Below are positions 1 through 64,000 of a stretch of DNA of 64,000 bases, one piece after another (position 1 is the stretch's first letter; every line of letters begins with the position of its first letter). The DNA lies in assembly GCF_015709515.1 (NCBI RefSeq), contig NZ_JADNQZ010000057.1, positions 62,001 to 126,000 on the forward strand, read 5' to 3'. The notes beneath the pieces are model-generated. The model was given only the letters and a program-made list of their open reading frames with translations. It ran no database searches and was not told the DNA's origin. Source of the DNA: Methylocystis sp. H62 (GTDB lineage Bacteria; Pseudomonadota; Alphaproteobacteria; Rhizobiales; Beijerinckiaceae). Made by a program: the position numbers and the translations under genes.

Positions 1-684
1 GGCGAGGAACTTGCCGGTCCGGCCGACGCCGCATTGGACTTCATCCAACACCAGCAGCAGCCCGCGCGCGTCGCAAAGCTCCCGCAGCCGCGCCAGAAAC
101 GACGGCGAAAAGACGCGCAGCCCGCCTTCTCCCTGAATCGGTTCGAGCAGGACGCCCGCTGTTTCTTGCGTGATCGCCGCCTCGACGGCGTCAAAATCGC
201 CGAAAGGGACCTGATCGAAGCCCTCGACGGGCGGCCCGAACCCATCAAGATATTTCGCGTTGCCGCCCGCGGCGATCGTCGCGAGCGTGCGGCCATGGAA
301 GGCGCCTTCGAACGTGATCAGCCGATAGCGTTCGGGCTGTCCGTTGACCGCATGGAATTTGCGCGCCGTCTTGATCGCGCACTCCACCGCTTCAGCGCCG
401 GAATTGGTGAAAAAGACCAGATCGGCGAATGTGGCGTCGCAGAGCCGCGCCGCGAGCCGCTCGGCCTGCGGGATGCGAAAGAGATTGGAGACATGCCACG
501 GCTCTTCCGCCGCGCGCTTCAAAGTCTCGACGAGATGCGGATGATTGTGGCCCAGCGACAGCACGGCGACGCCCGCGCTAAAATCGAGATAGCGGTCGCC
601 GTTTTCCGCAATCAGCCACGCGCCTTCGCCATGTTTGAATGCGAGATCGGCGCGCGGATAGGTCGGATAAAGCGCTGACGTCAA
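1..684 (-). CDS. argD: Acetylornithine aminotransferase, N-terminal 228 residues (runs off window)
   Basis: A class III PLP aminotransferase that would convert N-acetylglutamate semialdehyde to N-acetylornithine in arginine synthesis. The translation contains [35 protein letters not shown] and [15 protein letters not shown], the last holding the Asp that contacts the PLP pyridine nitrogen. The PLP lysine lies beyond the window edge. The only fitting start is TTG at 682-684, preceded by a GGAG run. A five-codon ATG mini-ORF overlaps that start out of frame. The gene has its own strong promoter (776-804). Other class III transaminases are possible but the residues seen fit ArgD best. Confidence 0.88.
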
Positions 685-731
685 AAGCCCTGCTCCATGC
701 TCCCGTCGCTGGCTCCGGCCAGAGGAGGCTT

Positions 732-763
732 AAAAAAACAAAGCGCCGCCCGTTTAGGGCGGC
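732..763 (-). terminator. Hairpin plus T-run in the argD leader
   Basis: Read on the minus strand, GCCGCCC (763-757) pairs with GGGCGGC (751-745) across a 5-nt loop. It is followed by GCTTTG and a T7 run ending at about 732. This has the form of an intrinsic terminator, yet it sits about 50 nt before the argD start and only a few nt after the predicted transcription start. It may be an attenuator, a 5' stabilising stem, or the end of a very short RNA. Confidence 0.55.
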
Positions 764-775
764 AGTTCAGACGGG

Positions 776-804
776 ATTTTATGCGCGCCGCCCGACGCGG
801 TCAA
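776..804 (-). promoter_or_regulatory. Sigma-70-type promoter for argD
   Basis: On the minus strand TTGACC (804-799) and TAAAAT (781-776) are separated by exactly 17 bp, a near-consensus housekeeping promoter. The predicted start of transcription is near 769, which puts the hairpin at 745-763 immediately inside the transcript. Confidence 0.65.
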
Positions 805-862
805 ATCCATGGCGCGGTTCGATATTGGCGTCAAAGCGGATCGACGCGGCCGCCGCAAGGGT

Positions 863-942
863 GAGTCCTGCGGGCAACAGTCTCGCCGAAAGCCTGTTGA
901 GAACGCCAGCGCGCGCTTGCCAGCGCGACTCGCGCATGATTC
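863..942. promoter_or_regulatory. GANTC cluster in the argD-gcrA intergenic region
   Basis: Three GANTC sites occur at 863-867, 927-931 and 938-942 in the 415-bp gap between argD and gcrA. GANTC is the target of the alphaproteobacterial methylase CcrM, and GcrA-dependent transcription is methylation-sensitive in Caulobacter. The rest of the gap holds the argD promoter and hairpin, with no convincing gene. Confidence 0.4.
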
Positions 943-1099
943 AAAGTAAACAGAAAGTTTCTAGTCAGCGCCCGCGTCGTTCGTTTGGGCGTGTTCTCTC
1001 GAGTGTTGATGCGCATCACATCGCCGCAGGGCTTCAGACCTGCGCAGCGGTCGGAAGAAAATCCGATCCGCGCTCGACCCGAAAGAATGGAGAAGCCTA

Positions 1100-1618
1100 A
1101 TGTCATGGACCGACGAACGCGTCGAACTGCTCCGCAAGCTTTGGACCGATGGTCTCAGCGCCAGCCAAGTGGCGGCGGAACTTGGACCGGGCATCACCCG
1201 CAACGCTGTGATCGGAAAGATCCATCGTCTTGGACTCGCCGAACGCGCCAAGACGGCGAGCGCGCAGCGGCCCCGCGTCGCCAAGGCTCCGCGCCCGACG
1301 CACCCGCGCATGAACGGCGTCTCCTCGCATGGCAATCTGGCGCTCGCTTTCGCGCCGCATGCGCTGGCGGCGCCGCGGCGCGCGCCTGAAGAAGAAGTCG
1401 TGATCCCGATCTCGGAGCGCGTCACGCTCATGGAGCTCCGCGAATCCATGTGCCGCTGGCCGATGGGCGACCCCACGTCGGCGGAGTTCCGCTTCTGCGG
1501 CGGCAAGTCGACGGTCGGCGGCGGCCCCTATTGCGCCTATCACGCGCGCGTCGCCTATCAGCCCGCGCAAGATCGCCGCCGCGCGCGCGATCAGTTCAGG
1601 GCGCAGCGTTACGCGTAA
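1100..1618 (+). CDS. gcrA: GcrA cell cycle regulator
   Basis: A 172-residue protein whose N-terminus (SWTDERVELLRKLW, then SASQVAAELG and TRNAVIGKIHRLGL) is the GcrA helix-turn-helix. GcrA binds the housekeeping sigma factor and activates genes from promoters carrying methylated GANTC. A variable Ala/Pro-rich linker follows. The C-terminal region has MCRWPMGDP and the FCGGKSTVGGGPYCAYH block with its conserved Cys/His residues. The gene is monocistronic and convergent with phoB. GANTC sites upstream suggest methylation-linked control. Confidence 0.95.
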   Translation: MSWTDERVELLRKLWTDGLSASQVAAELGPGITRNAVIGKIHRLGLAERAKTASAQRPRVAKAPRPTHPRMNGVSSHGNLALAFAPHALAAPRRAPEEEVVIPISERVTLMELRESMCRWPMGDPTSAEFRFCGGKSTVGGGPYCAYHARVAYQPAQDRRRARDQFRAQRYA

Positions 1619-1625
1619 ACCGCAT

Positions 1626-1646
1626 CGGACACGTCATTCGTGTCCG
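1626..1646. terminator. Bidirectional stem-loop between gcrA and phoB
   Basis: A perfect 8-bp stem (CGGACACG at 1626-1633, CGTGTCCG at 1639-1646) with loop TCATT separates the convergent genes. The phoB stop codon (complement of TCA, 1634-1636) lies inside the loop. There is no strong T-run on either side, so factor-independent termination is only probable. Confidence 0.55.
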
Positions 1647-2380
1647 AACGTTTCATCGAAAGAATAGCCCGCGCCGCGCACCGTGCGGATCGGATCCTTC
1701 TCGCGGCCGCGGATCAGCGCCTTGCGGAGCCGTCCGACATGGACGTCGACCGTGCGCTCGTCGATCTCCGCCGACATGCCCCAAACGCTGTCGAGCAGCT
1801 GCGCCCGCGTGAACACGCGTCCGGGCTTCTCCATAAAATATTCGAGCAGCCGGAATTCGGTCGGACCGAGGTGGATTTCACGGCCGGATCGCCGCACGCG
1901 ACGGGTGTCGCGATCGAGATCGATATCGCCGAGAGTCAGCCGTGAGGCGACGCGCTCGGGCCGCGCCCGGCGCAGCAGCGCGCGCACCCGCGCCATCAGC
2001 TCCGGAGTCGAAAACGGCTTGACGACATAATCATCGGCGCCGACCGAAAGGCCGCGCACGCGCTCGCCTTCCTCGCCGCGCGCGGTCAGCATGATCACCG
2101 GCATGTCTCTCGCGCTGTCCCGCGCCCGCAGGCGTCGGCAGATTTCAAGTCCGGAAACGCCGGGCAGCATCCAGTCGAGAATGACGAGATCGGGCGGGGA
2201 CTCCGCCAGCCGCAATTCGGCTTCATCGCCATTGTCGACATGCTCGACCTGATAGCCTTCGGCTTCAAGGTTATACACGAGCAGCGTCGCGAGCGACGTC
2301 TCGTCCTCGACGACGAGGATTCGCGGCGCCCGATCGCTTTTCCCGCTCCGCTGTAGGACGGCGGACGACACGTCGCTCAT
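1634..2380 (-). CDS. phoB: Phosphate regulon response regulator PhoB
   Basis: An OmpR-family regulator of 248 residues and last gene of the phosphate block. It has an unusual ~18-residue N-terminal extension before ILVVEDE. The receiver has phospho-acceptor D69 (VILDWMLPG) and K121 (VVKPFS). The winged-helix domain is complete (HLGPTEFRLLEYFM, RTVDVHVGRLRKAL, IRTVRGAGYSF). Its start overlaps the phoU stop as ATGA, implying translational coupling. Phosphorylated PhoB would bind the Pho box at 7026-7054. Confidence 0.96.
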   Translation of the reverse strand: MSDVSSAVLQRSGKSDRAPRILVVEDETSLATLLVYNLEAEGYQVEHVDNGDEAELRLAESPPDLVILDWMLPGVSGLEICRRLRARDSARDMPVIMLTARGEEGERVRGLSVGADDYVVKPFSTPELMARVRALLRRARPERVASRLTLGDIDLDRDTRRVRRSGREIHLGPTEFRLLEYFMEKPGRVFTRAQLLDSVWGMSAEIDERTVDVHVGRLRKALIRGREKDPIRTVRGAGYSFDETFGHE

Positions 2381-3093
2381 TGCGCCGCCTCATCCTTCAC
2401 GCCGAAGTCGGGCGCGCGCGTTTTTGGCCGCTCCGTTGGCATCGCCTCGCCGGTGACCAGATACACGACGGTCTCGGAGATGTTGGTCGTATGATCGCCG
2501 ATCCGCTCCAGATTCTTTGAGCAGAACAGGAGATGCGTGCAGAAGGAAATGTTGCGCGGATCCTCCATCATGAAGGTGAGGAGATCGCGGAACACCGAAT
2601 CTTCCAGCGCGTCGAGATCGGAATCGTTCTGCCAGACCGCGCGCGCCCGCTCGGTGTCGCGCAAGGCGTAGGCGTCCAGCGAGTCCTTAAGCTGCATCGC
2701 GGCGATTTCGTGCATCGATTTCAAACCGACGATCGCACGCGGCACCCGCGCCTCCGACACGATCTTGAGCGTCCGCTTGGCGATGTTCTTGGCCAGATCG
2801 CCGACGCGCTCGATGTCGCCGGAAATGCGGATCGCGGCGATGCATTCACGCAGATCGACCGCAAGCGGCTGTCGGCGCGCGATGGTGAGAATGGCGTTCT
2901 CCTCGATTTCGCGCTGCAGCGCGTCGAGACGAGGATCGCTGGAGACGACGCGGTGGGCGAGGTCCACGTCGAAGGTCGACAACGCGTCCATCGCCTCCGC
3001 CAGCATTTTTTCCGCGACGCCGCCCATTTCAGCGATGCGACGTCCCAGGGCTTCAAGGTCCCGGTCGTAGGATTTAACAATATGATCGCTCAT
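2377..3093 (-). CDS. phoU: Phosphate signalling complex protein PhoU
   Basis: A 238-residue PhoU with the usual two three-helix bundles. The repeats are recognisable from D..L..EIEENAI and ERVGDLAKNIAKR in the first half and ERIGDHTTNISE in the second. These Asp/Glu clusters bind metal in the family. PhoU links the Pst transporter to PhoR and keeps signalling off when phosphate is plentiful. The start at 3093 is chosen because MSDHIVKSYDRDL is the family N-terminus; in-frame extension upstream overlaps pstB and is spurious. Confidence 0.95.
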   Translation of the reverse strand: MSDHIVKSYDRDLEALGRRIAEMGGVAEKMLAEAMDALSTFDVDLAHRVVSSDPRLDALQREIEENAILTIARRQPLAVDLRECIAAIRISGDIERVGDLAKNIAKRTLKIVSEARVPRAIVGLKSMHEIAAMQLKDSLDAYALRDTERARAVWQNDSDLDALEDSVFRDLLTFMMEDPRNISFCTHLLFCSKNLERIGDHTTNISETVVYLVTGEAMPTERPKTRAPDFGVKDEAAQ

Positions 3094-3116
3094 GAGCGCC
3101 GTCCTTGATCGCTGGT

Positions 3117-3908
3117 TTAGCCAAAACGGCCGGTGATGTAGTCGAGCGTGCGCTTCGCTTGGGGCTTGTTGAACACGTCGTCCGTCTCGCCGAATTCGAC
3201 GAGCTCGCCGAGATACATGAACGCCGTGTAATCGGAGACGCGCACCGCCTGCTGCATATTGTGGGTGACGATCGCTATGGTGTAGCGGCTGGCCAGTTCG
3301 TCGATCAGCTCCTCGACCTTCGCCGTCGAAATCGGATCGAGCGCCGAACACGGTTCGTCGAACAGAATGATCTCCGGCTGCACCGCGACGCTGCGCGCGA
3401 TGCAGAGTCGTTGCTGCTGTCCGCCGGACAGGCCGAGACCGCTGGTGTGAAGCTTGTCCTTGACCTCGTCCCACAGAGCGGCGCCGCGCAGCGCGCCTTC
3501 GACGCGCGCATCCATGTCGGCGCGCGGCAGTTTCTCGTATAGCCGAATGCCGAATGCGATGTTCTCATAAATCGACATTGGAAAGGGCGTCGGCTTTTGG
3601 AACACCATGCCGATGCGCGAGCGCAAGGCGTTGATGTCGACCGCCGGATCGAGAATGTTCTCGCCGTCGAGCAGCACCTCTCCCTGGGCGCGCTGGCCGG
3701 GATAGAGATCATACATGCGGTTCAAGACGCGCAGCAGCGTGGACTTGCCGCAGCCCGAGGGGCCGATGAAGGATGTCACCTTATTGGCGTATAGGGGCAT
3801 GGTGACGTCTTTGAGCGAATGCGACTCGCCGTAAAAGAAGTCGAGATTCCGCATTGAGACTTTGGTCAGCGGCGCCTTTACTTGAGCAATTTGAGCAGCG
3901 GCGTTCAT
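3117..3908 (-). CDS. pstB: Phosphate ABC transporter ATPase PstB
   Basis: A 263-residue ATPase driving high-affinity phosphate import. Walker A is GPSGCGKST (about residues 49-57), the signature is LSGGQQQRL, Walker B is [13 protein letters not shown], and the switch His lies in VTHNMQQA. The start ATG overlaps the pstA stop by 4 bp (3905-3908). A longer in-frame extension over pstA is an out-of-frame reading of that gene and is rejected. Confidence 0.97.
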
Positions 3909-4747
3909 TTCGAGTTCCTCCGCCCGGCGCTGAGCGCGCGAGCCGCGATCGAGAGAGCGAGAACAGCGACAGTGATGAGCAACGCGCCGGTCCAGGCGAG
4001 CTGCTGCCAATCCTTGTAGGGCGACAAGGCGAACTGGAAGATGACGACCGGCAGGCTCGCCATCGGCGCGGTGAGGTCGCTGCTCCAGAACTGATTGTTG
4101 AGCGCGGTGAAGAGCAGCGGCGCCGTCTCCCCAGAGACGCGCGCTACAGCGAGCAACACGCCGGTGATCAGTCCAGCCTTGGCGGCGCGATAGGCGACCT
4201 TGCCAACGACATGCGCACGGGGCGCGCCGAGCGCCGAAGCCGCCTCGCGCATCGAACCGGGCACAAGCAGCAGCATGTCCTCGGTGGTTCGCACGACGAC
4301 GGGGACGACCAACAGCGCCAGCGCCACGGCGCCTGAGATCGCCGAGAAGTGGCCCATCGGATGCACCAAGATGGTGTAGACGAAGAGGCCGATGACGATC
4401 GACGGGGCGCTGAGCAGGATATCGTTGATGAAGCGCACGACCATCGTCAGCTTCGAATAGCGTCCATATTCGGCCATATAAGTGCCGGCCAGCATGCCCA
4501 GCGGCGTGCCGATGGCGACGCCGATGATCGTCATGACAAGCGATCCGGCGATGGCGTTGAGAAGGCCGCCCTGGCTGCCGGGCGGCGGCGTCATCTCGGT
4601 GAAGACCGCCGGCGACAGACCGCGCACGCCCTCGTAAACGAGAGAGCCGAGGATCAAGGCCAGCCAGGAAAGGCCGAACACTGCGGCCACCCAGCACAGC
4701 GTGGTGGCGACTGAGTTGGCGCCGCGGCGTGAAGCATAAAGCGACAT
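3905..4747 (-). CDS. pstA: Phosphate ABC transporter permease PstA
   Basis: A 280-residue inner-membrane permease with about six hydrophobic segments and the binding-protein-dependent transport EAA-type loop ([23 protein letters not shown]). It pairs with PstC to form the phosphate channel. It lies 14 bp downstream of pstC and overlaps pstB by 4 bp, so PstA and PstB are probably translated in a coupled way. Confidence 0.95.
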
Positions 4748-4761
4748 GAGCTCGTTCTTTC

Positions 4762-5799
4762 TTACGCCGACTTCTGCTCGATGCGCATCAGCATGTAACG
4801 CGCCAGAGCGAGAACGAAGAAGGTGATGACGAAGAGGATGAGGCCAAGTTCGATCAGCGCCGAAGTGTAAAGATCGCCGACCGCTTCGGTGAACTCATTG
4901 GCGATGGTCGCGGAAATCGTCGTGCCGGGCGCGAGGAGCGATCCGGAAATCTTGTGCGCGTTGCCGATGACGAAAGTGACGGCCATCGTCTCGCCGAGCG
5001 CGCGGCCCAGGCCCAGCATCATGCCGCCGATCACGCCGACCCGCGTGTAAGGGACGACGACATAGCGCATCACTTCCCATGTCGTCGCGCCAATGCCCCA
5101 GGCCGCTTCTTTCAGCACCGGCGGCACGGTCTCGAAGACGTCGCGCGAGATCGAGGCGATGAAGGGCAGCACCATGATCGCGAGAATGAAGCCCGCCGTC
5201 AGCATGCCGATGCCGTAAGGCGGACCGGCGAAGAGCGTCGAGAAAAACGGAATGTCGCCAAAGGCCGATATCAGTGCCGGCTGCACATGCGATTGCAGAA
5301 AAGGCGCCAGCACGAAGAGGCCCCAGATCCCGTAGATGATCGAGGGGATGCCGGCGAGAAGCTCGATCGCGACGCCGATCGGCCGGCGCAACGCATGCGG
5401 ACAAAGCTCAGTAAGGAAGGTGGCGACGCCGAGGCCGACCGGCACCGCGATCACCATGGCGATGATCGATGTGACGAGCGTGCCATATATCGCCGCCGCG
5501 GCGCCGAAGTTCTCGGTGACCGGGTTCCAGGCCTGCGACGTGAGGAAGCCAAAGCCATATGCCTGCATCGCTGGCCAGGAGCCGTGGACCAGTGAGACGA
5601 TCACGCCGCCCAGAATGATAAGGACGACGACAGCCGCCGCGCGCGTCAACTGATGAAACACGCGATCGACCAGCGCGATGCGCGCCAGCACGCGCGTGCG
5701 CTCCACGATCACCGACTGCGAGGCTTGTTGCTCCAAAGCTATATCCGACACGTCGCCCGCTCCATTCAATTCACGCCGACTCGGCTCGATCGACAGCAT
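4762..5799 (-). CDS. pstC: Phosphate ABC transporter permease PstC
   Basis: A 345-residue permease. A hydrophilic N-terminal tail of about 50 residues precedes the first membrane segment ([18 protein letters not shown]). The EAA loop is [20 protein letters not shown], and [18 protein letters not shown] is characteristic of PstC. The gene lies 95 bp after pstS, and a stem-loop in that gap could set different PstS and PstC levels. Confidence 0.95.
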
Positions 5800-5839
5800 T
5801 TCACCCGCTCCCGGCGCCGCTCCTCGGCGTCATGACCTT

Positions 5840-5868
5840 CCCGACGACAGCATGAAACGGCCGTCGGG
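5840..5868. other. Stem-loop between pstS and pstC
   Basis: CCCGACG (5840-5846) pairs with CGTCGGG (5862-5868). Such intercistronic stems commonly protect the 3' end of an abundant binding-protein message. No T-run follows, so full termination is unlikely. Confidence 0.35.
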
Positions 5869-5894
5869 ATCTATTCGCGATCAGCGCCGTCCGG

Positions 5895-6938
5895 CTAATG
5901 CGACAGAGGTTTGCCGTCCGCGCTCTTTACATTCGCCCAGCTCTTCTTGATGAGCTCGACCACCGGCTTCGGCATGGGAATATAGTCGAGCTCCTCCGCC
6001 ATCTTGCCGCCATTGGCGAAAGCCCAGGAGAAGAATTTGAGCGCCTCGGCCGCATCGGCTTCGGACTTAGGCTCCTTGGGCAGCAAGATGAAGGTCGCCG
6101 CCGTTATCGGCCACGCCTTGGCGCCCGGCTCATTCGTCAGAATTTCGTAGAAACCCTCGGCATGCGACCAGTCGGCGCCAGCCGCCGCCGCCTGGAACGT
6201 GTCCATGCTGGGCGGGACGACCTTGCCGTCCTTATTGACCATCTTGGTATAGGTCAGCTTGTTCTGCTTGGCGTAGGCATATTCGACATAGCCGATCGCG
6301 CCTTTGGTGTTGGCGACGTTGTTGGCGACGCCTTCATTGCCCTTGGCGCCGATGCCGACCGGCCATTCGACGGACGTGTTCTCGCCGACCTTCGACTTCC
6401 AGTCGGGCGAAACTTTCGAGAGATAGTTCGTGAAATTGAAAGTCGTTCCCGAACCGTCCGAGCGATGCACGACGACGATCGGCTGCGACGGCAGCTTCGC
6501 CTTCGGATTGAGCTTCTTGATCGCCGCATCGTCCCATTTGGCGATTTCGCCCAGGAATATTTTCGCGACGGTCGCGCCATCGAGCGTGAGGTCGCCGCCG
6601 GCGACGCCTTCGAGATTGATCACCGGCACGATGCCGCCAATCACTTGCGGCCACTGAACGAGACCCGCGGCCTGAAGCTCCTCGGCCTTGAGCGGCTGGT
6701 CCGAAGCGCCAAACGTGACGGTGCGCGCCTTAACCTGCTTGATGCCGCCGCCCGACCCGATGGACTGATAGTTAAGGCCATTGCCGGTATCCTTCCGATA
6801 CGCCTCAGCCCATTTGGCGTAGATCGGATAGGGGAAGGTCGCGCCGGCGCCGGAAATGTCGATGGCTGCGGCGGCGCCGCACATGACGGCGAGCGCCAGC
6901 GCCGCGCCAGCGCCGCGCCTGAAAATCGTCGAGATCAT
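5895..6938 (-). CDS. pstS: Periplasmic phosphate-binding protein PstS
   Basis: A 347-residue binding protein with a Sec signal peptide of about 25 residues (basic MISTIFRRG, hydrophobic core, cleavage near AAAA-ID). Phosphate-binding segments [29 protein letters not shown] and [12 protein letters not shown] are all present. It is the first pst gene after the Pho box at 7026-7054, so it should be the most strongly induced product under phosphate limitation. Confidence 0.97.
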
Positions 6939-7025
6939 TTGAAGGTCTCTTTTGCTCGAGAACGGACTTGCGATGCGCCCCGCGTCATCGCGCGGCAGAA
7001 ACTACCGGTCCGACAACAGCTTTTT

Positions 7026-7054
7026 GTGACGAAAAGATTACAGTATGATGACAG
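7026..7054 (-). promoter_or_regulatory. Pho box upstream of pstS
   Basis: On the minus strand CTGTCAT, CTGTAAT and TCGTCAC occur at 11-bp intervals (7054-7048, 7043-7037, 7032-7026). The first two with the CATA spacer match the classic 18-bp PhoB box. The third suggests three PhoB protomers. The site is about 90-115 bp before the pstS start and just after the phoR stop. Confidence 0.85.
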
Positions 7055-7087
7055 TGAATATCGTTGTTTTTTAGAGACTTACATATT

Positions 7088-8185
7088 TTAGGCTGAATCG
7101 CTCGCCGGCAGAATGACGCGAAACAGCGTTCCCTCGCCAAGCGCGGACTCGATCCCAAGCCGGCCGCGGTGGCGCAGCACGATGTGTTTGACGATGGCGA
7201 GGCCCAGTCCCGTGCCGCCTTTCGCGCGGCTCTTGCCCGCGTCGACCCGGTAGAAACGCTCGGTCAGGCGCGGAATATGCTCCGGCGCGACGCCCGGACC
7301 ATAGTCGCGCACCGAGAGAACGACGAGCGTCCCCTTGCGGGCCAGCGAAATGTCGATGGGCTTGCAGCCGCCATCGTCGCCGCACCCGTATTTCAGGGCG
7401 TTCTCGACGAGATTCTCGATCACTCGGGCAAGCTCGTCCCGATCTCCAGGCGCGACGACGTTCGGTTGCAGATCGAGATTGATGGCGACGCCCCTGTCTT
7501 CGGCCATCTGTGACAGCGTGTCGACGATATGCGCGACGAGCAGCGTGAGATCGACGGGCGTGGCGGGCCGCAGATGCATGTGCTGCTCGATGCGCGAGAG
7601 CGACAGCAGATCGTCGACGAGGCGCGCCATCCGCTGCGCCTGCTCGCGCATGATGCCGAGGAATTTGTTGCGGGTGACGGCGTCCTCGCGCGCGGGACCT
7701 TGCAAGGTTTCGACAAAACCCAACAGCGAAGCGAGCGGCGTGCGCAGCTCGTGGCTGGCGTTGGCGACAAAGTCGACGCGCATGCGCTCGACGCGCCGGG
7801 ATTCAGTCAGATCGCGCAGGCTCACGACGGCGGCCGGCTCGAACCCTTCGATTTGCATTGGCGCGACATGCGCTTCAAACCAGCATTCCACCGGCAGACG
7901 TTCGACCCAGACGGTCTTCTCCGTCTCGCCGCCGGCGAGCACGCGCGCCACAGCGTCGAGCATGTCCGGCGAGCGAAGGCTGCGGGAGAGCGGTTCGCCC
8001 TGCCGGATGGCCGGCGAGAGCGCCTGCGCCGCGGCGTTGACGGCGATGACATGAGTTTCGGAGTCGATCACGAAGATCGGCTCCGGGAGCGCGTTGATGA
8101 TCGGCGCGAGGAGATCGATCGCCTGATCGCGCCATTTGAGCCGCTGGGTTGACAGCGTCACCGCGACGGGTCCGGCGCCGCTCAA
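7088..8185 (-). CDS. phoR: Phosphate regulon sensor kinase PhoR (no membrane segment visible)
   Basis: A 365-residue histidine kinase with an N-terminal PAS domain (about 25-130, from PIINALPEPIFVIDSE), a HisKA dimerisation helix with H145 in NASHELRTPL, and an HATPase domain (ENLVENALKYG, VRDYGPGV, GTGLGLAIVKHI). Most PhoR proteins start with membrane helices; none is visible here. The start is TTG at 8185, overlapping the stop of the upstream membrane-protein gene. An in-frame GTG nine codons in is possible. It precedes the Pho box and pst genes. Confidence 0.9.
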   Translation of the reverse strand: MSGAGPVAVTLSTQRLKWRDQAIDLLAPIINALPEPIFVIDSETHVIAVNAAAQALSPAIRQGEPLSRSLRSPDMLDAVARVLAGGETEKTVWVERLPVECWFEAHVAPMQIEGFEPAAVVSLRDLTESRRVERMRVDFVANASHELRTPLASLLGFVETLQGPAREDAVTRNKFLGIMREQAQRMARLVDDLLSLSRIEQHMHLRPATPVDLTLLVAHIVDTLSQMAEDRGVAINLDLQPNVVAPGDRDELARVIENLVENALKYGCGDDGGCKPIDISLARKGTLVVLSVRDYGPGVAPEHIPRLTERFYRVDAGKSRAKGGTGLGLAIVKHIVLRHRGRLGIESALGEGTLFRVILPASDSA

Positions 8186-9255
8186 TTCGAACGCTCTTCC
8201 AGGATGCGCGCGATTGCATCGCGCAGCGTCCCCCAGCGGCGCGCGCCCTCGTCAGCGCCCAGAAGCGCAAGCGCGACGATGAATGGAATAAAGTAATAGA
8301 TCATGCGAAACAGAAGCAGCGACGCCAGAACGCTTTCATGCGACGCCGCCGGAATAGCGTGCAGCATCGTCGCCTCGAACACGCCGATGCCGCCGGGCGC
8401 ATGGCTGATCACGCCCAGGATGCAGGCGACGACATAGACCGCGACGAAGGGCACAAAATCCAGCGGGACGCCCTCGGGAAGCAGCACATAGAGCGCGCCT
8501 GCGGCGCAGCACAGGTCCGCGACCCCAAGCGCGAACTGCGCCAATGTCGGGACGAAACCTGGCAGCTCGAGAGCGTGGCCGCGAAGCCGAATGATGCGGC
8601 GATCAACCGTCACCCAGGCGAAATAGAAGAGCACGCCGGCAAGTATGAGCACGCCCGGAATGATGTGAAGGAAGGCCGGCAAGCCATCCAGCGCCTCTAG
8701 CGCGTCCGCGCCATAGATGAAGCCTATGCCCATCACCAGCGTCATCCCAAGCCAGAACGTGACGCCGGCGAAGACGGTGATGTTGGCGACTTGCAGTGCG
8801 TTCAAGGCGACGCGCGAGTAGATCCAGTAGCGCACGGCCGCGCTGGTGATGATGGGAAATCCCAAGTTGAAGGAAATGGCGTAGCTTGCGAAGGACGCGA
8901 GCGCAGCGACCCTGTAGGGCGCGCGCGTTCTCATATGATAGAGCGCGACGACGTCGTAACCGGTCAGAAAAAGATAGGAGAGCGCAGATAGGGCCAGGGA
9001 CGCCAAAATTTGCGCGCCGCTCGTCGCGCGAAAAGCGTTCAGCAGATCGGCGTAGCTGAGGCTTGAGAGCGTTCGGCCCAGAATATAAGCGGCCAGCGCA
9101 AAGACGGCGAGACTGGCCGCCACGCCCAGCGCACTGAGCGCGCCTCGCGGCAGCCGCTCACGCAGCGACTCAAAAAATCCGCCGCTTGCTTGTGGCCTCA
9201 CGACGGGCAACCCCGGCGTCGTGGCTTCGAACACGTCGTTATCGCGCGAGGTCAC
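8182..9255 (-). CDS. UPF0104/MprF N-terminal-like integral membrane protein
   Basis: A 357-residue polytopic protein with roughly eight hydrophobic segments. It resembles the lysylphosphatidylglycerol synthetase transmembrane (flippase-like) region, including HAPGGIGVFEA, the family's best conserved stretch. The cytosolic aminoacyl-transfer domain of MprF is absent, so lipid movement is more likely than synthesis; the substrate is unknown. Its stop overlaps the phoR start, so the two are translationally coupled. Confidence 0.8.
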   Translation of the reverse strand: MTSRDNDVFEATTPGLPVVRPQASGGFFESLRERLPRGALSALGVAASLAVFALAAYILGRTLSSLSYADLLNAFRATSGAQILASLALSALSYLFLTGYDVVALYHMRTRAPYRVAALASFASYAISFNLGFPIITSAAVRYWIYSRVALNALQVANITVFAGVTFWLGMTLVMGIGFIYGADALEALDGLPAFLHIIPGVLILAGVLFYFAWVTVDRRIIRLRGHALELPGFVPTLAQFALGVADLCCAAGALYVLLPEGVPLDFVPFVAVYVVACILGVISHAPGGIGVFEATMLHAIPAASHESVLASLLLFRMIYYFIPFIVALALLGADEGARRWGTLRDAIARILEERSN

Positions 9256-9375
9256 GCCGCCCTCGCGTCCAACGCTCGGATCTCGGAGCCCTCAATGCAC
9301 AACCCTCATCATCTCGCCTGAAGCTTGCCTTTGTCGACTTGCAAGCGTCATCCGGTTCAATCCCTCGATCATGTC

Positions 9376-9405
9376 ATGGCGATGACTGGCATAGCGATGA
9401 CTAGC
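9376..9405. repeat. Two tandem 15-bp units in the divergent gap upstream of csp3
   Basis: ATGGCGATGACTGGC (9376-9390) is followed directly by ATAGCGATGACTAGC (9391-9405), 13 of 15 identical. It lies in the 345-bp gap between the UPF0104 gene and the copper storage gene and could be a paired regulator site. Apart from a good ribosome site before csp3, nothing else was recognised in this gap. Confidence 0.4.
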
Positions 9406-9600
9406 ACGATCTCCGTCGCGCGCGCCTCTCAAAAAGGTTGGCGCTCGGCGATCGGACGTCAAGTCTGCGCCTGCTGCTCATAGGCTGAAGCGTGACCGAT
9501 CGTCCTACGCCTTAGACGCAAATCTTGACCTGCGAGGCCGGTGAACTAGCTGCCTGCGGGGCGGCGGGAGGCGGAAAGCCTGAACGAGGAACGATCCATC

Positions 9601-9948
9601 ATGCACATGATCCCGAAGGAAATGCAGGCCTGCATCGACGCCTGCCTGAACTGTTATCAGATGTGCTTCGGCATGGCGATGACCCATTGCCTGGAGGAAG
9701 GCGGCGAGCATGTGAAGCCCAAACATTTCCGGGCGATGATCGCCTGCGCCGATATGTGCCGCAACAGCACGCAAATGATGCTGATGAATTCGCCGCTGGC
9801 CAAACAGATGTGCGCGCTTTGCGCCGAGGCTTGCGAAACCTGCGCCAAGGAGTGCGATCCGATTCCGGACATGAAGGAATGCGCCGACGAGTGTCGTCGC
9901 TGCGCCGAGGAATGCCGCAGAATGTCCGGACGGAAAATGGCCGCATAA
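9601..9948 (+). CDS. Cytosolic copper storage protein, Csp3 type (four-helix bundle, DUF326)
   Basis: A 115-residue protein with 16 cysteines (11, 15, 18, 22, 30, 49, 53, 71, 74, 78, 81, 85, 94, 98, 101, 105), mostly CxxC/CxxxC spaced so they line the core of an antiparallel four-helix bundle. Csp proteins, first described in Methylosinus trichosporium, hold many Cu(I) ions through such thiols. There is no signal peptide, which points to the cytosolic Csp3 class. Met and His residues near the ends may shuttle copper. GAGGA precedes the ATG. No copper regulator gene is adjacent. Confidence 0.88.
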   Translation: MHMIPKEMQACIDACLNCYQMCFGMAMTHCLEEGGEHVKPKHFRAMIACADMCRNSTQMMLMNSPLAKQMCALCAEACETCAKECDPIPDMKECADECRRCAEECRRMSGRKMAA

Positions 9949-9981
9949 TTTACTGCGAATAGCTTGCGACCGGCTAGGCGG

Positions 9982-10296
9982 CTATTTGCCGCCAAGCCCC
10001 AAAATATAGCTTGCCAGCGAGTCGATCTCTTCGCGGGCGAGAATGATGTTGGGCATGTTCTTGTGCGAAGAGCGCAGGAAAACCTTGAGCGACAGTTCCG
10101 TCGTCGAAGGCATGTTGGCGACATCGATAAAGCGCGGGGCCTTGGGATCCGGGCTCTTGGCGTCTGCGTCGGCGCCAACCGCATGGCATGAGGCGCATTC
10201 GGCTTTGGCGATTTGCGCGCCGGTCGTCGGATCCGCGCTCGCGGCCATCGCCGGCGCCGCAATGAAGACCAAGCCCAAAGACAGCGCTATCCTCAT
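9982..10296 (-). CDS. Small exported monohaem cytochrome c
   Basis: A 104-residue protein with a Sec signal peptide (MRIALSLGLVFIAAPAMA) and one haem-binding site, CASCH. The distal methionine is probably the one in HKNMPNI. The start at 10296 is preferred because it begins the signal peptide, and a GGAG site lies at the end of fabI, whose stop is 4 bp away. Translation is therefore probably linked to fabI although no functional tie is known. It is convergent with the copper storage gene. Redox partner unknown. Confidence 0.85.
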   Translation of the reverse strand: MRIALSLGLVFIAAPAMAASADPTTGAQIAKAECASCHAVGADADAKSPDPKAPRFIDVANMPSTTELSLKVFLRSSHKNMPNIILAREEIDSLASYILGLGGK

Positions 10297-10300
10297 CGCC

Positions 10301-11110
10301 TTACTCCTCGCCGTTGAGATCCTCGGGACGCGGCTGCAACATGATATTATAGCCGGCGTCGACAAGATGCACTTCGCCCGTCACGCCGCCCGACAGCTCC
10401 GACAGCAAATAAAGCGCCGAGCCGCCGATTTCATCAAGCGTGATCATCCGGCGCAATGGACAATGCTTTTTTTGAAACGCGCCCATCGCCCTCGCGCCCG
10501 TGATGCCGGCGCCCGCCATGGTGCGCACCGGGCCGGGCGACAGCGCATTGACGCGAATGCCGCGATCGCCGAAGTCGGCGGCAAGATAGCGCACCGATGA
10601 ATCGAGCGCCGCCTTCGCCACGCCCATGACGTTGTAATTCGGCATGACATGCGTGCCGCCGCCGAAGCTCACCGTCAGCAGCGATCCGCCGTTCTTCATC
10701 AGCGTGGCGGCGCGGCGGGCGGCTTCGGTGAAGGAAAAACAGGAAATGACAAGCGTGCGAATGAAATTCTCGCGCGAAGTGTCGGCGTAGAGTCCCTTCA
10801 ACTCGCTTTTGTCGGAATAGGCGATCGAGTGGACGAGAAAATCCATATCGCCCCACTCATGTTCGAGACGGGCGAACGCCTGATCCACCGTTGAAATATC
10901 CTCGGCGTCGCACGGCAGCACAAGGTTCGACCCGAGCGCCTGCGCGAGCGGCTTGACGCGCTTGCCGAGCGCCTCGCCCTGATAGGTGAATGCGAGCGTC
11001 GCGCCGTGGCGCGCAAGAACGCGCGCGATGCCATAGGCGATCGAATGATCATTGGCGACGCCCATAATGAGGCCGCGCTTACCCTGCATGAAACCGGTTG
11101 AAACTGTCAT
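10301..11110 (-). CDS. fabI: Enoyl-[acyl-carrier-protein] reductase (NADH)
   Basis: A 269-residue SDR-fold enzyme that reduces the enoyl-ACP double bond in each fatty acid elongation cycle. It has the FabI nucleotide motif (GLIMGVANDHSIAYGIA) and the catalytic Y-x6-K as YNVMGVAK. It follows fabB by about 230 bp, a gap containing a REP-like hairpin, and is followed by the cytochrome gene. Confidence 0.96.
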   Translation of the reverse strand: MTVSTGFMQGKRGLIMGVANDHSIAYGIARVLARHGATLAFTYQGEALGKRVKPLAQALGSNLVLPCDAEDISTVDQAFARLEHEWGDMDFLVHSIAYSDKSELKGLYADTSRENFIRTLVISCFSFTEAARRAATLMKNGGSLLTVSFGGGTHVMPNYNVMGVAKAALDSSVRYLAADFGDRGIRVNALSPGPVRTMAGAGITGARAMGAFQKKHCPLRRMITLDEIGGSALYLLSELSGGVTGEVHLVDAGYNIMLQPRPEDLNGEE

Positions 11111-11299
11111 ATGGCGATTGTCATCGTAGGAGAGATGGAAAGTTTGGGCCTAAGCCCTATGAGAGATAGCAGACAAGCGAAGAAGAACGGACGCTATGGG
11201 CCGCATCGGCGATACTCTATCCACGGGCGCCGCTCGTTCGCATCCATCCACTGGAAGAATCGCCTTCTCCTAAACGCCGGCTGGATTGTCTCGACGTCG

Positions 11300-11322
11300 A
11301 TGGCCGGGACAAGCCCGGCCAT
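11300..11322. repeat. Short palindromic REP-like hairpin between fabB and fabI
   Basis: A 9-bp perfect stem (ATGGCCGGG at 11300-11308, CCCGGCCAT at 11314-11322) with loop ACAAG. This palindrome is frequent in intergenic regions of Rhizobiales, and its minus-strand reading gives the MAGLVPAI peptide often mis-annotated as protein. Nothing else was recognised in the 11111-11341 gap. Confidence 0.6.
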
Positions 11323-11341
11323 GACGCTCGCCGTTGCGTAC

Positions 11342-12565
11342 TTACGCGTCTGGATGCTTAAACACCAATGTCGCATTGGTGCCGCCGAAGCCGAATGAGT
11401 TCGACAGAACCGCGCCGAGCTTCACATTGTCGCGGCGCGCCCGCATGATGGGCATGTCGGCGAAATCCGGGTCGAGCTCTTCGATATTAGCGCTCTCGCA
11501 GATGAAGCCGTTCTGCATCATCAACAAGGAATAGATCGCCTCCTGCACGCCCGTCGCGCCGAGCGAATGGCCGGTCAAAGATTTGGTCGCGGCGATCGGC
11601 GGGCATTTGTCGCCGACGCCGAACACTTCGCGCAGCGCCTCGATTTCCTTGGCGTCGCCGACGGGGGTCGCCGTGGCGTGGGGGTTGATGTAGTCGATCG
11701 GGCATTTCACCGTCGCGAGCGCCTGCTGCATGCAGCGCACCGCGCCTTCGCCCGAGGGCGCCACCATGTCATGGCCGTCGGAGGTCGCGCCGTAGCCGGC
11801 GACTTCGGCGTAGATCTTCGCGCCGCGCGCCTTGGCGTGTTCGAATTCTTCGAGCACCAGCACGCCGGCGCCGCCGGCGATGACGAATCCGTCGCGATTC
11901 TTGTCATAGGCGCGCGAGGCCGTCGCCGGACGATCATTGTAGGAGGAGGACATGGCGCCCATCGCGTCGAAGAGGACCGACAGCTCCCACTCCAACTCCT
12001 CGCAGCCGCCCGCGAAGATCATGTCCTGCTTGCCGTATTGAATCAGTTCGTAGGCGTTGCCGATGCAGTGATTGGACGTAGCGCAGGCTGACGAGATCGA
12101 ATAGTTGACGCCCTTGATCTTGAACCAGACCGCAAGCGTCGCCGAAGCTGTCGAAGACATGCTTTTCGGCACGGCGAAGGGACCGACGCGCTTGGGTCCC
12201 TTGGTGCGGGTGATGTCGGCGGATTCGACAAGCGTGTGGGTCGAGGGGCCGCCGGACCCCATGATGATTCCGGTGCGCGCGTTGGAGATTTCCGCTTCGG
12301 TCAGGCCGGCGTCGGCGATCGCCTGATCCATGGCGACGTGGTTCCACGCCGTGCCTGTCGCATGGAAGCGCATGGCGCGGCGGTCGACGAGCGTCGAGGG
12401 GTCGAGCGTCGGCATTCCGTAGACCTGCGAGCGGAAGCCGAGTTCGGCGTATTTCTCCGCGCGTGCGATGCCAGACTTCGCCTCGCGCAGCGAAGCGATC
12501 ACTTCCTGGGTGGTGTTGCCGATCGACGACACGATGCCCATGCCGGTGACGACGACTCGTCTCAT
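11342..12565 (-). CDS. fabB: 3-oxoacyl-[acyl-carrier-protein] synthase I
   Basis: A 407-residue condensing enzyme with the Cys-His-His triad: nucleophile Cys in [12 protein letters not shown] (about residue 162), His in [12 protein letters not shown] and His in [23 protein letters not shown] closes the thiolase fold. Together with FabA it forms the anaerobic unsaturated fatty acid branch. It lies 52 bp after fabA and is probably co-transcribed with it. Confidence 0.96.
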
Positions 12566-12617
12566 TGCTCCAACTCCCCTGGCGCCGCGCCTAGGCTCTC
12601 GGTCGCCTTGTTAGCAT

Positions 12618-13142
12618 TCAGGCGGCTGCCGGCGCCTCGGCCTTGGCGAGCCCGACCTTCAAATCCTTCGCCTCATAGATGCGTTCGCCGTCCGCCGCGA
12701 CCCAGCCGTCGGCGATGCCGAGCACAAGCTTGCCCTTGAAGACGCGCTTAAAGTCGATGCCGTAGGTCACCTTTTTGACGGTGGGGCGAACTTGCCCGCT
12801 GAATTTCACCTCGCCGACTCCCAGCGCCATGCCGCGTCCCGGATTGTCGAGCCAGGCGAGATAGAAGCCGACCAATTGCCACAGCGCGTCGAGGCCAAGG
12901 CAGCCCGGCATCACCGGATTGCCCTTGAAATGGCAGTCGAAAAACCAGAGGCTCGGCTTAATGTCGAGTTCGGCGCGCATGTAGCCTTTGCCGTGCTCGC
13001 CGCCGTCTTCGAAGATCTCGGTGATCCGGTCGAACATCAGCATTGGCGGCAGCGGCAGCTGCGCATTTCCCGGGCCGAACAGCTTCTCCTCGCCGCACGC
13101 CAGTAAATCCTCGTAGCCGAATGAGGAGCGCCTTTCGCCCAT
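12618..13142 (-). CDS. fabA: 3-hydroxydecanoyl-ACP dehydratase/isomerase
   Basis: A 174-residue hotdog-fold enzyme that dehydrates 3-hydroxydecanoyl-ACP and isomerises the product to the cis-3 form, introducing the double bond of unsaturated fatty acids. The active-site His is in [23 protein letters not shown] (split here as [10 protein letters not shown]), and the catalytic Asp lies in GLDALW. The start at 13142 follows an AGGA site. The gene is divergent from irr with a 261-bp shared promoter region. Confidence 0.95.
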
Positions 13143-13403
13143 CGTCCTGTGTTCCTCGCGTTGGAGCCTTTGAAGGCCCATTCTCCCCAAGCGCGCTCAA
13201 AAGGCGCGCCCTTATCTTTCTAGCGCCGGCAGCGGCGCCGCTCTTAGCCGCTTTGGGCGAAGCGATCCGTAACATAGCCTCGCCCGGGCCGGAAGCGCCG
13301 TCGCGAGCGGGTTCACAACAGCCGAGCGGCGTTGAATTTCCCGCCATTCCCCCTATGATGCCAAAGAGAAAACCGCGAGAGCAGAAAACCGCGAGCCGCT
13401 GTA

Positions 13404-13850
13404 ATGGACGCCGAGCCGAATTCGACTGTTCCGCCAGACTCTGCACCGCGCAAGCCGGTCGCGGAGTTGCTGGCCGACGCTGGCCTGCGGCCGACCCGCC
13501 AGCGGCTGGCGCTCGGCGAGTTGCTGTTTGGACAGAGCGGCGATCGTCATGTGACGGCGGAGCGGCTCTATGAGGAGGCGCTCGCCGCCAATCTCTCCGT
13601 GTCGCTCGCGACCGTATACAATGCGCTTCACCAGTTCACCCAGGCGGGCTTGCTGCGGGAGATCGCCGTCGACGGCGCCCGGGTGTATTTCGACACCAAC
13701 ACCGCCGACCACCATCATTTCCTTCTCGAAGACGACGGAGAGCTGTACGACATCGCCGGCGCGAACGTCTCGGTCTCCCATCTTCCCCAGCCGCCCGACG
13801 GTTTGCGCGTCGCACGCGTAGATGTCGTGGTGCGTCTTCGCCGCGCCTAA
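13404..13850 (+). CDS. irr: Fur-family iron response regulator Irr
   Basis: A 148-residue Fur-fold regulator. The winged helix contains RPTRQRLALGELLF and SLATVYNALHQF, and the dimerisation domain carries the DHHHF histidine cluster that binds haem in Irr. No cysteine is present, so the N-terminal CP haem motif of Bradyrhizobium Irr is lacking, as in Rhizobium-type Irr. Location divergent from fabA is a recurrent Rhizobiales arrangement that separates Irr from general Fur. Confidence 0.88.
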   Translation: MDAEPNSTVPPDSAPRKPVAELLADAGLRPTRQRLALGELLFGQSGDRHVTAERLYEEALAANLSVSLATVYNALHQFTQAGLLREIAVDGARVYFDTNTADHHHFLLEDDGELYDIAGANVSVSHLPQPPDGLRVARVDVVVRLRRA

Positions 13851-13947
13851 GCCTGCCCTATATTCTGGAGACGACCAATTTCGAAGCAGTTCGACGCCGC
13901 TGCGGGACCGTCGAGGCCTCTTCGAAAACAGGGTGGGGCGAGGAGCA

Positions 13948-14934
13948 ATGTCGCAGCGGGCGACCGAACAGGAATCCGAGATCACCTATGCGCAGTTCAA
14001 GGCGCTCGCGAACTCCATGCCGAATCTTGCCTGGATGGCGCGACCGGATGGCTGGGTGTTTTGGTACAATGACCGGTGGTACGAATATACCGGCACGACG
14101 CCGGAAGAGATGGCGGGATGGGGTTGGCAATCCGTGCATCATCCGGACGTGCTGCCCAAGATGCTGGAGCGCTGGACGCATGCGATCCAGCACGGCGAAT
14201 TCTTCCAGATGATCTTTCCGCTCAAGGGCGCCGACGGACTCTATCGACCATTCCTGACGCGCATCGAGCCGCTGCGCGAGAACGGCGCCGTGGTCGGCTG
14301 GTTCGGCACGAACACCGACGTCACCGAACAGGAACGCGACCGCGAACGCCTGCAGCTTATGATCCACGAGCTCAACCATCGCGTCAAAAATACGCTTGCG
14401 ACGGTTCACTCGATCGCTTTGCATTCCCTGCGCGACCTGAAGCCGAATTCGGCGAAACTGTTCGAGAACCGTCTGCTGGCGCTCGCCGCCGTGCATGACG
14501 TGCTGACTCGAGAGAACTGGACGAAGGCGCAGGTCGACGAACTCGTGCTTACCGCCATCGCCCCCGCGGGCCAGGACAATTTCGATGTTTCAGGACCGCC
14601 TGTCGACGTCTGCCCGCGCGTCGCGGCGGCGCTGGCGATGACGTTGCATGAATTATGCACGAACGCCGTCAGACACGGATCGCTCTCGGCGCCGAGCGGA
14701 CGAGTCGCCGTCGAGTGGAGCATTGACGCCGAGGGACGCACGCCTAAGCTCCATCTCGTCTGGCGCGAATACGGCGGACCGTCGATCTCGTCCCCATCGG
14801 TTAAAGGATTTGGCATGCGCCTGATTGAGAAAACGCTTGCGTCCGAAGCGGGCGCTCGGGTCGCGGTCGAATACCCCTCGGAAGGATTTCGCTGCGAGAT
14901 GGACATTCCTCTCGGCGTGGACGTGCTCAAATGA
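13948..14934 (+). CDS. PAS-containing HWE-family histidine kinase
   Basis: A 328-residue soluble sensor. A PAS fold occupies about 15-130 (SMPNLAWMARPDGWVFWYND through GWFGTNTDVTEQ). H144 lies in ELNHRVKNTL, followed by the N-box HELCTNAVRHG (234-244) and WREYGGP (272-278), which carries the W-x-E of the HWE family. The start at 13948 has a clear GGCGAGGAGCA site; a longer upstream reading overlaps irr. The stop overlaps the downstream receiver gene start, so the pair forms one two-component unit. Signal unknown. Confidence 0.9.
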   Translation: MSQRATEQESEITYAQFKALANSMPNLAWMARPDGWVFWYNDRWYEYTGTTPEEMAGWGWQSVHHPDVLPKMLERWTHAIQHGEFFQMIFPLKGADGLYRPFLTRIEPLRENGAVVGWFGTNTDVTEQERDRERLQLMIHELNHRVKNTLATVHSIALHSLRDLKPNSAKLFENRLLALAAVHDVLTRENWTKAQVDELVLTAIAPAGQDNFDVSGPPVDVCPRVAAALAMTLHELCTNAVRHGSLSAPSGRVAVEWSIDAEGRTPKLHLVWREYGGPSISSPSVKGFGMRLIEKTLASEAGARVAVEYPSEGFRCEMDIPLGVDVLK

Positions 14935-15305
14935 GCACGCCCCGCGTTCTGATCGTCGAAGACGAAGCCGTCATCGCCATGGCCCTCGAGATGTTTCTCG
15001 AGGAGCTCGGCGCCTGCGTCGTCGCCACTGCGGGCAATGTGCAGGACGCGCTGCAAAAGGCGACGAGCGAAGATTTCGATCTCGCCTTTCTCGACATCAA
15101 CCTCAACGGACAGAAGGCTCATGTTCTCCCCGGCGTCCTGGAGCGCCGGCATAAGCCTTTCGCCTTCGTGACGGGCTACGGCGAACAGGGCGTGCTTGAG
15201 GCGCATGCCGATGCGCCGGTCGTCACCAAGCCCTTCAGTCGGGACGCCATTTCGACGGCGCTGGAAAAACTCAAGAGCCGCATGCCGGGCGGTCCAGCCG
15301 GCTGA
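14931..15305 (+). CDS. Stand-alone response regulator receiver
   Basis: A 124-residue CheY-like single domain with acidic pair E10-D11, phospho-acceptor D55 (LAFLDINLNG) and K100 (VVTKPFS). There is no output domain. It is coupled by a 4-bp overlap to the HWE kinase upstream, which is presumably its phosphodonor; single-domain receivers with HWE kinases often work as phosphate sinks or relays. Confidence 0.92.
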   Translation: MSTPRVLIVEDEAVIAMALEMFLEELGACVVATAGNVQDALQKATSEDFDLAFLDINLNGQKAHVLPGVLERRHKPFAFVTGYGEQGVLEAHADAPVVTKPFSRDAISTALEKLKSRMPGGPAG

Positions 15306-15917
15306 CTATTCGAATGTCTCGCCCGGATAGACGCCCCAGAGATTTTCTTGCGCCATATAGCCGTCGAAGCCCTTGCCCGCGATACGGCACCATTTGCCGT
15401 CGCAACTGCGCAAATTGCCGATGACGCCGGGGCCGAGCTTGGCCGCGGGCGTCGAATGATCGGCGGCGACGAGGAGTTGCGGCTCCTTTTTCCACGGCGC
15501 GACCAAAGCGGTGCGCCGTCCAGAGAGCAGCGAATGCAACACCCAGCCTTCGGCGCCTTCGGAATCGCGGATCTTGCGCCAGGTTTCGAATTCGGCGGTG
15601 ATCTCGACGGGGAGCGCCGCGCGTTCGTAGATCCAGAGGGTCGGATGTTCCTTGCTGGGCCCCTCGCGAACATTGACCCGATCCGATTTGAGGCTGACGT
15701 AGCGGGGCAAGGGCAGGCCGCTCACCGGGCCCTTCTGCGGCTCCTGAGCGCCAGCGTGCGCTGCGCAAAAAAACGCGCAGACGAGCGCGGCGAAAAGCCC
15801 GCGGCGACGCTTTTGGAAAAATTCCTGAGCGTTTGAGAAAGCTGCCGAAATTGGCGCAGATTCTGTATTTATTCGCGACATGATGGACTGATCGCTCGCT
15901 TGTCTTTGGCCCGTCAT
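15306..15917 (-). CDS. Exported bacterial SH3-domain protein
   Basis: A 203-residue protein with a basic region (QKRRR), a hydrophobic stretch and an AHAGA cleavage site, then two SH3b-like modules. The first runs from SLKSDRVNVREGPS to about WVLHSLL; the second includes GVIGNLRSCDGKWCRI and ends in WGVYPGE. The likely role is periplasmic binding to cell-wall peptides. The start could also be 15881; neither has a strong ribosome site. It abuts the receiver gene stop without a gap. Confidence 0.8.
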   Translation of the reverse strand: MTGQRQASDQSIMSRINTESAPISAAFSNAQEFFQKRRRGLFAALVCAFFCAAHAGAQEPQKGPVSGLPLPRYVSLKSDRVNVREGPSKEHPTLWIYERAALPVEITAEFETWRKIRDSEGAEGWVLHSLLSGRRTALVAPWKKEPQLLVAADHSTPAAKLGPGVIGNLRSCDGKWCRIAGKGFDGYMAQENLWGVYPGETFE

Positions 15918-16107
15918 CTGCTAGGAAGTCGAATGCGTCCGCCGAGGAGGCGTATTGGTTTTGTCGCTGACCGTCGTTAAGACCCGGTTGAAGCCGGCGA
16001 AACTCGTCGGCGTCTTTTCATCCGCCGCGGCGACGCGGCGAAGATCATAGCGCAATCGCAGAAACGCTGCTGCAACACAACATAAACGCGGAGGCACGAC
16101 CAGGGAT

Positions 16108-17103
16108 ATGCCGAAAAAGAAGCCGCTCGTTGTCGTGTCGCGCCGGCTGCCCGAGGTCATCGAAACCCGCATGTGCGAGTTATTCGACACGCGCCTCAAC
16201 GAAAGCGACAAGCCGCTCACCCATGACGAACTCGTCGAGGCGATGCGCACGGCCGACGTGCTGGTGCCGACCATCACCGACCGTATCGATTCCCATCTGA
16301 TCGCCCAGGCCGGCGAGCAAATGAAGCTGATCGCCAATTTCGGCAATGGCGTCGACAATATCGACGTCGCCTCGGCGCTCGATCGCTCCATCACCGTCAC
16401 CAACACGCCCGGCGTTCTAACCGAAGACACGGCCGACATGACGATGGCGCTGATCCTTTCGGTGGCGCGTCGTCTCGTCGAAGGCGCGAGCGCCATTCCC
16501 GACGGCGCTTGGGCGGGCTGGTCGCCGACCTGGATGCTCGGCCACCGGATCACCGGCAAGAGGCTCGGCATCGTCGGCATGGGCCGGATCGGCCAAGCCT
16601 TGGCGCGGCGGGCGAAAAGCTTCGGGCTTTCAATCCACTACCATAATCGTCGGCGAGTCTCGGCCGATCTCGAAGAGCAATTGGAGGCGACCTATTGGGA
16701 GTCGCTCGATCAGATGCTGGCGCGGGTCGACGTCGTGTCGATCCACTGTCCGCATACGCCGGCCACCTATCACCTTCTCTCCGCCCGCAGACTGGCGCAT
16801 CTGCGTCCGCACGCCATTCTGATCAACACCGCGCGCGGCGAGATCGTCGACGAGAACGCGCTCGTGCGCATGCTTGACGCAGATGAGATGGCCGGCGCCG
16901 GGCTCGACGTCTTCGAGCATGAACCCGCCGTCTCTCCTAAATTATTGAAGCTCGCCAAGGCCGGGAAAGTCACGCTGCTCCCGCATATGGGCTCGGCGAC
17001 GATCGAAGGCCGCATCGATATGGGCGAGAAAGTGATCATCAACATCAAAACCTTCATGGACGGCCACCGCCCGCCTGACCGCGTCCTGCCGAGCATGCTA
17101 TAA
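16108..17103 (+). CDS. D-2-hydroxyacid dehydrogenase (glyoxylate/hydroxypyruvate reductase type)
   Basis: A 331-residue NAD(P)-dependent dehydrogenase with a Rossmann motif GIVGMGRIGQALARR and the family catalytic Arg (INTARGEIVDE), Glu (DVFEHEP) and His (LLPHMGSAT). The sequence is closest in feel to glyoxylate reductase GyaR. In a serine-cycle methylotroph a hydroxypyruvate reductase is essential, but the main hprA normally sits in the serine-cycle cluster, so this may be a second enzyme. Exact substrate not resolvable here. Confidence 0.85.
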   Translation: MPKKKPLVVVSRRLPEVIETRMCELFDTRLNESDKPLTHDELVEAMRTADVLVPTITDRIDSHLIAQAGEQMKLIANFGNGVDNIDVASALDRSITVTNTPGVLTEDTADMTMALILSVARRLVEGASAIPDGAWAGWSPTWMLGHRITGKRLGIVGMGRIGQALARRAKSFGLSIHYHNRRRVSADLEEQLEATYWESLDQMLARVDVVSIHCPHTPATYHLLSARRLAHLRPHAILINTARGEIVDENALVRMLDADEMAGAGLDVFEHEPAVSPKLLKLAKAGKVTLLPHMGSATIEGRIDMGEKVIINIKTFMDGHRPPDRVLPSML

Positions 17104-17166
17104 GGCGCTGCGCTGCGGCCTCGGCAGCCTGGCGCAGGTCGCTTTATGGGGAGGATAATTGACGCG

Positions 17167-17661
17167 ATGAACAGAATTTTGCTCGCCTTAGCCGCCTCGC
17201 TCTGCGCCGTCGCGCTCGCCTCCGGGCCAACCGACGCCAAGAGCGCGAAGAGCGCCAAGCCGCCTCAGGGCGCGGAGCAGAAGCAGCCGGAAGAAGAAAA
17301 CAAAGAGACGGGCGGCCTTCCGCGCTATCAGCCGTTCCCGCACAATCAGAATTTCGTGCTCAAGGAGATCAACGGCAAAGCGCCGCCGGTGGAGATGTGG
17401 ATCTCGATCGACTCAACAGGCCGCGCCAACGGTTTTTCGGGCTGCAAGAACTGGTCGGGCATCTTCATCATCGGCCCCAACCGGCTCGGACCGCGCACCA
17501 TGCCGGCGGTCAACGAACGCAAATGTGAAGGCCCGCTCGCCGCCTTCGAGCGCGACTATTGGGCGGTGCTGCTCTCGGGCCCCTATTGGGACACCAAGGG
17601 CGACGACCTCATCTTGAAGGGCGCGCAGGGCGGCGTGCTGCATTTCCAGCGCTCGCTGTAA
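17167..17661 (+). CDS. Exported META/HslJ-like domain protein
   Basis: A 164-residue protein with a Sec signal peptide (MNRILLALAASLCAVALASG), a charged Lys/Gln/Glu-rich linker, and a C-terminal META-like domain (NGKAPPVEMWISID, GFSGCKNWSG, RKCEGPLAAFERDYWAVL). Two conserved cysteines may form a disulfide. The start at 17167 is preferred over 17146 because the GGGGAGGA site is better spaced. Function of the family is poorly defined (cell-envelope stress in HslJ). Confidence 0.7.
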   Translation: MNRILLALAASLCAVALASGPTDAKSAKSAKPPQGAEQKQPEEENKETGGLPRYQPFPHNQNFVLKEINGKAPPVEMWISIDSTGRANGFSGCKNWSGIFIIGPNRLGPRTMPAVNERKCEGPLAAFERDYWAVLLSGPYWDTKGDDLILKGAQGGVLHFQRSL

Positions 17662-17743
17662 CTGGCGCGACGCCGGCCCGACGCTCGCGCGTTGAGCGAG
17701 ATTTCCGAATAGGCTCCCAAAATTCGGACCGCGATTCTGGCGT

Positions 17744-17769
17744 CCCGATCAGGCCTTCGGCCTCTCGGG
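17744..17769. terminator. Stem-loop between convergent META-domain and usp genes
   Basis: An inner AGGCC/GGCCT stem with a TTC loop is enclosed by CCCGA (17744-17748) and TCGGG (17765-17769). It lies between two convergent genes and has no T-run, so it may be a bidirectional terminator or a REP-like element. Confidence 0.45.
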
Positions 17770-17792
17770 AGTGAACGGCGATGCGCCGGCGA

Positions 17793-18611
17793 TTATTTTA
17801 CCGGCGACGCGAGCAGCGGACAGGGCGCCTCGTGCAGCACACGCTGCGTCGTCGAGCCGCGCAGCGCCTCCAGCAGACCCTTTCGGCCACGTGTCGGCAT
17901 GGCGATCATGTCGGCCTTGATCTCCTGCGCATAGGCGAGAATGGTTTCGACGACCGGCCCGCGGCGCAACTCTATGTGCGGCAGCAGCCCTTCAAAAAGC
18001 GGCAGCTCGTCGCCGACATGCAGCAGCATGACGTCGGCGGCCGGGTTGAGACAATGCGCGAGCGCGGCGACGTGGCGGAAGGCGTCGAGCGGCGAGACCG
18101 TCGCCTCGACCGGCATCAGCACCGTATTGAGCGAGACGGCGCCCGTCTCCCGGTCGACGAAGCCCTTTTGGTCCTCGCGCAGGAACAGCGCCGGCACATG
18201 CGTCTCGCGCGCCGTTTCTTCGGCGACCGAGCTGGCGAGCAGCCGCTCGAGAGCGCTGCGCGGCCGGGTCATCATCACCAGAAGATCGCACAGGTGCCGC
18301 TCGACGTAGGCGGCGACGCCGACGACGGGCGATTCCGATTCGACCGACGCTTTGACGAATTTAACGCCGAGCTGCTCGGCGACGTCCTCGCGCGTGGCGG
18401 TGGGCGAGATCATCTTCCAGCGCGCCAGCATCTCGCGCACCTGCGGAAAGCGGCTCCAATCGTCCTCTTCGGTCTCGGGCGCTTCGATGTGCAGAATATG
18501 CAACATGCTCTTGCAGGCCACGGCGATGCGCAGCGCATGTGCGAAGGCTTCCTGGCTTGCGAAGGAGAGATCGGTGGGATGCACGATTGATTTGGGCGTG
18601 TCGCCATTCAT
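17793..18611 (-). CDS. Tandem universal stress protein (UspA family)
   Basis: A 272-residue cytosolic protein with two Usp folds. The N-terminal half starts SIVHPTDLSFASQEAFAHAL, and the second begins near NTVLMPVEATVSPLDAF and ends with MIAMPTRGRKGLLEALRGSTTQRVL, which contains the G-x-(9)-G-S/T nucleotide loop. The first half has LLVMMTRPRSALERLL, a weaker loop, so ATP binding is expected mainly in the second. Stress trigger unknown. Confidence 0.88.
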   Translation of the reverse strand: MNGDTPKSIVHPTDLSFASQEAFAHALRIAVACKSMLHILHIEAPETEEDDWSRFPQVREMLARWKMISPTATREDVAEQLGVKFVKASVESESPVVGVAAYVERHLCDLLVMMTRPRSALERLLASSVAEETARETHVPALFLREDQKGFVDRETGAVSLNTVLMPVEATVSPLDAFRHVAALAHCLNPAADVMLLHVGDELPLFEGLLPHIELRRGPVVETILAYAQEIKADMIAMPTRGRKGLLEALRGSTTQRVLHEAPCPLLASPVK

Positions 18612-18685
18612 CTGCGTTTGCTCCTCTATCCCTTCGCAAAACTATACGCGGCTGCGCGCCTGGCAATGATCAGCTTCGCCGCAGG

Positions 18686-20179
18686 TTAAATTTGTTCCTT
18701 GAGCGCCTTTTGGACCTCTTCGACCAGTTCGGCTTCCGAAACGGCGTATTGGGCGGGGCGGAGCGCCTTCCATTGCTCGTTGGTGGCGATATTGGCGGCG
18801 GCCTTCGCGCCAGCGACGAGATCCTTGATGGTGACCTCGCCGCGCGCTTTTTCGTCGGAGCCCTGGATGATCGCGAGCGGGCTGTTGCGCCGGTCGGCGT
18901 ATTTCATCTGCGCCTTCATGCCCGAAGCGCCGAGATAGATTTCGGCGGCGATCCCGGCGCCCCGGAGCTGCGCCGCCATCCGCTGATAGTCGGCGAGCCT
19001 GTCGCGATCGAGCACCAGCACGACCACCGGCCCGACATGCGGACGCGCCGAGACGATGGGGCTGCCGATCAGCTTCAAGGCCGCGAAGAGCCTCGAGACC
19101 CCGATCGAGAAGCCGGTCGCCGGCGCATTTTCCGATCTGAAACGCCCGACGAGTCCGTCGTAGCGTCCCCCGCCCCCCACGGAGCCGAAGCGCACGGGAT
19201 TTCCCTTCTCGTCTTTGGTTTCGAAGGTGAGGTCGGCCTCGAAAACGGGGCCGGTGTAATATTCGAGGCCGCGCACCACGGAGGGGTCGATGCGGATGCG
19301 ATCCGGCCCAAAGCCCGCGTCGCGCGCGAGATCCTCGATTTCCAGAAGCTCCTCCGCGCCCTGGGCGCCGGCCTCGCTCTTGCCGAGCAGGCCGAAGAGA
19401 TCGAAAGCCGGCGCGCCGTCCTGATATTGTCCCCCAAGACTGAAGGACAGGATCGTGTCGATCGCCGGCAGAGGGAGCCCCGCGCCCTTGGTGAAATCCC
19501 CGCTGTCGTCCTTGCGGCCCTCGCCCAGCAACTGCCGGACGCCGTCGGGGCCCAGCCGATCGAGCTTGTCGATGGCGCGCAGCACGACGAGGCGGCGCCC
19601 CGCGTTCTCCTCGCCGGCAAGGCCGATCGACTGCATCACGCCGTCGAGCACTTTGCGGCTGTTGATCTTGATGACGTAGTCGCCGCGCGCGATCCCCAGC
19701 CGTTCCATGGCGTCCGCCGCCATCATGCAGATCTCGGCGTCGGCCGCGGGGGAGGCGGAGCCGACCGTATCGGCGTCGAACTGCATGAACTGCCGAAACC
19801 GCCCCGGTCCCGGCTTCTCGTTCCGGTAGACGTGGCCAACACGGTAGGAGCGATACGGCTTTGGCAGACGGTCGAAATTCTGCGCGACGAAACGCGCCAG
19901 CGGCGCGGTCAGGTCGTAGCGCAGCGACAGCCATTGCTCGTCGTCGTCCTGAAAGGAGAAGACGCCCTCATTGGGGCGATCCTGATCCGGCAGGAACTTG
20001 CCGAGCGCGTCGGTGTATTCGATCGCCGGCGTCTCGAGCGCCTCGAAGCCGTAGAGCTCATAGACCTCGCGGATGACGTCGAGCATCCGGGCGGTGGCGG
20101 CGAGTTCGCCCGCCTCGCGGTCGGCAAGCCCGCGCGGCGTGCGCGCCTCAACTTTGGTTTTGATTTCTTCTTTTGACAT
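18686..20179 (-). CDS. hisS: Histidine-tRNA ligase
   Basis: A 497-residue class II synthetase that charges tRNA-His. Motif 2 region is [22 protein letters not shown] (key Arg in LRYDLTAPL), the His-specific loop is [11 protein letters not shown], and motif 3 is [10 protein letters not shown]. The C-terminal anticodon-binding domain is intact. It is longer than the ~420-residue E. coli enzyme because of insertions in the catalytic domain, as in other Alphaproteobacteria. The annotation rests on continuous motifs through the whole length. Confidence 0.95.
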
Positions 20180-20194
20180 CCCAGACCTGTTCCG

Positions 20195-20340
20195 ATGCGC
20201 GCGCCGCCCTCCCCTTTAGGGCCAGGGTCGCGCCGAAGTGCGGGTGCGGTGAGCCGCCCGCGATCGGGGAATCCACCCCCTCCCGCGCGGCTACGCCGCG
20301 CGACCTCCCCCCTCGAGGGAGAGGTGGGCCGCCTTCCTAG
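20195..20340. repeat. REP-like palindromic block after the GIY-YIG gene
   Basis: It contains CGCGCGGC/GCCGCGCG around TAC near 20285-20305 and a CCTC-N-CCCTC/GAGGG-N-GAGG palindrome near 20310-20327. Similar CCCTC..GAGGG hairpins occur at 20796, 33751, 53647 and 53751. The block overlaps the last codons of the gene at 20291-20764. Confidence 0.6.
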
Positions 20341-20764
20341 CATTTTCCCAGTCGGAAGGAAGCGCCGCGCCTTCCGGCCAGAATCGCAAATGCGCGGCGC
20401 AGCGGCGGCAATCCGAACTGCCGAAGCCGGCGACCGGGATCGGCAGGGGGATCGATAGAGCGCCGAGCGCGGCGTTGAGCGCGCATTCGTCGCCCTGCTC
20501 CTCGACAAAGGCGCCGAGCATGTTCGCGACGGCCGCGAGCTGATCAATATGCCAGTGGGCCCGCTTGTGCGGGCGCATGTGTCGCGCCAATCGCGCCCGC
20601 AATCCGCCGGAGCCGTGCGCCGAGCCGCAATAGAGATAATCGCCGGCGGCAAGGGTCGCCGAGTTTTTCCCAATACGAACCTCGAGCGGCGCGCCCAGAC
20701 GCAGCGCCAGCGCATAGGCGCCGGAAGTCGCTGGGGCGAAGACGGCGGAGGCGACAAAAATCAT
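20291..20764 (-). CDS. GIY-YIG/DUF123 (Uri-type) nuclease-like protein
   Basis: A 157-residue protein matching the DUF123 domain (Uri superfamily). It starts with GAYALALRL, followed by AGDYLYCGSAHGSGGLRARLARH, the GIY-YIG-like core with Tyr and Arg, then HWHIDQL. A Cys pair (SSDCRRCAAHL) near residue 115 could bind metal. The final ~14 codons and the stop come from a REP-like repeat, so the native C-terminus has probably been replaced. Nuclease activity is unproven in the family. Confidence 0.75.
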   Translation of the reverse strand: MIFVASAVFAPATSGAYALALRLGAPLEVRIGKNSATLAAGDYLYCGSAHGSGGLRARLARHMRPHKRAHWHIDQLAAVANMLGAFVEEQGDECALNAALGALSIPLPIPVAGFGSSDCRRCAAHLRFWPEGAALPSDWENARKAAHLSLEGGGRAA

Positions 20765-20795
20765 CGGCGCACTCGATGAAAAACCCCGGCGACCA

Positions 20796-20816
20796 CCCTC
20801 TCCCGCAGGGAGAGGG
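20796..20816. terminator. Perfect hairpin after dxs (REP-like)
   Basis: CCCTCTCCC (20796-20804) pairs with GGGAGAGGG (20808-20816) around GCA. It lies just 3' of the dxs stop on the minus strand and 5' of the GIY-YIG start, so it may end the dxs transcript. No T-run follows. Confidence 0.5.
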
Positions 20817-20828
20817 TTGGCGCGCGCC

Positions 20829-22784
20829 TCAGGCGATCATCACTCGCGCCGCGGCCTTTTCATCGCCCAACAGCTCCAGCGCCTTGCCGACGATCGCCGT
20901 GCTGTCGAGCATCGCCTTGGCGATCATCAACTCATGCTTGTCATGGTCGATATAGGCGTCCGGCAGAGTCATGCTGCGGAATTTGAACGCGCCGCGCACG
21001 CCGTCCAGCATCCCATCTTCGGAGAGCGCCTGAAAGACCTGGGAGCCAAAACCGCCGACGGACCCTTCCTCGACGACGATCAGCGCCTCGTGGTTGGCGG
21101 CGAGCCGGCGCAGCAGGTCACGGTCGATGGGCTTGGCGAAGCGGGCGTCCGCGACGGTGGTCGAGACGCCATAATTTTCCAGCTCCGCCGCCGCCTTCAG
21201 GGAGTCCGCGAGCCGCGTGCCGAGCGAGAGGATCGCAACCTTCGAGCCTTCGCGCAGGATACGGCCCTTGCCGAGCTCGAGAATCTCGCCGCGTTCCGGC
21301 AGGTCGACGCCGAGCCCCTCGCCGCGCGGATAGCGGAAGGCGCTCGGGCCGTCGTCATAGGCGGCCGCCGTCGCCACCATATGCATCAACTCGCCCTCGT
21401 CGGAAGGGGCCATGATGACGAAGCCGGGCAGGCAGCCGAGATAGGCGAGATCGAAGGCGCCGGCGTGGGTCGGACCGTCGGCGCCGACAAGGCCGGCGCG
21501 GTCGATGGCGAAGCGCACCGGCAGGTTCTGGATCGCCACATCATGGACGACCTGATCGTAGCCGCGCTGCAGGAAGGTCGAATACAGCGCGCAGAAAGGC
21601 TTATAGCCCTCGCAGGCGAGGCCGGCCGCGAAAGTGACGGCGTGCTGCTCGGCGATGGCCACGTCGAAGGTGCGATGCGGGAAGGCCTTGCCGAAAATGT
21701 CGAGGCCGGTGCCCGATGGCATCGCCGCCGTGATGGCGACGATCTTGTCGTCATGTTCGGCTTCGGCGATCAGCGCCTTGGCGAAAATATTCGTATAGGT
21801 CGGCGCATTGGCCTTGGGCTTGATCTGGATGCCGGTCGAGACGTCGAATTTATTGACGGCGTGGCATTTGTCGGCCGATTCCTCGGCCGGCCCAAACCCT
21901 TTGCCCTTCTGCGTGACGACGTGAACGAGGACAGGGCCGTCATCCTTGTCCCGGACGTTCTTGAGCACGGGCAGGAGGTGGTCGAGGTTGTGGCCGTCGA
22001 TCGGCCCGACGTAATAGAAGCCAAGCTCCTCGAACATCGTGCCGCCGGTGATGAAGCTGCGCGAGAACTCCTCGGCCTTGCGCGCCTTGTCGTAGATGAA
22101 GCGCGGCAAATGGCTGGCAAGCTGTTTGGCGGCCTCGCGAATCGAGCGGTAGGCGCCGCCCGAAACCAGGCGGGCGAGATAGGCGGACATCGCGCCCGTG
22201 GGCGGGGCGATCGACATGTCGTTGTCGTTCAGAATGACGATCAGGCGAGAGTGCAGCGCTCCGGCGTTGTTCAACGCCTCATAGGCCATGCCGGCCGACA
22301 TCGAGCTGTCGCCGATCACCGCGACGACGTGATTGTCGCCGTCGGCGAGATCGCGCGCCACGGCCATGCCGAGTCCCGCTGAGATCGACGTCGAGGAATG
22401 GCCGGCCCCGAAGGCGTCATATTCGCTTTCGGCGCGCTTGGTGAAGCCCGAGAGCCCGCCGCCCATGCGCAGCGTGCGGATGCGGTCGCGCCTGCCGGTG
22501 AGGATCTTGTGGGGATAGGTCTGGTGGCCGACGTCCCAGATCACCTTGTCCCGCGGCGTGTCGAAAACATAGTGCAGGGCGACCGTCAGCTCGACGACGC
22601 CTAGACCCGCGCCAAGGTGGCCGCCGGTCACGGACACGGCGTCGATCGTCTCGCGCCGCAAATCCTCCGCGACCTGCTTGAGCTCGTTGGGGCGGAGCTT
22701 GCGCAGATCTTCGGGGGAGGCGATGCGATCGAGAAGGGGGGTTTTGGATGTCGTCAATGTCTCTACTCTGCTCGTCAACAACAA
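20829..22784 (-). CDS. dxs: 1-deoxy-D-xylulose-5-phosphate synthase
   Basis: A 651-residue TPP enzyme that condenses pyruvate and glyceraldehyde 3-phosphate to DXP, the precursor of isoprenoids and of the thiazole of thiamine. The TPP/Mg motif is [18 protein letters not shown], with the His in [14 protein letters not shown] and the pyrimidine-domain Glu in [14 protein letters not shown]. The C-terminal transketolase domain is complete. Start is ATG at 22784; an in-frame TTG nine codons later is an alternative. IspG (52330) and ThiG (48758) downstream in the pathway are also in this window. Confidence 0.96.
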
Positions 22785-22906
22785 GCGCCAGAAATCCGAG
22801 CATTACCCGTTAATAAGCAGCCCCGCAAACGCGCCACACCCTCCATGTCGATTCAGTCCGAGAGTGTTGCCCAGATGCAACGCCGGGCGCTGCAGCTCCG
22901 GCAGAC

Positions 22907-23458
22907 CTAATAAGGGGAGTAGCTCTCCATGCCGAAGCCGAATGAGGGCTCTTCGTAAGTCGGGCGTGGTCGCCGCGTGATGCGTGGGCGCTCGGCCGCT
23001 TGGCGCTCCGCCTCCTGGCGGCCGGCCGCGCGGCGGGCGCCGCCGGTGATTTCGATCGTCGCGCCGTGCTTTTCGACCCAATCGAAGAGCTGCCGCGCGT
23101 TGGGAACCGCGAGCCGCACGCAGCCGTGCGAGAGCGGACGGCCCAAACCGCGCTCATAGCTCCCGTGAATGGCGAGGCCGCGCGGCGAAAAGAAGATCGC
23201 GTAGGGCATCGGGGCCTGATCATATTCGTCGGAATGATGATCGGCCTCCATGCGCATGACGCTGTATGTCCCGGCTGGCGTCTCATACCCTCGGCGGCCG
23301 CTGGAGATGCTCCACCGGACCGTCTCCCCCTCCGGCGTGACCGCCTCGAGCCTTTGCGCCGCGAGGTCGATGCGGACGCGCACCGCGGCGCCTGCAGGGG
23401 CCGCCGTTAAGAAAAAAGCCGCGGCGAGAGCCGCGAATAAACGCTGAACGCTGACCAT
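22907..23458 (-). CDS. Exported L,D-transpeptidase (YkuD domain)
   Basis: A 183-residue periplasmic enzyme with a signal peptide (MVSVQRLFAALAAAFFLTAAPAGA) and a YkuD domain. The catalytic motif HGSYERGLGRPLSHGCVRL holds the conserved His and the nucleophile Cys. It would form 3-3 peptidoglycan cross-links or attach proteins to the wall. A Glu/Arg-rich C-terminal tail is low-complexity. ATG at 23458 is preferred to the GTG 15 bp upstream. It is a separate unit from dxs. Confidence 0.88.
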   Translation of the reverse strand: MVSVQRLFAALAAAFFLTAAPAGAAVRVRIDLAAQRLEAVTPEGETVRWSISSGRRGYETPAGTYSVMRMEADHHSDEYDQAPMPYAIFFSPRGLAIHGSYERGLGRPLSHGCVRLAVPNARQLFDWVEKHGATIEITGGARRAAGRQEAERQAAERPRITRRPRPTYEEPSFGFGMESYSPY

Positions 23459-23789
23459 GCTCGACCTAAACACGCAGACGCCAAATCGTAAAGGCGCGCC
23501 AAGGGAAGGCCCGGCTTTTGGCGCTTTTCGGTTAATTTGGCTCTCTGGAGCGCCGCGTCCAGCGCCGCCGAGTTGTAGTCACGTCGATCGCAATCATTCG
23601 CGCCGTTTCATTTTTTAAAACAGCAAAGCTCGGGCTCTAGCAGCGCGGCTCACCGGCTTCAAAGCGCAGTGCGGCGGCTGCCGGACTCTTCCCTCGCCCG
23701 CAAAGAAGCCGATCTTCGTCACGCCTGCGCCCTCGCCTTTTTTTGCTTCATCGCTATAGTGCGCCGGCTCTCCCCTGGGACGAATCGCC
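23459..23789. other. Intergenic region before the lipoprotein-lysA operon
   Basis: A divergent 331-bp gap. A TATAGT at 23755-23760 could be a -10 element for the rightward genes, but no well-spaced -35 is seen. No RNA gene or repeat was recognised. Confidence 0.3.
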
Positions 23790-24080
23790 GTGACGCCTCC
23801 ATTGCCGCTCCTCACCCGCCGCCCCTTGGCGGTTCTTGCGCTGGCGCTCCTCGCCGCGAGCCTCGGCGCTTGCGGCCGGCGCGGACCTGTGGAGCTACCG
23901 CCCGAAACTCAAGCGCGCGGGGCGATCCTGCGGGCGGAGGCGCAAGCGAGAGCGGCGCGCGCGGCGCCCCGGCCGGCGGCCGGGGATCCAGAAACCTCTC
24001 TCCCGCCGCCGCCGATTCCGGGCACCATCGGCAATCGCCCGCCGGCGCAATATCCCTTCCCGCTCGACCCGCTGCTGTAA
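23790..24080 (+). CDS. Small Pro-rich lipoprotein upstream of lysA (LptM/YifL-like)
   Basis: A 96-residue protein starting at GTG with a lipoprotein signal peptide ending in the lipobox LGAC, then GRRGPVELPPE, matching the CGxxGPL-type start of the small lipoprotein commonly found before lysA. The remainder is Ala/Pro-rich and low-complexity. In Enterobacteria LptM assists LptD assembly; that role is an extrapolation here. It ends 4 bp before lysA, so the two are co-expressed. Confidence 0.75.
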   Translation: MTPPLPLLTRRPLAVLALALLAASLGACGRRGPVELPPETQARGAILRAEAQARAARAAPRPAAGDPETSLPPPPIPGTIGNRPPAQYPFPLDPLL

Positions 24081-24084
24081 GCCG

Positions 24085-25353
24085 ATGCATCTTTTCGACT
24101 ATCGAAACGGCGCGCTCCACGCCGAGGAGGTCGCCGTGGCGACGCTCGCCGATGAGGTGGGCACGCCCTTCTATTGCTATTCGGCGGCGACGATCCGACG
24201 CCACTACCGGGTGTTTTCGCAGGCCTTCGCCGGTCTCGACGCGCTGGTCTGCTACGCCGTGAAGGCCAACTCCAATCAGGCCGTGCTGCGTCTCCTCGCA
24301 CGCGAGGGCGCGGGGATGGACGTGGTCTCCGGCGGAGAGCTGGCGCGGGCCCTTGCCGCCGGCGTCGCGCCTGAAAAAATCACCTTTTCCGGCGTCGGCA
24401 AGACGCGTGAGGAGATCGAGGCGGCGCTGGGCGCCGGAATCTTCTGTTTCAACGTCGAATCCGAGCCCGAACTCGAAGCCCTGTCGCAAGCGGCGGTCGC
24501 TCTCGGGCGTGCGGCGCGCGTGTCGCTCCGCGTCAACCCGGACGTCGACGCCCGCACACATAAGAAGATTTCCACCGGCCTCGCCGAAAACAAATTCGGC
24601 GTGCCGCTGTCGCGGGCGCGGGAGGTCTACGCCTTCGCCGCCAAGCTCAAGGGAATTGAACTCGCCGGCGCCGACATGCATATCGGCTCCCAGCTCACCG
24701 ACCTCGCGCCCTTCGACGAGGCGTTTTCGCTGCTCGCCGAGCTCGTGCGCGACCTGCGCGCCGACGGGCACGATATCTCGCATGTCGATCTCGGCGGCGG
24801 GCTGGGGATTCCCTATCGTGACGGCGACGATCCGCAGTCCTACCATCCCGACAAATACGCCGAGATCGTGCGCCGGCATTTCGGCGGGCTCGGCTGCAGA
24901 CTGGCGCTGGAGCCGGGACGGCTCATCGTCGGCAACGCCGGCATCCTCGTCACGCGCGTCGTCTATGTGAAGCATGGCGACGCCAAGACCTTCGTGATCG
25001 TCGACGCCGGCATGAACGATCTCATCCGTCCGACGCTCTACGACGCGTGGCACGACATCATCCCCGTGCGCCAGAGCGTGGATCGGCAAAAGATCGTCGC
25101 CGACGTCGTCGGACCTGTCTGCGAGACGGGCGACTATCTTGCGCATGGACGCGAGATCGTGGAGCCGCGCGCCGGCGAATTGCTCTGCGTGCTGACCGCC
25201 GGCGCCTATGGCGCCGTGCAGTCGGGCACGTACAACACGAGGCCTCTCGTCCCGGAAGTCCTGGTTGACGGCGACCGCTTCGCGGTGATCCGTCCGCGCC
25301 CGAGCGTCGCCGCGCTCATTGCGCAGGATCATGTGCCGGCGTGGCTCTCGTAG
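24085..25353 (+). CDS. lysA: Diaminopimelate decarboxylase
   Basis: A 422-residue fold-III PLP enzyme that makes L-lysine from meso-diaminopimelate. PLP lysine K60 is in CYAVKANSN, the glycine-rich loop is VDLGGGLGIPY, and EPGRLIVGNAG and the C-terminal CETGDYLA (active-site Cys contributed to the partner subunit) are present. ATG at 24085 is the family start; upstream in-frame reading overlaps the lipoprotein. The stop lies 3 bp before a palindromic repeat element (25357-25471). Confidence 0.96.
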   Translation: MHLFDYRNGALHAEEVAVATLADEVGTPFYCYSAATIRRHYRVFSQAFAGLDALVCYAVKANSNQAVLRLLAREGAGMDVVSGGELARALAAGVAPEKITFSGVGKTREEIEAALGAGIFCFNVESEPELEALSQAAVALGRAARVSLRVNPDVDARTHKKISTGLAENKFGVPLSRAREVYAFAAKLKGIELAGADMHIGSQLTDLAPFDEAFSLLAELVRDLRADGHDISHVDLGGGLGIPYRDGDDPQSYHPDKYAEIVRRHFGGLGCRLALEPGRLIVGNAGILVTRVVYVKHGDAKTFVIVDAGMNDLIRPTLYDAWHDIIPVRQSVDRQKIVADVVGPVCETGDYLAHGREIVEPRAGELLCVLTAGAYGAVQSGTYNTRPLVPEVLVDGDRFAVIRPRPSVAALIAQDHVPAWLS

Positions 25354-25356
25354 CGC

Positions 25357-25471
25357 CTGGAGCAGGTTCCGAAAAAGTTGACAGACTTTTTCGATGAGAA
25401 CCTGCTTCAACATTTCGATTTTGAGCGATTCCTTATCGATCACATGATCCATGTGATCGGGAAGCGCTCTA
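25357..25471. mobile_element. MITE-like palindromic element, copy 1
   Basis: A ~115-bp element made of two hairpins. The first pairs AGCAGGTTC with GAACCTGCT around a region containing AAAAAGTTGACAGACTTTTT. The second pairs ATCACATGAT-type arms (GATCACATG/CATGTGATC), and the end is GCGCTCTA. A second copy with only scattered differences lies at 41372-41486. Its right end supplies the TAG stop of the cupin gene (25469-25471). No transposase is encoded, so it would be a non-autonomous element. Confidence 0.75.
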
Positions 25472-25897
25472 TTGTTTGCGATCGTAGAAATTTACGAAAT
25501 CATCCGTCGAGAGCGTCGCGACGATATTTGAATCATCGTCGAGAATCTCATAGAGCGGGCCTTCGCGATCATAGATGATGAACAACACGACGACGTCCTG
25601 ATCGCCGCCGCCTTCCCGATGAGGGTCGTCCGAGGGAGGGCTCACGGTGTAACTGCCTGTCGGCCGGACGTCTTTGAGTTCGCCGTTCGCGTGATAGAGC
25701 CGATGTTCTCCCTGAATGACGAAGGTCTTGTTGAGCGCGCAGTGTCGGTGAAGCACGATCCGCTGACTGGCCGAAAACTTGAACAGCACATGGAGGACGT
25801 TTCGATCGTCGATATCGAGGACCGAAAAAAGCAGATGATCGATTCCCTCAAGCCGCTTCCATGGAATATTGCCGTCGTTGAAGGTAAACTGCGACAT
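25469..25897 (-). CDS. Cupin-fold protein of unknown function
   Basis: A 142-residue cytosolic protein. RIVLHRHCALNKTFVIQGEHRLYHANGELK (shown by HRHCALNKTF and GEHRLYH) is a typical cupin motif 1, followed by PTGSYTVSPPSDDPHREGG. The His residues would bind a metal ion. The substrate cannot be told. The start at 25897 is taken because the upstream extension has no homology-like content. Its TAG stop is in the palindromic element, so the C-terminus may once have been longer or different. Confidence 0.65.
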   Translation of the reverse strand: MSQFTFNDGNIPWKRLEGIDHLLFSVLDIDDRNVLHVLFKFSASQRIVLHRHCALNKTFVIQGEHRLYHANGELKDVRPTGSYTVSPPSDDPHREGGGDQDVVVLFIIYDREGPLYEILDDDSNIVATLSTDDFVNFYDRKQ

Positions 25898-26173
25898 GAT
25901 GCGCGCTCTCTCATCGGTGAAGACGCGCCAATATGACAGGCGTCGCACGGCCGGAGAAGGACGGTGGCCTAAAGGGACTTGGGCAATTTTCCTGATGTCA
26001 TCCCCAGGACATTGCGGCGGGGCGCGAAAGCGTCCGCTCAGGCAATGACTCGCGGCAATGACCGAGCCCTTGTATGGAATTTCGAATTGAGGCAGCCTCG
26101 AGCGCGGCCAGCCGCAAATCTTGAAAAACGCACTGAATCATCTTCGCTTTCCAAGCCGCAGGGAGAAACGCCG

Positions 26174-26449
26174 ATGTTGTTTGCGATCTATTATGAGATG
26201 ACGCCCGAACGTCGCGACGAGGTTCTCAAGCGCTTTCAGAAATTCGGCGACGCCGCCCCAAAGGGTATGAAAGTCGTCGGAAACTGGCTTTCCGTCACGC
26301 TGCTCGAGGGCTGGAGCATCGTCGAAGCCAACGACATCGCCGATCTCGGCAAGCTCTTCCAATCCTGGACGGACCTCAACGTCAATCACATCACGCCGGT
26401 CTTCGACGAAGACTCCGCGCACAGATTTCTCTCAGCCAACAAGAAGTAA
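26174..26449 (+). CDS. DUF3303 small protein
   Basis: A 91-residue protein (MLFAIYYEMTPERRDEVLKRF ... GWSIVEANDIADLGKLFQSW) with the ferredoxin-like dimeric alpha/beta barrel look of DUF3303. AGGGAGAA precedes the ATG. The 276-bp gap upstream to the cupin gene showed no recognisable element. Function unknown. Confidence 0.75.
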   Translation: MLFAIYYEMTPERRDEVLKRFQKFGDAAPKGMKVVGNWLSVTLLEGWSIVEANDIADLGKLFQSWTDLNVNHITPVFDEDSAHRFLSANKK

Positions 26450-26502
26450 CAGACGCGCTGCGGCGACTGGAAGGCCGCCACGCCGAGCGTCGCGGCCGCC
26501 GT

Positions 26503-27513
26503 TCAGAACGCCAGTTCTCCGTGAACGCGGCGATAGTCGCGATACCATTCGACGAGCGCCGCGACGCCTTCCTCAAGCGACGTATGCGGACGATAGCCGG
26601 TCAACCGCTCTAAGAGATCGGCGCTGGCGAAGGTGCGCGGCACGTCTCCGGGCTGCATCTCGAGATAGTTGCGCTTGGCCTTTTTGCCGAGCGCCCGTTC
26701 GATCGTCTCGATAAAATCGAGAAGCTGCACCGGCGCGCCGCGCCCAATGTTCACGACGCGATACGGCGCCACAGGCGACACGCTATCATCGCCTGAATCG
26801 CGCTGGGGAACGCAGTCGATCAACCGCACGACGCCTTCGACGAGGTCTGCGACATAGGTGAAGTCGCGCGACATGTCGCCATGATTATAGATGTCGATGA
26901 CGCGGTCGTTCTCGATGGCGTCGACGAACTTCAACGGCGCCATGTCCGGTCGGCCCCACGGACCGTAGACGGTGAAGAAGCGAAACATCGTCGTCGGGAT
27001 CGACCACAGATGCGCATAGGAATGCGCCATCGCTTCGCCGGCTTTCTTCGTCGCGGCGTAAAGGGTCAAAGGGAAATCGGTCCGGTCGTTCTCGTGGAAT
27101 GGCACCGTGGGGCTCGCGCCATAGACCGAACTCGTCGAGGCCCAGAGAAAATGGCGCGGCTTCAGCAGTCGCGCGATCTCCATGACGTTGAAGGCGCCGA
27201 CGAGATTGGCGTCGACATAGGCGCGCGGATTTTCCAGCGAGTAGCGCACGCCCGCCTGCGCCGCGAGATGGATGATGACGTCCGGCGCGGCCTGCTCAGC
27301 GGCGCGGGTCAGCGCCTCCATGTCCTCCAGCATCGCGATCGTGTCGCGATAGCCGTTGCTGCGCAGCAGAATGGCGCGGCGCGCCTCCTTGAGCCGAGGA
27401 TCGTAATAAGGCGTCATGCCGTCGTAGCCGTCCACCAGATGCCCGGCCTCTAACAGGCGCTTCGCCAAGTGGAAGCCGATGAAGCCTGCCGTGCCGGTCA
27501 CGAAGACGCGCAT
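26503..27513 (-). CDS. NAD-dependent epimerase, probably UDP-glucuronate 4-epimerase type
   Basis: A 336-residue extended SDR with the NAD motif [28 protein letters not shown], catalytic Ser/Tyr/Lys in STSSVYG and YAATKKAGE, and [15 protein letters not shown]. That last stretch is typical of UDP-glucuronate 4-epimerases (LpsL type) that supply galacturonate for surface polysaccharide. A divergent cytochrome b gene follows. No other glycan genes are adjacent, so the pathway is inferred from the family only. Confidence 0.85.
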
Positions 27514-27643
27514 GAGCCGCCATATTCCCGCGTGATGAAAGCTTCGCCGTCATGGGCGAAGGCGACCGGCCTGTCAACGGTCCTGCGAGGCCTTCGTTTT
27601 CGACGCCTCAAGCCATATGTTGGCGCAAAGAGGAGAAACCGTC

Positions 27644-28261
27644 ATGGTTGGCGGCGTCGATAAGCCGAGGACGATTCACCCGCTCTTCGTTCGGGTGACG
27701 CATTGGGTGAACGCATTCGCGATTTTCGTCATGGTGCTGAGCGGCTGGCGCATCTACAACGCCTCGCCGCTCTTTGACTTCGAGTTTCCTAAGGATTTCA
27801 CTCTGGGTGGTTGGCTCGCGGGCGCGCTCGCTTGGCATTTTGCCGCAATGTGGCTCCTGGCGCTCAACGGATTGGCTTATCTCGCTTACGGCCTGGTTTC
27901 GGGCCACTTCCGAAAGAGCTTTCTGCCGATTTCGCTCCGCGGCGCGTTCGACGACGTATTGCTTGCGATGCGAGGTCTCCTGGATCATGCGCCCGGCCGC
28001 TACAATGCGGTTCAGCGCCTGTTCTATATCGGCGTCATTCTCGCCGTGATCGTCGCCGTGCTTTCCGGCCTTGCCATCTGGAAGCCTGTGCAGCTCCAAG
28101 CGCTGACGGCGGTGATGGGCGGCTTTGAGACGGCCCGACGCGTGCATTTCTTCGCCATGGCCGCGATCGTCGCTTTCCTTCTCGTTCACATCGGACTCGC
28201 CGTGAGCGTCAAAGGCATTCTGACGCCGATGTTCACCGGACGGGCGGAGGCGCCGCGATGA
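27644..28261 (+). CDS. Cytochrome b561-type membrane subunit
   Basis: A 205-residue membrane protein with about four helices. The His residues in THWVNAFAIFVMVLSG, LAWHFAAMWLLALNG, and VHFFAMAAIVAFLLVHIGLA are placed as b-haem ligands. AGGAG before ATG 27644 supports this start over 27617. It overlaps the molybdopterin oxidoreductase by 4 bp and would transfer electrons between quinol and that enzyme. Similar pairs are seen in MsrPQ-like systems. Confidence 0.85.
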   Translation: MVGGVDKPRTIHPLFVRVTHWVNAFAIFVMVLSGWRIYNASPLFDFEFPKDFTLGGWLAGALAWHFAAMWLLALNGLAYLAYGLVSGHFRKSFLPISLRGAFDDVLLAMRGLLDHAPGRYNAVQRLFYIGVILAVIVAVLSGLAIWKPVQLQALTAVMGGFETARRVHFFAMAAIVAFLLVHIGLAVSVKGILTPMFTGRAEAPR

Positions 28262-28998
28262 AGCCGCGCCGCAGCGAACGTCTTTCCGCCTTTCGGCCGC
28301 AGATCGCGCGGCTCGAACGCCGTCTCTTTCTCAAGCAAGGCCTGTCGCTTGGCGCGCTGTCGCTCCTTTCGGGCTGCACCCTGAAAGACGACGACGCCGT
28401 CGATCGGCTGCTTATGACGATGTCGCGCTTCAACGACAAAATCCAGGCGGCGCTTTTCGATCCCGCGAAGCTCGCCCCGACCTATTCTGAGGCGGACGTC
28501 ACGACGCCGTTCCCCTTCAACGCCTATTACGAAGAGAAGGATGTTCCCCTCATCGACGGCGAGCGCTATCGACTGCAGCTCTCCGGCCTCATCGCCGACA
28601 AACGGCCGTGGAGCCTCGACGAATTGCGCGCGCTGCCGCAGTCGAGCCAGATTACGCGACTCGTCTGCGTCGAGGGTTGGAGCGCGATTGGCCAATGGCG
28701 CGGCGTCGCCTTTCGCCATTTTCTCGAACGGGTCGGCGCCGACCTCACGGCGCGTTACGTCGGTTTCAAATGCGCCGACAAATATTATTCAAGCATCGAC
28801 ATGCCGAGCGCGCTGCATCCGCAAACGCTGCTCGCGCTCGATTTCACCGACGCCAAATATGGCTATCCGCTGCGCCTGCGCCTTCCGACGAAACTCGGAT
28901 TCAAAAATCCGAAGTTCATCGGCGAGATCTTTGTGACGAATGACTACCCAGGCGGCTATTGGGAGGACAAAGGCTACAATTGGTTCAGTGGCTCTTAA
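28258..28998 (+). CDS. Molybdopterin oxidoreductase (sulfite oxidase fold), Tat lipoprotein
   Basis: A 246-residue enzyme. A twin-arginine motif (ERRLFLKQ, residues 20-27) is followed by a hydrophobic stretch and a lipobox LLSGC at C40, so it is probably exported folded and lipid-anchored. The sulfite-oxidase-type Mo ligand is C137 in RLVCVEGWSAIGQW. NDYPGGYWEDKGYNWFSG closes the domain. It is coupled to the cytochrome b subunit. The substrate (methionine sulfoxide, sulfite or other) cannot be inferred. Confidence 0.85.
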   Translation: MKPRRSERLSAFRPQIARLERRLFLKQGLSLGALSLLSGCTLKDDDAVDRLLMTMSRFNDKIQAALFDPAKLAPTYSEADVTTPFPFNAYYEEKDVPLIDGERYRLQLSGLIADKRPWSLDELRALPQSSQITRLVCVEGWSAIGQWRGVAFRHFLERVGADLTARYVGFKCADKYYSSIDMPSALHPQTLLALDFTDAKYGYPLRLRLPTKLGFKNPKFIGEIFVTNDYPGGYWEDKGYNWFSGS

Positions 28999-29110
28999 CA
29001 GGGCGCCCGGCAAGAAGATTCGTCTCGACTCTTTCTCGCCACTATATATGAGTGTCAGTCACGCCCGGGCGGGTAGATGAGTCGGCGCCGCGGCTTCAAG
29101 CGAGGCATAT

Positions 29111-29299
29111 ATGACCAATCGTCGACCCTCCGTTAACGGCATTCTCGCCGCCGTTCTGTCGGGCAGCATCATCCCCATCCATGGCGCTCTCGCGCAAAAG
29201 ACGCCGCTTGCCGCGCCGCGGCCGATCGCAAGGCTGCCTGGGATTTGGCCGGTCAAGATTGAACCCGCGCCTGAAGAGGCGATCGAGCGCGAAGAATAG
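29111..29299 (+). CDS. Small exported protein, duplicate A
   Basis: A 62-residue protein with N-terminus RRPSVNGILAAVLSGS, then a cleavage-like ALA at residues 26-28 and a short Pro-rich tail. The first ~28 residues closely match the product of 29565-29780, and the DNA aligns too, so the two are a tandem duplication. The RBS is weak (GCGAGG). Unknown family; the Met-Asn/Arg start and hydrophobic segment suggest export. Confidence 0.6.
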   Translation: MTNRRPSVNGILAAVLSGSIIPIHGALAQKTPLAAPRPIARLPGIWPVKIEPAPEEAIEREE

Positions 29300-29360
29300 G
29301 AAGCGCCCGACGGCGATTTGATCGGCAGGCTGGACCTGACGCCATCGCAGGGACCAATCT

Positions 29361-29390
29361 GCGCCGCCGAATTTGGCGGCGCTTTCGATT
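29361..29390 (+). terminator. Intrinsic-type terminator after duplicate A
   Basis: A perfect 8-bp stem GCGCCGCC (29361-29368)/GGCGGCGC (29375-29382) with loop GAATTT is followed by TTTCGATT. It lies 62 bp after the stop of the first small gene. Confidence 0.6.
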
Positions 29391-29492
29391 CAGACATTAT
29401 TCACCAATCGGACGAACGACCTTAAACGGCGCGTTTTTGGTCATGAAATCATCGCAGCTCGGACTTGGGCGGGACGCAACATCATCATGGTT

Positions 29493-29520
29493 GGCCCGCC
29501 TGATGACTGTGGGGCGGGCC
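29493..29520. other. GC stem-loop in the leader of duplicate B
   Basis: GGCCCGCC (29493-29500) pairs with GGCGGGCC (29513-29520) around a 12-nt loop. It is 45 bp before the second small gene and could be an mRNA leader structure or a weak terminator. Confidence 0.4.
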
Positions 29521-29564
29521 GGTTGATTCGGCGGGGGCTCTCACTTCGAGGGGACCAACCAGTG

Positions 29565-29780
29565 ATGAATCAGCGACCCTGCGTGAACGGCATATTGGCT
29601 GCCGTGCTTTCGGCGAGCTTCCTTCCCATTCACGGCGCGCTTGCCAAGGAAGACAGATCCGCGAACGCGCCCGGCGCCGCGAAACATGTGGCGAAGAAGC
29701 CGGCGAAGCCGCCAGCGCCGAAGCAGGACGCGAGCAAACCGACGCTGGACGACCAGGGAGGCGCGGGCGACAAGCAGTAG
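29565..29780 (+). CDS. Small exported protein, duplicate B
   Basis: A 71-residue protein whose first 28 residues (QRPCVNGILAAVLSAS, then FLPIHGALA) mirror duplicate A. The tail differs: Lys/Pro/Ala-rich with KKPAKPPAPKQ. Signal cleavage is expected after ALA. GAGGGG lies upstream and the preceding codon is GTG, an alternative start. The tails have diverged far more than the signal segment. Unknown function. Confidence 0.6.
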   Translation: MNQRPCVNGILAAVLSASFLPIHGALAKEDRSANAPGAAKHVAKKPAKPPAPKQDASKPTLDDQGGAGDKQ

Positions 29781-29801
29781 CCGGCGTCCGCGCGCAAATC
29801 G

Positions 29802-30542
29802 CTAATAATCGACGCCAACAAGGTAAAGACCGTGCGGCGGCGCGACGTGTCCGCAGCGCGCACGGTCTTTCGCTTGAAGCGCCAGCGCCAAGTCCTCGAC
29901 GCGCCACTTGCCGCTGCCGACATGCTCCAGCGAGCCGGCCATGGAGCGCACCTGATTGTGCAGGAAGGAGCGCGCGGAAGCGACGATCTCGATGCGCTCG
30001 CCCTCACAGCGCACGTCGAGACGCTCCAGCGTGCGCATCGGGGAATTCGCCTGGCATTCCGAGGCGCGAAAGGTCGTAAAGTCGTGACGGCCAACGAGAG
30101 ATTGCGCCGCTTCATGCATGGCTTGCGCATCGAGCGGCCGCTTGACGTGCCAGGCGCGGCCGAGGTTCAGCGCCAGAGGCGCGCGGCGATTGTCGATGAC
30201 ATAGAGATAATGGCGGCGAATCGCGGAAAAGCGCGCCTCGAATTCCTCGCCGACCGCGCGCGCGGCGAGCACCGCGATCGGATTCGGCTTTAGATGCGCA
30301 TTGATCGCGTCGCGCAGCCGATCGACACGCCAATCGCGCGCAAGATCGATATGCGCTATCTGCCCCAACGCATGCACGCCGGCGTCGGTGCGGCCCGCGC
30401 CATGGACGACGGCGCGCACGCCGCCATTGATCGCGGCGACGGCCTCTTCGAGGCGTTGCTGCACCGAAACGCCATTCGCCTGCCGCTGCCAGCCGACGTA
30501 AGGCGCACCGTCATATTCGATCGTCAGCGCGAAGCGGGGCAC
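29802..30542 (-). CDS. truA: tRNA pseudouridine(38-40) synthase
   Basis: A 246-residue enzyme that isomerises uridines 38-40 of the tRNA anticodon arm. The catalytic Asp is in [23 protein letters not shown] and [15 protein letters not shown] are further TruA hallmarks. It is not linked by spacing to neighbours, though the fmt-def pair farther along the same strand is also translation-related. Confidence 0.95.
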
Positions 30543-30603
30543 GGCGGGATGTCGGAGCCTGTTTCGGATTCGTTGTTTTTCATGAGCGGAACACGCAGTC
30601 CCT

Positions 30604-30999
30604 TTACCCGTGCAGCTCTAGCAAACGCGAAACGCCCGCGACAAATTGCGCGGCGCTCTCGATCGCTTGACCGGCCTCAGATAGGCTGACGCCCGCGTTG
30701 TCGCCAATTGCATAGTCGGCAGTGGCCTTGAGATTGTATGCGCGCGCCAAAAAAGCGGCGAACCCTCTATCGATGCGCGGGTCTTCCTTGGCGAGGCGCG
30801 CGAATTCGCTGCGAACGCCATTGTGACTTTTCGCGGCCTTGCCCTTGCGTTCGAAAATGAATGCCTGCGCAGCATGATAGGCGGCGTGATAAGCCGCTCG
30901 ACCTGCCGCCTCGGCAAGGTCGTTGGCGAGGACGATCCGGGCCTCTTTTAAGGCCTGTTGCGCTTTGGCAAGATACGCGAAAGTTTCGGGCTGCGTCAC
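30604..30999 (-). CDS. HEPN-domain protein, putative toxin of an MNT/HEPN pair
   Basis: A 131-residue all-alpha protein. [15 protein letters not shown] (R34, H38, H42) and [16 protein letters not shown] match the HEPN family. The strict R-x(4-6)-H RNase motif is not met, although R34 lies 4 and 8 residues before two histidines. Its start overlaps the stop of the nucleotidyltransferase gene by 4 bp. In characterised MntA-HepT pairs the HEPN member is an RNase silenced by AMP addition; activity here is inferred. Confidence 0.8.
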
Positions 31000-31319
31000 A
31001 GATCGACGCCATCGCGCCGAAGCTCCTGCATGAGCGGGGTGCGAGCGCCGTAGGAGCCGGCGGAGAAGGGTAGCGCATTGATGACCGCGCCGGTGTCATA
31101 AAGAATGTCGGTCTCGATTTCGGCGAGGCGCCCGCTTTCTTGCCAGAAGCTCTCCTGCTCTCTCAGGAAAACCGCGACATCGTAATCAGAATCCGGCCGC
31201 GCGTCTCCGCGCGCCCGCGAGCCGAACAAAACCGCGCGCTCCAACCGTTCGCCATAGGTCCGGGCGAGCGCGGCGCGGAATCGTGCGAGAATGGGATCGG
31301 CAAGCGCCGGCTTCGTCAT
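30996..31319 (-). CDS. Minimal nucleotidyltransferase, putative antitoxin
   Basis: A 107-residue MNT protein with exact G-S-x10-D-x-D (LFGSRARGDARPDSDYDVAVF; G33, S34, D45, D47), the metal and nucleotide-binding motif of the MntA antitoxin. It is first of the two-gene unit and overlaps the HEPN gene. Pairs of this order are widely found as type VII toxin-antitoxin modules. Confidence 0.85.
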   Translation of the reverse strand: MTKPALADPILARFRAALARTYGERLERAVLFGSRARGDARPDSDYDVAVFLREQESFWQESGRLAEIETDILYDTGAVINALPFSAGSYGARTPLMQELRRDGVDL

Positions 31320-31395
31320 GCGTGGAGCCTGCCATAATCACACTGAATTTCACACCGGATTTCTGCGGCAGTCGATCGATGAGCATGCAGGCGCA

Positions 31396-32352
31396 CTATG
31401 AGATGTCCCCTTCGCCCTGAGCGCGAGCGACCAGCACAGAGCCAGGCCCGAGTTTTCTTCCGCGCAAAAACTCCTCGATCCCCATTTCGCCCTTGCCGGC
31501 GCGCTGCACGCGCAGCAGCCGCAGCGCTCCCACGCCGCAGGCGATGAGCCCGGCGTCGTCGAGCGCGGCGCCCGGCGCTCCCGCGCCCTCCTCGACCCGC
31601 GCGCGCAAAACCTTCACGCGCTCGAAGCCGTGGCCGAGATCGGCTTCGAAAAAAGCGCCCGGAAAGGGCGAGAGGCCGCGCACGAGATCATGAAGGTCTT
31701 GCGCCGACCGGCGCCAATCGATCCGGGCTTCAGCCTTCTCGATCTTTTGCGCATAGCAGGCGCCGGCTTCGGCCTGCGGCGTGAAGCGCAGTTCGCCTTT
31801 CGCCAGCAGATCGAGGGCGTCTGCCATCAGCGGCGCGCCGAGCTCGGCAAGACGATCGTGCAGCTCGCCCGCCGTCATCTTCGCGCCGATCGGCGTTTTC
31901 GCCGTCAAGGCGACGGGGCCGGTGTCGAGACCGGCCTCCATCTTCATCACCATGACGCCGCTCTCGGCGTCGCCCGCCATGATCGCGCGCTGAATCGGCG
32001 CGGCGCCGCGCCAACGCGGCAGCAGCGACCCATGCAGGTTGAGGCAGCCGTATCGCGGCGCGTCGAGGATCGGTTGAGGCAGCAGCAGACCATAGGCGGC
32101 GACGACGGCGACGTCAGCGTCAAGCGCGGCGAAATCCGCCTGCGCGTCGGCGCTCTTCAGGCTTTTCGGCGAACGAACGGGAAGGCCGAAGCTCTCCGCC
32201 AAAAGGTGGACGGCGGACTTCTTCTCCGCCATGCCGCGTCCGGCCGGCCGCGGCGGCTGCGTATAGACCGCCGCGATCTCATGGCCGCGAGAGACGATTT
32301 CCTCGAGCAGATGGGCTGCGAAGTCCGGCGTGCCCATGAAGACGACGCGCAT
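31396..32352 (-). CDS. fmt: Methionyl-tRNA formyltransferase
   Basis: A 318-residue enzyme that formylates initiator Met-tRNA. The 10-formyl-THF site is [18 protein letters not shown] (His and Asn/Leu nearby in CLNLHGS), with [17 protein letters not shown] after it. The start at 32352 ([12 protein letters not shown]) is the family start. It lies 15 bp after def on the minus strand, so the two form the usual pair. Fmt adds the formyl group that Def later removes. Confidence 0.95.
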
Positions 32353-32367
32353 TCTGTCGCGCAATCG

Positions 32368-32934
32368 TCAGGCTCCGGCTTGTTCCGACTGACGCTCCGT
32401 GGCGGCGCGATGCTGGGCGGCGATCTCGTCGTGACGCGCCGCCTTGTTGAACTTCTTGACCACGCGCTCGCGCTTTAGGCGTGACAGATGGTCGATGAAG
32501 AGCCCGCCTTCGAGGTGATCCAGCTCATGCTGCACCACGGTCGCGAGCAGCCCTTCGGCGTCGAATTCCTGGACTGCGCCGTCGCGGTCGAGATGACGCA
32601 GGCGCACCCGCGCCGGCCGTTTCACGTCCTCGAAATAGTCGGGCACGGACAGGCAGCCTTCCTGATAGACGCTTAATTCCTCCGACGCCCAGATGATTTC
32701 CGGGTTGATGAGGAAGAGCGGCGAGCGCGTCTCCTCGGTCTTGCCCGTGTCGACGACGACGATGCGCTTGGCCACGGCGACCTGGATTGCCGCGAGGCCG
32801 ACGCCGGGCGCCTCGTACATGGTCTCCAGCATGTCGTCGAGCAGACGCCGCACCTCCGCGTCGACACGGTCGACAGGTTCGGAAATCTTTCGCAGCAGCG
32901 GATCCGGAAGGGTGATGATGGGCAGAATGGCCAT
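32368..32934 (-). CDS. def: Peptide deformylase
   Basis: A 188-residue metalloenzyme with motif 1 GVGLAAIQ, motif 2 EGCLS (metal Cys) and motif 3 HELDH (two metal His plus catalytic Glu). The start at 32934 gives MAILPIITLPDPLLRKI. The upstream extension is spurious. A tandem 18-bp repeat (32944-32979) lies in the 5' untranslated region. The C-terminal tail is Lys/Arg/Gln-rich. Confidence 0.96.
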   Translation of the reverse strand: MAILPIITLPDPLLRKISEPVDRVDAEVRRLLDDMLETMYEAPGVGLAAIQVAVAKRIVVVDTGKTEETRSPLFLINPEIIWASEELSVYQEGCLSVPDYFEDVKRPARVRLRHLDRDGAVQEFDAEGLLATVVQHELDHLEGGLFIDHLSRLKRERVVKKFNKAARHDEIAAQHRAATERQSEQAGA

Positions 32935-33121
32935 TGTGTTTCGCCGTGGCTCTTTGCGTTTCCGTGGCTCTTCGCGTTTCCATGAGATAGGCGCGACCGG
33001 CGCGTCCGTCAAATCGAAAGGGCGCCGCGCGTCTTTGCCTCGGCGCCAAAGGCGGCTAACATGCTCGGGCAAGAAATAATCGCCGCCGCGCGAAGCGGCG
33101 CGGCGCCTGGAGAGCGCGCCC

Positions 33122-33682
33122 ATGTCTTTGCTGATTTTTCTGGGTCTCGTCGCCGCCGTCGGCTTCTGGCTGGTCAGCGTTTACAACGGCCTCGTGTCGT
33201 TGCGCCAGCGCGGCAAGCAGGCCTTTTCCGACGTCAATGTGCAGCTCAAGCAGCGCCACGACCTCGTGCCCAATCTGGTCGAGACGGTGAAGGGCTACGC
33301 CACCCATGAGAAAAGCACGCTGGATGACGTGGTCAAGGCGCGCAACGCCGCGGTGACCGCGCAAGGCCCGGCGCAGATAGGGGCGGCCGAGGGCGCGCTG
33401 ACCGGCGCGCTTTCGCGGCTGATCGCGCTGTCGGAAGCCTATCCGGACCTGAAGGCGAACCAGAATTTCCAGCAGCTGCAGAGCGAGCTGTCGGACATCG
33501 AAAACAAGATTTCCGCGGCGCGGCGCTTCCTCAACAATACCGTCGCCGAATACAACGCCACGCGGGAGGGCTTTCCCGGTTTCCTGATCGCGCAGCGCTT
33601 CGGCTTCGAGCCGCTTGACTATTTCGAGCTGGACGAAGCGCAGCAGAAGGCGATCGAAACCCCGCCGAAGGTGGAGTTCTAA
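33122..33682 (+). CDS. LemA family membrane protein
   Basis: A 186-residue protein with one N-terminal membrane helix (LLIFLGLVAAVGFWLVSVYN) and a helical bundle carrying RQRGKQAFSDVNVQLKQRHDLVPNLVETVKGY, the LemA hallmark (RHDLVPNLV). It is followed by an M48 protease with its own REP-containing gap. LemA and HtpX-like proteases are frequent neighbours. Role unknown. Confidence 0.9.
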   Translation: MSLLIFLGLVAAVGFWLVSVYNGLVSLRQRGKQAFSDVNVQLKQRHDLVPNLVETVKGYATHEKSTLDDVVKARNAAVTAQGPAQIGAAEGALTGALSRLIALSEAYPDLKANQNFQQLQSELSDIENKISAARRFLNNTVAEYNATREGFPGFLIAQRFGFEPLDYFELDEAQQKAIETPPKVEF

Positions 33683-33718
33683 CTCGCGGTCCAAAAAGTC
33701 ATGGAAGCGGCGAAGCGA

Positions 33719-33782
33719 ACTCCCCCTCATCCGGCCGGCTCCGCCGGCCACCTTCTCCCGCAAGGGGAGAAGGTGGGCCCCT
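33719..33782. repeat. REP-like palindromic block between lemA and the M48 protease gene
   Basis: CCTTCTCCC (33751-33759) pairs with GGGAGAAGG (33765-33773), preceded by a GGCCGG/CCGGCC palindrome. The stem resembles others at 20796 and 53647. It may stabilise or attenuate the lemA transcript. Confidence 0.55.
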
Positions 33783-33819
33783 AAATCCTCGCGACGCGCC
33801 GGCAAAGCAAGGCCATTCG

Positions 33820-34932
33820 ATGTTCAAAGCCTACGGCCTTTATTCCCACATTCGCGCCAACGAACTGCGCTCGGCCTTTCTGCTCGCCGGTTTCGTCGTT
33901 CTGCTTCTGGCGCTGATGTTCTCCTTCGCGCTGCTGATCGAGGCGATGAGCGCGCGGCCCGGCGCGCCTTTCGACTACATCCTGGCGCTCGCGGTCGATG
34001 ATCTGAAACGTGGCTGGCCGATCGGCGTCATCGCGGCGGGCGCCTGGTTCGTCATCGCCTATCTCTTCCATCAGAAGATGATCGACTTCGCCACCGGCGC
34101 CGCGAACCTATCGCGCGCGGATTCGCCACGCGTCTACAATCTGCTCGAAAATCTCTGCATCTCCCGCGGGGTGCCGATTCCCGCCCTGCAGCTCATCGAG
34201 AGCGATGCGCTCAACGCCTATGCCTCGGGGCTTAAAGAGGGCGAGTACAAGATCGCGGTGACTCGCGGTCTGACGCGGTATCTGACCGACGCCGAGCTCG
34301 AGGCGGTTCTCGCGCATGAATTGACCCACATTCGCAACCGCGACGTTCAGCTCCTCGTCATCGCCGTGATCTTCGCCGGCATTTTCGCCTTCGTCGCCGA
34401 TCTCACGATCCGCCGCTGGAATTTTCCCTTCGGCTTCTCGCCGCATCGTCCGGAGAGCGACAATGGCCGAAGGGGCAATGGCGGCGCGGCGCTCGCCATT
34501 CTCATCGCCCTGTTCATCATCGCGCTGAGCTGGGGCGCCTCCGTGCTGATCCGCTTCGCGCTGTCGCGCTCGCGCGAATTCCTCGCCGACGCCGGCAGCG
34601 TCGAGCTGACGAAAAACCCCGACGCGATGATCTCGGCGCTGCGCAAGATCGAAGCGCATGCGGCGATTCCGAACATGCCCTCGCGCATGCAGTATTTCTT
34701 CATCGAATCGCCGGCGCTGCATCCGGAGTTCGGCTGGCTCGCGACCCATCCGAGCGTCGACGCGCGCGTCGCGGCGCTTGTCGAGTTCGGCGGCGGCCGG
34801 GACGTGTCGGTCGCGGCTTTAGGAGAAGAACGCGAGGCGATCGATGCGCCGCGCGAGGACGAGGCCGCCTTTTTGCCGAGGGACGGACGCCTTCCGCTCT
34901 CGCCGCGCGGTCCTTGGGGCGCGAGACGCTGA
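33820..34932 (+). CDS. M48 family zinc metalloprotease (HtpX-like)
   Basis: A 370-residue inner-membrane protease with two N-terminal membrane segments, the zinc motif HELTHIRNRD and a later Glu ligand in SREFLADAGSVEL. Two more hydrophobic segments flank the middle loop. The C-terminal ~50 residues are charged and unlike HtpX. It follows lemA; the pair may act in membrane protein quality control, by analogy. Confidence 0.88.
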   Translation: MFKAYGLYSHIRANELRSAFLLAGFVVLLLALMFSFALLIEAMSARPGAPFDYILALAVDDLKRGWPIGVIAAGAWFVIAYLFHQKMIDFATGAANLSRADSPRVYNLLENLCISRGVPIPALQLIESDALNAYASGLKEGEYKIAVTRGLTRYLTDAELEAVLAHELTHIRNRDVQLLVIAVIFAGIFAFVADLTIRRWNFPFGFSPHRPESDNGRRGNGGAALAILIALFIIALSWGASVLIRFALSRSREFLADAGSVELTKNPDAMISALRKIEAHAAIPNMPSRMQYFFIESPALHPEFGWLATHPSVDARVAALVEFGGGRDVSVAALGEEREAIDAPREDEAAFLPRDGRLPLSPRGPWGARR

Positions 34933-35248
34933 GCGCTCCAAAAGGGCAGTTCCTAAAGCACTGCGCAAACGACCTCGGCGGCCTGGGCGTTGTGCCGACA
35001 ATATCGAAACGCCGCCGCCTCGTTTTCGCGCCTCTATATGAAATCAATACTGCGCTTCGTAATTAAAATAGATCCAGAGTACAGACGCCATGGATTACAT
35101 CCTTTCCAAAATATAGTATTATTATAAGCTATAGAGATGCGTTATATTACACGCCGGTCATTGGCGGCGCGCTTAGACAGCGTGAATGTTTTAGCTTTCT
35201 TGCAGCAACCGCCGATTTTGACATTGGAATTTCGCGGAAGGCGCGGGC
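34933..35248. other. AT-rich intergenic region before flavodoxin
   Basis: A 316-bp gap with an unusually AT-rich core (about 35035-35155) for this GC-rich window. The TATAG...CTATA inverted pair near 35114-35135 is weakly palindromic. A sigma-54 -24/-12 pair and a TGT-N10-ACA NifA site were looked for and not found. Probably the flavodoxin promoter; regulator not identifiable. Confidence 0.35.
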
Positions 35249-35731
35249 ATGAGCATCACGGTCATCTTCGGTTCCGACGGCGGAGCCACGAAGGGGGTTG
35301 CTTCCAAAATTTCGAAGAAGTGCCAAGGACGGTCGGTCGACATCAAGGACGCCACGACGGATGACTTCGAAAATTGTCATCTGCTGATTCTGGGTTCGCC
35401 GACCTATGGCGACGGCACCTTACAAACCGATTGGGAGGAGAACATCGACAAGCTGCGCAGCGCCGACCTGAAGGGCAAAAAAGTCGCCCTGTTCGGCACC
35501 GGCGACCAGCAGACCTATCCGCTCTCCTTCGTCGACGCGATGGGCATCCTCTACGATGAGGTGTCGGCGCTCGGCGCCCAGGTGATCGGCTTCACCGAAA
35601 CCTCCGGCTATGACTATGTCGGCTCCACCGCCGAGCGGGAGGGCAAGTTCGTGGGCCTGGCCCTCGACCAGGACACCCAGTCTGGCAAGACCGAAAAAAG
35701 AGTGACCGCATGGCTGAGTCAGTTACTTTGA
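35249..35731 (+). CDS. Flavodoxin (FMN electron carrier)
   Basis: A 160-residue flavodoxin with the phosphate loop in FGSDGGATKGVAS (usual T-x-T-G-x-T replaced by S-D-G-G-A-T), FMN loops GSPTYGDGTLQTDWEE and FGTGDQQTYPLSF, and a long C-terminal region (GYDYVGSTAEREGKFVGL). This long-chain type includes NifF-like donors. The stop overlaps the DUF2023 gene start, suggesting joint function; no nif gene is in the window. Confidence 0.88.
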   Translation: MSITVIFGSDGGATKGVASKISKKCQGRSVDIKDATTDDFENCHLLILGSPTYGDGTLQTDWEENIDKLRSADLKGKKVALFGTGDQQTYPLSFVDAMGILYDEVSALGAQVIGFTETSGYDYVGSTAEREGKFVGLALDQDTQSGKTEKRVTAWLSQLL

Positions 35732-36144
35732 TCGGGGAGGGCGTTCAGCCGGCGTCATCCATGCGCTGTCGGGCTGCCGACGCGGCGCCGGTGCTGCGAC
35801 TCTTTCATCACAACATCTACGAATATGGGCGGGGCGTTCGCGGCCTGTTTCTGATGACCCTTAGCCGCCCGGAACTGGAAGTGACGCTCGGCAAGTTGGA
35901 ACGGCAAGGCATCCATCACTTCGTCCAGGAACTCAATCAGTTCAAGGTGAACCTCTTCTTTGGCCGGCCCGCCTACGTCGCCGTTGCGCGTTCCATCGTC
36001 ACGCGTCCGCTCAACGCGCTGACGGCGGAGGAGGACTTCATGCTTGGCACGCTGCTCGGCTACGATCGCGAGCAGCAGTGCCGCCGCTTTCTCACGCGTT
36101 CGGGTCGGGGCATGCCGGAGAATCTGCCGCTGGCGGCCGAATGA
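35710..36144 (+). CDS. DUF2023 family protein
   Basis: A 144-residue protein whose start overlaps the flavodoxin end. It has FHHNIYEYGRGVRGLFLMTL, the DUF2023 hallmark (HHxxYE and LxLxT), and a conserved R-P region (NLFFGRPAYVAVA). A start at 35761 is an alternative. DUF2023 genes recur beside flavodoxins, which suggests a flavodoxin-associated role, but the biochemistry is unknown. Confidence 0.8.
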   Translation: MAESVTLIGEGVQPASSMRCRAADAAPVLRLFHHNIYEYGRGVRGLFLMTLSRPELEVTLGKLERQGIHHFVQELNQFKVNLFFGRPAYVAVARSIVTRPLNALTAEEDFMLGTLLGYDREQQCRRFLTRSGRGMPENLPLAAE

Positions 36145-36169
36145 TGGATTAGGCCGGCGCCAGGCCTGA

Positions 36170-37093
36170 TCAGCGTCCTTTCTTGTCCCAGTCGCGCTTC
36201 GCGTTGGAGGTCGCCTGAGCGACCCGCGTTTTCAAAAATTCGATCGCTTTCGCCCGCGACTGGCGCGCTTCGGGGAGAAAGCTCATCAGCTGCCAGGCGT
36301 GCGGCGTGCAAGGCCAGATCTCGAGCTGCGCGTCGACCCCCGCCTGCCTTGCGCGCGCGACGAGCCGCGTCGAATCATCTCTCAGCACTTCGTCCGCGCC
36401 GACATGAACGAGCATCGGCGGCAGCCCGGAAAGCTCGGCGTAGATCGGCGACGCAAGCGGATTTCTGGCGCTTTGGCGTCCCAGCACGGCGCGGGCGCCG
36501 AGCAGAATGTCCTTGCGCGTGAACAGGGGGTCACGTTCTTCATTCTCGCGCATCGAGGCGCCGGTCGCAGCGAGATCGACCCAGGGCGAGGACAGCGCCG
36601 CGGCGACGGGCGGCCGTAAGCTCTCATCGCGGATGCGCAGCAACAGCGAGACCGCAAGCCCGCCGCCAGCCGAATCTCCGACAATGACGAAGGGTCCCGG
36701 CCGCGCCTCGGTGAGGGTCCGATAGGCGCGCAAGACATCTTCCAGCGCGGCGGGAAAGACATGCTCGGGCGCGAGCCGATAGGCTGGCGCAAAGACATCA
36801 AAGCCCGCGCGGGCGAACGCGCGCGACGCATAGCGAAACAGCCGCGGCGACCCGATGAGGTAGGCGCCGCCGTGGAGATAGAACAGCGTCGCGACGGCGG
36901 GGTCGCCTGAAGCAGGGGTCCAATCGCCCGGAATCTGCGCCGCGAAAGGCGCCCGGCGCTCGGGAGACAGCGTCTCGACGAACCGCTGAAGGCCGCGCAA
37001 AGGCGCCGTCAGCGCCAGGATGCGCGGCTTAATGAAACGGCGAAGGAACGCGACGGTCCGCCGCGTCGCCGCGCTCGCGCCGCCGGCGCTCAT
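36170..37093 (-). CDS. Alpha/beta hydrolase, hormone-sensitive lipase family
   Basis: A 307-residue esterase with the oxyanion motif FYLHGGAYLIGSPRLF, nucleophile GDSAGGGLAVSL, and catalytic Asp/His plausibly in HVGADEVLRDDSTRL and CTPHAWQLM. The HGGAY/GDSAGG combination defines the HSL family acting on short-chain esters. The start overlaps the Sel1 gene stop as ATGA, so it is co-translated with it. Natural substrate unknown. Confidence 0.85.
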   Translation of the reverse strand: MSAGGASAATRRTVAFLRRFIKPRILALTAPLRGLQRFVETLSPERRAPFAAQIPGDWTPASGDPAVATLFYLHGGAYLIGSPRLFRYASRAFARAGFDVFAPAYRLAPEHVFPAALEDVLRAYRTLTEARPGPFVIVGDSAGGGLAVSLLLRIRDESLRPPVAAALSSPWVDLAATGASMRENEERDPLFTRKDILLGARAVLGRQSARNPLASPIYAELSGLPPMLVHVGADEVLRDDSTRLVARARQAGVDAQLEIWPCTPHAWQLMSFLPEARQSRAKAIEFLKTRVAQATSNAKRDWDKKGR

Positions 37094-37968
37094 TTTACGG
37101 CGGTCGGCTTCGCCGGCGCGGAAGCGCTCGAGAGATAATCGAGCGAGGGATCGTTCAACCCCGCTTCGCGCGACTTGTCGCGCCACTCGCGCGCCTCGGC
37201 GAGATTGGCTTCCACCCCAAGGCCTTCGGCAAGGATATGGGCGAGGCGGTTTTGCGCGACGGCGTTGCCCTTCGCCGCCGCTTTGCGAAACCATTGCACG
37301 GCGGCGGCGCGGTCGCGTGGCCCGCCGACGCCATTGAACTGGAGAACGGCGAACTCGACCATCGCCGGCGCGAAGTCCAGTTCGGCTGCGCGCCTGAACC
37401 ACTCCGCGGCTTCGCGCTCATCCTTGGGAACGCCTTTGCCGGTCTTGTAGAGAAGGCCAAGCGCGTAGAGCGAATCCACGTCCCCCTTCGCCGCGGCGCG
37501 GCGGAAATAGTCAGACGCTCTGCCGAAGTCGGATGGCGCGCCCTCATTTTCGAGGGCGAGTTCCCCGATCAGATGGAGGGCGGCGGGATGATCCTGCGCC
37601 GCGGCCTTTTCGAGATAGGCGCGGGCGACGGCGCGGCTCTTCGGCGCGCCGGCGCCATTGAGCGCCGCAGCGCCGTAGAGATAGGCCGCTTCTTTGTCGC
37701 CGGCGTCGGCGCCCCGTTTGAACCATCCCATCGCAGTCGAAAGGTCGCGACCCACGCCCGCGCCTTCAAGGTAAAGCTGGCCGACGAGAGTGAGCGCGGC
37801 CGCATCCTTCGGATTGGCGGCGATGCGCTTCTTGGCTTCCTTCATCGCGACCAGATAATCGCCGCGCTGATAGGCGCCGAAGGCGAAGTCCGGCGCGGGC
37901 GGCGCATCATTGGCGGCGCGGGCGGCAGGCGCGAGAAAGAGCATGCAACTTGCGATAAACGCCGTCAT
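37090..37968 (-). CDS. Exported Sel1-repeat protein
   Basis: A 292-residue protein (from ATG 37968) with a signal peptide (MTAFIASCMLFLAPAARA) and about six Sel1-like TPR repeats, e.g. LVGQLYLEGAGVGRDLSTA, YGAAALNGAGAPKSRA, LGLLYKTGKGVPKDEREA. Such repeats mediate protein contacts. An alternative ATG at 38082 overlaps the ThiE-like gene stop as ATGA but would add 38 residues read from an intergenic repeat (37963-38045), whose end supplies the ATG chosen here. It is followed by the hydrolase. Confidence 0.8.
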   Translation of the reverse strand: MTAFIASCMLFLAPAARAANDAPPAPDFAFGAYQRGDYLVAMKEAKKRIAANPKDAAALTLVGQLYLEGAGVGRDLSTAMGWFKRGADAGDKEAAYLYGAAALNGAGAPKSRAVARAYLEKAAAQDHPAALHLIGELALENEGAPSDFGRASDYFRRAAAKGDVDSLYALGLLYKTGKGVPKDEREAAEWFRRAAELDFAPAMVEFAVLQFNGVGGPRDRAAAVQWFRKAAAKGNAVAQNRLAHILAEGLGVEANLAEAREWRDKSREAGLNDPSLDYLSSASAPAKPTAVK

Positions 37969-38045
37969 TGCGAGCGAAGCGAAGCAATCCAGCAGGCGTC
38001 GTTCGTCTCCTGGATTGCTTCGGCGCTTTGCGCCTCGCAATGACG
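37963..38045. repeat. Dispersed inverted repeat (CGTCATTGCGAGCG family) at the Sel1 gene start
   Basis: Ends CGTCATTGCGAGCGAAGCG and CGCCTCGCAATGACG (arms also pair as CAATCCAG/CTGGATTG). This is the widespread intergenic Rhizobiales repeat whose conceptual reading gives LDCFASLAMT. It lies within the 5' end of the Sel1 reading frame. Confidence 0.7.
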
Positions 38046-38078
38046 CATCCCTTTCCGGATGATGGGGACGGCTTTGAG

Positions 38079-38690
38079 TCATGCGCCTGCTCCCTTAAGC
38101 CTCGCCTGCGCCTCAGCCACCGCCGCCGCCGGACCGCGCGCGTCGTTCCAGACGGCGTCGTCGAGCCGCACGAAGTCGGCGCCCGCCTGAACCAGCGGCG
38201 CGACATCATCGAGCGATTCCGCGCGAGCGACGCAGGGCGTGTTGAAAAGCTCCGCCCACCAGGCGACGCGCTCAATGAGCGCTTCGCGGTCAAGATCGGA
38301 AAACATCACATAGTCGGCGCTCAACTCGCCCGCGCGCATGGCGTCGTCGCGCGTCTCGATATCTCCGGCGCCGACGATGTAGCGCGGCGACATTTTCTTG
38401 ATGGCGTCGGCGAGCGCTTCGCCGCTGCCGGCGACATGGACGCCGTCGGCGCCGGCGCGCAGCGCGACATTGGGCGCCGCCTGGACAAGGACCGCGACGC
38501 CTTTATCCTGCGCGGCGGGCGCCAGAGCGCGCACGATCGCTTCCTGGCCGCGCTCGTCGGCATCGGCGAAACGAAGGAGCAGGCTCGCGACGTCGCCAGC
38601 CGCAAGCGCCTCATTGAGCGCAGGCGCAAAAGCCGCTGCGTCGGCGAGCGGCGGGGTCGCGAGGTAGAGTCGTGCCGAAATATCGCTCAT
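38079..38690 (-). CDS. Degenerate ThiE/TenI-like protein
   Basis: A 203-residue TIM-barrel protein of the thiamine phosphate synthase family, overlapping the argH stop. Family shape is kept ([47 protein letters not shown]), but the catalytic QxRxK is LLRFADAD, the N-D pair is missing and the phosphate-binding GG loop is absent. A true ThiE lies at 49556. A TenI-like or regulatory role is more likely than thiamine phosphate synthesis. Confidence 0.7.
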
Positions 38691-40072
38691 TTGTCCTTCA
38701 ATCTGTCGAGCCAGACTTGCGCGGCGCCGCGCACATTGTCGGGCGCCGTGCCGCCGAAGCTCCTGCGGCTTTGCACCGACTTCTCGACGCCGAGCACGTC
38801 GCAAACATCGGCGTTGATGCGCGGTTCGACGCTCCGCATCTCCTCGAGCGTCAAATCCTCAAGACCCACGCCGCGCGCTTCGGCGAGCGCGACGATGCGG
38901 CCGGTGACGTGGTGCGCTTCGCGAAACGGAAGCGACAGCGCCCGCACCAGCCAGTCAGCAAGGTCGGTCGCGGTCGCATAGCCCGCGCCGGCCGCGGTCT
39001 TCATCCGCGCCCGGTCGACGCGCATGTCGCGGACCATGCCGGCGATGGCGGCGATGCAGAGCGACAAGGTGTCGAGCGCGTCGAAGGCGCCTTCCTTATC
39101 CTCCTGCATGTCCTTCGAATAGGCGAGCGGCAGGCCCTTCATGACGACGAGCAGCGCGACAAGCGCGCCGATGACGCGGCCCGACTTGCCGCGCGCCAGT
39201 TCGGCGGCGTCGGGATTGCGCTTTTGCGGCATGATCGACGAGCCGGTGGTGAATTTATCGGACAGCGCGATGAAGCCGAATTGCGGCGTCGACCACAGCA
39301 CGATCTCTTCGGCGAAGCGCGACAGATGCGTCGCGCAGATCGCCGCCGCGCTCAGCGTCTCCAGAACGAAGTCGCGATCGGAGACGCTGTCCAGCGAATT
39401 CGCCGTCGGCCGATCGAACCCGAGCGCGCGCGCCGTCATCGCGCGGTCGATCGGAAAGCTCGTCCCGGCGAGCGCGGCGGCGCCGAGCGGACATTCGTTG
39501 AGCCGCGCGCGCGCGTCGCGAAGACGTCCGCGATCACGGGCGATCATTTCGACATAGGCGAGGAGATGGTGGCCGAGCGTCACCGGCTGCGCCGATTGCA
39601 GATGCGTGAAGCCGGGCATGACGCTCGCCGCCTCTTCCCGCGCGCGCGTCGCCAGCGCCAGCTGCAGATCGGCGAGTTCGACATCGAGCGCGTCGATCTG
39701 ATCGCGGATGTAGAGGCGGAAATCGGTCGCCACCTGGTCGTTGCGCGAACGCGCCGTGTGCAGGCGCCCCGCCGCCGGACCGATCAACTCGGCAAGGCGC
39801 GACTCGACGTTCATGTGAATGTCTTCGAGCGCGCGCGAGAAATCGAAGCGCTCGTTCTCGATTTCCGCTTTGACCCGCTCCAATCCATCGGCGATCTTCG
39901 CCGCGTCGTCGCGCGACACGATCCCCGTTTCGCCGAGCATGGCGACATGGGCGAGCGAGCCGCGGACGTCCTGCAGGCCGAGGCGCTTATCGAAGTCGAT
40001 CGAGACATTGATCGCCTCCAGAACCGCGTCGGTTGCGCTTTTGAAGCGCCCGCCCCATATCTTGCTCGTCAT
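38687..40072 (-). CDS. argH: Argininosuccinate lyase
   Basis: A 461-residue enzyme for the last step of arginine synthesis. The signature loop [12 protein letters not shown] contains the catalytic Ser and flexible loop, and [14 protein letters not shown] and [22 protein letters not shown] [16 protein letters not shown] are present. Its stop overlaps the ThiE-like gene. The divergent tlpA start is only 24 bp away, so the promoters must overlap. Confidence 0.97.
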
Positions 40073-40096
40073 TTTTAACCTCGGAGCCCACGCCTC

Positions 40097-40837
40097 ATGG
40101 CCAAACCGCCGCCGCCCCCGCGATCTTTCCTACTTGTCGTGAAGGCGGCCTCGATAACAATCGCGGCAAGCGTGGCGTTTCTATACGTGATCGGCAGCAT
40201 GGGCGGCAAGAAACCGCCTGAACGCGCCGTGGACGAAGGCGCTCCCGCAGGCACGGCGGATCAGAGCGCCGATCAGAGCGCCGCTCCGGCAGCCGACGTC
40301 AACGCGGCCTGCGCGACGTCGACCAAGATCGCCGCCACTCTCAAAGATCTCGCGAAGGGCGAAGTCGCTGCGATGATCATCGCCGCAAAGCCGCAGCCGA
40401 TGCCGGACTACGCCTTCGACGGGCCGGACGGCGCGCCGGTTTCGCTCGCCGATTTCAAGGGCAAGACGGCGCTCCTCAATATCTGGGCGACCTGGTGCGT
40501 GCCCTGCCGCGCCGAGATGCCGGCGCTCGACAGGCTGCAAGAGGCCTTCGCCGGGCAGAATTTCCAGGTCGTCGCCGTCAACGTCGATACGACCCGTCTT
40601 GAAAGGGCGAAGGCGTTTCTCGCTGAGACCGGCGTCAAGTCGCTGACCTATTATGGCGACCCAAAGGCCAACCTCTTCTACGAGATGAAGCAGTCGGGCA
40701 AAGCGCTGGGTCTCCCCACCACGGCGCTGATCGGCCCTGACGGCTGCCAGATCGGGCTGATGAACGGCCCCGCCGCCTGGGACAGCGCGGACGCCAAGGC
40801 GCTGATCTCCCGCGCGCTCGAGACGCCTTCGAATTAA
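40097..40837 (+). CDS. tlpA: TlpA-family membrane-anchored thioredoxin
   Basis: A 246-residue protein with an N-terminal membrane anchor, an Ala/Asp/Gln-rich linker and a periplasmic thioredoxin-like domain with WCVPC ([16 protein letters not shown]) and cis-Pro in GLPTTALIG. In Bradyrhizobium TlpA reduces cytochrome oxidase copper-centre partners; that role is inferred by family. It is divergent from argH with a very short gap, a recurrent Rhizobiales arrangement. Confidence 0.88.
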
Positions 40838-40927
40838 TCGCGCGGCCAGCATCCTTCGGGCAGCCGAGCGCTCTAGCTTTGCGATCGAAGCCGGAGGCTT
40901 CTGTTTCTACAAAAGGGAGATCGGCGA

Positions 40928-41362
40928 ATGCATGTTTCGATTGAACAGGCGGACAAGGCGATCGCCGCGGCGCGGCGGAAAGCCATCGAACTCGGCACTC
41001 AGATGTGCATCGCCGTCGTCGATTCCGGCGGCGTTCTAAAGGCGTTCGAGCGGATGGACGACGCCTGGGTCGGCAGCATCGACATTGCGATGAAAAAGGC
41101 CAAGACCGCCGTCTTCTTCGGCATGCCGACCGGGCAGATCGGCAAGCTCTCGCAACCGGGCGGCCCGCTCTACGGCATCGAGCATTCGAACGACGGGCTC
41201 ATCACCTTTCCCGGCGGACTCCCCATCGTCGACGCAGACGGCGTGATGATCGGCGCCATCGGCGTCAGCGGTTCGGCTGTGGAGAATGATCATGCCGTCG
41301 CGCAGGCGGGCGTCGAGACGCTCGGCGTGTGCGACCTCCCCGAGCATCCCTGGCGGACCTGA
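40928..41362 (+). CDS. GlcG/HbpS family haem-binding-like protein
   Basis: A 144-residue protein with [37 protein letters not shown] and [21 protein letters not shown], typical of the GlcG/HbpS/DUF336 fold. GGGAGA precedes the ATG. There is no signal peptide, unlike exported HbpS. Ligand is not deducible. A palindromic element begins 10 bp downstream. Confidence 0.85.
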
Positions 41363-41371
41363 GCCGCGCGC

Positions 41372-41486
41372 CTAGAGCAGGTTCCGAAAAAGTTGACAGA
41401 CTTTTTCGATGAGAACCTGCTCCAATACTTTGATTGAGCGATTCCTTATCGATCACATGATTCCATGTGATCGATAAGCGCTCTAG
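41372..41486. mobile_element. MITE-like palindromic element, copy 2
   Basis: Nearly identical to 25357-25471. It has outer inverted ends CTAGAGC (41372 side) and GCTCTAG (41486 side), a first hairpin GAGCAGGTTC/GAACCTGCTC, and a second with ATCGATCACATG/CATGTGATCGAT arms. Its right end supplies the TAG stop of the Pro-rich gene (41483-41485). Confidence 0.78.
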
Positions 41487-42001
41487 CGAGGCTTTTTCTT
41501 CGGCTTTTTCCGCTTCGCGCCGGGCGCCGTCGTTGCGCTCGGCGTCGCCCTCCGCTCGGCCGGCGTCGCAGCTGGCGCAGGCGGCGGCGCCGGTGGGGCG
41601 GCCTCCTGCGGTGAAGACGGCGCAGCCGAGGGAGGCGGCGGCGCGGCCTCGCCTTCGGGCGGCGGCCCGCTCGGCGCGCCGCTCTCTTCGACGGGCTGCG
41701 CATCGGGAGCGGCCGGAGGCTGCAAGCGTGAGGCGGCGAACCACCACGTCGCGGCGGCGAGCGTTAAAATCGCGAGCGCCACCAGGAAGGCGATCCCTCC
41801 TCCCCCACCCCCGCCGGAGCGTCGTGGCGGCGGCGGATCGGATGCGGGTCGCGGCGGCGGCGTCTGCACGCTCCTCTTGGTGAGGACCGGCGCGCGTCGA
41901 GCAGGTGAATCAGACGAATCAGGAGACACGGCGCGATACTGGCTCCACACCCATGCGGAAGGCGGGGTCTCGCCGCCGCCTCCATTCGAAGAATCCGACA
42001 T
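41483..42001 (-). CDS. Pro/Ala-rich single-span membrane protein
   Basis: A 172-residue protein (start 42001; 42073 is an alternative adding 24 residues). A hydrophilic N-terminus with poly-Gly is followed by one membrane helix (IAFLVALAILTLAAATWWFA), then a long Pro/Ala-rich tail ending in KRKKPKKKPR. The topology is probably N-in with a periplasmic tail. No family recognised. The stop codon lies in the palindromic element, so the C-terminus may have been altered by its insertion. Confidence 0.6.
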   Translation of the reverse strand: MSDSSNGGGGETPPSAWVWSQYRAVSPDSSDSPARRAPVLTKRSVQTPPPRPASDPPPPRRSGGGGGGGIAFLVALAILTLAAATWWFAASRLQPPAAPDAQPVEESGAPSGPPPEGEAAPPPPSAAPSSPQEAAPPAPPPAPAATPAERRATPSATTAPGAKRKKPKKKPR

Positions 42002-42170
42002 TAGCCCGTCCTCCAGAGGCGAATCGTCTGCGCTGGCGACTTGCGCATGTTGCCTCGCCTCGGCGAAGCTCACAAGTGCGCTGCAAGCACGTTGCGCCGC
42101 GCACGCGACACAAAGCCAGGAAGCGCGCTATCTAGTCTGGGCCTTACCCTAAATCAGAGCGAGATCGTGC

Positions 42171-42656
42171 ATGACCATTAAAGCTGGAGACCGACTCCCC
42201 GACGTGAAGCTGACCGTCATGGGCAAGAATGGACCGGAGCCGGTCGCCACGAAGGACTATTTTGCGGGACGCAGGGTGGCGCTCTTCAGCGTTCCCGGCG
42301 CCTATACGCCGACTTGCCACAAGAAACATCTGCCGGGCTTCATCGCCAAGGCGGATGAAATCAAATCCAAGGGCGTGGACGCGGTGGCGGTCACCGCGGT
42401 CAATGACATCTTCGCGCTCGACGCCTGGGTGAAAGAGTCCGGCGGCGACGGCAAGATCGACGCGCTCGCCGATGGTTCGGCGACCTTCGCCAAAGCGCTT
42501 GGACTCGAACTCGATCTCACCGCGCCCGGACTTGGCGTGCGCGGCAAGCGCTATTCGGCGCTGATCGACGACGGCGTCGTCAAATGGATCAATGTCGAGG
42601 AGAATTCGAGCGAAGCGACGGTCTCGACGGCCGAAGCCACGCTCGCTCATCTCTAG
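42171..42656 (+). CDS. Peroxiredoxin, Prx5 type
   Basis: A 161-residue thiol peroxidase with the Prx5 active site VPGAYTPTCHKKHLPGF (peroxidatic Cys) and a GLGVRGKRYSALIDDGVVKWINVEE C-terminal motif. No second conserved resolving Cys is seen, so it is likely 1-Cys and glutathione- or thioredoxin-linked. Cytosolic. Convergent with pgk. Confidence 0.93.
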   Translation: MTIKAGDRLPDVKLTVMGKNGPEPVATKDYFAGRRVALFSVPGAYTPTCHKKHLPGFIAKADEIKSKGVDAVAVTAVNDIFALDAWVKESGGDGKIDALADGSATFAKALGLELDLTAPGLGVRGKRYSALIDDGVVKWINVEENSSEATVSTAEATLAHL

Positions 42657-42696
42657 GCGCTTCTTCCAGAGAAACGCGGGCGAAGCGGTCGCCGTT

Positions 42697-43902
42697 TCAG
42701 CGCTGTGAAGATTGCATCAACGCCGCGACGCCCGGCAGCGTCTTTCCTTCGAGCCATTCGAGGAAGGCGCCGCCGGCCGTCGACACATAGGAAAATTCCT
42801 GCGCGACATGCGCCTGGTTGAGCGCCGCCACGGTGTCGCCGCCGCCAGCGATCGACAGCAGCTTGCCCTCGACGGTGAGCCGCGCTGCGCACCGCGCGAC
42901 GGCGTTGGTGCCCTCATTGAAGGGCGGCAGTTCGAACGCGCCAAACGGGCCGTTCCACACCAGCGTCTTGCATTTGGCGAGCAGCGTTTCGACATGGGCG
43001 ACCGATTTCGGCCCGACGTCGAGGATCATGTCGTTTTCGCCGACATGATCGACAGAGACGATCTGCGACGGCGCATGCGCCTCAAACTTCTGCGCAACCG
43101 TCGCGTCGATCGGCAGCACGAGCTTGCAGCCCGCCGTTTCGGCCTTGGCGAGAATGTCGCGCGCGGCCCCGGCGAGATCATGTTCGCACAGCGATTTGCC
43201 GACAGGCTTGCCTTGCGCCGCCAGGAAGGTGTTCGCCATGCCGCCGCCGATGACGAGATAATCGACCTTCGCGACGAGATTGCCCAGGAGTTCGAGCTTC
43301 GTCGACACTTTCGCGCCGCCGACGATCGCCATGACCGGCCGCTGCGGATTGGCGAGCGCGGATTGCAGCGCTTCGAGTTCCGCCTGCATGGCGCGGCCGG
43401 CGTAAGCTGGCAGCCTGTGGGCTATTCCTTCCGTCGACGCGTGCGCGCGGTGCGCAGCCGAAAAGGCGTCGCTGACGAAGATATCGCCGTTCCGGGCGAG
43501 CGCGTCGACAAAGTCGGCGGCGTTTTTTTCTTCGCCCTTGTGGAAACGCGTGTTCTCAAGCAAGGCGACCTCGCCGTCCTTGAGCGCATCGACGACCTGC
43601 GCCACAGCGTCGCCGACGCAGTCGTCGGCGAAGGCGATCTTGCGTTTGAGAACATGTTCGAGCGTCGGGACGACCTGGCGCAGCGACTCCGCGTCGACGC
43701 GCTGGCCCTTCGGCCGGCCGAAATGCGAAAGCAGAATAACCCTGCCGCCCTTGTCCGCGATCTCGTTGATCGTCGGCAGCGCACGCTCGATGCGCGTCGC
43801 GTCGGTGACGCGCCCATCCTCCATCGGCACATTGAGATCGACGCGCAGCAACACGCGCTTTCCTTTGACGTCGACGTCGTCGAGAGTGTGGAAAGCGGTC
43901 AT
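42697..43902 (-). CDS. pgk: Phosphoglycerate kinase
   Basis: A 401-residue glycolytic/Calvin-type kinase with [49 protein letters not shown] and the ATP-binding GGGDTVAAL. The start at 43902 ([22 protein letters not shown]) is preferred to one 12 bp upstream. An intrinsic terminator separates it from gap, so it needs its own promoter or read-through. It supplies 3-phosphoglycerate or 1,3-bisphosphoglycerate depending on direction. Confidence 0.97.
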
Positions 43903-43922
43903 GTCGGCGTCCAATCGCGGCT

Positions 43923-43951
43923 AAAAAAAGCGCGGACCCGAAGGTCCGCGC
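43923..43951 (-). terminator. Intrinsic terminator downstream of gap
   Basis: On the minus strand a perfect 9-bp stem GCGCGGACC/GGTCCGCGC (43951-43943 and 43938-43930) with a TTCG loop is followed by T7 (43929-43923). It lies between the gap stop and the pgk start, with textbook form. Confidence 0.9.
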
Positions 43952-43970
43952 CGGCGTGGTGGAACAAGGC

Positions 43971-44978
43971 TTAAAGAAGCTTGCCGATCGCGCTCGCCAC
44001 ATCGGTCATGCGGCCGGAGAAGCCCCATTCATTGTCGTACCAGGACAGGATCGACACGAGATTGCCGTCGAGGACCTTGGTCTGGTCGAGATGGAAGCAG
44101 GACGAAAGCGGATTGTGGTTGAAGTCGATCGACACGAGCTTTTCGTCCGTGTAGCCGAGCACGCCCTTGAGCGGGCCGTCGGCGGCGGCCTTGATCGCGG
44201 CGTGCACCTCGTCCTTGGTCGTCGGTCGCTTGGCGACAAACTTCAGATCGACCGCCGAGACGTTGGGCGTCGGCACGCGAATGGCGTAGCCGTCGAGCTT
44301 GCCGTTGAGCTCCGGCAGCACGAGTCCGACGGCCTTCGCCGCGCCCGTCGAGGTTGGGATCATCGACAGCGCCGCCGCGCGGGCGCGGTAGAGATCCTTA
44401 TGCATCGTGTCGAGCGTCGGCTGATCGCCCGTATAGGAGTGGATCGTCGTCATGATCCCCTTCTCGATGCCGATCGCATCGTGCAGCACCTTGGCGACCG
44501 GCGCGAGACAGTTCGTCGTGCAGGACGCGTTGGAGATCACGAGATGATCCTTGGTGATCTTGTCGTGATTGACGCCATAGACGACCGTAATGTCGGCGCC
44601 TTCGGCGGGCGCTGAAACCAGCACGCGCTTCGCGCCCGCGTCGAGCAGCAATTTCGCCTTGTCGCGCGCGGTGAAAAGCCCGGTGCATTCCAGCGCGATG
44701 TCGATCTTGAGGTCCTTGTAGGGAAGCTCGGCCGGATTTTTGATGGCGGTCACCTGGATGGGGCCGCGGCCGACGTCGATCGTGTTTCCGGCGACTTTCA
44801 CCTCATGCGGGAAGCGGCCGTGCACTGAATCATATCGCAACAGATGCGCATTGGTCTCGACCGGGCCAAGATCATTGATGGCGACGACTTCGAGGTCGGT
44901 GCGTCCGGTCTCGATGATATAGCGCAGGATGTTGCGGCCGATGCGCCCGAATCCGTTGATCGCCACTCTCACGGTCAT
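43971..44978 (-). CDS. gap: Glyceraldehyde-3-phosphate dehydrogenase, type I
   Basis: A 335-residue enzyme with the NAD motif [13 protein letters not shown] and catalytic Cys in [12 protein letters not shown], plus the His in HSYTGDQ. The start at 44978 gives [11 protein letters not shown]. Transcription should end at the hairpin 43923-43951. It is divergent from the DUF4164-zapA pair. Confidence 0.97.
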
Positions 44979-45203
44979 TTGGAAAATCTCCTTGCGCCGC
45001 CGGAACTCCGCGGCCCTCGCCATCGAGCCTGTGGGCTCTGGAGGCGAGCGTGTGATAGCACCTCGCGCCCCCCTGTCAACGCGCCAAGGTCGCGCCATTT
45101 GGCGCGGTTTCGATTTACGCGATTCATGCTAGGAACAGGCTGGCAAGCGAATCGTTCGGCGCGGTCGCCGGGCCGCAAAGCCATGCACCATCTGCGACCG
45201 GCG

Positions 45204-45527
45204 ATGAACCAATCAGATAAGCGCGACGAAGAAAACGCCAAGAGGCTCGAGGCCGCCGTCGCCGAGCTGCAGACGGCGCTCGCTCAGCTGGAGCGCACTG
45301 TCGCCGCAAAGCTCGAAGACGAGCTGTCCAGCGCCGAACTCGAGGAAGAACTCGCCATCATGCACGACGATCGGTCGCGTCTCGCCCTCGATCTCGACGC
45401 CGCGCTGGCGCGGCAGAACGCCCTGGAGAAGAGCCGCGACGAGGTGCTGCGAAGGCTTGAAGCGGCAAGCGAAGGCGTCGCCGCGGCGCTCGGCGCGGCG
45501 GACGTCGCCGCGACCCAAGAGGATTGA
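45204..45527 (+). CDS. DUF4164 coiled-coil protein
   Basis: A 107-residue acidic protein (start 45204; 45183 also possible) almost entirely coiled coil: AVAELQTALAQLERTVAAKLE and AALARQNALEKSRDEVLRRLE. DUF4164 genes are found directly before zapA in Rhizobiales and may share a division role. The stop is 1 bp before the zapA ATG, so they are coupled. Confidence 0.75.
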   Translation: MNQSDKRDEENAKRLEAAVAELQTALAQLERTVAAKLEDELSSAELEEELAIMHDDRSRLALDLDAALARQNALEKSRDEVLRRLEAASEGVAAALGAADVAATQED

Positions 45528-45528
45528 C

Positions 45529-45912
45529 ATGGCCGCCGTCGTCGTCGCCATCGCCGGTCGCACCTATCGCATGTCCTGCGAAGAGGGCGAGGAGCAGCGG
45601 ATCGAAGAACTCGCGCGCTACGTGGAAAGCAAGATCCAGTCGATGCGCGAGAGCTTCGGCGAGATCGGCGAGCAGCGAATCATCGTGATGTCCGCGCTCG
45701 CAATCGCCGACGAGGCGACGGACGCACGCGCCAAAGCGCAGGCGACGGAAACAGAGATCGCCGCGCTGCGCGCTGAGCTCGACGCCGCACGTAAGGCGAG
45801 CGACGCCGCGTCGGCGCGCGCCGCCAAGGCGCTTGGCGACGCGACGCGCCGGATCGTGAAGCTCAATGGCGAACTGTCGCCGCCCGCCGCCGCGCCGGAC
45901 GATGGTCTCTAG
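45529..45912 (+). CDS. zapA: Cell division protein ZapA
   Basis: A 127-residue FtsZ-ring stabiliser with VVVAIAGRTYRMSCEEGEEQRIEELARYVE, the ZapA domain, and a coiled-coil C-terminus with an Ala-rich tail. It directly follows DUF4164. In many bacteria 6S RNA follows zapA; here the stop instead overlaps the convergent GST gene, so no 6S RNA is at this place. Confidence 0.88.
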   Translation: MAAVVVAIAGRTYRMSCEEGEEQRIEELARYVESKIQSMRESFGEIGEQRIIVMSALAIADEATDARAKAQATETEIAALRAELDAARKASDAASARAAKALGDATRRIVKLNGELSPPAAAPDDGL

Positions 45913-46559
45913 GTCCTGGATGCGGCGGTGAAAACCGCCAGTTGAGCCTCGAAAGCACGCCTGTACGCGGGCCGCGCTTCGGCCCGGGCGACATAGGCGG
46001 AGAGGTTCGGATATTGGTCCAGTAGACCCGACGCTTTCACCCTGAGCAGCGCCGAGACCATCATCAGATCGCCGGCGCTGAACGGACCATCGAGCCAGTC
46101 GGCGCCGCCAAGTCGAGCGGAAAACTCGCCGAGCCGTTTACGGACGCGTTCTTCGACGACAGGCAGACGCTGCTCGTACCAGGCCTCGTCGCGCTCCAGC
46201 AGCCTGGCGAATGCAAGATCAACGATTGGCGGCTCCATCGTGCTGAGCGCTGCAAACATCCATGTGATCGCGCGCGCCCGGGCGTTCGCATCGTCTGGCA
46301 GCAGGCCCGCATGGCGCTCCGCGATATGAAACACGATCGCCCCCGACTCGAAGAGGGCGAGATCGCCTTCTTCATAGGTCGGAATCTGCCCGAAAGGATG
46401 AAGCGCGAGATGCGCCGGCTCCTTCATCGCTTTGAATGAAAGAAGCCGAACGTCGTAGGGTTGGCCCACTTCTTCGAGCGCCCAGCGAACGCGCATGTCC
46501 CGCGCCAGACCCTTGCCACCATCGGGCGACCGTTCAAAGGCGGTAATGGTGGGGGTCAT
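45909..46559 (-). CDS. Glutathione S-transferase family protein
   Basis: A 216-residue GST with a thioredoxin-like N-domain (RWALEEVGQPYDV, PFGQIPTYEEGDLALFESGAIVFHIAERH; the cis-Pro and ES of the glutathione site) and an all-helical C-domain. The catalytic Ser/Tyr position near the N-terminus is unclear (FERSPDGGKG). Substrate unknown. It is convergent with zapA and overlaps its stop by 4 bp. Confidence 0.88.
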   Translation of the reverse strand: MTPTITAFERSPDGGKGLARDMRVRWALEEVGQPYDVRLLSFKAMKEPAHLALHPFGQIPTYEEGDLALFESGAIVFHIAERHAGLLPDDANARARAITWMFAALSTMEPPIVDLAFARLLERDEAWYEQRLPVVEERVRKRLGEFSARLGGADWLDGPFSAGDLMMVSALLRVKASGLLDQYPNLSAYVARAEARPAYRRAFEAQLAVFTAASRT

Positions 46560-46646
46560 TGGAAAGCCCTACGGACAACCGTCACTCTCCTCGACTCATC
46601 GGCGGCGCCGTCGGTCCGTGAGCCTGACCCCCATCGCGCGATTGAT

Positions 46647-47243
46647 TTACTTGGTCACGCCCCAATCTTCGAAACTCGGGTCGCGCTTGGCTTTTTCGAG
46701 ATTGTCCGCCTGTTCCGACAATTGATAATTTTGGTTTTGCGCCGCCATGGCCTCGGCGCCATCCTTCATAATCGCGATCTTCATCTGCTCTGTGGCGAGT
46801 CGATTGAGCTCGTTGATCCACTGATTGAGCGCGAGCAGCAAATTGCGTTTGCGCGCTTGTTGAATGTCATGCGACGAATCATTGTTCTCCGACAGCGCGA
46901 GTTCTTCTTGAGTTTCGGCGGTCATCGCATCGAGCTTCTTGACCTTCTCCTCCGCCGCGGCGACCTTGTCCGGAGCGTCGACCTTGGCTTTTTCGAGCGC
47001 CGCTTCGGCTTCAGTGCGCGCCTTCTTGAGATTGTCGAGGCCGTTCCGCAGCCATTTCGACTGAATCTTCAGGAGCGAGTCGCGCGGAACCCCGCTGAGG
47101 CTCAGCGAATTCGGAATGGGAAAATATTCGCCAAGCTGCGCCGCGTCAGCCGGCGCCGCTGAAATCGCGCAGGCAAGCAGGCCACAGAGAACGGCGCCGG
47201 CCAACGTCCTGCGGACGCTAGCCGCTTTGCTGATGAATCTCAT
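46647..47243 (-). CDS. Exported coiled-coil protein of unknown function
   Basis: A 198-residue protein with a signal peptide (basic RR, then LAGAVLCGLLACAISAAPADA) and a helical region containing LKKARTEAEAALEKAKVDAPDKVAAAEEKVKKLDAMT, a coiled coil. The middle is Asn/Gln-rich. No recognised family. The 87-bp gap to GST and the 198-bp gap to the riboswitch show no further gene. Confidence 0.6.
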   Translation of the reverse strand: MRFISKAASVRRTLAGAVLCGLLACAISAAPADAAQLGEYFPIPNSLSLSGVPRDSLLKIQSKWLRNGLDNLKKARTEAEAALEKAKVDAPDKVAAAEEKVKKLDAMTAETQEELALSENNDSSHDIQQARKRNLLLALNQWINELNRLATEQMKIAIMKDGAEAMAAQNQNYQLSEQADNLEKAKRDPSFEDWGVTK

Positions 47244-47441
47244 GATTTTCTCCCGGTATGCTGCGCTTTTTTAGCGCGCTTTTCTTTGCGCAAACTGAGC
47301 CATCGGTTGACGTCTGGCAAGTCAGGGCGCCAAGTCCCGGCGCCTGCGGGCGAATAAAGGAGCCGGGCGCAGCGCTTGACTGCCTCAGCGCTTCGCGCCA
47401 GCCTATGTCCGCCGGGGGAGCCCGCCCGGCGGCGCTCCAAC

Positions 47442-47545
47442 GACGCCGCCACGGGGCTGAGAGGCCGCAAGACGCGCGAGAACGCGGGGGCGGCGACCCT
47501 TCGAACCTGATCCAGTTGAGACTGGCGGAGGGATGGTGTCAGCGA
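47442..47545 (+). ncRNA. TPP riboswitch
   Basis: The P3/J core CTGAGAG (47457-47463) and the second sensor arm ACCCTTCGAACCTGATCCAG with GGAGGGATGGTG at the end match the THI element. The switch lies 22 bp before thiO. No obvious intrinsic terminator follows, so control is probably of translation. It senses thiamine diphosphate for the thi genes after it. The rest of 47244-47567 holds no gene. Confidence 0.92.
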
Positions 47546-47567
47546 GATTTCCCAAAAGACGGCGCTC

Positions 47568-48626
47568 ATGCTCGCGCGCGTGATCGGCGCCGGCGTCGCC
47601 GGACTCTGCGCCGCCTATGCGCTCGCCAGGAAGGGCGTGGACGTGGAGATCGTCGAGCGCGAGTCTGCGCCGGGCCTCGGCTGCTCGCGTTTCGCCGGCG
47701 GCATGATCGCGCCCTGGTGCGAACTGGAAAGCGCCGAGCCTCTGGTCGCCACGCTCGGCGAAGAAGCGCTCGACTTCTGGTCGCGCGAGCTCGGCGTCGC
47801 GACGGTCGCCGGCAGTCTTGTCGTGGCGCCCACCCGCGAGCGCGCCGAACTCGCCGACTTCGCCCGGCGCACGCGCAATTTCGAATCTCTGGACGCGAAG
47901 GCCATCGCGGCGCTCGAACCAGATCTTGCCGGGCGCTTCGACGCGGCCTTGTTTTTTCGGCAAGAAGCGCATCTCGATCCCCGCGCGGCGCTCATCGCGC
48001 TGACCGAGCGCCTCGCGCAAACGCCGAATGTGACGCTGCATTTTCAGCAGGACGCCGCCGGACGGGCGACGATCCCGGATTGGATAATCGACTGCCGCGG
48101 CTTTGCGGCGCGCGACGCGCTTCCCGGCCTGCGCGGCGTCAAGGGCGAAATGCTGATTTTGCGCAGCGACGAGATTTCCCTGGCGCGTCCGGTGCGCATG
48201 CTGCATCCGCGCCGGCCGGTTTATGTCGTTCCGCGCGGCGAGGGGCTGTTCATGGTCGGCGCGACGATGATCGAGAATGAGGAGCGCGCGCGGGTCACCG
48301 CGCGGTCGGTCGTCGAACTCGTCAACTCCGCCTTTGCGGTCCACCCGGCCTTCGCCGAGGCCGAAATTGTCGAAACCGGCTCGGACCTCCGTCCTGCCTT
48401 CGCCGACAATCTGCCACGTCTTTTGAAGCGGGGTCGCACACTCTATATCAATGGGCTCTACCGCCACGGGTTCCTGCTTGCGCCGGCGCTGGCGCGCCGC
48501 GCGGCTGAGGTCGTTGTCAACGACGGGCATTTCCCAGAGGTGATGGATGCTGATTCAGATCAACGGGCGGCCGCAGGATGTGAGCGCGACGACGTTGCAA
48601 CTGCTGCTGGACGAACTGGGGTATGA
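47568..48626 (+). CDS. thiO: Glycine oxidase ThiO
   Basis: A 352-residue FAD enzyme that turns glycine into iminoglycine for thiazole synthesis. The dinucleotide motif is [16 protein letters not shown], with YINGLYRHGFLLAPALA at the C-terminus as in ThiO. The last ~27 residues overlap thiS by 80 bp in another frame and look non-conserved (from VMDADSDQ). First gene after the TPP riboswitch. Confidence 0.88.
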   Translation: MLARVIGAGVAGLCAAYALARKGVDVEIVERESAPGLGCSRFAGGMIAPWCELESAEPLVATLGEEALDFWSRELGVATVAGSLVVAPTRERAELADFARRTRNFESLDAKAIAALEPDLAGRFDAALFFRQEAHLDPRAALIALTERLAQTPNVTLHFQQDAAGRATIPDWIIDCRGFAARDALPGLRGVKGEMLILRSDEISLARPVRMLHPRRPVYVVPRGEGLFMVGATMIENEERARVTARSVVELVNSAFAVHPAFAEAEIVETGSDLRPAFADNLPRLLKRGRTLYINGLYRHGFLLAPALARRAAEVVVNDGHFPEVMDADSDQRAAAGCERDDVATAAGRTGV

Positions 48627-48744
48627 TGAGAAGACCGTCGGCACCGCTTTGAACCAGGAATTCGTGCGCGCCAGGGACCGCGCCGAGACGCGGCTTCGTG
48701 AAGGCGACGCCGTCGAGATCGTGACGCCGAGACAGGGCGGGTGA
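48547..48744 (+). CDS. thiS: Sulfur carrier protein ThiS
   Basis: A 65-residue ubiquitin-like protein ending in the Gly-Gly needed for thiocarboxylation (TPRQGG). ATTLQLLLDELGYDEKTVGTALN and GDAVEIVTPRQ are typical. It starts inside the 3' end of thiO (80-bp overlap) and ends 13 bp before thiG. ThiS delivers sulfur to ThiG. Confidence 0.92.
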   Translation: MLIQINGRPQDVSATTLQLLLDELGYDEKTVGTALNQEFVRARDRAETRLREGDAVEIVTPRQGG

Positions 48745-48757
48745 GCGAGTGTGACGC

Positions 48758-49546
48758 ATGAATGACCCGGTGAGGCTTTACGACGGCGCGCTGTCCTCGC
48801 GGCTGCTGCTCGGAACGGCGCGCTATCCGTCGCCGGCCATTCTCGCCGAGGCCATTCGCGCGTCGGGCTGCGAGATCGTCACCGTCTCGTTGCGTCGCGA
48901 GGCTGGCGGGGCGCGCGCGGGCGAGGCCTTCTGGAGCCTCATCCGCGACGTCGGCGCGCGCGTGCTTCCCAACACCGCCGGCTGTCGCACCGCCAAGGAG
49001 GCGATCGCGACCGCGCAAATGGCGCGGGAAGTCTTTGCGACTGACTGGATCAAACTGGAAGTGATCGGGGAAGAGGACACGCTACAGCCTGACGTCTTCG
49101 GGCTCGTCGAGGCGGCGCGGGCGCTCGCGGACGAGGGCTTCAAGGTCTTCCCCTACACGACCGACGATCTCGTCGTGGCGGAAAAGCTGCTCGACGCCGG
49201 CTGCCGCGTGCTGATGCCCTGGGCGGCGCCCATCGGCTCCGGGCGCGGGGTCAACGACGCTTTCGCCTTGCGGGCGCTGCGCGCGCATTTTCCCGACACG
49301 CCCCTCGTCGTCGACGCGGGGCTTGGCGCGCCGTCCCACGCCGCGCTGGTGATGGAGATGGGCTATGACGCCGTGCTGCTCAACACCGCCGTTTCCCGCG
49401 CCGGCGATCCGGTCTTGATGGCGCGGGCCTTCGCCCTCGCCATCGAAGCCGGCCGCGCCGGTTTTCGCGCGCAGCCGATGACGCCGCGCGACATGGCGGA
49501 GCCTTCGACGCCCCTCATCGGCCGTCCCTTCGACAGACTGGCGTAG
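48758..49546 (+). CDS. thiG: Thiazole synthase ThiG
   Basis: A 262-residue TIM-barrel enzyme that makes the thiazole phosphate from DXP, iminoglycine and ThiS sulfur. [24 protein letters not shown] (Lys forming the DXP imine), [14 protein letters not shown] and [30 protein letters not shown] are all present. It needs DXP from Dxs, also in this window. Confidence 0.95.
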
Positions 49547-49555
49547 GAATAGCTG

Positions 49556-50926
49556 GTGGCGGCGCTGAGGCTCGATCCCTTCTATCTCATCGTCGACGAC
49601 GCCGATTGGCTTTCCCGCCTGCTGCCGCAGGGCGTTAAGCTCGTGCAGCTGCGGGTGAAGGATCGCGCCGAGCCCGACGCGCGCGCGCAGATCGCGACCG
49701 CGCGGGAAATGTGCGCGCGACATGGCGCGCAGCTCGTCGTCAACGATTATTGGCGGCTTGCGATCGAGGAAGGCTGCGATTTCGTCCATCTCGGACAGGG
49801 CGATCTGGACGCGGCGGACATCCCGGCGCTGCGCCGCGCCGGCGTCAGGATCGGCGTTTCGACGCATGACCAAGCCGAGCTTGACCGGGCGCTGTCGCTT
49901 AGCGCGGATTATGTCGCGCTGGGGCCGATCTATCCTACGCTGCTGAAACAAATGGCTTTTGCGCCGCAGGGCCTCGCCCGGCTAGGCGCATGGAAGGCGC
50001 AGATCGGCGAGACGCCTCTTGTCGCCATCGGCGGACTGACCCCGGAACGCGCCATCGCCGCGCTCGCCGCGGGGGCGGACAGCGCCTGCGTCGTCACCGA
50101 CATTTTGCGCAGCGCTGAACCAGAGGCGCGCGCGCGGGAATGGCTCTCCGCGACGCAGCCCTGGCGCGACGGCGAGGGCTTTTTCGCGCCCGACTACGAC
50201 GGCGCGCGCGTGTGTCCATCGCCCAATCATGGCGCGCGGCTGCGGCCGATCTCGTCGCTGGTGCTTCATTACACTGGGATGCCGACGGCGGAATCGGCGC
50301 TCGCCCTGCTCTGCAATCCGCGCTCGGAGGTCTCTGCGCATTATGTCGTCAACGAAGATGGCGGCGTGCTGCAGCTCGTGCCGGAGTCGCGGCGCGCCTG
50401 GCATGCCGGGATAAGCTTCTGGGCTGGCGAGACCGACATGAACTCCGCCTCGATCGGAATCGAAATCGTTCATCCCGGCCACGACGACCCGCGTCCCTAT
50501 CCGGCGGCGCAAATCGAGGCGACGGCCGCGCTCGCCAGGGACATGTGCCGGCGCCATGCGATACCGCCCGAACGCGTTCTGGCGCATTCCGACATCGCGC
50601 CTGGCCGCAAGCGGGACCCCGGCGAGTTCTTTCCCTGGGAGGAACTCGCCCGCCTCGGCGTCGGGCGGGTCGCCGATGAGAATCTCGGCGCTGGCGCGAC
50701 GACGATCTCGCTCGGCGACGCGAGCGCCAAGGTCGCCTCGCTCCAGCGCGACCTCGCAGCCTACGGCTATCGCGTCGAGCAAACCGGCGTCTATGACGCG
50801 CAGACGGTCCAGGCGGTCGAGGCGTTCCAGCGCCACTTCCGCCCCGCGAACGTCGATGGCCGGGCCGACGGCGAAACGCGCGTGGCGCTCGCGAACCTCC
50901 TCGCGACATTGGGAGAACGCGTATGA
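49556..50926 (+). CDS. Fusion: thiamine-phosphate synthase ThiE + N-acetylmuramoyl-L-alanine amidase (AmpD fold) + PG-binding domain
   Basis: A 456-residue uninterrupted protein. Residues 1-205 are a complete ThiE barrel: QLRVK (31-35), N63-D64, HLGQGD, GPIYPTLLKQM and IGGLT. Residues about 207-375 form an amidase_2 domain with zinc ligands H238 (VLHYT), H344 and D354 (AHSDIAPGRKRDPGE) and catalytic E303. Residues about 385-450 are a PG_binding_1 domain (GVYDAQTVQAVEAFQRHF). Start is GTG. No internal ATG with a ribosome site precedes the amidase. It is 9 bp after thiG and overlaps the SDR gene by 4 bp. Confidence 0.88.
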   Translation: MAALRLDPFYLIVDDADWLSRLLPQGVKLVQLRVKDRAEPDARAQIATAREMCARHGAQLVVNDYWRLAIEEGCDFVHLGQGDLDAADIPALRRAGVRIGVSTHDQAELDRALSLSADYVALGPIYPTLLKQMAFAPQGLARLGAWKAQIGETPLVAIGGLTPERAIAALAAGADSACVVTDILRSAEPEARAREWLSATQPWRDGEGFFAPDYDGARVCPSPNHGARLRPISSLVLHYTGMPTAESALALLCNPRSEVSAHYVVNEDGGVLQLVPESRRAWHAGISFWAGETDMNSASIGIEIVHPGHDDPRPYPAAQIEATAALARDMCRRHAIPPERVLAHSDIAPGRKRDPGEFFPWEELARLGVGRVADENLGAGATTISLGDASAKVASLQRDLAAYGYRVEQTGVYDAQTVQAVEAFQRHFRPANVDGRADGETRVALANLLATLGERV

Positions 50927-51774
50927 AGGCCGTGGTCGTGACCGGCGCCTCGACCGGCATCGGCGCGGCCTGCGTCGATTTATTGGTCGAGAACGGGTTT
51001 CTGGTTTTCGCCTCAGTTCGCAAGGACTCTGACGCGGCCACGCTCACGGCGCGGCACGGCGCGTCCGTCATTCCGCTCCTCTTCGACGTGACCGACGCCC
51101 AATCCATCGCGGCCGCCGCGCGCGACGTCGAGACCCGGCTCGATGGCGAAACGCTCGCCGGGCTGGTCAACAACGCCGGCGTCGCCGTCCCTGGCCCGCT
51201 GCTGCATCTGCCGATCGACGACTTTCGGCGCCAGATGGACGTCAATCTGATCGGCCAGCTTCGAATCATCCAGGCCTTCGCGCCCCTGCTCGGCGCTGGC
51301 GCGCAGCGGCGCGGCGCGCCCGGCCGCATCGTCAATATGAGTTCGGTCGCCGGTCGCTTCGCCGCGCCTTATCTCGGCGCCTACGCCGCCTCGAAATTCG
51401 GGTTAGAGGGCATGTCGGACGCGCTGCGCCGCGAGCTGATGGTCTATGGCGTCGACGTCGTCCTGATCGAGCCGGGAATGATCGCCACGCCGATCTGGGA
51501 CAAGGCCGAAGCGACTGATCTCGCGATGTTCGAGGGCACTGCCTATGCCGGTCCAGGCCGGAGGATGCTCAAATGGCTTGTCGAGGCAGGCCGCCGCGCG
51601 CCCGGTCCCGAGGTCGTCGCCAGCGCCGTGTTGCGGGCGCTGACGGCGCCGCGCCCGCCCCTCCGCATCCCGGTCGTAAAAAATCGCTTTACGGACTACA
51701 CGCTACGCAGCCTATTGCCGGGGCGGTTCGTCGACTGGCTGACGGCGCGCCGGCTCGGCCTGCTGCCGAAATAG
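50923..51774 (+). CDS. Short-chain dehydrogenase/reductase
   Basis: A 283-residue SDR with the classical NAD motif VVTGASTGIGAACVDLLV, NNAGV, and the catalytic YAASKFG with Ser in NMSSVAGR. The C-terminus (RLGLLPK) extends ~30 residues beyond a minimal SDR. Start ATG overlaps the stop of the ThiE-amidase gene (ATGA), so it is translationally coupled to it. Substrate unknown. Confidence 0.9.
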   Translation: MKAVVVTGASTGIGAACVDLLVENGFLVFASVRKDSDAATLTARHGASVIPLLFDVTDAQSIAAAARDVETRLDGETLAGLVNNAGVAVPGPLLHLPIDDFRRQMDVNLIGQLRIIQAFAPLLGAGAQRRGAPGRIVNMSSVAGRFAAPYLGAYAASKFGLEGMSDALRRELMVYGVDVVLIEPGMIATPIWDKAEATDLAMFEGTAYAGPGRRMLKWLVEAGRRAPGPEVVASAVLRALTAPRPPLRIPVVKNRFTDYTLRSLLPGRFVDWLTARRLGLLPK

Positions 51775-51835
51775 CAACCGCCCGGGACTGATTTTCCGAT
51801 CGTCCGCAACGATGATGAGCTGAAAAGGAGAGGCT

Positions 51836-52246
51836 ATGTCCAACGCCAATGACTGTGGCGCGCCGCCGAAACATGGCGCGGTCTGCTGGAACGAACTCAA
51901 TGTCCACGATGTCGAGCGCGCCAAGAAGTTTTACGGCCAGACTCTCGGCTGGAGCTTCGAGGGAACGCCCATGGGGGGCTCCACATACTGGATCATCAGT
52001 TCGGAAGGCGCGCGGGTCGGCGGCATATTCGAGATGAATATCCCGGAACTGGCGAGCGTTCCGGAACATTGGCTGACCTATATCGGCGTCGATGACGTCG
52101 ATGCCCGCCTGGAGAAGGCCAAGGCCGCCGGCGCGACGATCTGCAAGGACGCCTTCGAGATCCCCGGCGTCGGCCGCATGGCCGTGCTGCAACAGCCGGG
52201 CGGCGCCATCGTCGCCTGGATGACGCCGAAGCCGCCGGGCGCCTAG
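51836..52246 (+). CDS. VOC (glyoxalase/bleomycin resistance) family protein
   Basis: A 136-residue protein with two beta-alpha-beta units: [23 protein letters not shown] and [27 protein letters not shown], ending with [14 protein letters not shown]. Putative metal ligands include H36-like and E67-like positions of the VOC fold, but substrate is unknown. It is 61 bp after the SDR and AAAAGGAGAGG precedes its ATG. Confidence 0.88.
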
Positions 52247-52329
52247 GCGCGGCACAGCGTGCGACGCTTGACCTTGCGGCCGTTACGGGCGACCTATCGG
52301 CCTCCGCAACGACCGCCGAAACGACCCCC

Positions 52330-53628
52330 ATGAACGAAGCCGCATCAGAGACCCGTCTGCCCGACCCGGTCGCCGCCGAACCGGCGCCCCGCCACCGCAC
52401 ATGCGCCGTGGCTGTTGGCGCGGGCCCCGGCGCGGTGATCGTCGGCGGCGGCGCGCCGGTCGTCGTTCAGTCGATGACCAACACCGATACGGCGGACGTC
52501 GAAGCGACCGTCACGCAGGTTCTGGCGCTGGCGCAGCAGGGCTCGGAGCTGGTGCGCATCACCGTCGATCGCGACGAGGCGGCGGCCGCCGTGCCGCATA
52601 TTTTCGAGAAGCTCGCGCAGAAGGGATGCCACGTCCCGCTGGTCGGCGATTTCCACTACATCGGCCACAAGCTGCTCGCCGATCATCCCGCCTGCGGCGA
52701 GGCGCTCGCCAAATACCGCATCAATCCGGGCAATGTCGGCTTCAAGGAAAAGAAGGACAAGCAGTTCGCCTCGATCGTCGAACTTGCCGCCAAGCACGGC
52801 AAGGCGGTGCGGATCGGCGCCAATTGGGGCTCGCTCGACCAGGAGCTGCTCACCTATCTGATGGACGTCAACGCCGCTTCCGACAGGCCGCTCGACGCCC
52901 GCGCCGTGATGCGCGAGGCGCTGACCCGTTCGGCGCTGATGTCGGCGAAGCGCGCCGAGGAGATCGGCCTCGCGAAGGACCGCATCGTCATTTCGGCGAA
53001 GGTCTCGGCGGTGCAGGATCTCATCGCCTGCTACCGGATGCTCGCGCAGCGCAGCGACTATGCGTTGCATCTCGGCCTCACCGAGGCCGGCATGGGCTCG
53101 AAAGGCGTCGTCGCCTCCTCGGCCGCGCTCGGCGTGCTGCTGCAGGACGGCATCGGCGATACGATCCGCGTGTCGCTGACGCCCGAGCCCGGCGGCGACC
53201 GCGCGCTCGAAGTGCGCGTCGCCCAGGAAATTCTGCAGACCATGGGCTTTCGCACCTTCGTGCCGCTCGTCGCGGCCTGCCCGGGCTGCGGGCGCACCAC
53301 CTCGACGGTGTTTCAGGAACTCGCGCGCGACATCCAGGCGCATATCCGCGAGCGGATGGCGGCCTGGCGCGCGCAATATCCGGGCGTCGAGACGCTCAAT
53401 GTGGCGGTGATGGGCTGTATCGTGAACGGTCCCGGCGAGTCGAAACACGCCGACATCGGCATTTCGCTGCCCGGAACGGGGGAGACTCCGTCCGCGCCGG
53501 TCTTCATCGATGGCAAGAAGGCGATGACTTTGCGCGGCGAAGGCATCGCCGAGGAATTCACCCGCATCGTCGATGATTACATCGTGCGCCGCTTTGGCGG
53601 CGGCGCGAAGGGCGAAGCGGCGGAGTAG
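52330..53628 (+). CDS. ispG: 4-hydroxy-3-methylbut-2-enyl-diphosphate synthase (flavodoxin)
   Basis: A 432-residue [4Fe-4S] enzyme of the MEP isoprenoid pathway. [18 protein letters not shown] opens the barrel, and the cluster ligands are in AACPGCGRT and [11 protein letters not shown]. It has the longer Alphaproteobacteria form with an insertion between domains. It would use the flavodoxin type of electron donor (one lies at 35249). Start ATG at 52330; Ala/Pro-rich leader. Confidence 0.96.
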
Positions 53629-53635
53629 GCTACGC

Positions 53636-53780
53636 CCCCACCCCAACCCTCCCCCGCTTCGCGGGAGAGGGAGCAGACTGCGCCTTCATCCCGATTTCGT
53701 ACTGCGCGATCCTGTTCGCGCAATGCGGATCGTTAGGGTCCCCTCTCCCGCGGAGCGGGGGAGGGACAGGGAGGGGGCGA
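53636..53780. repeat. Two REP-like hairpins between ispG and the UDG gene
   Basis: Unit 1 (53647-53671) is CCCTC-C-CCCGC-TTC-GCGGG-A-GAGGG, and unit 2 (53751-53775) is CCCTC-T-CCCGC-GGA-GCGGG-G-GAGGG. Both have the same stem layout and the same one-base internal mismatch, 5 bp from the outer end. They lie between convergent genes. Confidence 0.75.
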
Positions 53781-53789
53781 GACCACCAA

Positions 53790-54635
53790 TCAGCATTGCT
53801 CTTGTTCCAGCGCCTCCGCGGCCCGTCGCAAATCGCGCCAGGCGGCGGGCTTCAGCGCCGCGCTTTTGAGCATCGCCTCGAGACTGGAAAAGACGAAGGC
53901 GCGCGCGACATGCGCGCCGCAGCGCGCTTCAAACGCCTTGCCGCGCAGCTTTCCCACCGGCTCGTTCGTTGTCAGCATGATCCGCGCCGGCGCTTCGCCA
54001 AAAATCAGCAGAACGTCCGGCCGCGCCAATTCGACCCGGCGGCGTGCGAAGGGCGCGAAGATCGCCGCTTCATGCGGGGACAGCGCGCGATCGCCAGGCG
54101 GGCGCCAGGGCGAAACATAGGCGAGAGCAGCGCCGGAGCGATCAAACCCGATCGCCGCCAGCATATTGTCGAGGAGCCTCGCCGAGAGCCCGCTGAACGC
54201 CTCGCCGCTTGTTTCTTCCGTCACGCCCGGCGCGGCGTCGAACGCCATGAGTCGCGCTCCGGGCGCGCCGGCGCCGAACAGAAAATGCTGCGCCATGTCG
54301 CGAAACGGCGCATGCGGAAAATCGGCCAGACGCGCGGCGAGCTCGTCAAGATCGCCCGCGCTGGAGGCCTCCTGCTCCGCGGCGCGAATGGCTTCATCAG
54401 GCGCGGCGATCGTCGGCATGGCGCGGGGCGGGCGTTCGACGGCCGTCGGCTGCGGCAAGGTTCGAAGCATCGCCGTCGATTCGGCTAGCTCGGTCAGCGA
54501 CGCCGTGCGCGCGCGCGCGCTGTCCGCATAGCGGTCGTGCGGCGCCTCGTCGAGCGCGAGATCGACGCCGCTTTGAACGTACCAGTCGAGCAAAGCCCTG
54601 AGGGCGTTGGCATTTTCCGGAAAGGCGGCGCGCAT
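53790..54635 (-). CDS. Degenerate uracil-DNA glycosylase superfamily protein
   Basis: A 281-residue protein with the UDG superfamily fold (LLDNMLAAIGFDRSGAALAYVSPWRPPGDRALSPHEAAIFAPF). The usual motif GEAPG and second FVG motif are altered (AFDAAPG; GEAFSG), and only two Cys remain, so the family 4/5 iron-sulfur cluster is absent. The ~90-residue N-terminal region is variable. It is convergent with ispG. Activity is doubtful; a structural or partner role is possible. The start at 54635 fits the family. Confidence 0.7.
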   Translation of the reverse strand: MRAAFPENANALRALLDWYVQSGVDLALDEAPHDRYADSARARTASLTELAESTAMLRTLPQPTAVERPPRAMPTIAAPDEAIRAAEQEASSAGDLDELAARLADFPHAPFRDMAQHFLFGAGAPGARLMAFDAAPGVTEETSGEAFSGLSARLLDNMLAAIGFDRSGAALAYVSPWRPPGDRALSPHEAAIFAPFARRRVELARPDVLLIFGEAPARIMLTTNEPVGKLRGKAFEARCGAHVARAFVFSSLEAMLKSAALKPAAWRDLRRAAEALEQEQC

Positions 54636-54764
54636 GAGATTGAGAGTAAACGAAGCTGGCGCGAGATCAACCGATGCGGTGCGGAGCCGCACATTTTGCG
54701 GCGGCGATACGCGCAATCTATATTGCGCAAATCAAAGCTTTCTCTTGATGAAACCGATCGGCCG

Positions 54765-55688
54765 ATGCTCGAGACCGTCGCCATTGCCGAAGACGAACAG
54801 GACTTGCGTGAGCTGCTCGCCGAATTCCTGTCGACGAACGGCTATCGCGTTCTCGCGGCGCCGAACGCCGCGGAATTCCGCGCCATGGTGGAATTCGAGG
54901 CGATCGATCTCGCCATTCTCGACATCAACATGCCGGGCGAAGACGGGCTGTCGCTTGCAAGATGGCTGAATGCGCGCGGCTCGACGGGCATCATCTTCGC
55001 AACAGCGGTCAATTCCGCGATCGACCGGATCGTTGGGCTCGAATCGGGCGCCGACGACTATGTCACCAAGCCGTATCACATGCGCGAAATGCTGGCGCGT
55101 ATCCGTGGCCTGATGCGGCGCAGAAAGATGACGCGCGCCGCCCTCGCCGGCAAAAGGCTGGCGGCCATCGCGTCGATCGACGTCGTCGGCTACACGCGCT
55201 TGATCCATCACGACGAACATAACGGATTGGCGCTCATCGACCGGTTCTTTCGCGACGTCGTCACGCAATCGCTTCCTCGCCGCTCGGGAAGTTTATTCAA
55301 GATGCTCGGCGACGGCGCGCTGATCGATTTCGCCAGCGTGCACAACGCGATCGAATGGGCCGTCGAATGCCAGACGGAAACGCGCGCTTATGCGACGGCG
55401 CATGGGCACGCGCAAACGCTGCAGTTGCGCATTGGCGTGGCGGTTGGCGACGTGATCGTTCGAAACGGAGACCGCTTCGGCGAAGTCGTGGCGCTCGCCG
55501 CACGAATACAGGAAGCCGCGCCGGCCGGTTCGGTGATGATTTCGGATGTGGCGCACGCGATGACGCGCGGGAATATACGCAAGGACTTCGTGGCGCGACG
55601 GCACGCGCTCAAAAACATCGCCGAGCCGGCGCAGTTGTGGCTGCACGAGATCTCCAGCGCGGCGCTTACTGAGCGCGCATCAAATTGA
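54765..55688 (+). CDS. Response regulator fused to class III adenylate/guanylate cyclase
   Basis: A 307-residue protein. The receiver (1-115) has D53 (LAILDINMPG) and K102 (VTKPYH). A linker leads to a class III cyclase domain: metal Asp D139 in AIASIDVVGYTRLI and D183 in KMLGDGALIDF, with LRIGVAVGDVIVRNGDRFGEVVALAARIQ after. It would make a cyclic nucleotide under phosphorylation control. It is followed 13 bp later by a hybrid kinase, its probable partner. Nucleotide (cAMP or cGMP) undetermined. Confidence 0.88.
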   Translation: MLETVAIAEDEQDLRELLAEFLSTNGYRVLAAPNAAEFRAMVEFEAIDLAILDINMPGEDGLSLARWLNARGSTGIIFATAVNSAIDRIVGLESGADDYVTKPYHMREMLARIRGLMRRRKMTRAALAGKRLAAIASIDVVGYTRLIHHDEHNGLALIDRFFRDVVTQSLPRRSGSLFKMLGDGALIDFASVHNAIEWAVECQTETRAYATAHGHAQTLQLRIGVAVGDVIVRNGDRFGEVVALAARIQEAAPAGSVMISDVAHAMTRGNIRKDFVARRHALKNIAEPAQLWLHEISSAALTERASN

Positions 55689-55701
55689 GAAAGCGCCTCA
55701 A

Positions 55702-57684
55702 ATGAATATCCAGCAAGGGGCGACGCAAGCGCCGGGGACCGGCGGCGCGCTGCTGCAGGCGTTGTTCGACGCGATGCCTGGCCGCGCCGCCTTTCTCGAC
55801 GTGGAGCTACGCTATCGCTACGTCAATCGCGCGTTTCTCCTGGCGCTCGGAGCGACAGAGGATCGCGTCGTCGGCAAGTTCGTCGACGACGTTTTGGGCG
55901 CCCAAGCGGCCAGTCTTTACAAAGCAGCGATGCAAAATCTTTCGGCGAACGCGCCGCAACGCCTGCGCCGTTTCGTTGACGACGCGGACGGCGCCCCCGG
56001 TTGGATCGAAGAGGAGCTCAGGCCGTTCACGCCGGGCGGGGTCATGCAGGGCGTCGTCTGCGTCGCGCGCCCGCTGGCCGACGCCGAACAGCAGTGCGAA
56101 AGCGATCGGCTGGAACTACTGGAATCGCACAGGACGCGGGAGGCGATTCATGCGGCGGTGGTCGACTCCGCTCTCGATTGTATCGTCGTCATCGACGCGC
56201 AAGGCCGTGTCGTCGAGTTCAACCCCGCGGCTTCGGCGACATTCGGCTATTCGCGCGAGCACGCGATCGGCAAGACTGTCGCCGAACTGATCGTCCCCGT
56301 GGAAATGCGCGATCATCACAACAGCGGGCTTGAGCGCTTCCGAGCGGGCGGGCCGGCCTCCGTTATCGGGCGGCGCGTCGAATTGGAGGCGATGCGCGCC
56401 GACGGTTCGCGCATTCCCGTCGAATTGGCGATCACGGCGGTTGGCTCGGGCCCAAGCGCGCTCTTCACTGCGCATCTTCGCGACCTGCGTCCGGCGCGAG
56501 AAGCGCAGGCGCAAATCGAAGGCCAAAGAGAAGCGCTCTACCAAAACGAAAAGCTCGCAGCCCTTGGGTCGCTCCTCGCCGGAGTGGCGCATGAACTCAA
56601 CAATCCGCTCTCCATCGTCATCGGACAGGCGCTCATGCTGCGCGAGGCGGCTCAGTCGCACGCGAGTTTCGACAAGCATTTTGAGGAATTTGCGGAACGC
56701 GGCGTGAAAATCGAGACAGCCGCCAACCGCTGCGCGCGAATCGTCAAGGTTTTCCTGGCCATGGCCCGTCAGCGCGAGGCAGAACGCGGAAGGGTGGAGA
56801 TTCCCGATCTCGTCGACCGGGTGCTCGAACTCCTTTCGTATGGGCTGCGGACAGCCGGCATCGAGGTGACCAAAGACGTTCCAGCGGACCTGCCGCCGCT
56901 CTTGGCCGACAGCGACCAGTTGCATCAGGTGCTGCTCAATCTTGTGGTGAACGCCAAGCAGGCGCTCGAAGCGCAGCCGGCGCCCCGGCGGATTTCGATC
57001 GTCGCGCGCGCCGATCAAGCGGCCCAGACGCTCGATCTCCACATTTCCGACAATGGGCCGGGCGTTCCAGACGCTATCCGCAACCGCATTTTCGATCCTT
57101 TCTTCACGACGAAGCCGCAGGGAGTGGGAACCGGAATCGGACTCGCCGTTTCGCGCGGTCTCATCGAGTCGCACGCAGGCTCGCTCACTCTGGAGCCGCC
57201 GCAGCCGGGCGCGGGCGCTGTTTTCGCGATCAGGCTGCCGATCGAGGTGGGCATCGAAAGCGCCGCCGTTGACGAACATGCGGCGGCGGCGACGCAGCGA
57301 CCGATCAAGCAGAGGCGTGCCTTAATCATCGACGACGAAGTCGAAATCGCAGGCCTGCTCGGCGAAATTTTGCGACGGCTCGGCTTCGACTGCGAGATCG
57401 CGACGAGCGGCGACCACGCGAAACAAGCGATCGCCGCGCGGCCGGCGGACCTCATTCTCTGCGACATTCGTATGCCCAACGGCGACGGCCCGGCTTTCTA
57501 CGACTGGCTCAGCGTCGAACATCCGCAGATGACCAACCGCATCGCCTTTGTCACCGGCGACGTTTTGGGTCCCGGCGCAGATCGCTTCATCGCGCGTTCG
57601 GGCTGTCCAATCATCGAGAAACCCTTTACGCCGGAGGATATCCGCCTCGTCGCTGATTTGTTGTGCGACGACGCGGCGGCGTGA
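55702..57684 (+). CDS. PAS-PAS hybrid sensor histidine kinase with C-terminal receiver
   Basis: A 660-residue soluble protein. PAS-like 1 (about 15-130), PAS 2 (about 148-262, IHAAVVDSALDCIVVIDAQGRVVEFN), HisKA with H297 (GVAHELNNPLS), HATPase (VVNAKQALEAQP, DNGPGVPDAIRNRIFDPF, GIGLAVSRGLIESH), and a C-terminal receiver with D588 (LILCDIRMPNGDG). No membrane helix is visible. It forms an operon with the receiver-cyclase. Convergent with ybdD. Confidence 0.9.
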   Translation: MNIQQGATQAPGTGGALLQALFDAMPGRAAFLDVELRYRYVNRAFLLALGATEDRVVGKFVDDVLGAQAASLYKAAMQNLSANAPQRLRRFVDDADGAPGWIEEELRPFTPGGVMQGVVCVARPLADAEQQCESDRLELLESHRTREAIHAAVVDSALDCIVVIDAQGRVVEFNPAASATFGYSREHAIGKTVAELIVPVEMRDHHNSGLERFRAGGPASVIGRRVELEAMRADGSRIPVELAITAVGSGPSALFTAHLRDLRPAREAQAQIEGQREALYQNEKLAALGSLLAGVAHELNNPLSIVIGQALMLREAAQSHASFDKHFEEFAERGVKIETAANRCARIVKVFLAMARQREAERGRVEIPDLVDRVLELLSYGLRTAGIEVTKDVPADLPPLLADSDQLHQVLLNLVVNAKQALEAQPAPRRISIVARADQAAQTLDLHISDNGPGVPDAIRNRIFDPFFTTKPQGVGTGIGLAVSRGLIESHAGSLTLEPPQPGAGAVFAIRLPIEVGIESAAVDEHAAAATQRPIKQRRALIIDDEVEIAGLLGEILRRLGFDCEIATSGDHAKQAIAARPADLILCDIRMPNGDGPAFYDWLSVEHPQMTNRIAFVTGDVLGPGADRFIARSGCPIIEKPFTPEDIRLVADLLCDDAAA

Positions 57685-57702
57685 ATCGGCTCGCGACGAA
57701 TT

Positions 57703-57930
57703 TCAACAGCAGCGAAACGCGCGCTCGCCGCCCGCGCCAAAACGCGCATTCTCCCGCGAGCGGAAAAATTCGTCGCGCGTCATGATCGGCGCGTCTTCGT
57801 GCCGCGCGCGAAGATGCGCGACATAGGCGTCGTAATCGCCCTGCCCGACCATCAGCTTCGCGCCGTCGCGCAGCTTGCGCGCGAGACGATTGAGATCAAG
57901 CCCCGGCAGGCTGCAGATCGTGCAATTCAT
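57703..57930 (-). CDS. ybdD: YbdD/YjiX family protein
   Basis: A 75-residue protein (NCTICSLPGLDLNRLARKLRD, GQGDYDAYVAHLRARH, MTRDEFFRSRENARFG) typical of the small YbdD/YjiX partner of CstA. Its start overlaps the end of cstA by 35 bp, so the two are co-transcribed. The C-terminal RCC adds two cysteines. Biochemical role unknown. Confidence 0.85.
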   Translation of the reverse strand: MNCTICSLPGLDLNRLARKLRDGAKLMVGQGDYDAYVAHLRARHEDAPIMTRDEFFRSRENARFGAGGERAFRCC

Positions 57931-59989
57931 CCTCGGTCTCCCGCGTGGTGACATGTTGCGCGGCGCGCGCGGCGCGAATGGCTCGGATGGCGAAGCCGAG
58001 CATCGCCAGAACCAGCGTCACGTAAATCGCGCAAAGCGTGGCGTCGACATAGTCGTTGAAGATGACGCGCTGCATCTCTGCGAGAGTCTTCGCCGGCGCC
58101 AGCAGCTGATCCTTATCGGCGGCCGCTGCGAATTTTCTGGCGTGCGCCAGAAAGCCGATGCGCGGATCGTCGTGGAAGATTTTCTCGAAGGCCGCGGTCA
58201 GCGTGCAGATATAGAGCCACGCCGTCGGCGCGATGGCGACAATGGCGTAACGCTCGCGCTTCATCCGATAGAGCACGACGACGCACAGCGTCAGCGCGAT
58301 CGCCGCGAGCATCTGATTGGCGATGCCGAACAGCGGCCACAGCGTGTTGATGCCGCCCAGCGGATCGATCACGCCCTGATAGAGGAAATAGCCCCAGCCG
58401 CTCACGGCGATGGCGGTGGCGGCGAGGTTCGGCGCCCAGGCGCGCGTATTGCCGAAGGCCGGGAAGAAGGCGCCGAAGAGATCCTGGATCATGAAGCGCG
58501 CGACGCGCGTGCCGGCGTCGATCGTGGTCAGGATGAACAGCGCCTCGAAGAGAATGGCGAAATGATACCAGAAGGCTTTCGCCGCCGAGCCGCCGATGGC
58601 GGAGGAGAGGATATGCGCCATGCCGACGGCGAGCGTCGGCGCGCCGCCGGTGCGCGACAATATGGTCTTCTCGCCGACTTCGGCGGCGACGCCCGAAAAC
58701 GTCTCCGGGGTGACCGCGAAGCCCCATGAAGAGATCGCCGCCGCGGCGGAATCGGGCGTCGCGCCGATCAACGCCGGGGCGCTGTTCATGGCGAAATAGA
58801 CGCCGGGCTCCAGCACGCTTGCGGCGATGAGCGCCATGACCGCGACGAAGGATTCCATCAGCATCGCGCCATAGCCAATGAAGCGCGTCTGCGTCTCGTC
58901 GGCGATCATCTTCGGCGTCGTGCCCGACGACACGAGCGCATGAAAGCCCGACACCGCGCCGCAGGCGATGGTGATGAACAGGAACGGGAAGACGCTGCCG
59001 GCGAAGACCGGACCCGTGCCGTCGATGAAGCGGCTGACCGCTGGCATCTGGAGATCGGGCCAGACGATGAAAATGCCGACCGCGAGCGACATGATTGTGC
59101 CGACCTTCAGGAAGGTCGACAGATAGTCGCGCGGCGCGAGCAACAGCCACACCGGCAAGACGGAGGCGACGAAGCCATAGCCGATCAGCATGAAGGCGAG
59201 GGTCTCGGCCTTGAAGGAAAAGAGCGGCGCAAGGAGCGCGCTCTCCGACACGGTGCGGCCGAAGGCGATGCTCAAGAGCAGCAGAACGAAGCCGATCGCC
59301 GACATTTCGCCGATGCGCCCGGGCCGCAGATAGCGACCATAGACGCCCATGAAGACGGCGATCGGCAGCGTCGCGAAAACGGTGAACGCGCCCCAGGGAC
59401 TGTCCGCGAGCGCCTTGACGACGACGAGCGCCAGCACCGCCAGCAGAATGATCATGATGGTGAGAATGCCGACCATGGCGATGACGCCCGGCACGCGGCC
59501 CATCTCGGTCTTGATGAGATCGCCGAGCGAACGCCCGTCGCGGCGCGTCGAGATGAACAGGACGAGAAAATCCTGCACGGCGCCGGCGAAGATGACGCCG
59601 GTTAAGAGCCACAATGTTCCCGGTAGATAGCCCATCTGCGCCGCGAGCACGGGACCGACGAGCGGTCCTGCGCCGGCGATGGCCGCGAAATGGTGGCCAA
59701 ACAGCACCCATTTGTCGGTCGGCACATAGTCGAGACCGTCATTGCGGCGAAGCGCGGGGGTGCGACGGCGCGCATCGAGCCCCAGCACCCGCTCGGCGAT
59801 GAAGCGCGAATAGAAGCGATAGCCAATGGCGTAAGTTCCGATCGCCGCCGTGACGAGCCACATGGCGTTGACGTTCTCGCCGCGCGAGACCGCGAGCGTG
59901 TAAAGCGAGAACAGCACGAGGGCGAACACGAGCGCCCAGGGAAACAGCTTCAATGTCTGGCGGCTGTCGGCGATGTTGATGATCGACAT
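57896..59989 (-). CDS. cstA: CstA-type carbon starvation transporter
   Basis: A 697-residue polytopic membrane protein with about 16 hydrophobic segments. HFAAIAGAGPLVGPVLAAQMGYLPG, SRRDGRSLGDLI-like STRRDGRSLGDLIKTEMG, HALVSSGTTPKMIADE and IDAGTRVARFMIQDLFG are CstA hallmarks. Members import pyruvate or peptides. The start at 59989 (MSIINIADSRQ) follows a GGGG-containing site. The kinase pair at 54765-57684 is convergent and may relate to its control, an inference from position only. Confidence 0.93.
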   Translation of the reverse strand: MSIINIADSRQTLKLFPWALVFALVLFSLYTLAVSRGENVNAMWLVTAAIGTYAIGYRFYSRFIAERVLGLDARRRTPALRRNDGLDYVPTDKWVLFGHHFAAIAGAGPLVGPVLAAQMGYLPGTLWLLTGVIFAGAVQDFLVLFISTRRDGRSLGDLIKTEMGRVPGVIAMVGILTIMIILLAVLALVVVKALADSPWGAFTVFATLPIAVFMGVYGRYLRPGRIGEMSAIGFVLLLLSIAFGRTVSESALLAPLFSFKAETLAFMLIGYGFVASVLPVWLLLAPRDYLSTFLKVGTIMSLAVGIFIVWPDLQMPAVSRFIDGTGPVFAGSVFPFLFITIACGAVSGFHALVSSGTTPKMIADETQTRFIGYGAMLMESFVAVMALIAASVLEPGVYFAMNSAPALIGATPDSAAAAISSWGFAVTPETFSGVAAEVGEKTILSRTGGAPTLAVGMAHILSSAIGGSAAKAFWYHFAILFEALFILTTIDAGTRVARFMIQDLFGAFFPAFGNTRAWAPNLAATAIAVSGWGYFLYQGVIDPLGGINTLWPLFGIANQMLAAIALTLCVVVLYRMKRERYAIVAIAPTAWLYICTLTAAFEKIFHDDPRIGFLAHARKFAAAADKDQLLAPAKTLAEMQRVIFNDYVDATLCAIYVTLVLAMLGFAIRAIRAARAAQHVTTRETEDELHDLQPAGA

Positions 59990-60037
59990 TATGACCCCGA
60001 ATAGCGCCGATTCTCGGCACGTCGAATTCAACGAAAC

Positions 60038-60469
60038 TTATAATTTCGCGAGGGTCAAGGGATCGCGGCGGTCGGCGAAATATTTGTGCAGAGCCTCGCC
60101 GAAAAGCGGCTCTTGCGGCGCCGCCGCCGCAAACAAGGTCATCGACGAATGAAACTTCAAATCATCGGGAGAGCCCAAGATCTCATGCGCGCTGCGTCCC
60201 TCGATCTTGTTGACGAGTCCGACGCATTCCTTCAGCCGCGCGCACAATAAGGGATGATCGAGATAGGCCAGCGCCTCGGCGAGCGAATGGATGGCGTAGC
60301 GCTGCGCCATGGCGCTTGCGCCGAGCCCTTCGAGCTGCGGAAAAACGAACCACATCCAGTGGCTGCGCTTGCGGCCGGCGGCGAGCTCCGCCGTCGCGGC
60401 CGCATAGATCGGATCCTGCGCCGCGACGAAGCGGGCGAGATCGTAGGCATCGCCCGAAGCGCCCGTCAT
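60038..60469 (-). CDS. DUF1810 family protein
   Basis: A 143-residue protein (start 60469; 60475 equally possible) with DLARFVAAQDPIYAAATAELAAGRKRSHWMWFVFPQ and YAIHSLAEALAYLDHPLLCARLKEC, the DUF1810 (calpastatin-labelled) pattern. All-helical, cytosolic. Function unknown. Confidence 0.85.
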   Translation of the reverse strand: MTGASGDAYDLARFVAAQDPIYAAATAELAAGRKRSHWMWFVFPQLEGLGASAMAQRYAIHSLAEALAYLDHPLLCARLKECVGLVNKIEGRSAHEILGSPDDLKFHSSMTLFAAAAPQEPLFGEALHKYFADRRDPLTLAKL

Positions 60470-60527
60470 GACCAAATCCGCTGATCAACTCCGCTGTCCT
60501 TCCCGACGCGCGCAACGGCGTGATCGT

Positions 60528-60595
60528 GAATCCAGAGCAAGACCAACATTCTTGAATTGGCTCTGGATTCCCGGTCGGACCTGTGGTCCGCCGGG
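60528..60595. repeat. Double stem-loop downstream of metH
   Basis: GAATCCAGAGC (60528-60538) pairs with GCTCTGGATTC (60560-60570). It is followed at once by CCCGG-T-CGGACC (60570-60581) pairing with GGTCCG-CCGGG (60585-60595). It lies between the metH stop and the DUF1810 start and resembles other Rhizobiales intergenic repeats; it could end the metH transcript. Confidence 0.55.
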
Positions 60596-60619
60596 AACGA
60601 CAGGGCAGTCGATTCGATA

Positions 60620-63600
60620 TCACTCCGCCGCTTGCGCGGCGACGGGCGCGTAGTTGAGAATGGGCGCGAGCCAGCGTTCGACCTCGCGCGCCTCCATGCC
60701 CTTGCGGCGGGCGTAATCTTCGACCTGATCGCGCTCGATCTTGGCGACGCCGAAATAATGCGCGCTCGGATGCGCCAGATAGAGCCCGCTGACGGAAGCG
60801 GCCGGCGTCATGGCGTAACTTTCGGTCAGCTTCACGCCGGTGCGCCTTTCGACGTTGAGCAGATCGAAGATCGTCGCTTTTTCGGTGTGATCGGGCTGCG
60901 CCGGATAGCCGGGCGCCGGACGAATGCCGGCGTAGGGTTCGGTCGTCAGCGCTTCGGGCGCGAAATTCTCTTCCCGTGCATAGCCCCAAAACTCTTTGCG
61001 CACGCGCTCATGCATGCGCTCGGCGAAGGCTTCTGCGATGCGGTCGGCGAGCGCCTTGACCATGATCGAACCATAGTCGTCATTGGCGCGGGCGTAGCGG
61101 GCGGCGATTTTTTCTTCTTCCGCGCCGGCGGTGACGACGAAGGTGCCGACATAATCCGCCTTGCCGCTGTCCTTAGGCGCGACGAAGTCGGCGAGCGCGA
61201 GATTGGCCTTGCCGTCGCGTTTGGGCAATTGCTGGCGTAACATGTGCAGCGTCGCGATCCGCTCATTGCGCGACTCGCCATTGTAGAGCGCGATGTCATC
61301 GCCGATGGCGTTCGCCGGCCAAAAGCCGATGACGGCTTTGGGCGTGAACCAGCGCTCCTCGACAATCCGCTTCAGCATGGCGCGGGCGTCGTCGTACAGC
61401 GTGCGCGCCGCCTCGCCGCGCTCGGGATCGTCAAGCAGCGCCGGATAGCGCCCCTTGAATTCCCAGGTCTGGAAGAACGGCGTCCAGTCGATGTAGGGAA
61501 CGAGCTCGCCGACGTCGTAGCTGGCGAAGGCGCGCGCGCCGCTGAAGGAGGGCTTCGGCGGTTGATAGGCGGCCCAGTCGATTTTATAGGCGTTGGCGCG
61601 CGCCTGCGCGAGCGGCACCCGCAGCTTGTCGGCCTGGGCGCGGGCATGCGCTTCCGCGAGGCGCTCATACTCAAGGCGGGTCTGCGCCACATAATCGGGG
61701 CGCGTCTTGTCGGAGACGAGCGCCTGCGCGACGCCGACGGCGCGGCTTGCGTCGGTGACATAGACCGCCTGGCCGCGTCGATAATTGGGACTGATCTTCA
61801 CCGCCGTATGCACACGGCTCGTCGTCGCGCCGCCGATGAGGAGCGGCGTGTTGAGACCTTCGCGCTCAAGCTCCGAGGCGACGAAGCACATCTCATCGAG
61901 CGACGGCGTGATGAGGCCGGAAAGACCGATGAGATCGACCTTTTCCTTCTTGGCGACTTCGAGAATCTTCGCGCAGGGCGTCATGACGCCAAGGTCGATC
62001 ACCTCGAAGTTGTTGCAGCCGAGCACGACGCCGACGATATTCTTGCCGATGTCGTGAACGTCGCCCTTCACCGTCGCCAGCAGGATTTTGCCGGCGGTGG
62101 AGCGCTCGCTCTTGTCGGCCTCCATGAAGGGCATGAGATAGGCGACCGCCTGTTTCATCACGCGCGCCGATTTGACGACCTGCGGCAGGAACATCTTGCC
62201 CGCGCCGAAGAGATCGCCGACGACATTCATGCCGGTCATCAGCGGGCCTTCGATCACGTCCAGCGGGCGCGTGGAGCGCTGACGCGCCTCTTCCACATCC
62301 GCTTCGACGTAATCGGTGACGCCGTTGACCAGCGCATATTCGAGACGCTTCTCGACGGTGTTGTCGCGCCAGGCGGCGTCTTTTTCCTGGGTTTTTCCGG
62401 CCGCGCCCTTGAACTTTTCAGCCAGTTCGACGAGGCGCTCGGTCGACTCCTTGCGGCGATTCAAGACGACGTCTTCGCAAAGCTCGCGCAGCTCGGGATC
62501 GATCTCGCCATAGACCGCAAGCTGGCCGGCGTTGACGATGCCCATGTCCATCCCCGCCTGAATGGCGTGATAGAGGAACACCGAATGCATCGCCTCGCGC
62601 ACGGGTTCATTGCCGCGGAACGAGAAGGACAGGTTCGACACGCCGCCCGACACATGCACATGCGGCAGATCGCGTTTGATGACGCGCGTGGCTTCGATGA
62701 AATCGACGCCGTAATTCTCATGCTCTTCAATGCCGGTCGCGACGGCGAAAATATTGGGATCGAAGATGATGTCCTGGGGCGGAAAGCCGACGATCTCGGT
62801 CAAGATCTTATATGCCCGCGTGCAAATCTCGGTCTTGCGTTTGAGCGTGTCGGCCTGGCCCTTTTCATCGAAGGCCATGACGACGACGGCGGCGCCATAG
62901 CGACGCACCTTTTGCGCGTCGGCGATGAATTTCTCTTCGCCTTCCTTCATCGAGATCGAATTAACGACGCCCTTGCCCTGCAGACATTTGAGGCCGGCTT
63001 CAATCACCGCGAATTTGGAGGAATCGACCATCACCGGCACGCGGGCGATGTCGGGTTCGGCGGCGACGAGGTTGAGGAATTCGACCATGGCGCGTTCGGA
63101 ATCGAGCAGGCCTTCGTCCATATTGATGTCGATGACCTGGGCGCCGTTCGCCACCTGATCGCGCGCAACGTCGAGCGCCGCGGCATAATCGCCATTGGTG
63201 ATGAGCTTGCGGAACTTCGCCGAACCGGTGACATTGGTGCGCTCGCCGACGTTGACGAAGGGAATGTCCTTGGTCAGCGTGAAGGGCTCCAATCCAGAAA
63301 GACGCAGCATCGGCTCGATGGTCGGTATCGCGCGCGGGGCGACGCCTTTCACGGCGCCGGCGATCGCGGCGATATGGTCCGGCGTCGTGCCGCAGCAGCC
63401 GCCAAGCACATTGACAAGACCGGCGGTCGCGAATTCGCCGACGAGCTCCGCCATATATTCAGGGCTTTCGTCATAAAGCCCAAACTCGTTCGGCAGGCCG
63501 GCGTTGGGGAAGGCGCAGACGCGCGTATCGGCGATGCGGCCGATCTCGGCGATATGCTGACGCATCTCGCGGGCGCCGAGCGCGCAGTTGAAGCCGATCG

Positions 63601-64000
63601 AAAACGGCTTGGCGTGGGCGAGCGAATTCCAGAAGGCGACCGCCGTCTGACCGGACAGCGTCCGGCCCGAGAGATCGGTGATGGTGCCGGAAATCATGAT
63701 CGGAAAGCGGGTTCCGACCTCGTCGAACGCGTCCTCGAGCGCATAGAGCGCCGCCTTGGCGTTGAGCGTATCGAAGACGGTTTCGACGAGCAGAATGTCG
63801 GCGCCGCCTTCGATGAGGCCGAGCGCGGCTTCCTTATAGGCGGCGCGCAGTTCGTCGAAGGTGACGGCGCGAAAGCCCGGATTGGATACGTCGGGCGAGA
63901 TCGACGCGGTGCGATTGGTCGGGCCGAGCGAACCCGCCACGAAACGGCGCACGCCGGTCTTCGCCGCGACTTCGTCGGCGGCCGCGCGCGCCAGCCGGGC
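60620..64000 (-). CDS. metH: Cobalamin-dependent methionine synthase, 5' end missing
   Basis: 1126 residues of an expected ~1230-1260; the reading frame is still open at the window edge ([16 protein letters not shown] before the first Met). The homocysteine domain keeps the zinc Cys pair [11 protein letters not shown]. The pterin domain has [16 protein letters not shown], and the B12 domain has [21 protein letters not shown] (His that ligates cobalt). The C-terminal activation domain is complete ([31 protein letters not shown]). It methylates homocysteine with methyl-THF. Confidence 0.96.

Follow-up and report, generated by a model that had tools for sequence, protein, structure and literature searches.

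A thiamine-phosphate synthase joined to an AmiR-like amidase in one gene of the Methylocystis thi operon

We find that the gene at 49556..50926 of the window (the whole 64,000-nucleotide stretch of Methylocystis DNA that was analysed) is, to judge by its orthologues, a genuine and conserved two-enzyme gene made of ordinary parts: what appear to be a complete thiamine-phosphate synthase and a complete AmpD-type amidase are encoded in one frame. The same two-domain order, sought in other genomes as an earlier, sequence-only reading of this DNA had advised, is intact in 33 of the 39 genomes of the genus, and all 33 frames are open. It is probable that the gene makes one cytosolic bifunctional protein, ThiE-AmiR, with the amidase made together with the thi enzymes. 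Each half is ordinary and it is the combination that is unusual, a predicted recycling amidase that sits within a thi operon, with a TPP-riboswitch match upstream; no description of a ThiE-amidase fusion was found in the open-licence PMC listings. The gene would represent a natural, genus-level case in which a step of wall recycling shares one protein with a vitamin enzyme and lies behind an RNA that putatively senses a metabolite. The features of the window on which the argument draws are as follows.

47404..47551, + strand: TPP riboswitch aptamer match (RF00059, 49.7 bits, E 9.4e-9, whole model)
47568..48626, + strand: thiO-like glycine oxidase gene (PF01266, 166.5 bits; TIGR02352, 233.9 bits, below the cut-off of 250.8)
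48547..48744, + strand: probable thiS (65 aa, C-terminal GG; overlaps thiO at the 3' end of the latter; identified from its size, place and GG)
48758..49546, + strand: thiG (PF05690, 336.4 bits)
49556..50926, + strand: thiE::amiR fusion gene (456 aa; GTG start at 49556, TGA at 50924-50926)
49598..50104, + strand: TMP-TENI domain, the ThiE barrel (residues 15-183; Pfam 159.7 bits, 6e-47)
50144..50203, + strand: junction (residues 197-216), comprising the ThiE C-terminal tail, a short linker and the amidase N-terminal tail
50243..50626, + strand: Amidase_2 domain (residues 230-357; Pfam 137.1 bits, 6e-40), with H238, E303, H344, K352 and D354
50726..50890, + strand: PG_binding_1 domain (PF01471; residues 391-445; Pfam 54.7 bits, 1e-14)
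50923..51774, + strand: SDR gene, overlapping the stop of the fusion (ATGA at 50923)
52330..53628, + strand: ispG (NF001540, 450 bits)

Domains and active sites of the two halves

The sequence-only reading had described a single unbroken frame that carries ThiE, amidase and PG_binding_1 domains, and the open reading frame and Pfam analyses agree: there are no internal stops in 49556..50926, all three Pfam domains score above cut-off, and an AGGA motif (49545-49548, read by eye) lies 5' of the GTG start. The catalytic residues that it had named in the ThiE half (Q31, R33, K35, N63 and D64) and in the amidase half (H238, E303, H344 and D354) are all at the positions given, and to the latter we add K352. 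Each of these residues is invariant in 33/33 fused orthologues, as are all 15 of the active-site positions that we checked (ten in the ThiE half and five in the amidase half). The predicted structure of the fusion has a pLDDT of 83.4 and a pTM of 0.75, with parts of the amidase core at 54-61; its list of structure matches is headed by thiamin phosphate synthases, with AmpDh2 and AmiD lower down.

The ThiE half exceeds the cut-offs of two NCBIfam models (NF000734, 319.3 bits vs 252; TIGR00693, 151.7 vs 145.1), and its nearest PDB sequences are bacterial thiamin phosphate synthases, among which it was aligned to 1g4t. It shares its fold, its catalytic residues and its position after thiG with standard ThiE (NF000734, TIGR00693; B. 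subtilis TPS, 2tps/1g4t), from which it differs by the C-terminal amidase. The other ThiE fusions that the searches named carry either a Nudix domain (NF006530) or another thiamine enzyme (ThiE/ThiD, NF007070; yeast THI6, 3nl2). There is one further TMP-TENI match in the window genome (window 38079-38804, minus strand), which reads LLLRFAD where the fusion reads QLRVKD (by eye) and attains 121.7 of the 218 bits of its own NCBIfam model: its product is probably a degenerate ThiE/TenI paralogue without Q-x-R-x-K. Because this second match lacks the motif and falls below the cut-off, the fusion would be the sole canonical synthase found in the genome. By eye, the gene at 38079-38804 adjoins an argH-like gene.

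For the amidase half, the nearest PDB sequences are AmpDh2, AmiD and AmpDh3, followed by AmpD. We call it AmiR-like, and not AmpD proper, because its score against the model for the latter (NF008758) is 108.4 bits and does not reach the cut-off of 143. E. coli AmiD and P. aeruginosa AmpDh2 are exported envelope proteins. They are also the closest solved structures by sequence (2bh7, 4bj4) and share the domain order of the amidase half, with the difference that the fusion's amidase is preceded by ThiE and has no export signal that we could see by eye. An exported, AmiD-type enzyme is unlikely: ThiE comes first, and the stand-alone amidases of unfused Methylocystis leave a signal peptide no room.

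A different comparison is offered by AmiR of Caulobacter crescentus, which excerpts of PMC13046382 describe as an AmpD homologue with Amidase_2 and PG_binding_1 domains that cleaves anhydromuropeptides, not sacculi, and whose loss causes anhMurNAc-peptides to pile up in the cytoplasm. The amidase half shares this two-domain layout, as given in those excerpts, and the AmpD-type zinc residues; the Methylocystis counterpart differs in that ThiE precedes it in one frame and that its gene belongs to a thi operon. By this analogy we infer that the amidase half may have the role of AmiR, namely cytoplasmic recycling of anhydromuropeptides.

Beside the AmiR-like amidase, the window genome has glycoside hydrolase 3 and AnmK genes. 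Across the genus, matches to glycoside hydrolase 3, the family to which NagZ belongs, are present in 37/39 genomes, though not every match is a NagZ, and AnmK is present in 38/39. Matches to the AmpG model (TIGR00901) were obtained in 9/39 genomes, all of clade B (the clades are defined below): six are over the cut-off, and the remainder are two fragments (G025, G037) and one copy with an in-frame stop (G002). The window genome has no AmpG (TIGR00901) match; the same search matches 5/14 control genomes, Caulobacter among them. The small number of matches in the genus is consistent with the absence of AmpG from many Rhizobiales that is reported in excerpts of PMC9790009, according to which Agrobacterium imports muropeptides through YejBEF-YepA.

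Junction, distribution and origin of the fusion

Loci at which thiE is unfused or split are instructive with regard to the junction. In 11 of 14 such loci the protein stops 4-15 residues past the AT of a '..W..AT' motif (for example ATADRRG, ATAEWRR, ATALLR, ATAVWRAGEPR and ATEEWRR); of the three exceptions, one is a Methylosinus frame that continues further (L027), one is truncated where its contig ends (L125) and one is the split copy of G016 (L117). The stand-alone amidases of unfused Methylocystis have an ATG or GTG start two codons before the equivalent of F210 in 4/4 cases (L119, L121, L123, L124). Because these ThiE ends and amidase starts flank the junction, we conclude from the alignment that the fusion is two complete proteins joined end to end by a few residues. 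The junction motif T.PWR is present in 32/33 fused proteins (PCR replaces it in L086), and an in-frame indel of three residues at the junction defines two clades, A (16 fused genomes, that of the window included) and B (17 fused genomes). Within clade A the junction (residues 197-216) has a pairwise dN/dS of 0.17, and within clade B one of 0.24; the three domains give 0.10-0.17, and a variable stretch (366-388) gives 0.45-0.52. All of these are point estimates with no error bars attached, and in clade B dS exceeds 1.

Six of the 39 genomes are without an intact fusion (G006, G016, G024, G028, G033, G034). In four of them (G006, G024, G033, G034) ThiE and the amidase are two genes at different loci, which in G024 are about 490 kb apart; in G016, a MAG (locus L117/L021), a deletion of 37 nt in the junction splits the gene; in G028 neither of the halves was matched at high identity. 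At L117 5526-5570 of G016 the deletion shifts the amidase frame, and an ATG there could restart the amidase with an overlap. Outside the genus, there is no fused frame among the matches listed for 152 family genomes of other genera (159 were sampled, seven of them Methylocystis): the matches listed are to ThiE or amidase alone, two of them (G217, G219) aligning through stops, and eight genomes have no match at E <= 1e-60, in a listing that stops short of the weakest matches. Near full-length matches occur in 17 named records (L005-L021), 12 of them titled Methylocystis and five of them MAGs titled to a higher rank. Among the 120 matches listed from the protein database, those with both domains and a named organism are all Methylocystis, in a search that scored the 7998 candidates sharing most words and could miss a remote, independent fusion. 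In what was sampled, the predicted fusion is limited to the genus.

Its neighbours are constant: in 19/19 of the fused loci examined (of 33) the order is thiO-thiG-thiE::amidase-SDR, with one common DUF gene on the opposite strand upstream of thiO, and ispG is within reach downstream in four of the 19. Near unfused thiE, in 14 loci (two from one genome), neither this DUF gene nor the amidase was found. Of the six stand-alone amidase loci compared, four (L119, L121, L023 and L025; not L123 or L124) have this SDR gene after the amidase, and three have ispG near it; ten further loci with stand-alone amidases lie outside this comparison. Two observations on flanks may be added: in the unfused strain KS32 (G033; L121 4079-8909) the stand-alone amidase comes directly after trpD-trpC-moaC-moeA-like genes, and the fused locus has a GAPDH-ZapA flank.

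A tree was built from the rpoB genes of 26 genomes (17 of the 33 fused, two of the four unfused Methylocystis, three Methylosinus and four others). It groups the 17 fused genomes with SH-aLRT/bootstrap values of 99.7/96 for codon positions 1+2 and 98.6/99 for all positions; it keeps the fused MAG G007, whose rpoB contains a stop and whose branch is long. The unfused G006 and G024 lie outside the fused group. The sequence-only reading had looked to relatives in the same genus with two distinct genes as evidence against the fusion: such relatives do exist (the four genomes above), but their two genes are at different loci, and both of those tested fall outside the fused rpoB clade.

The trees of the individual domains stand against a single origin. 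On the ThiE tree and on the amidase tree alike the fused label must change three times (one change comes from the split G016 copy being scored as not fused), and neither tree unites clades A and B: clade A is placed with unfused Methylocystis in the ThiE tree (93/91), and the two clades are apart in the amidase tree. Nevertheless, because both clades share flanks on both sides of the fusion, and because rpoB unites the members tested, we read the data as one fusion event; two independent fusions, which we considered from the domain trees, are judged less likely on the same two grounds. We hypothesize from gene order and rpoB that a single rearrangement in the ancestor of most Methylocystis made a thiOSGE operon and an amidase-SDR-ispG locus direct neighbours, the operon coming first, and that the stop of thiE and the start of the amidase gene would then have been lost. 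The unfused relatives would provide a before-and-after view of a fusion born from genome rearrangement, the joined state of which has been retained across two diverged clades.

The thi operon and a possible link to wall recycling

As the sequence-only reading had placed it, the gene follows thiG in a thi operon, after thiO and the probable thiS. The supposition that the operon has a TPP riboswitch stands in part: there is a TPP match on the fusion's contig and strand, 2.0-3.2 kb upstream, in 31/33 fused genomes, but only three of these 31 pass the Rfam cut-off. The window copy, 16 nt before thiO, is below the gathering score of 54.3; it has the RF00059 core motifs (CUGAGA and ACCCUUCGAACCUGAUC...GGCG.AGGGA) and differs from the family by long insertions in two stems as well as by its sub-threshold score. 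Being below that score, it was not listed when the window was scanned with Rfam defaults, and it emerged from a search of the genome and from a permissive scan; such a scan of seven fused loci gave a TPP match in six. Two TPP matches are present in each of the 39/39 genomes of the genus, the second being on another contig in the fused G010 and G011. The copy at the thi operon is over the cut-off in 6/39 genomes, namely the fused G008, G035 and G036, the split G016, and the unfused G024 and G033. No TPP match lies within 100 kb, on the same contig, of the stand-alone amidases of G006, G024, G033 and G034. Folding of the leader RNA is no more stable than that of shuffles (z 0.11), which argues neither for nor against an expression platform. 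The second TPP riboswitch of the window genome has a higher score (G000:C52 123602-123695, minus strand; 68.4 bits).

Since in nearly all fused genomes the match shares contig and strand with the fusion and lies upstream of it, it is structurally plausible that the amidase rides on thi regulation. Judging by what is known of the two families, the ThiE half would make thiamine phosphate by joining its pyrimidine and thiazole moieties, and the amidase half would cut the peptide stem off imported (anhydro)muropeptides. Catalytic channelling need not be involved: the effect of the fusion would more likely be regulatory and stoichiometric, in that the level of the amidase would follow that of the thi enzymes and drop at high TPP. 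We put forward only tentatively, as a rather doubtful extension of this argument, that the fusion's amidase is under the TPP riboswitch and that thiamine sufficiency turns down peptidoglycan recycling in fused Methylocystis. This thiamine-to-recycling reading would apply above all to the 18 of 33 fused genomes in which the fusion is the sole Amidase_2 match (13 of these 18 are at least 97% complete). It predicts an effect of thiamine on muropeptide recycling that is testable by simple feeding: if it is true, anhydromuropeptides would accumulate at thiamine sufficiency, with changes in wall growth and beta-lactam tolerance, and a regulatory link from a vitamin to the cell wall would have arisen from one gene fusion.

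In the other 15 of the 33, among them the window genome, one or more further Amidase_2 matches occur. That of the window genome (G000:C55 137888-138364, L136; about 207-251 aa) is 36% identical to the amidase half over 185 aa, and has no room for PG_binding_1. A second Amidase_2 match, not necessarily one and the same gene, is present in 14 of the 16 clade A genomes.

Additional promoters are also to be considered. A scan of 47240-51000 found no sigma-70-like promoter, with 0.3 expected by chance; other promoter types are missed by such a scan. In two loci there is a gene between thiG and the fusion, on the same strand in L010 (2930-3955) and on the opposite strand in L017 (2826-3938; phage tail-sheath-like, by eye). 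At the remaining clade B loci that were examined, thiG and thiE are about 55-130 nt apart, or 400 nt in L140, and these clade B gaps could hold a separate promoter.

With these observations in hand, it is quite possible, if somewhat short of an even chance, that the fusion is neutral, having been fixed by chance, with domains that act independently and an amidase to which thiamine status is irrelevant (through a leaky riboswitch or promoters near thiE). The clean end-to-end joining of complete proteins favours such an origin, as do the genes inserted in L010 and L017, the clade B gaps and the second Amidase_2 match in nearly half of the fused genomes. On the other hand, the frame is intact in all 33 fused genomes, the junction is constrained and G016 is the one split relative; the lack of a sigma-70-like promoter in 47240-51000 also speaks against neutrality, as weak evidence given the promoter types that scans miss.

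At the opposite pole, the fusion could have been kept by selection, either because the dose of amidase should track thi output or because the enzymes gain when joined. This is an unlikely explanation. It would account for the genomes in which no other Amidase_2 match is found, for the conserved linkage to the riboswitch match and for the near-invariant PWR motif at the junction; against it, we know of no metabolic link between thiamine-phosphate synthesis and the amidase reaction.

Sequence evidence for a probable single polypeptide

Our preferred reading is a single ThiE-AmiR polypeptide. The statement of the sequence-only reading that the junction has neither an in-frame ATG nor a ribosome site is upheld: the first in-frame GTG at the junction of the window copy is codon 219 (50210-50212), and a motif scan found no Shine-Dalgarno-like motif before it. 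Codon 219 is GTG in the window and in three other copies, and ATG in one more (5/33 orthologues). Across codons 196-235, an in-frame ATG, GTG or TTG occurs in at most 5/33 orthologues at any position; the first common in-frame starts are GTG 236 (24/33) and ATG 242 (32/33), both of them within the amidase fold. The combination of a Shine-Dalgarno-like motif and a start between residues 190 and 236 is encountered only twice in the 33 genomes (L101, L111), and in different places. A separate start for the amidase, which the earlier reading had held out as a point on which the fusion might fail, is rejected as a conserved feature: no in-frame start before codon 236 is conserved, and the two Shine-Dalgarno-like cases do not share a position.

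We consider it very improbable that the polypeptide is cut in the junction, or that a minor internal start yields extra free amidase. The occasional start at codon 219 and the motif-start pairs of L101 and L111 would be compatible with this, but no start before 236 is conserved, the junction is maintained at the protein level, and a start at 219 or 236 would drop residues that stand-alone Methylocystis amidases retain. An assembly or frameshift artefact, the remaining hazard foreseen by the sequence-only reading, has a precedent of sorts in the junction deletion that separates the frames of the G016 MAG, and for the window it is refuted by the intact frame of 33 independent orthologous genomes, the single-contig assembly G021 among them.

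The database names of the predicted ThiE-AmiR protein are 'thiamine phosphate synthase', 'thiamine-phosphate pyrophosphorylase' or 'N-acetylmuramoyl-L-alanine amidase'; because sources thus label it by either half, anyone who looks by name for the recycling amidase in these methanotrophs may overlook it.
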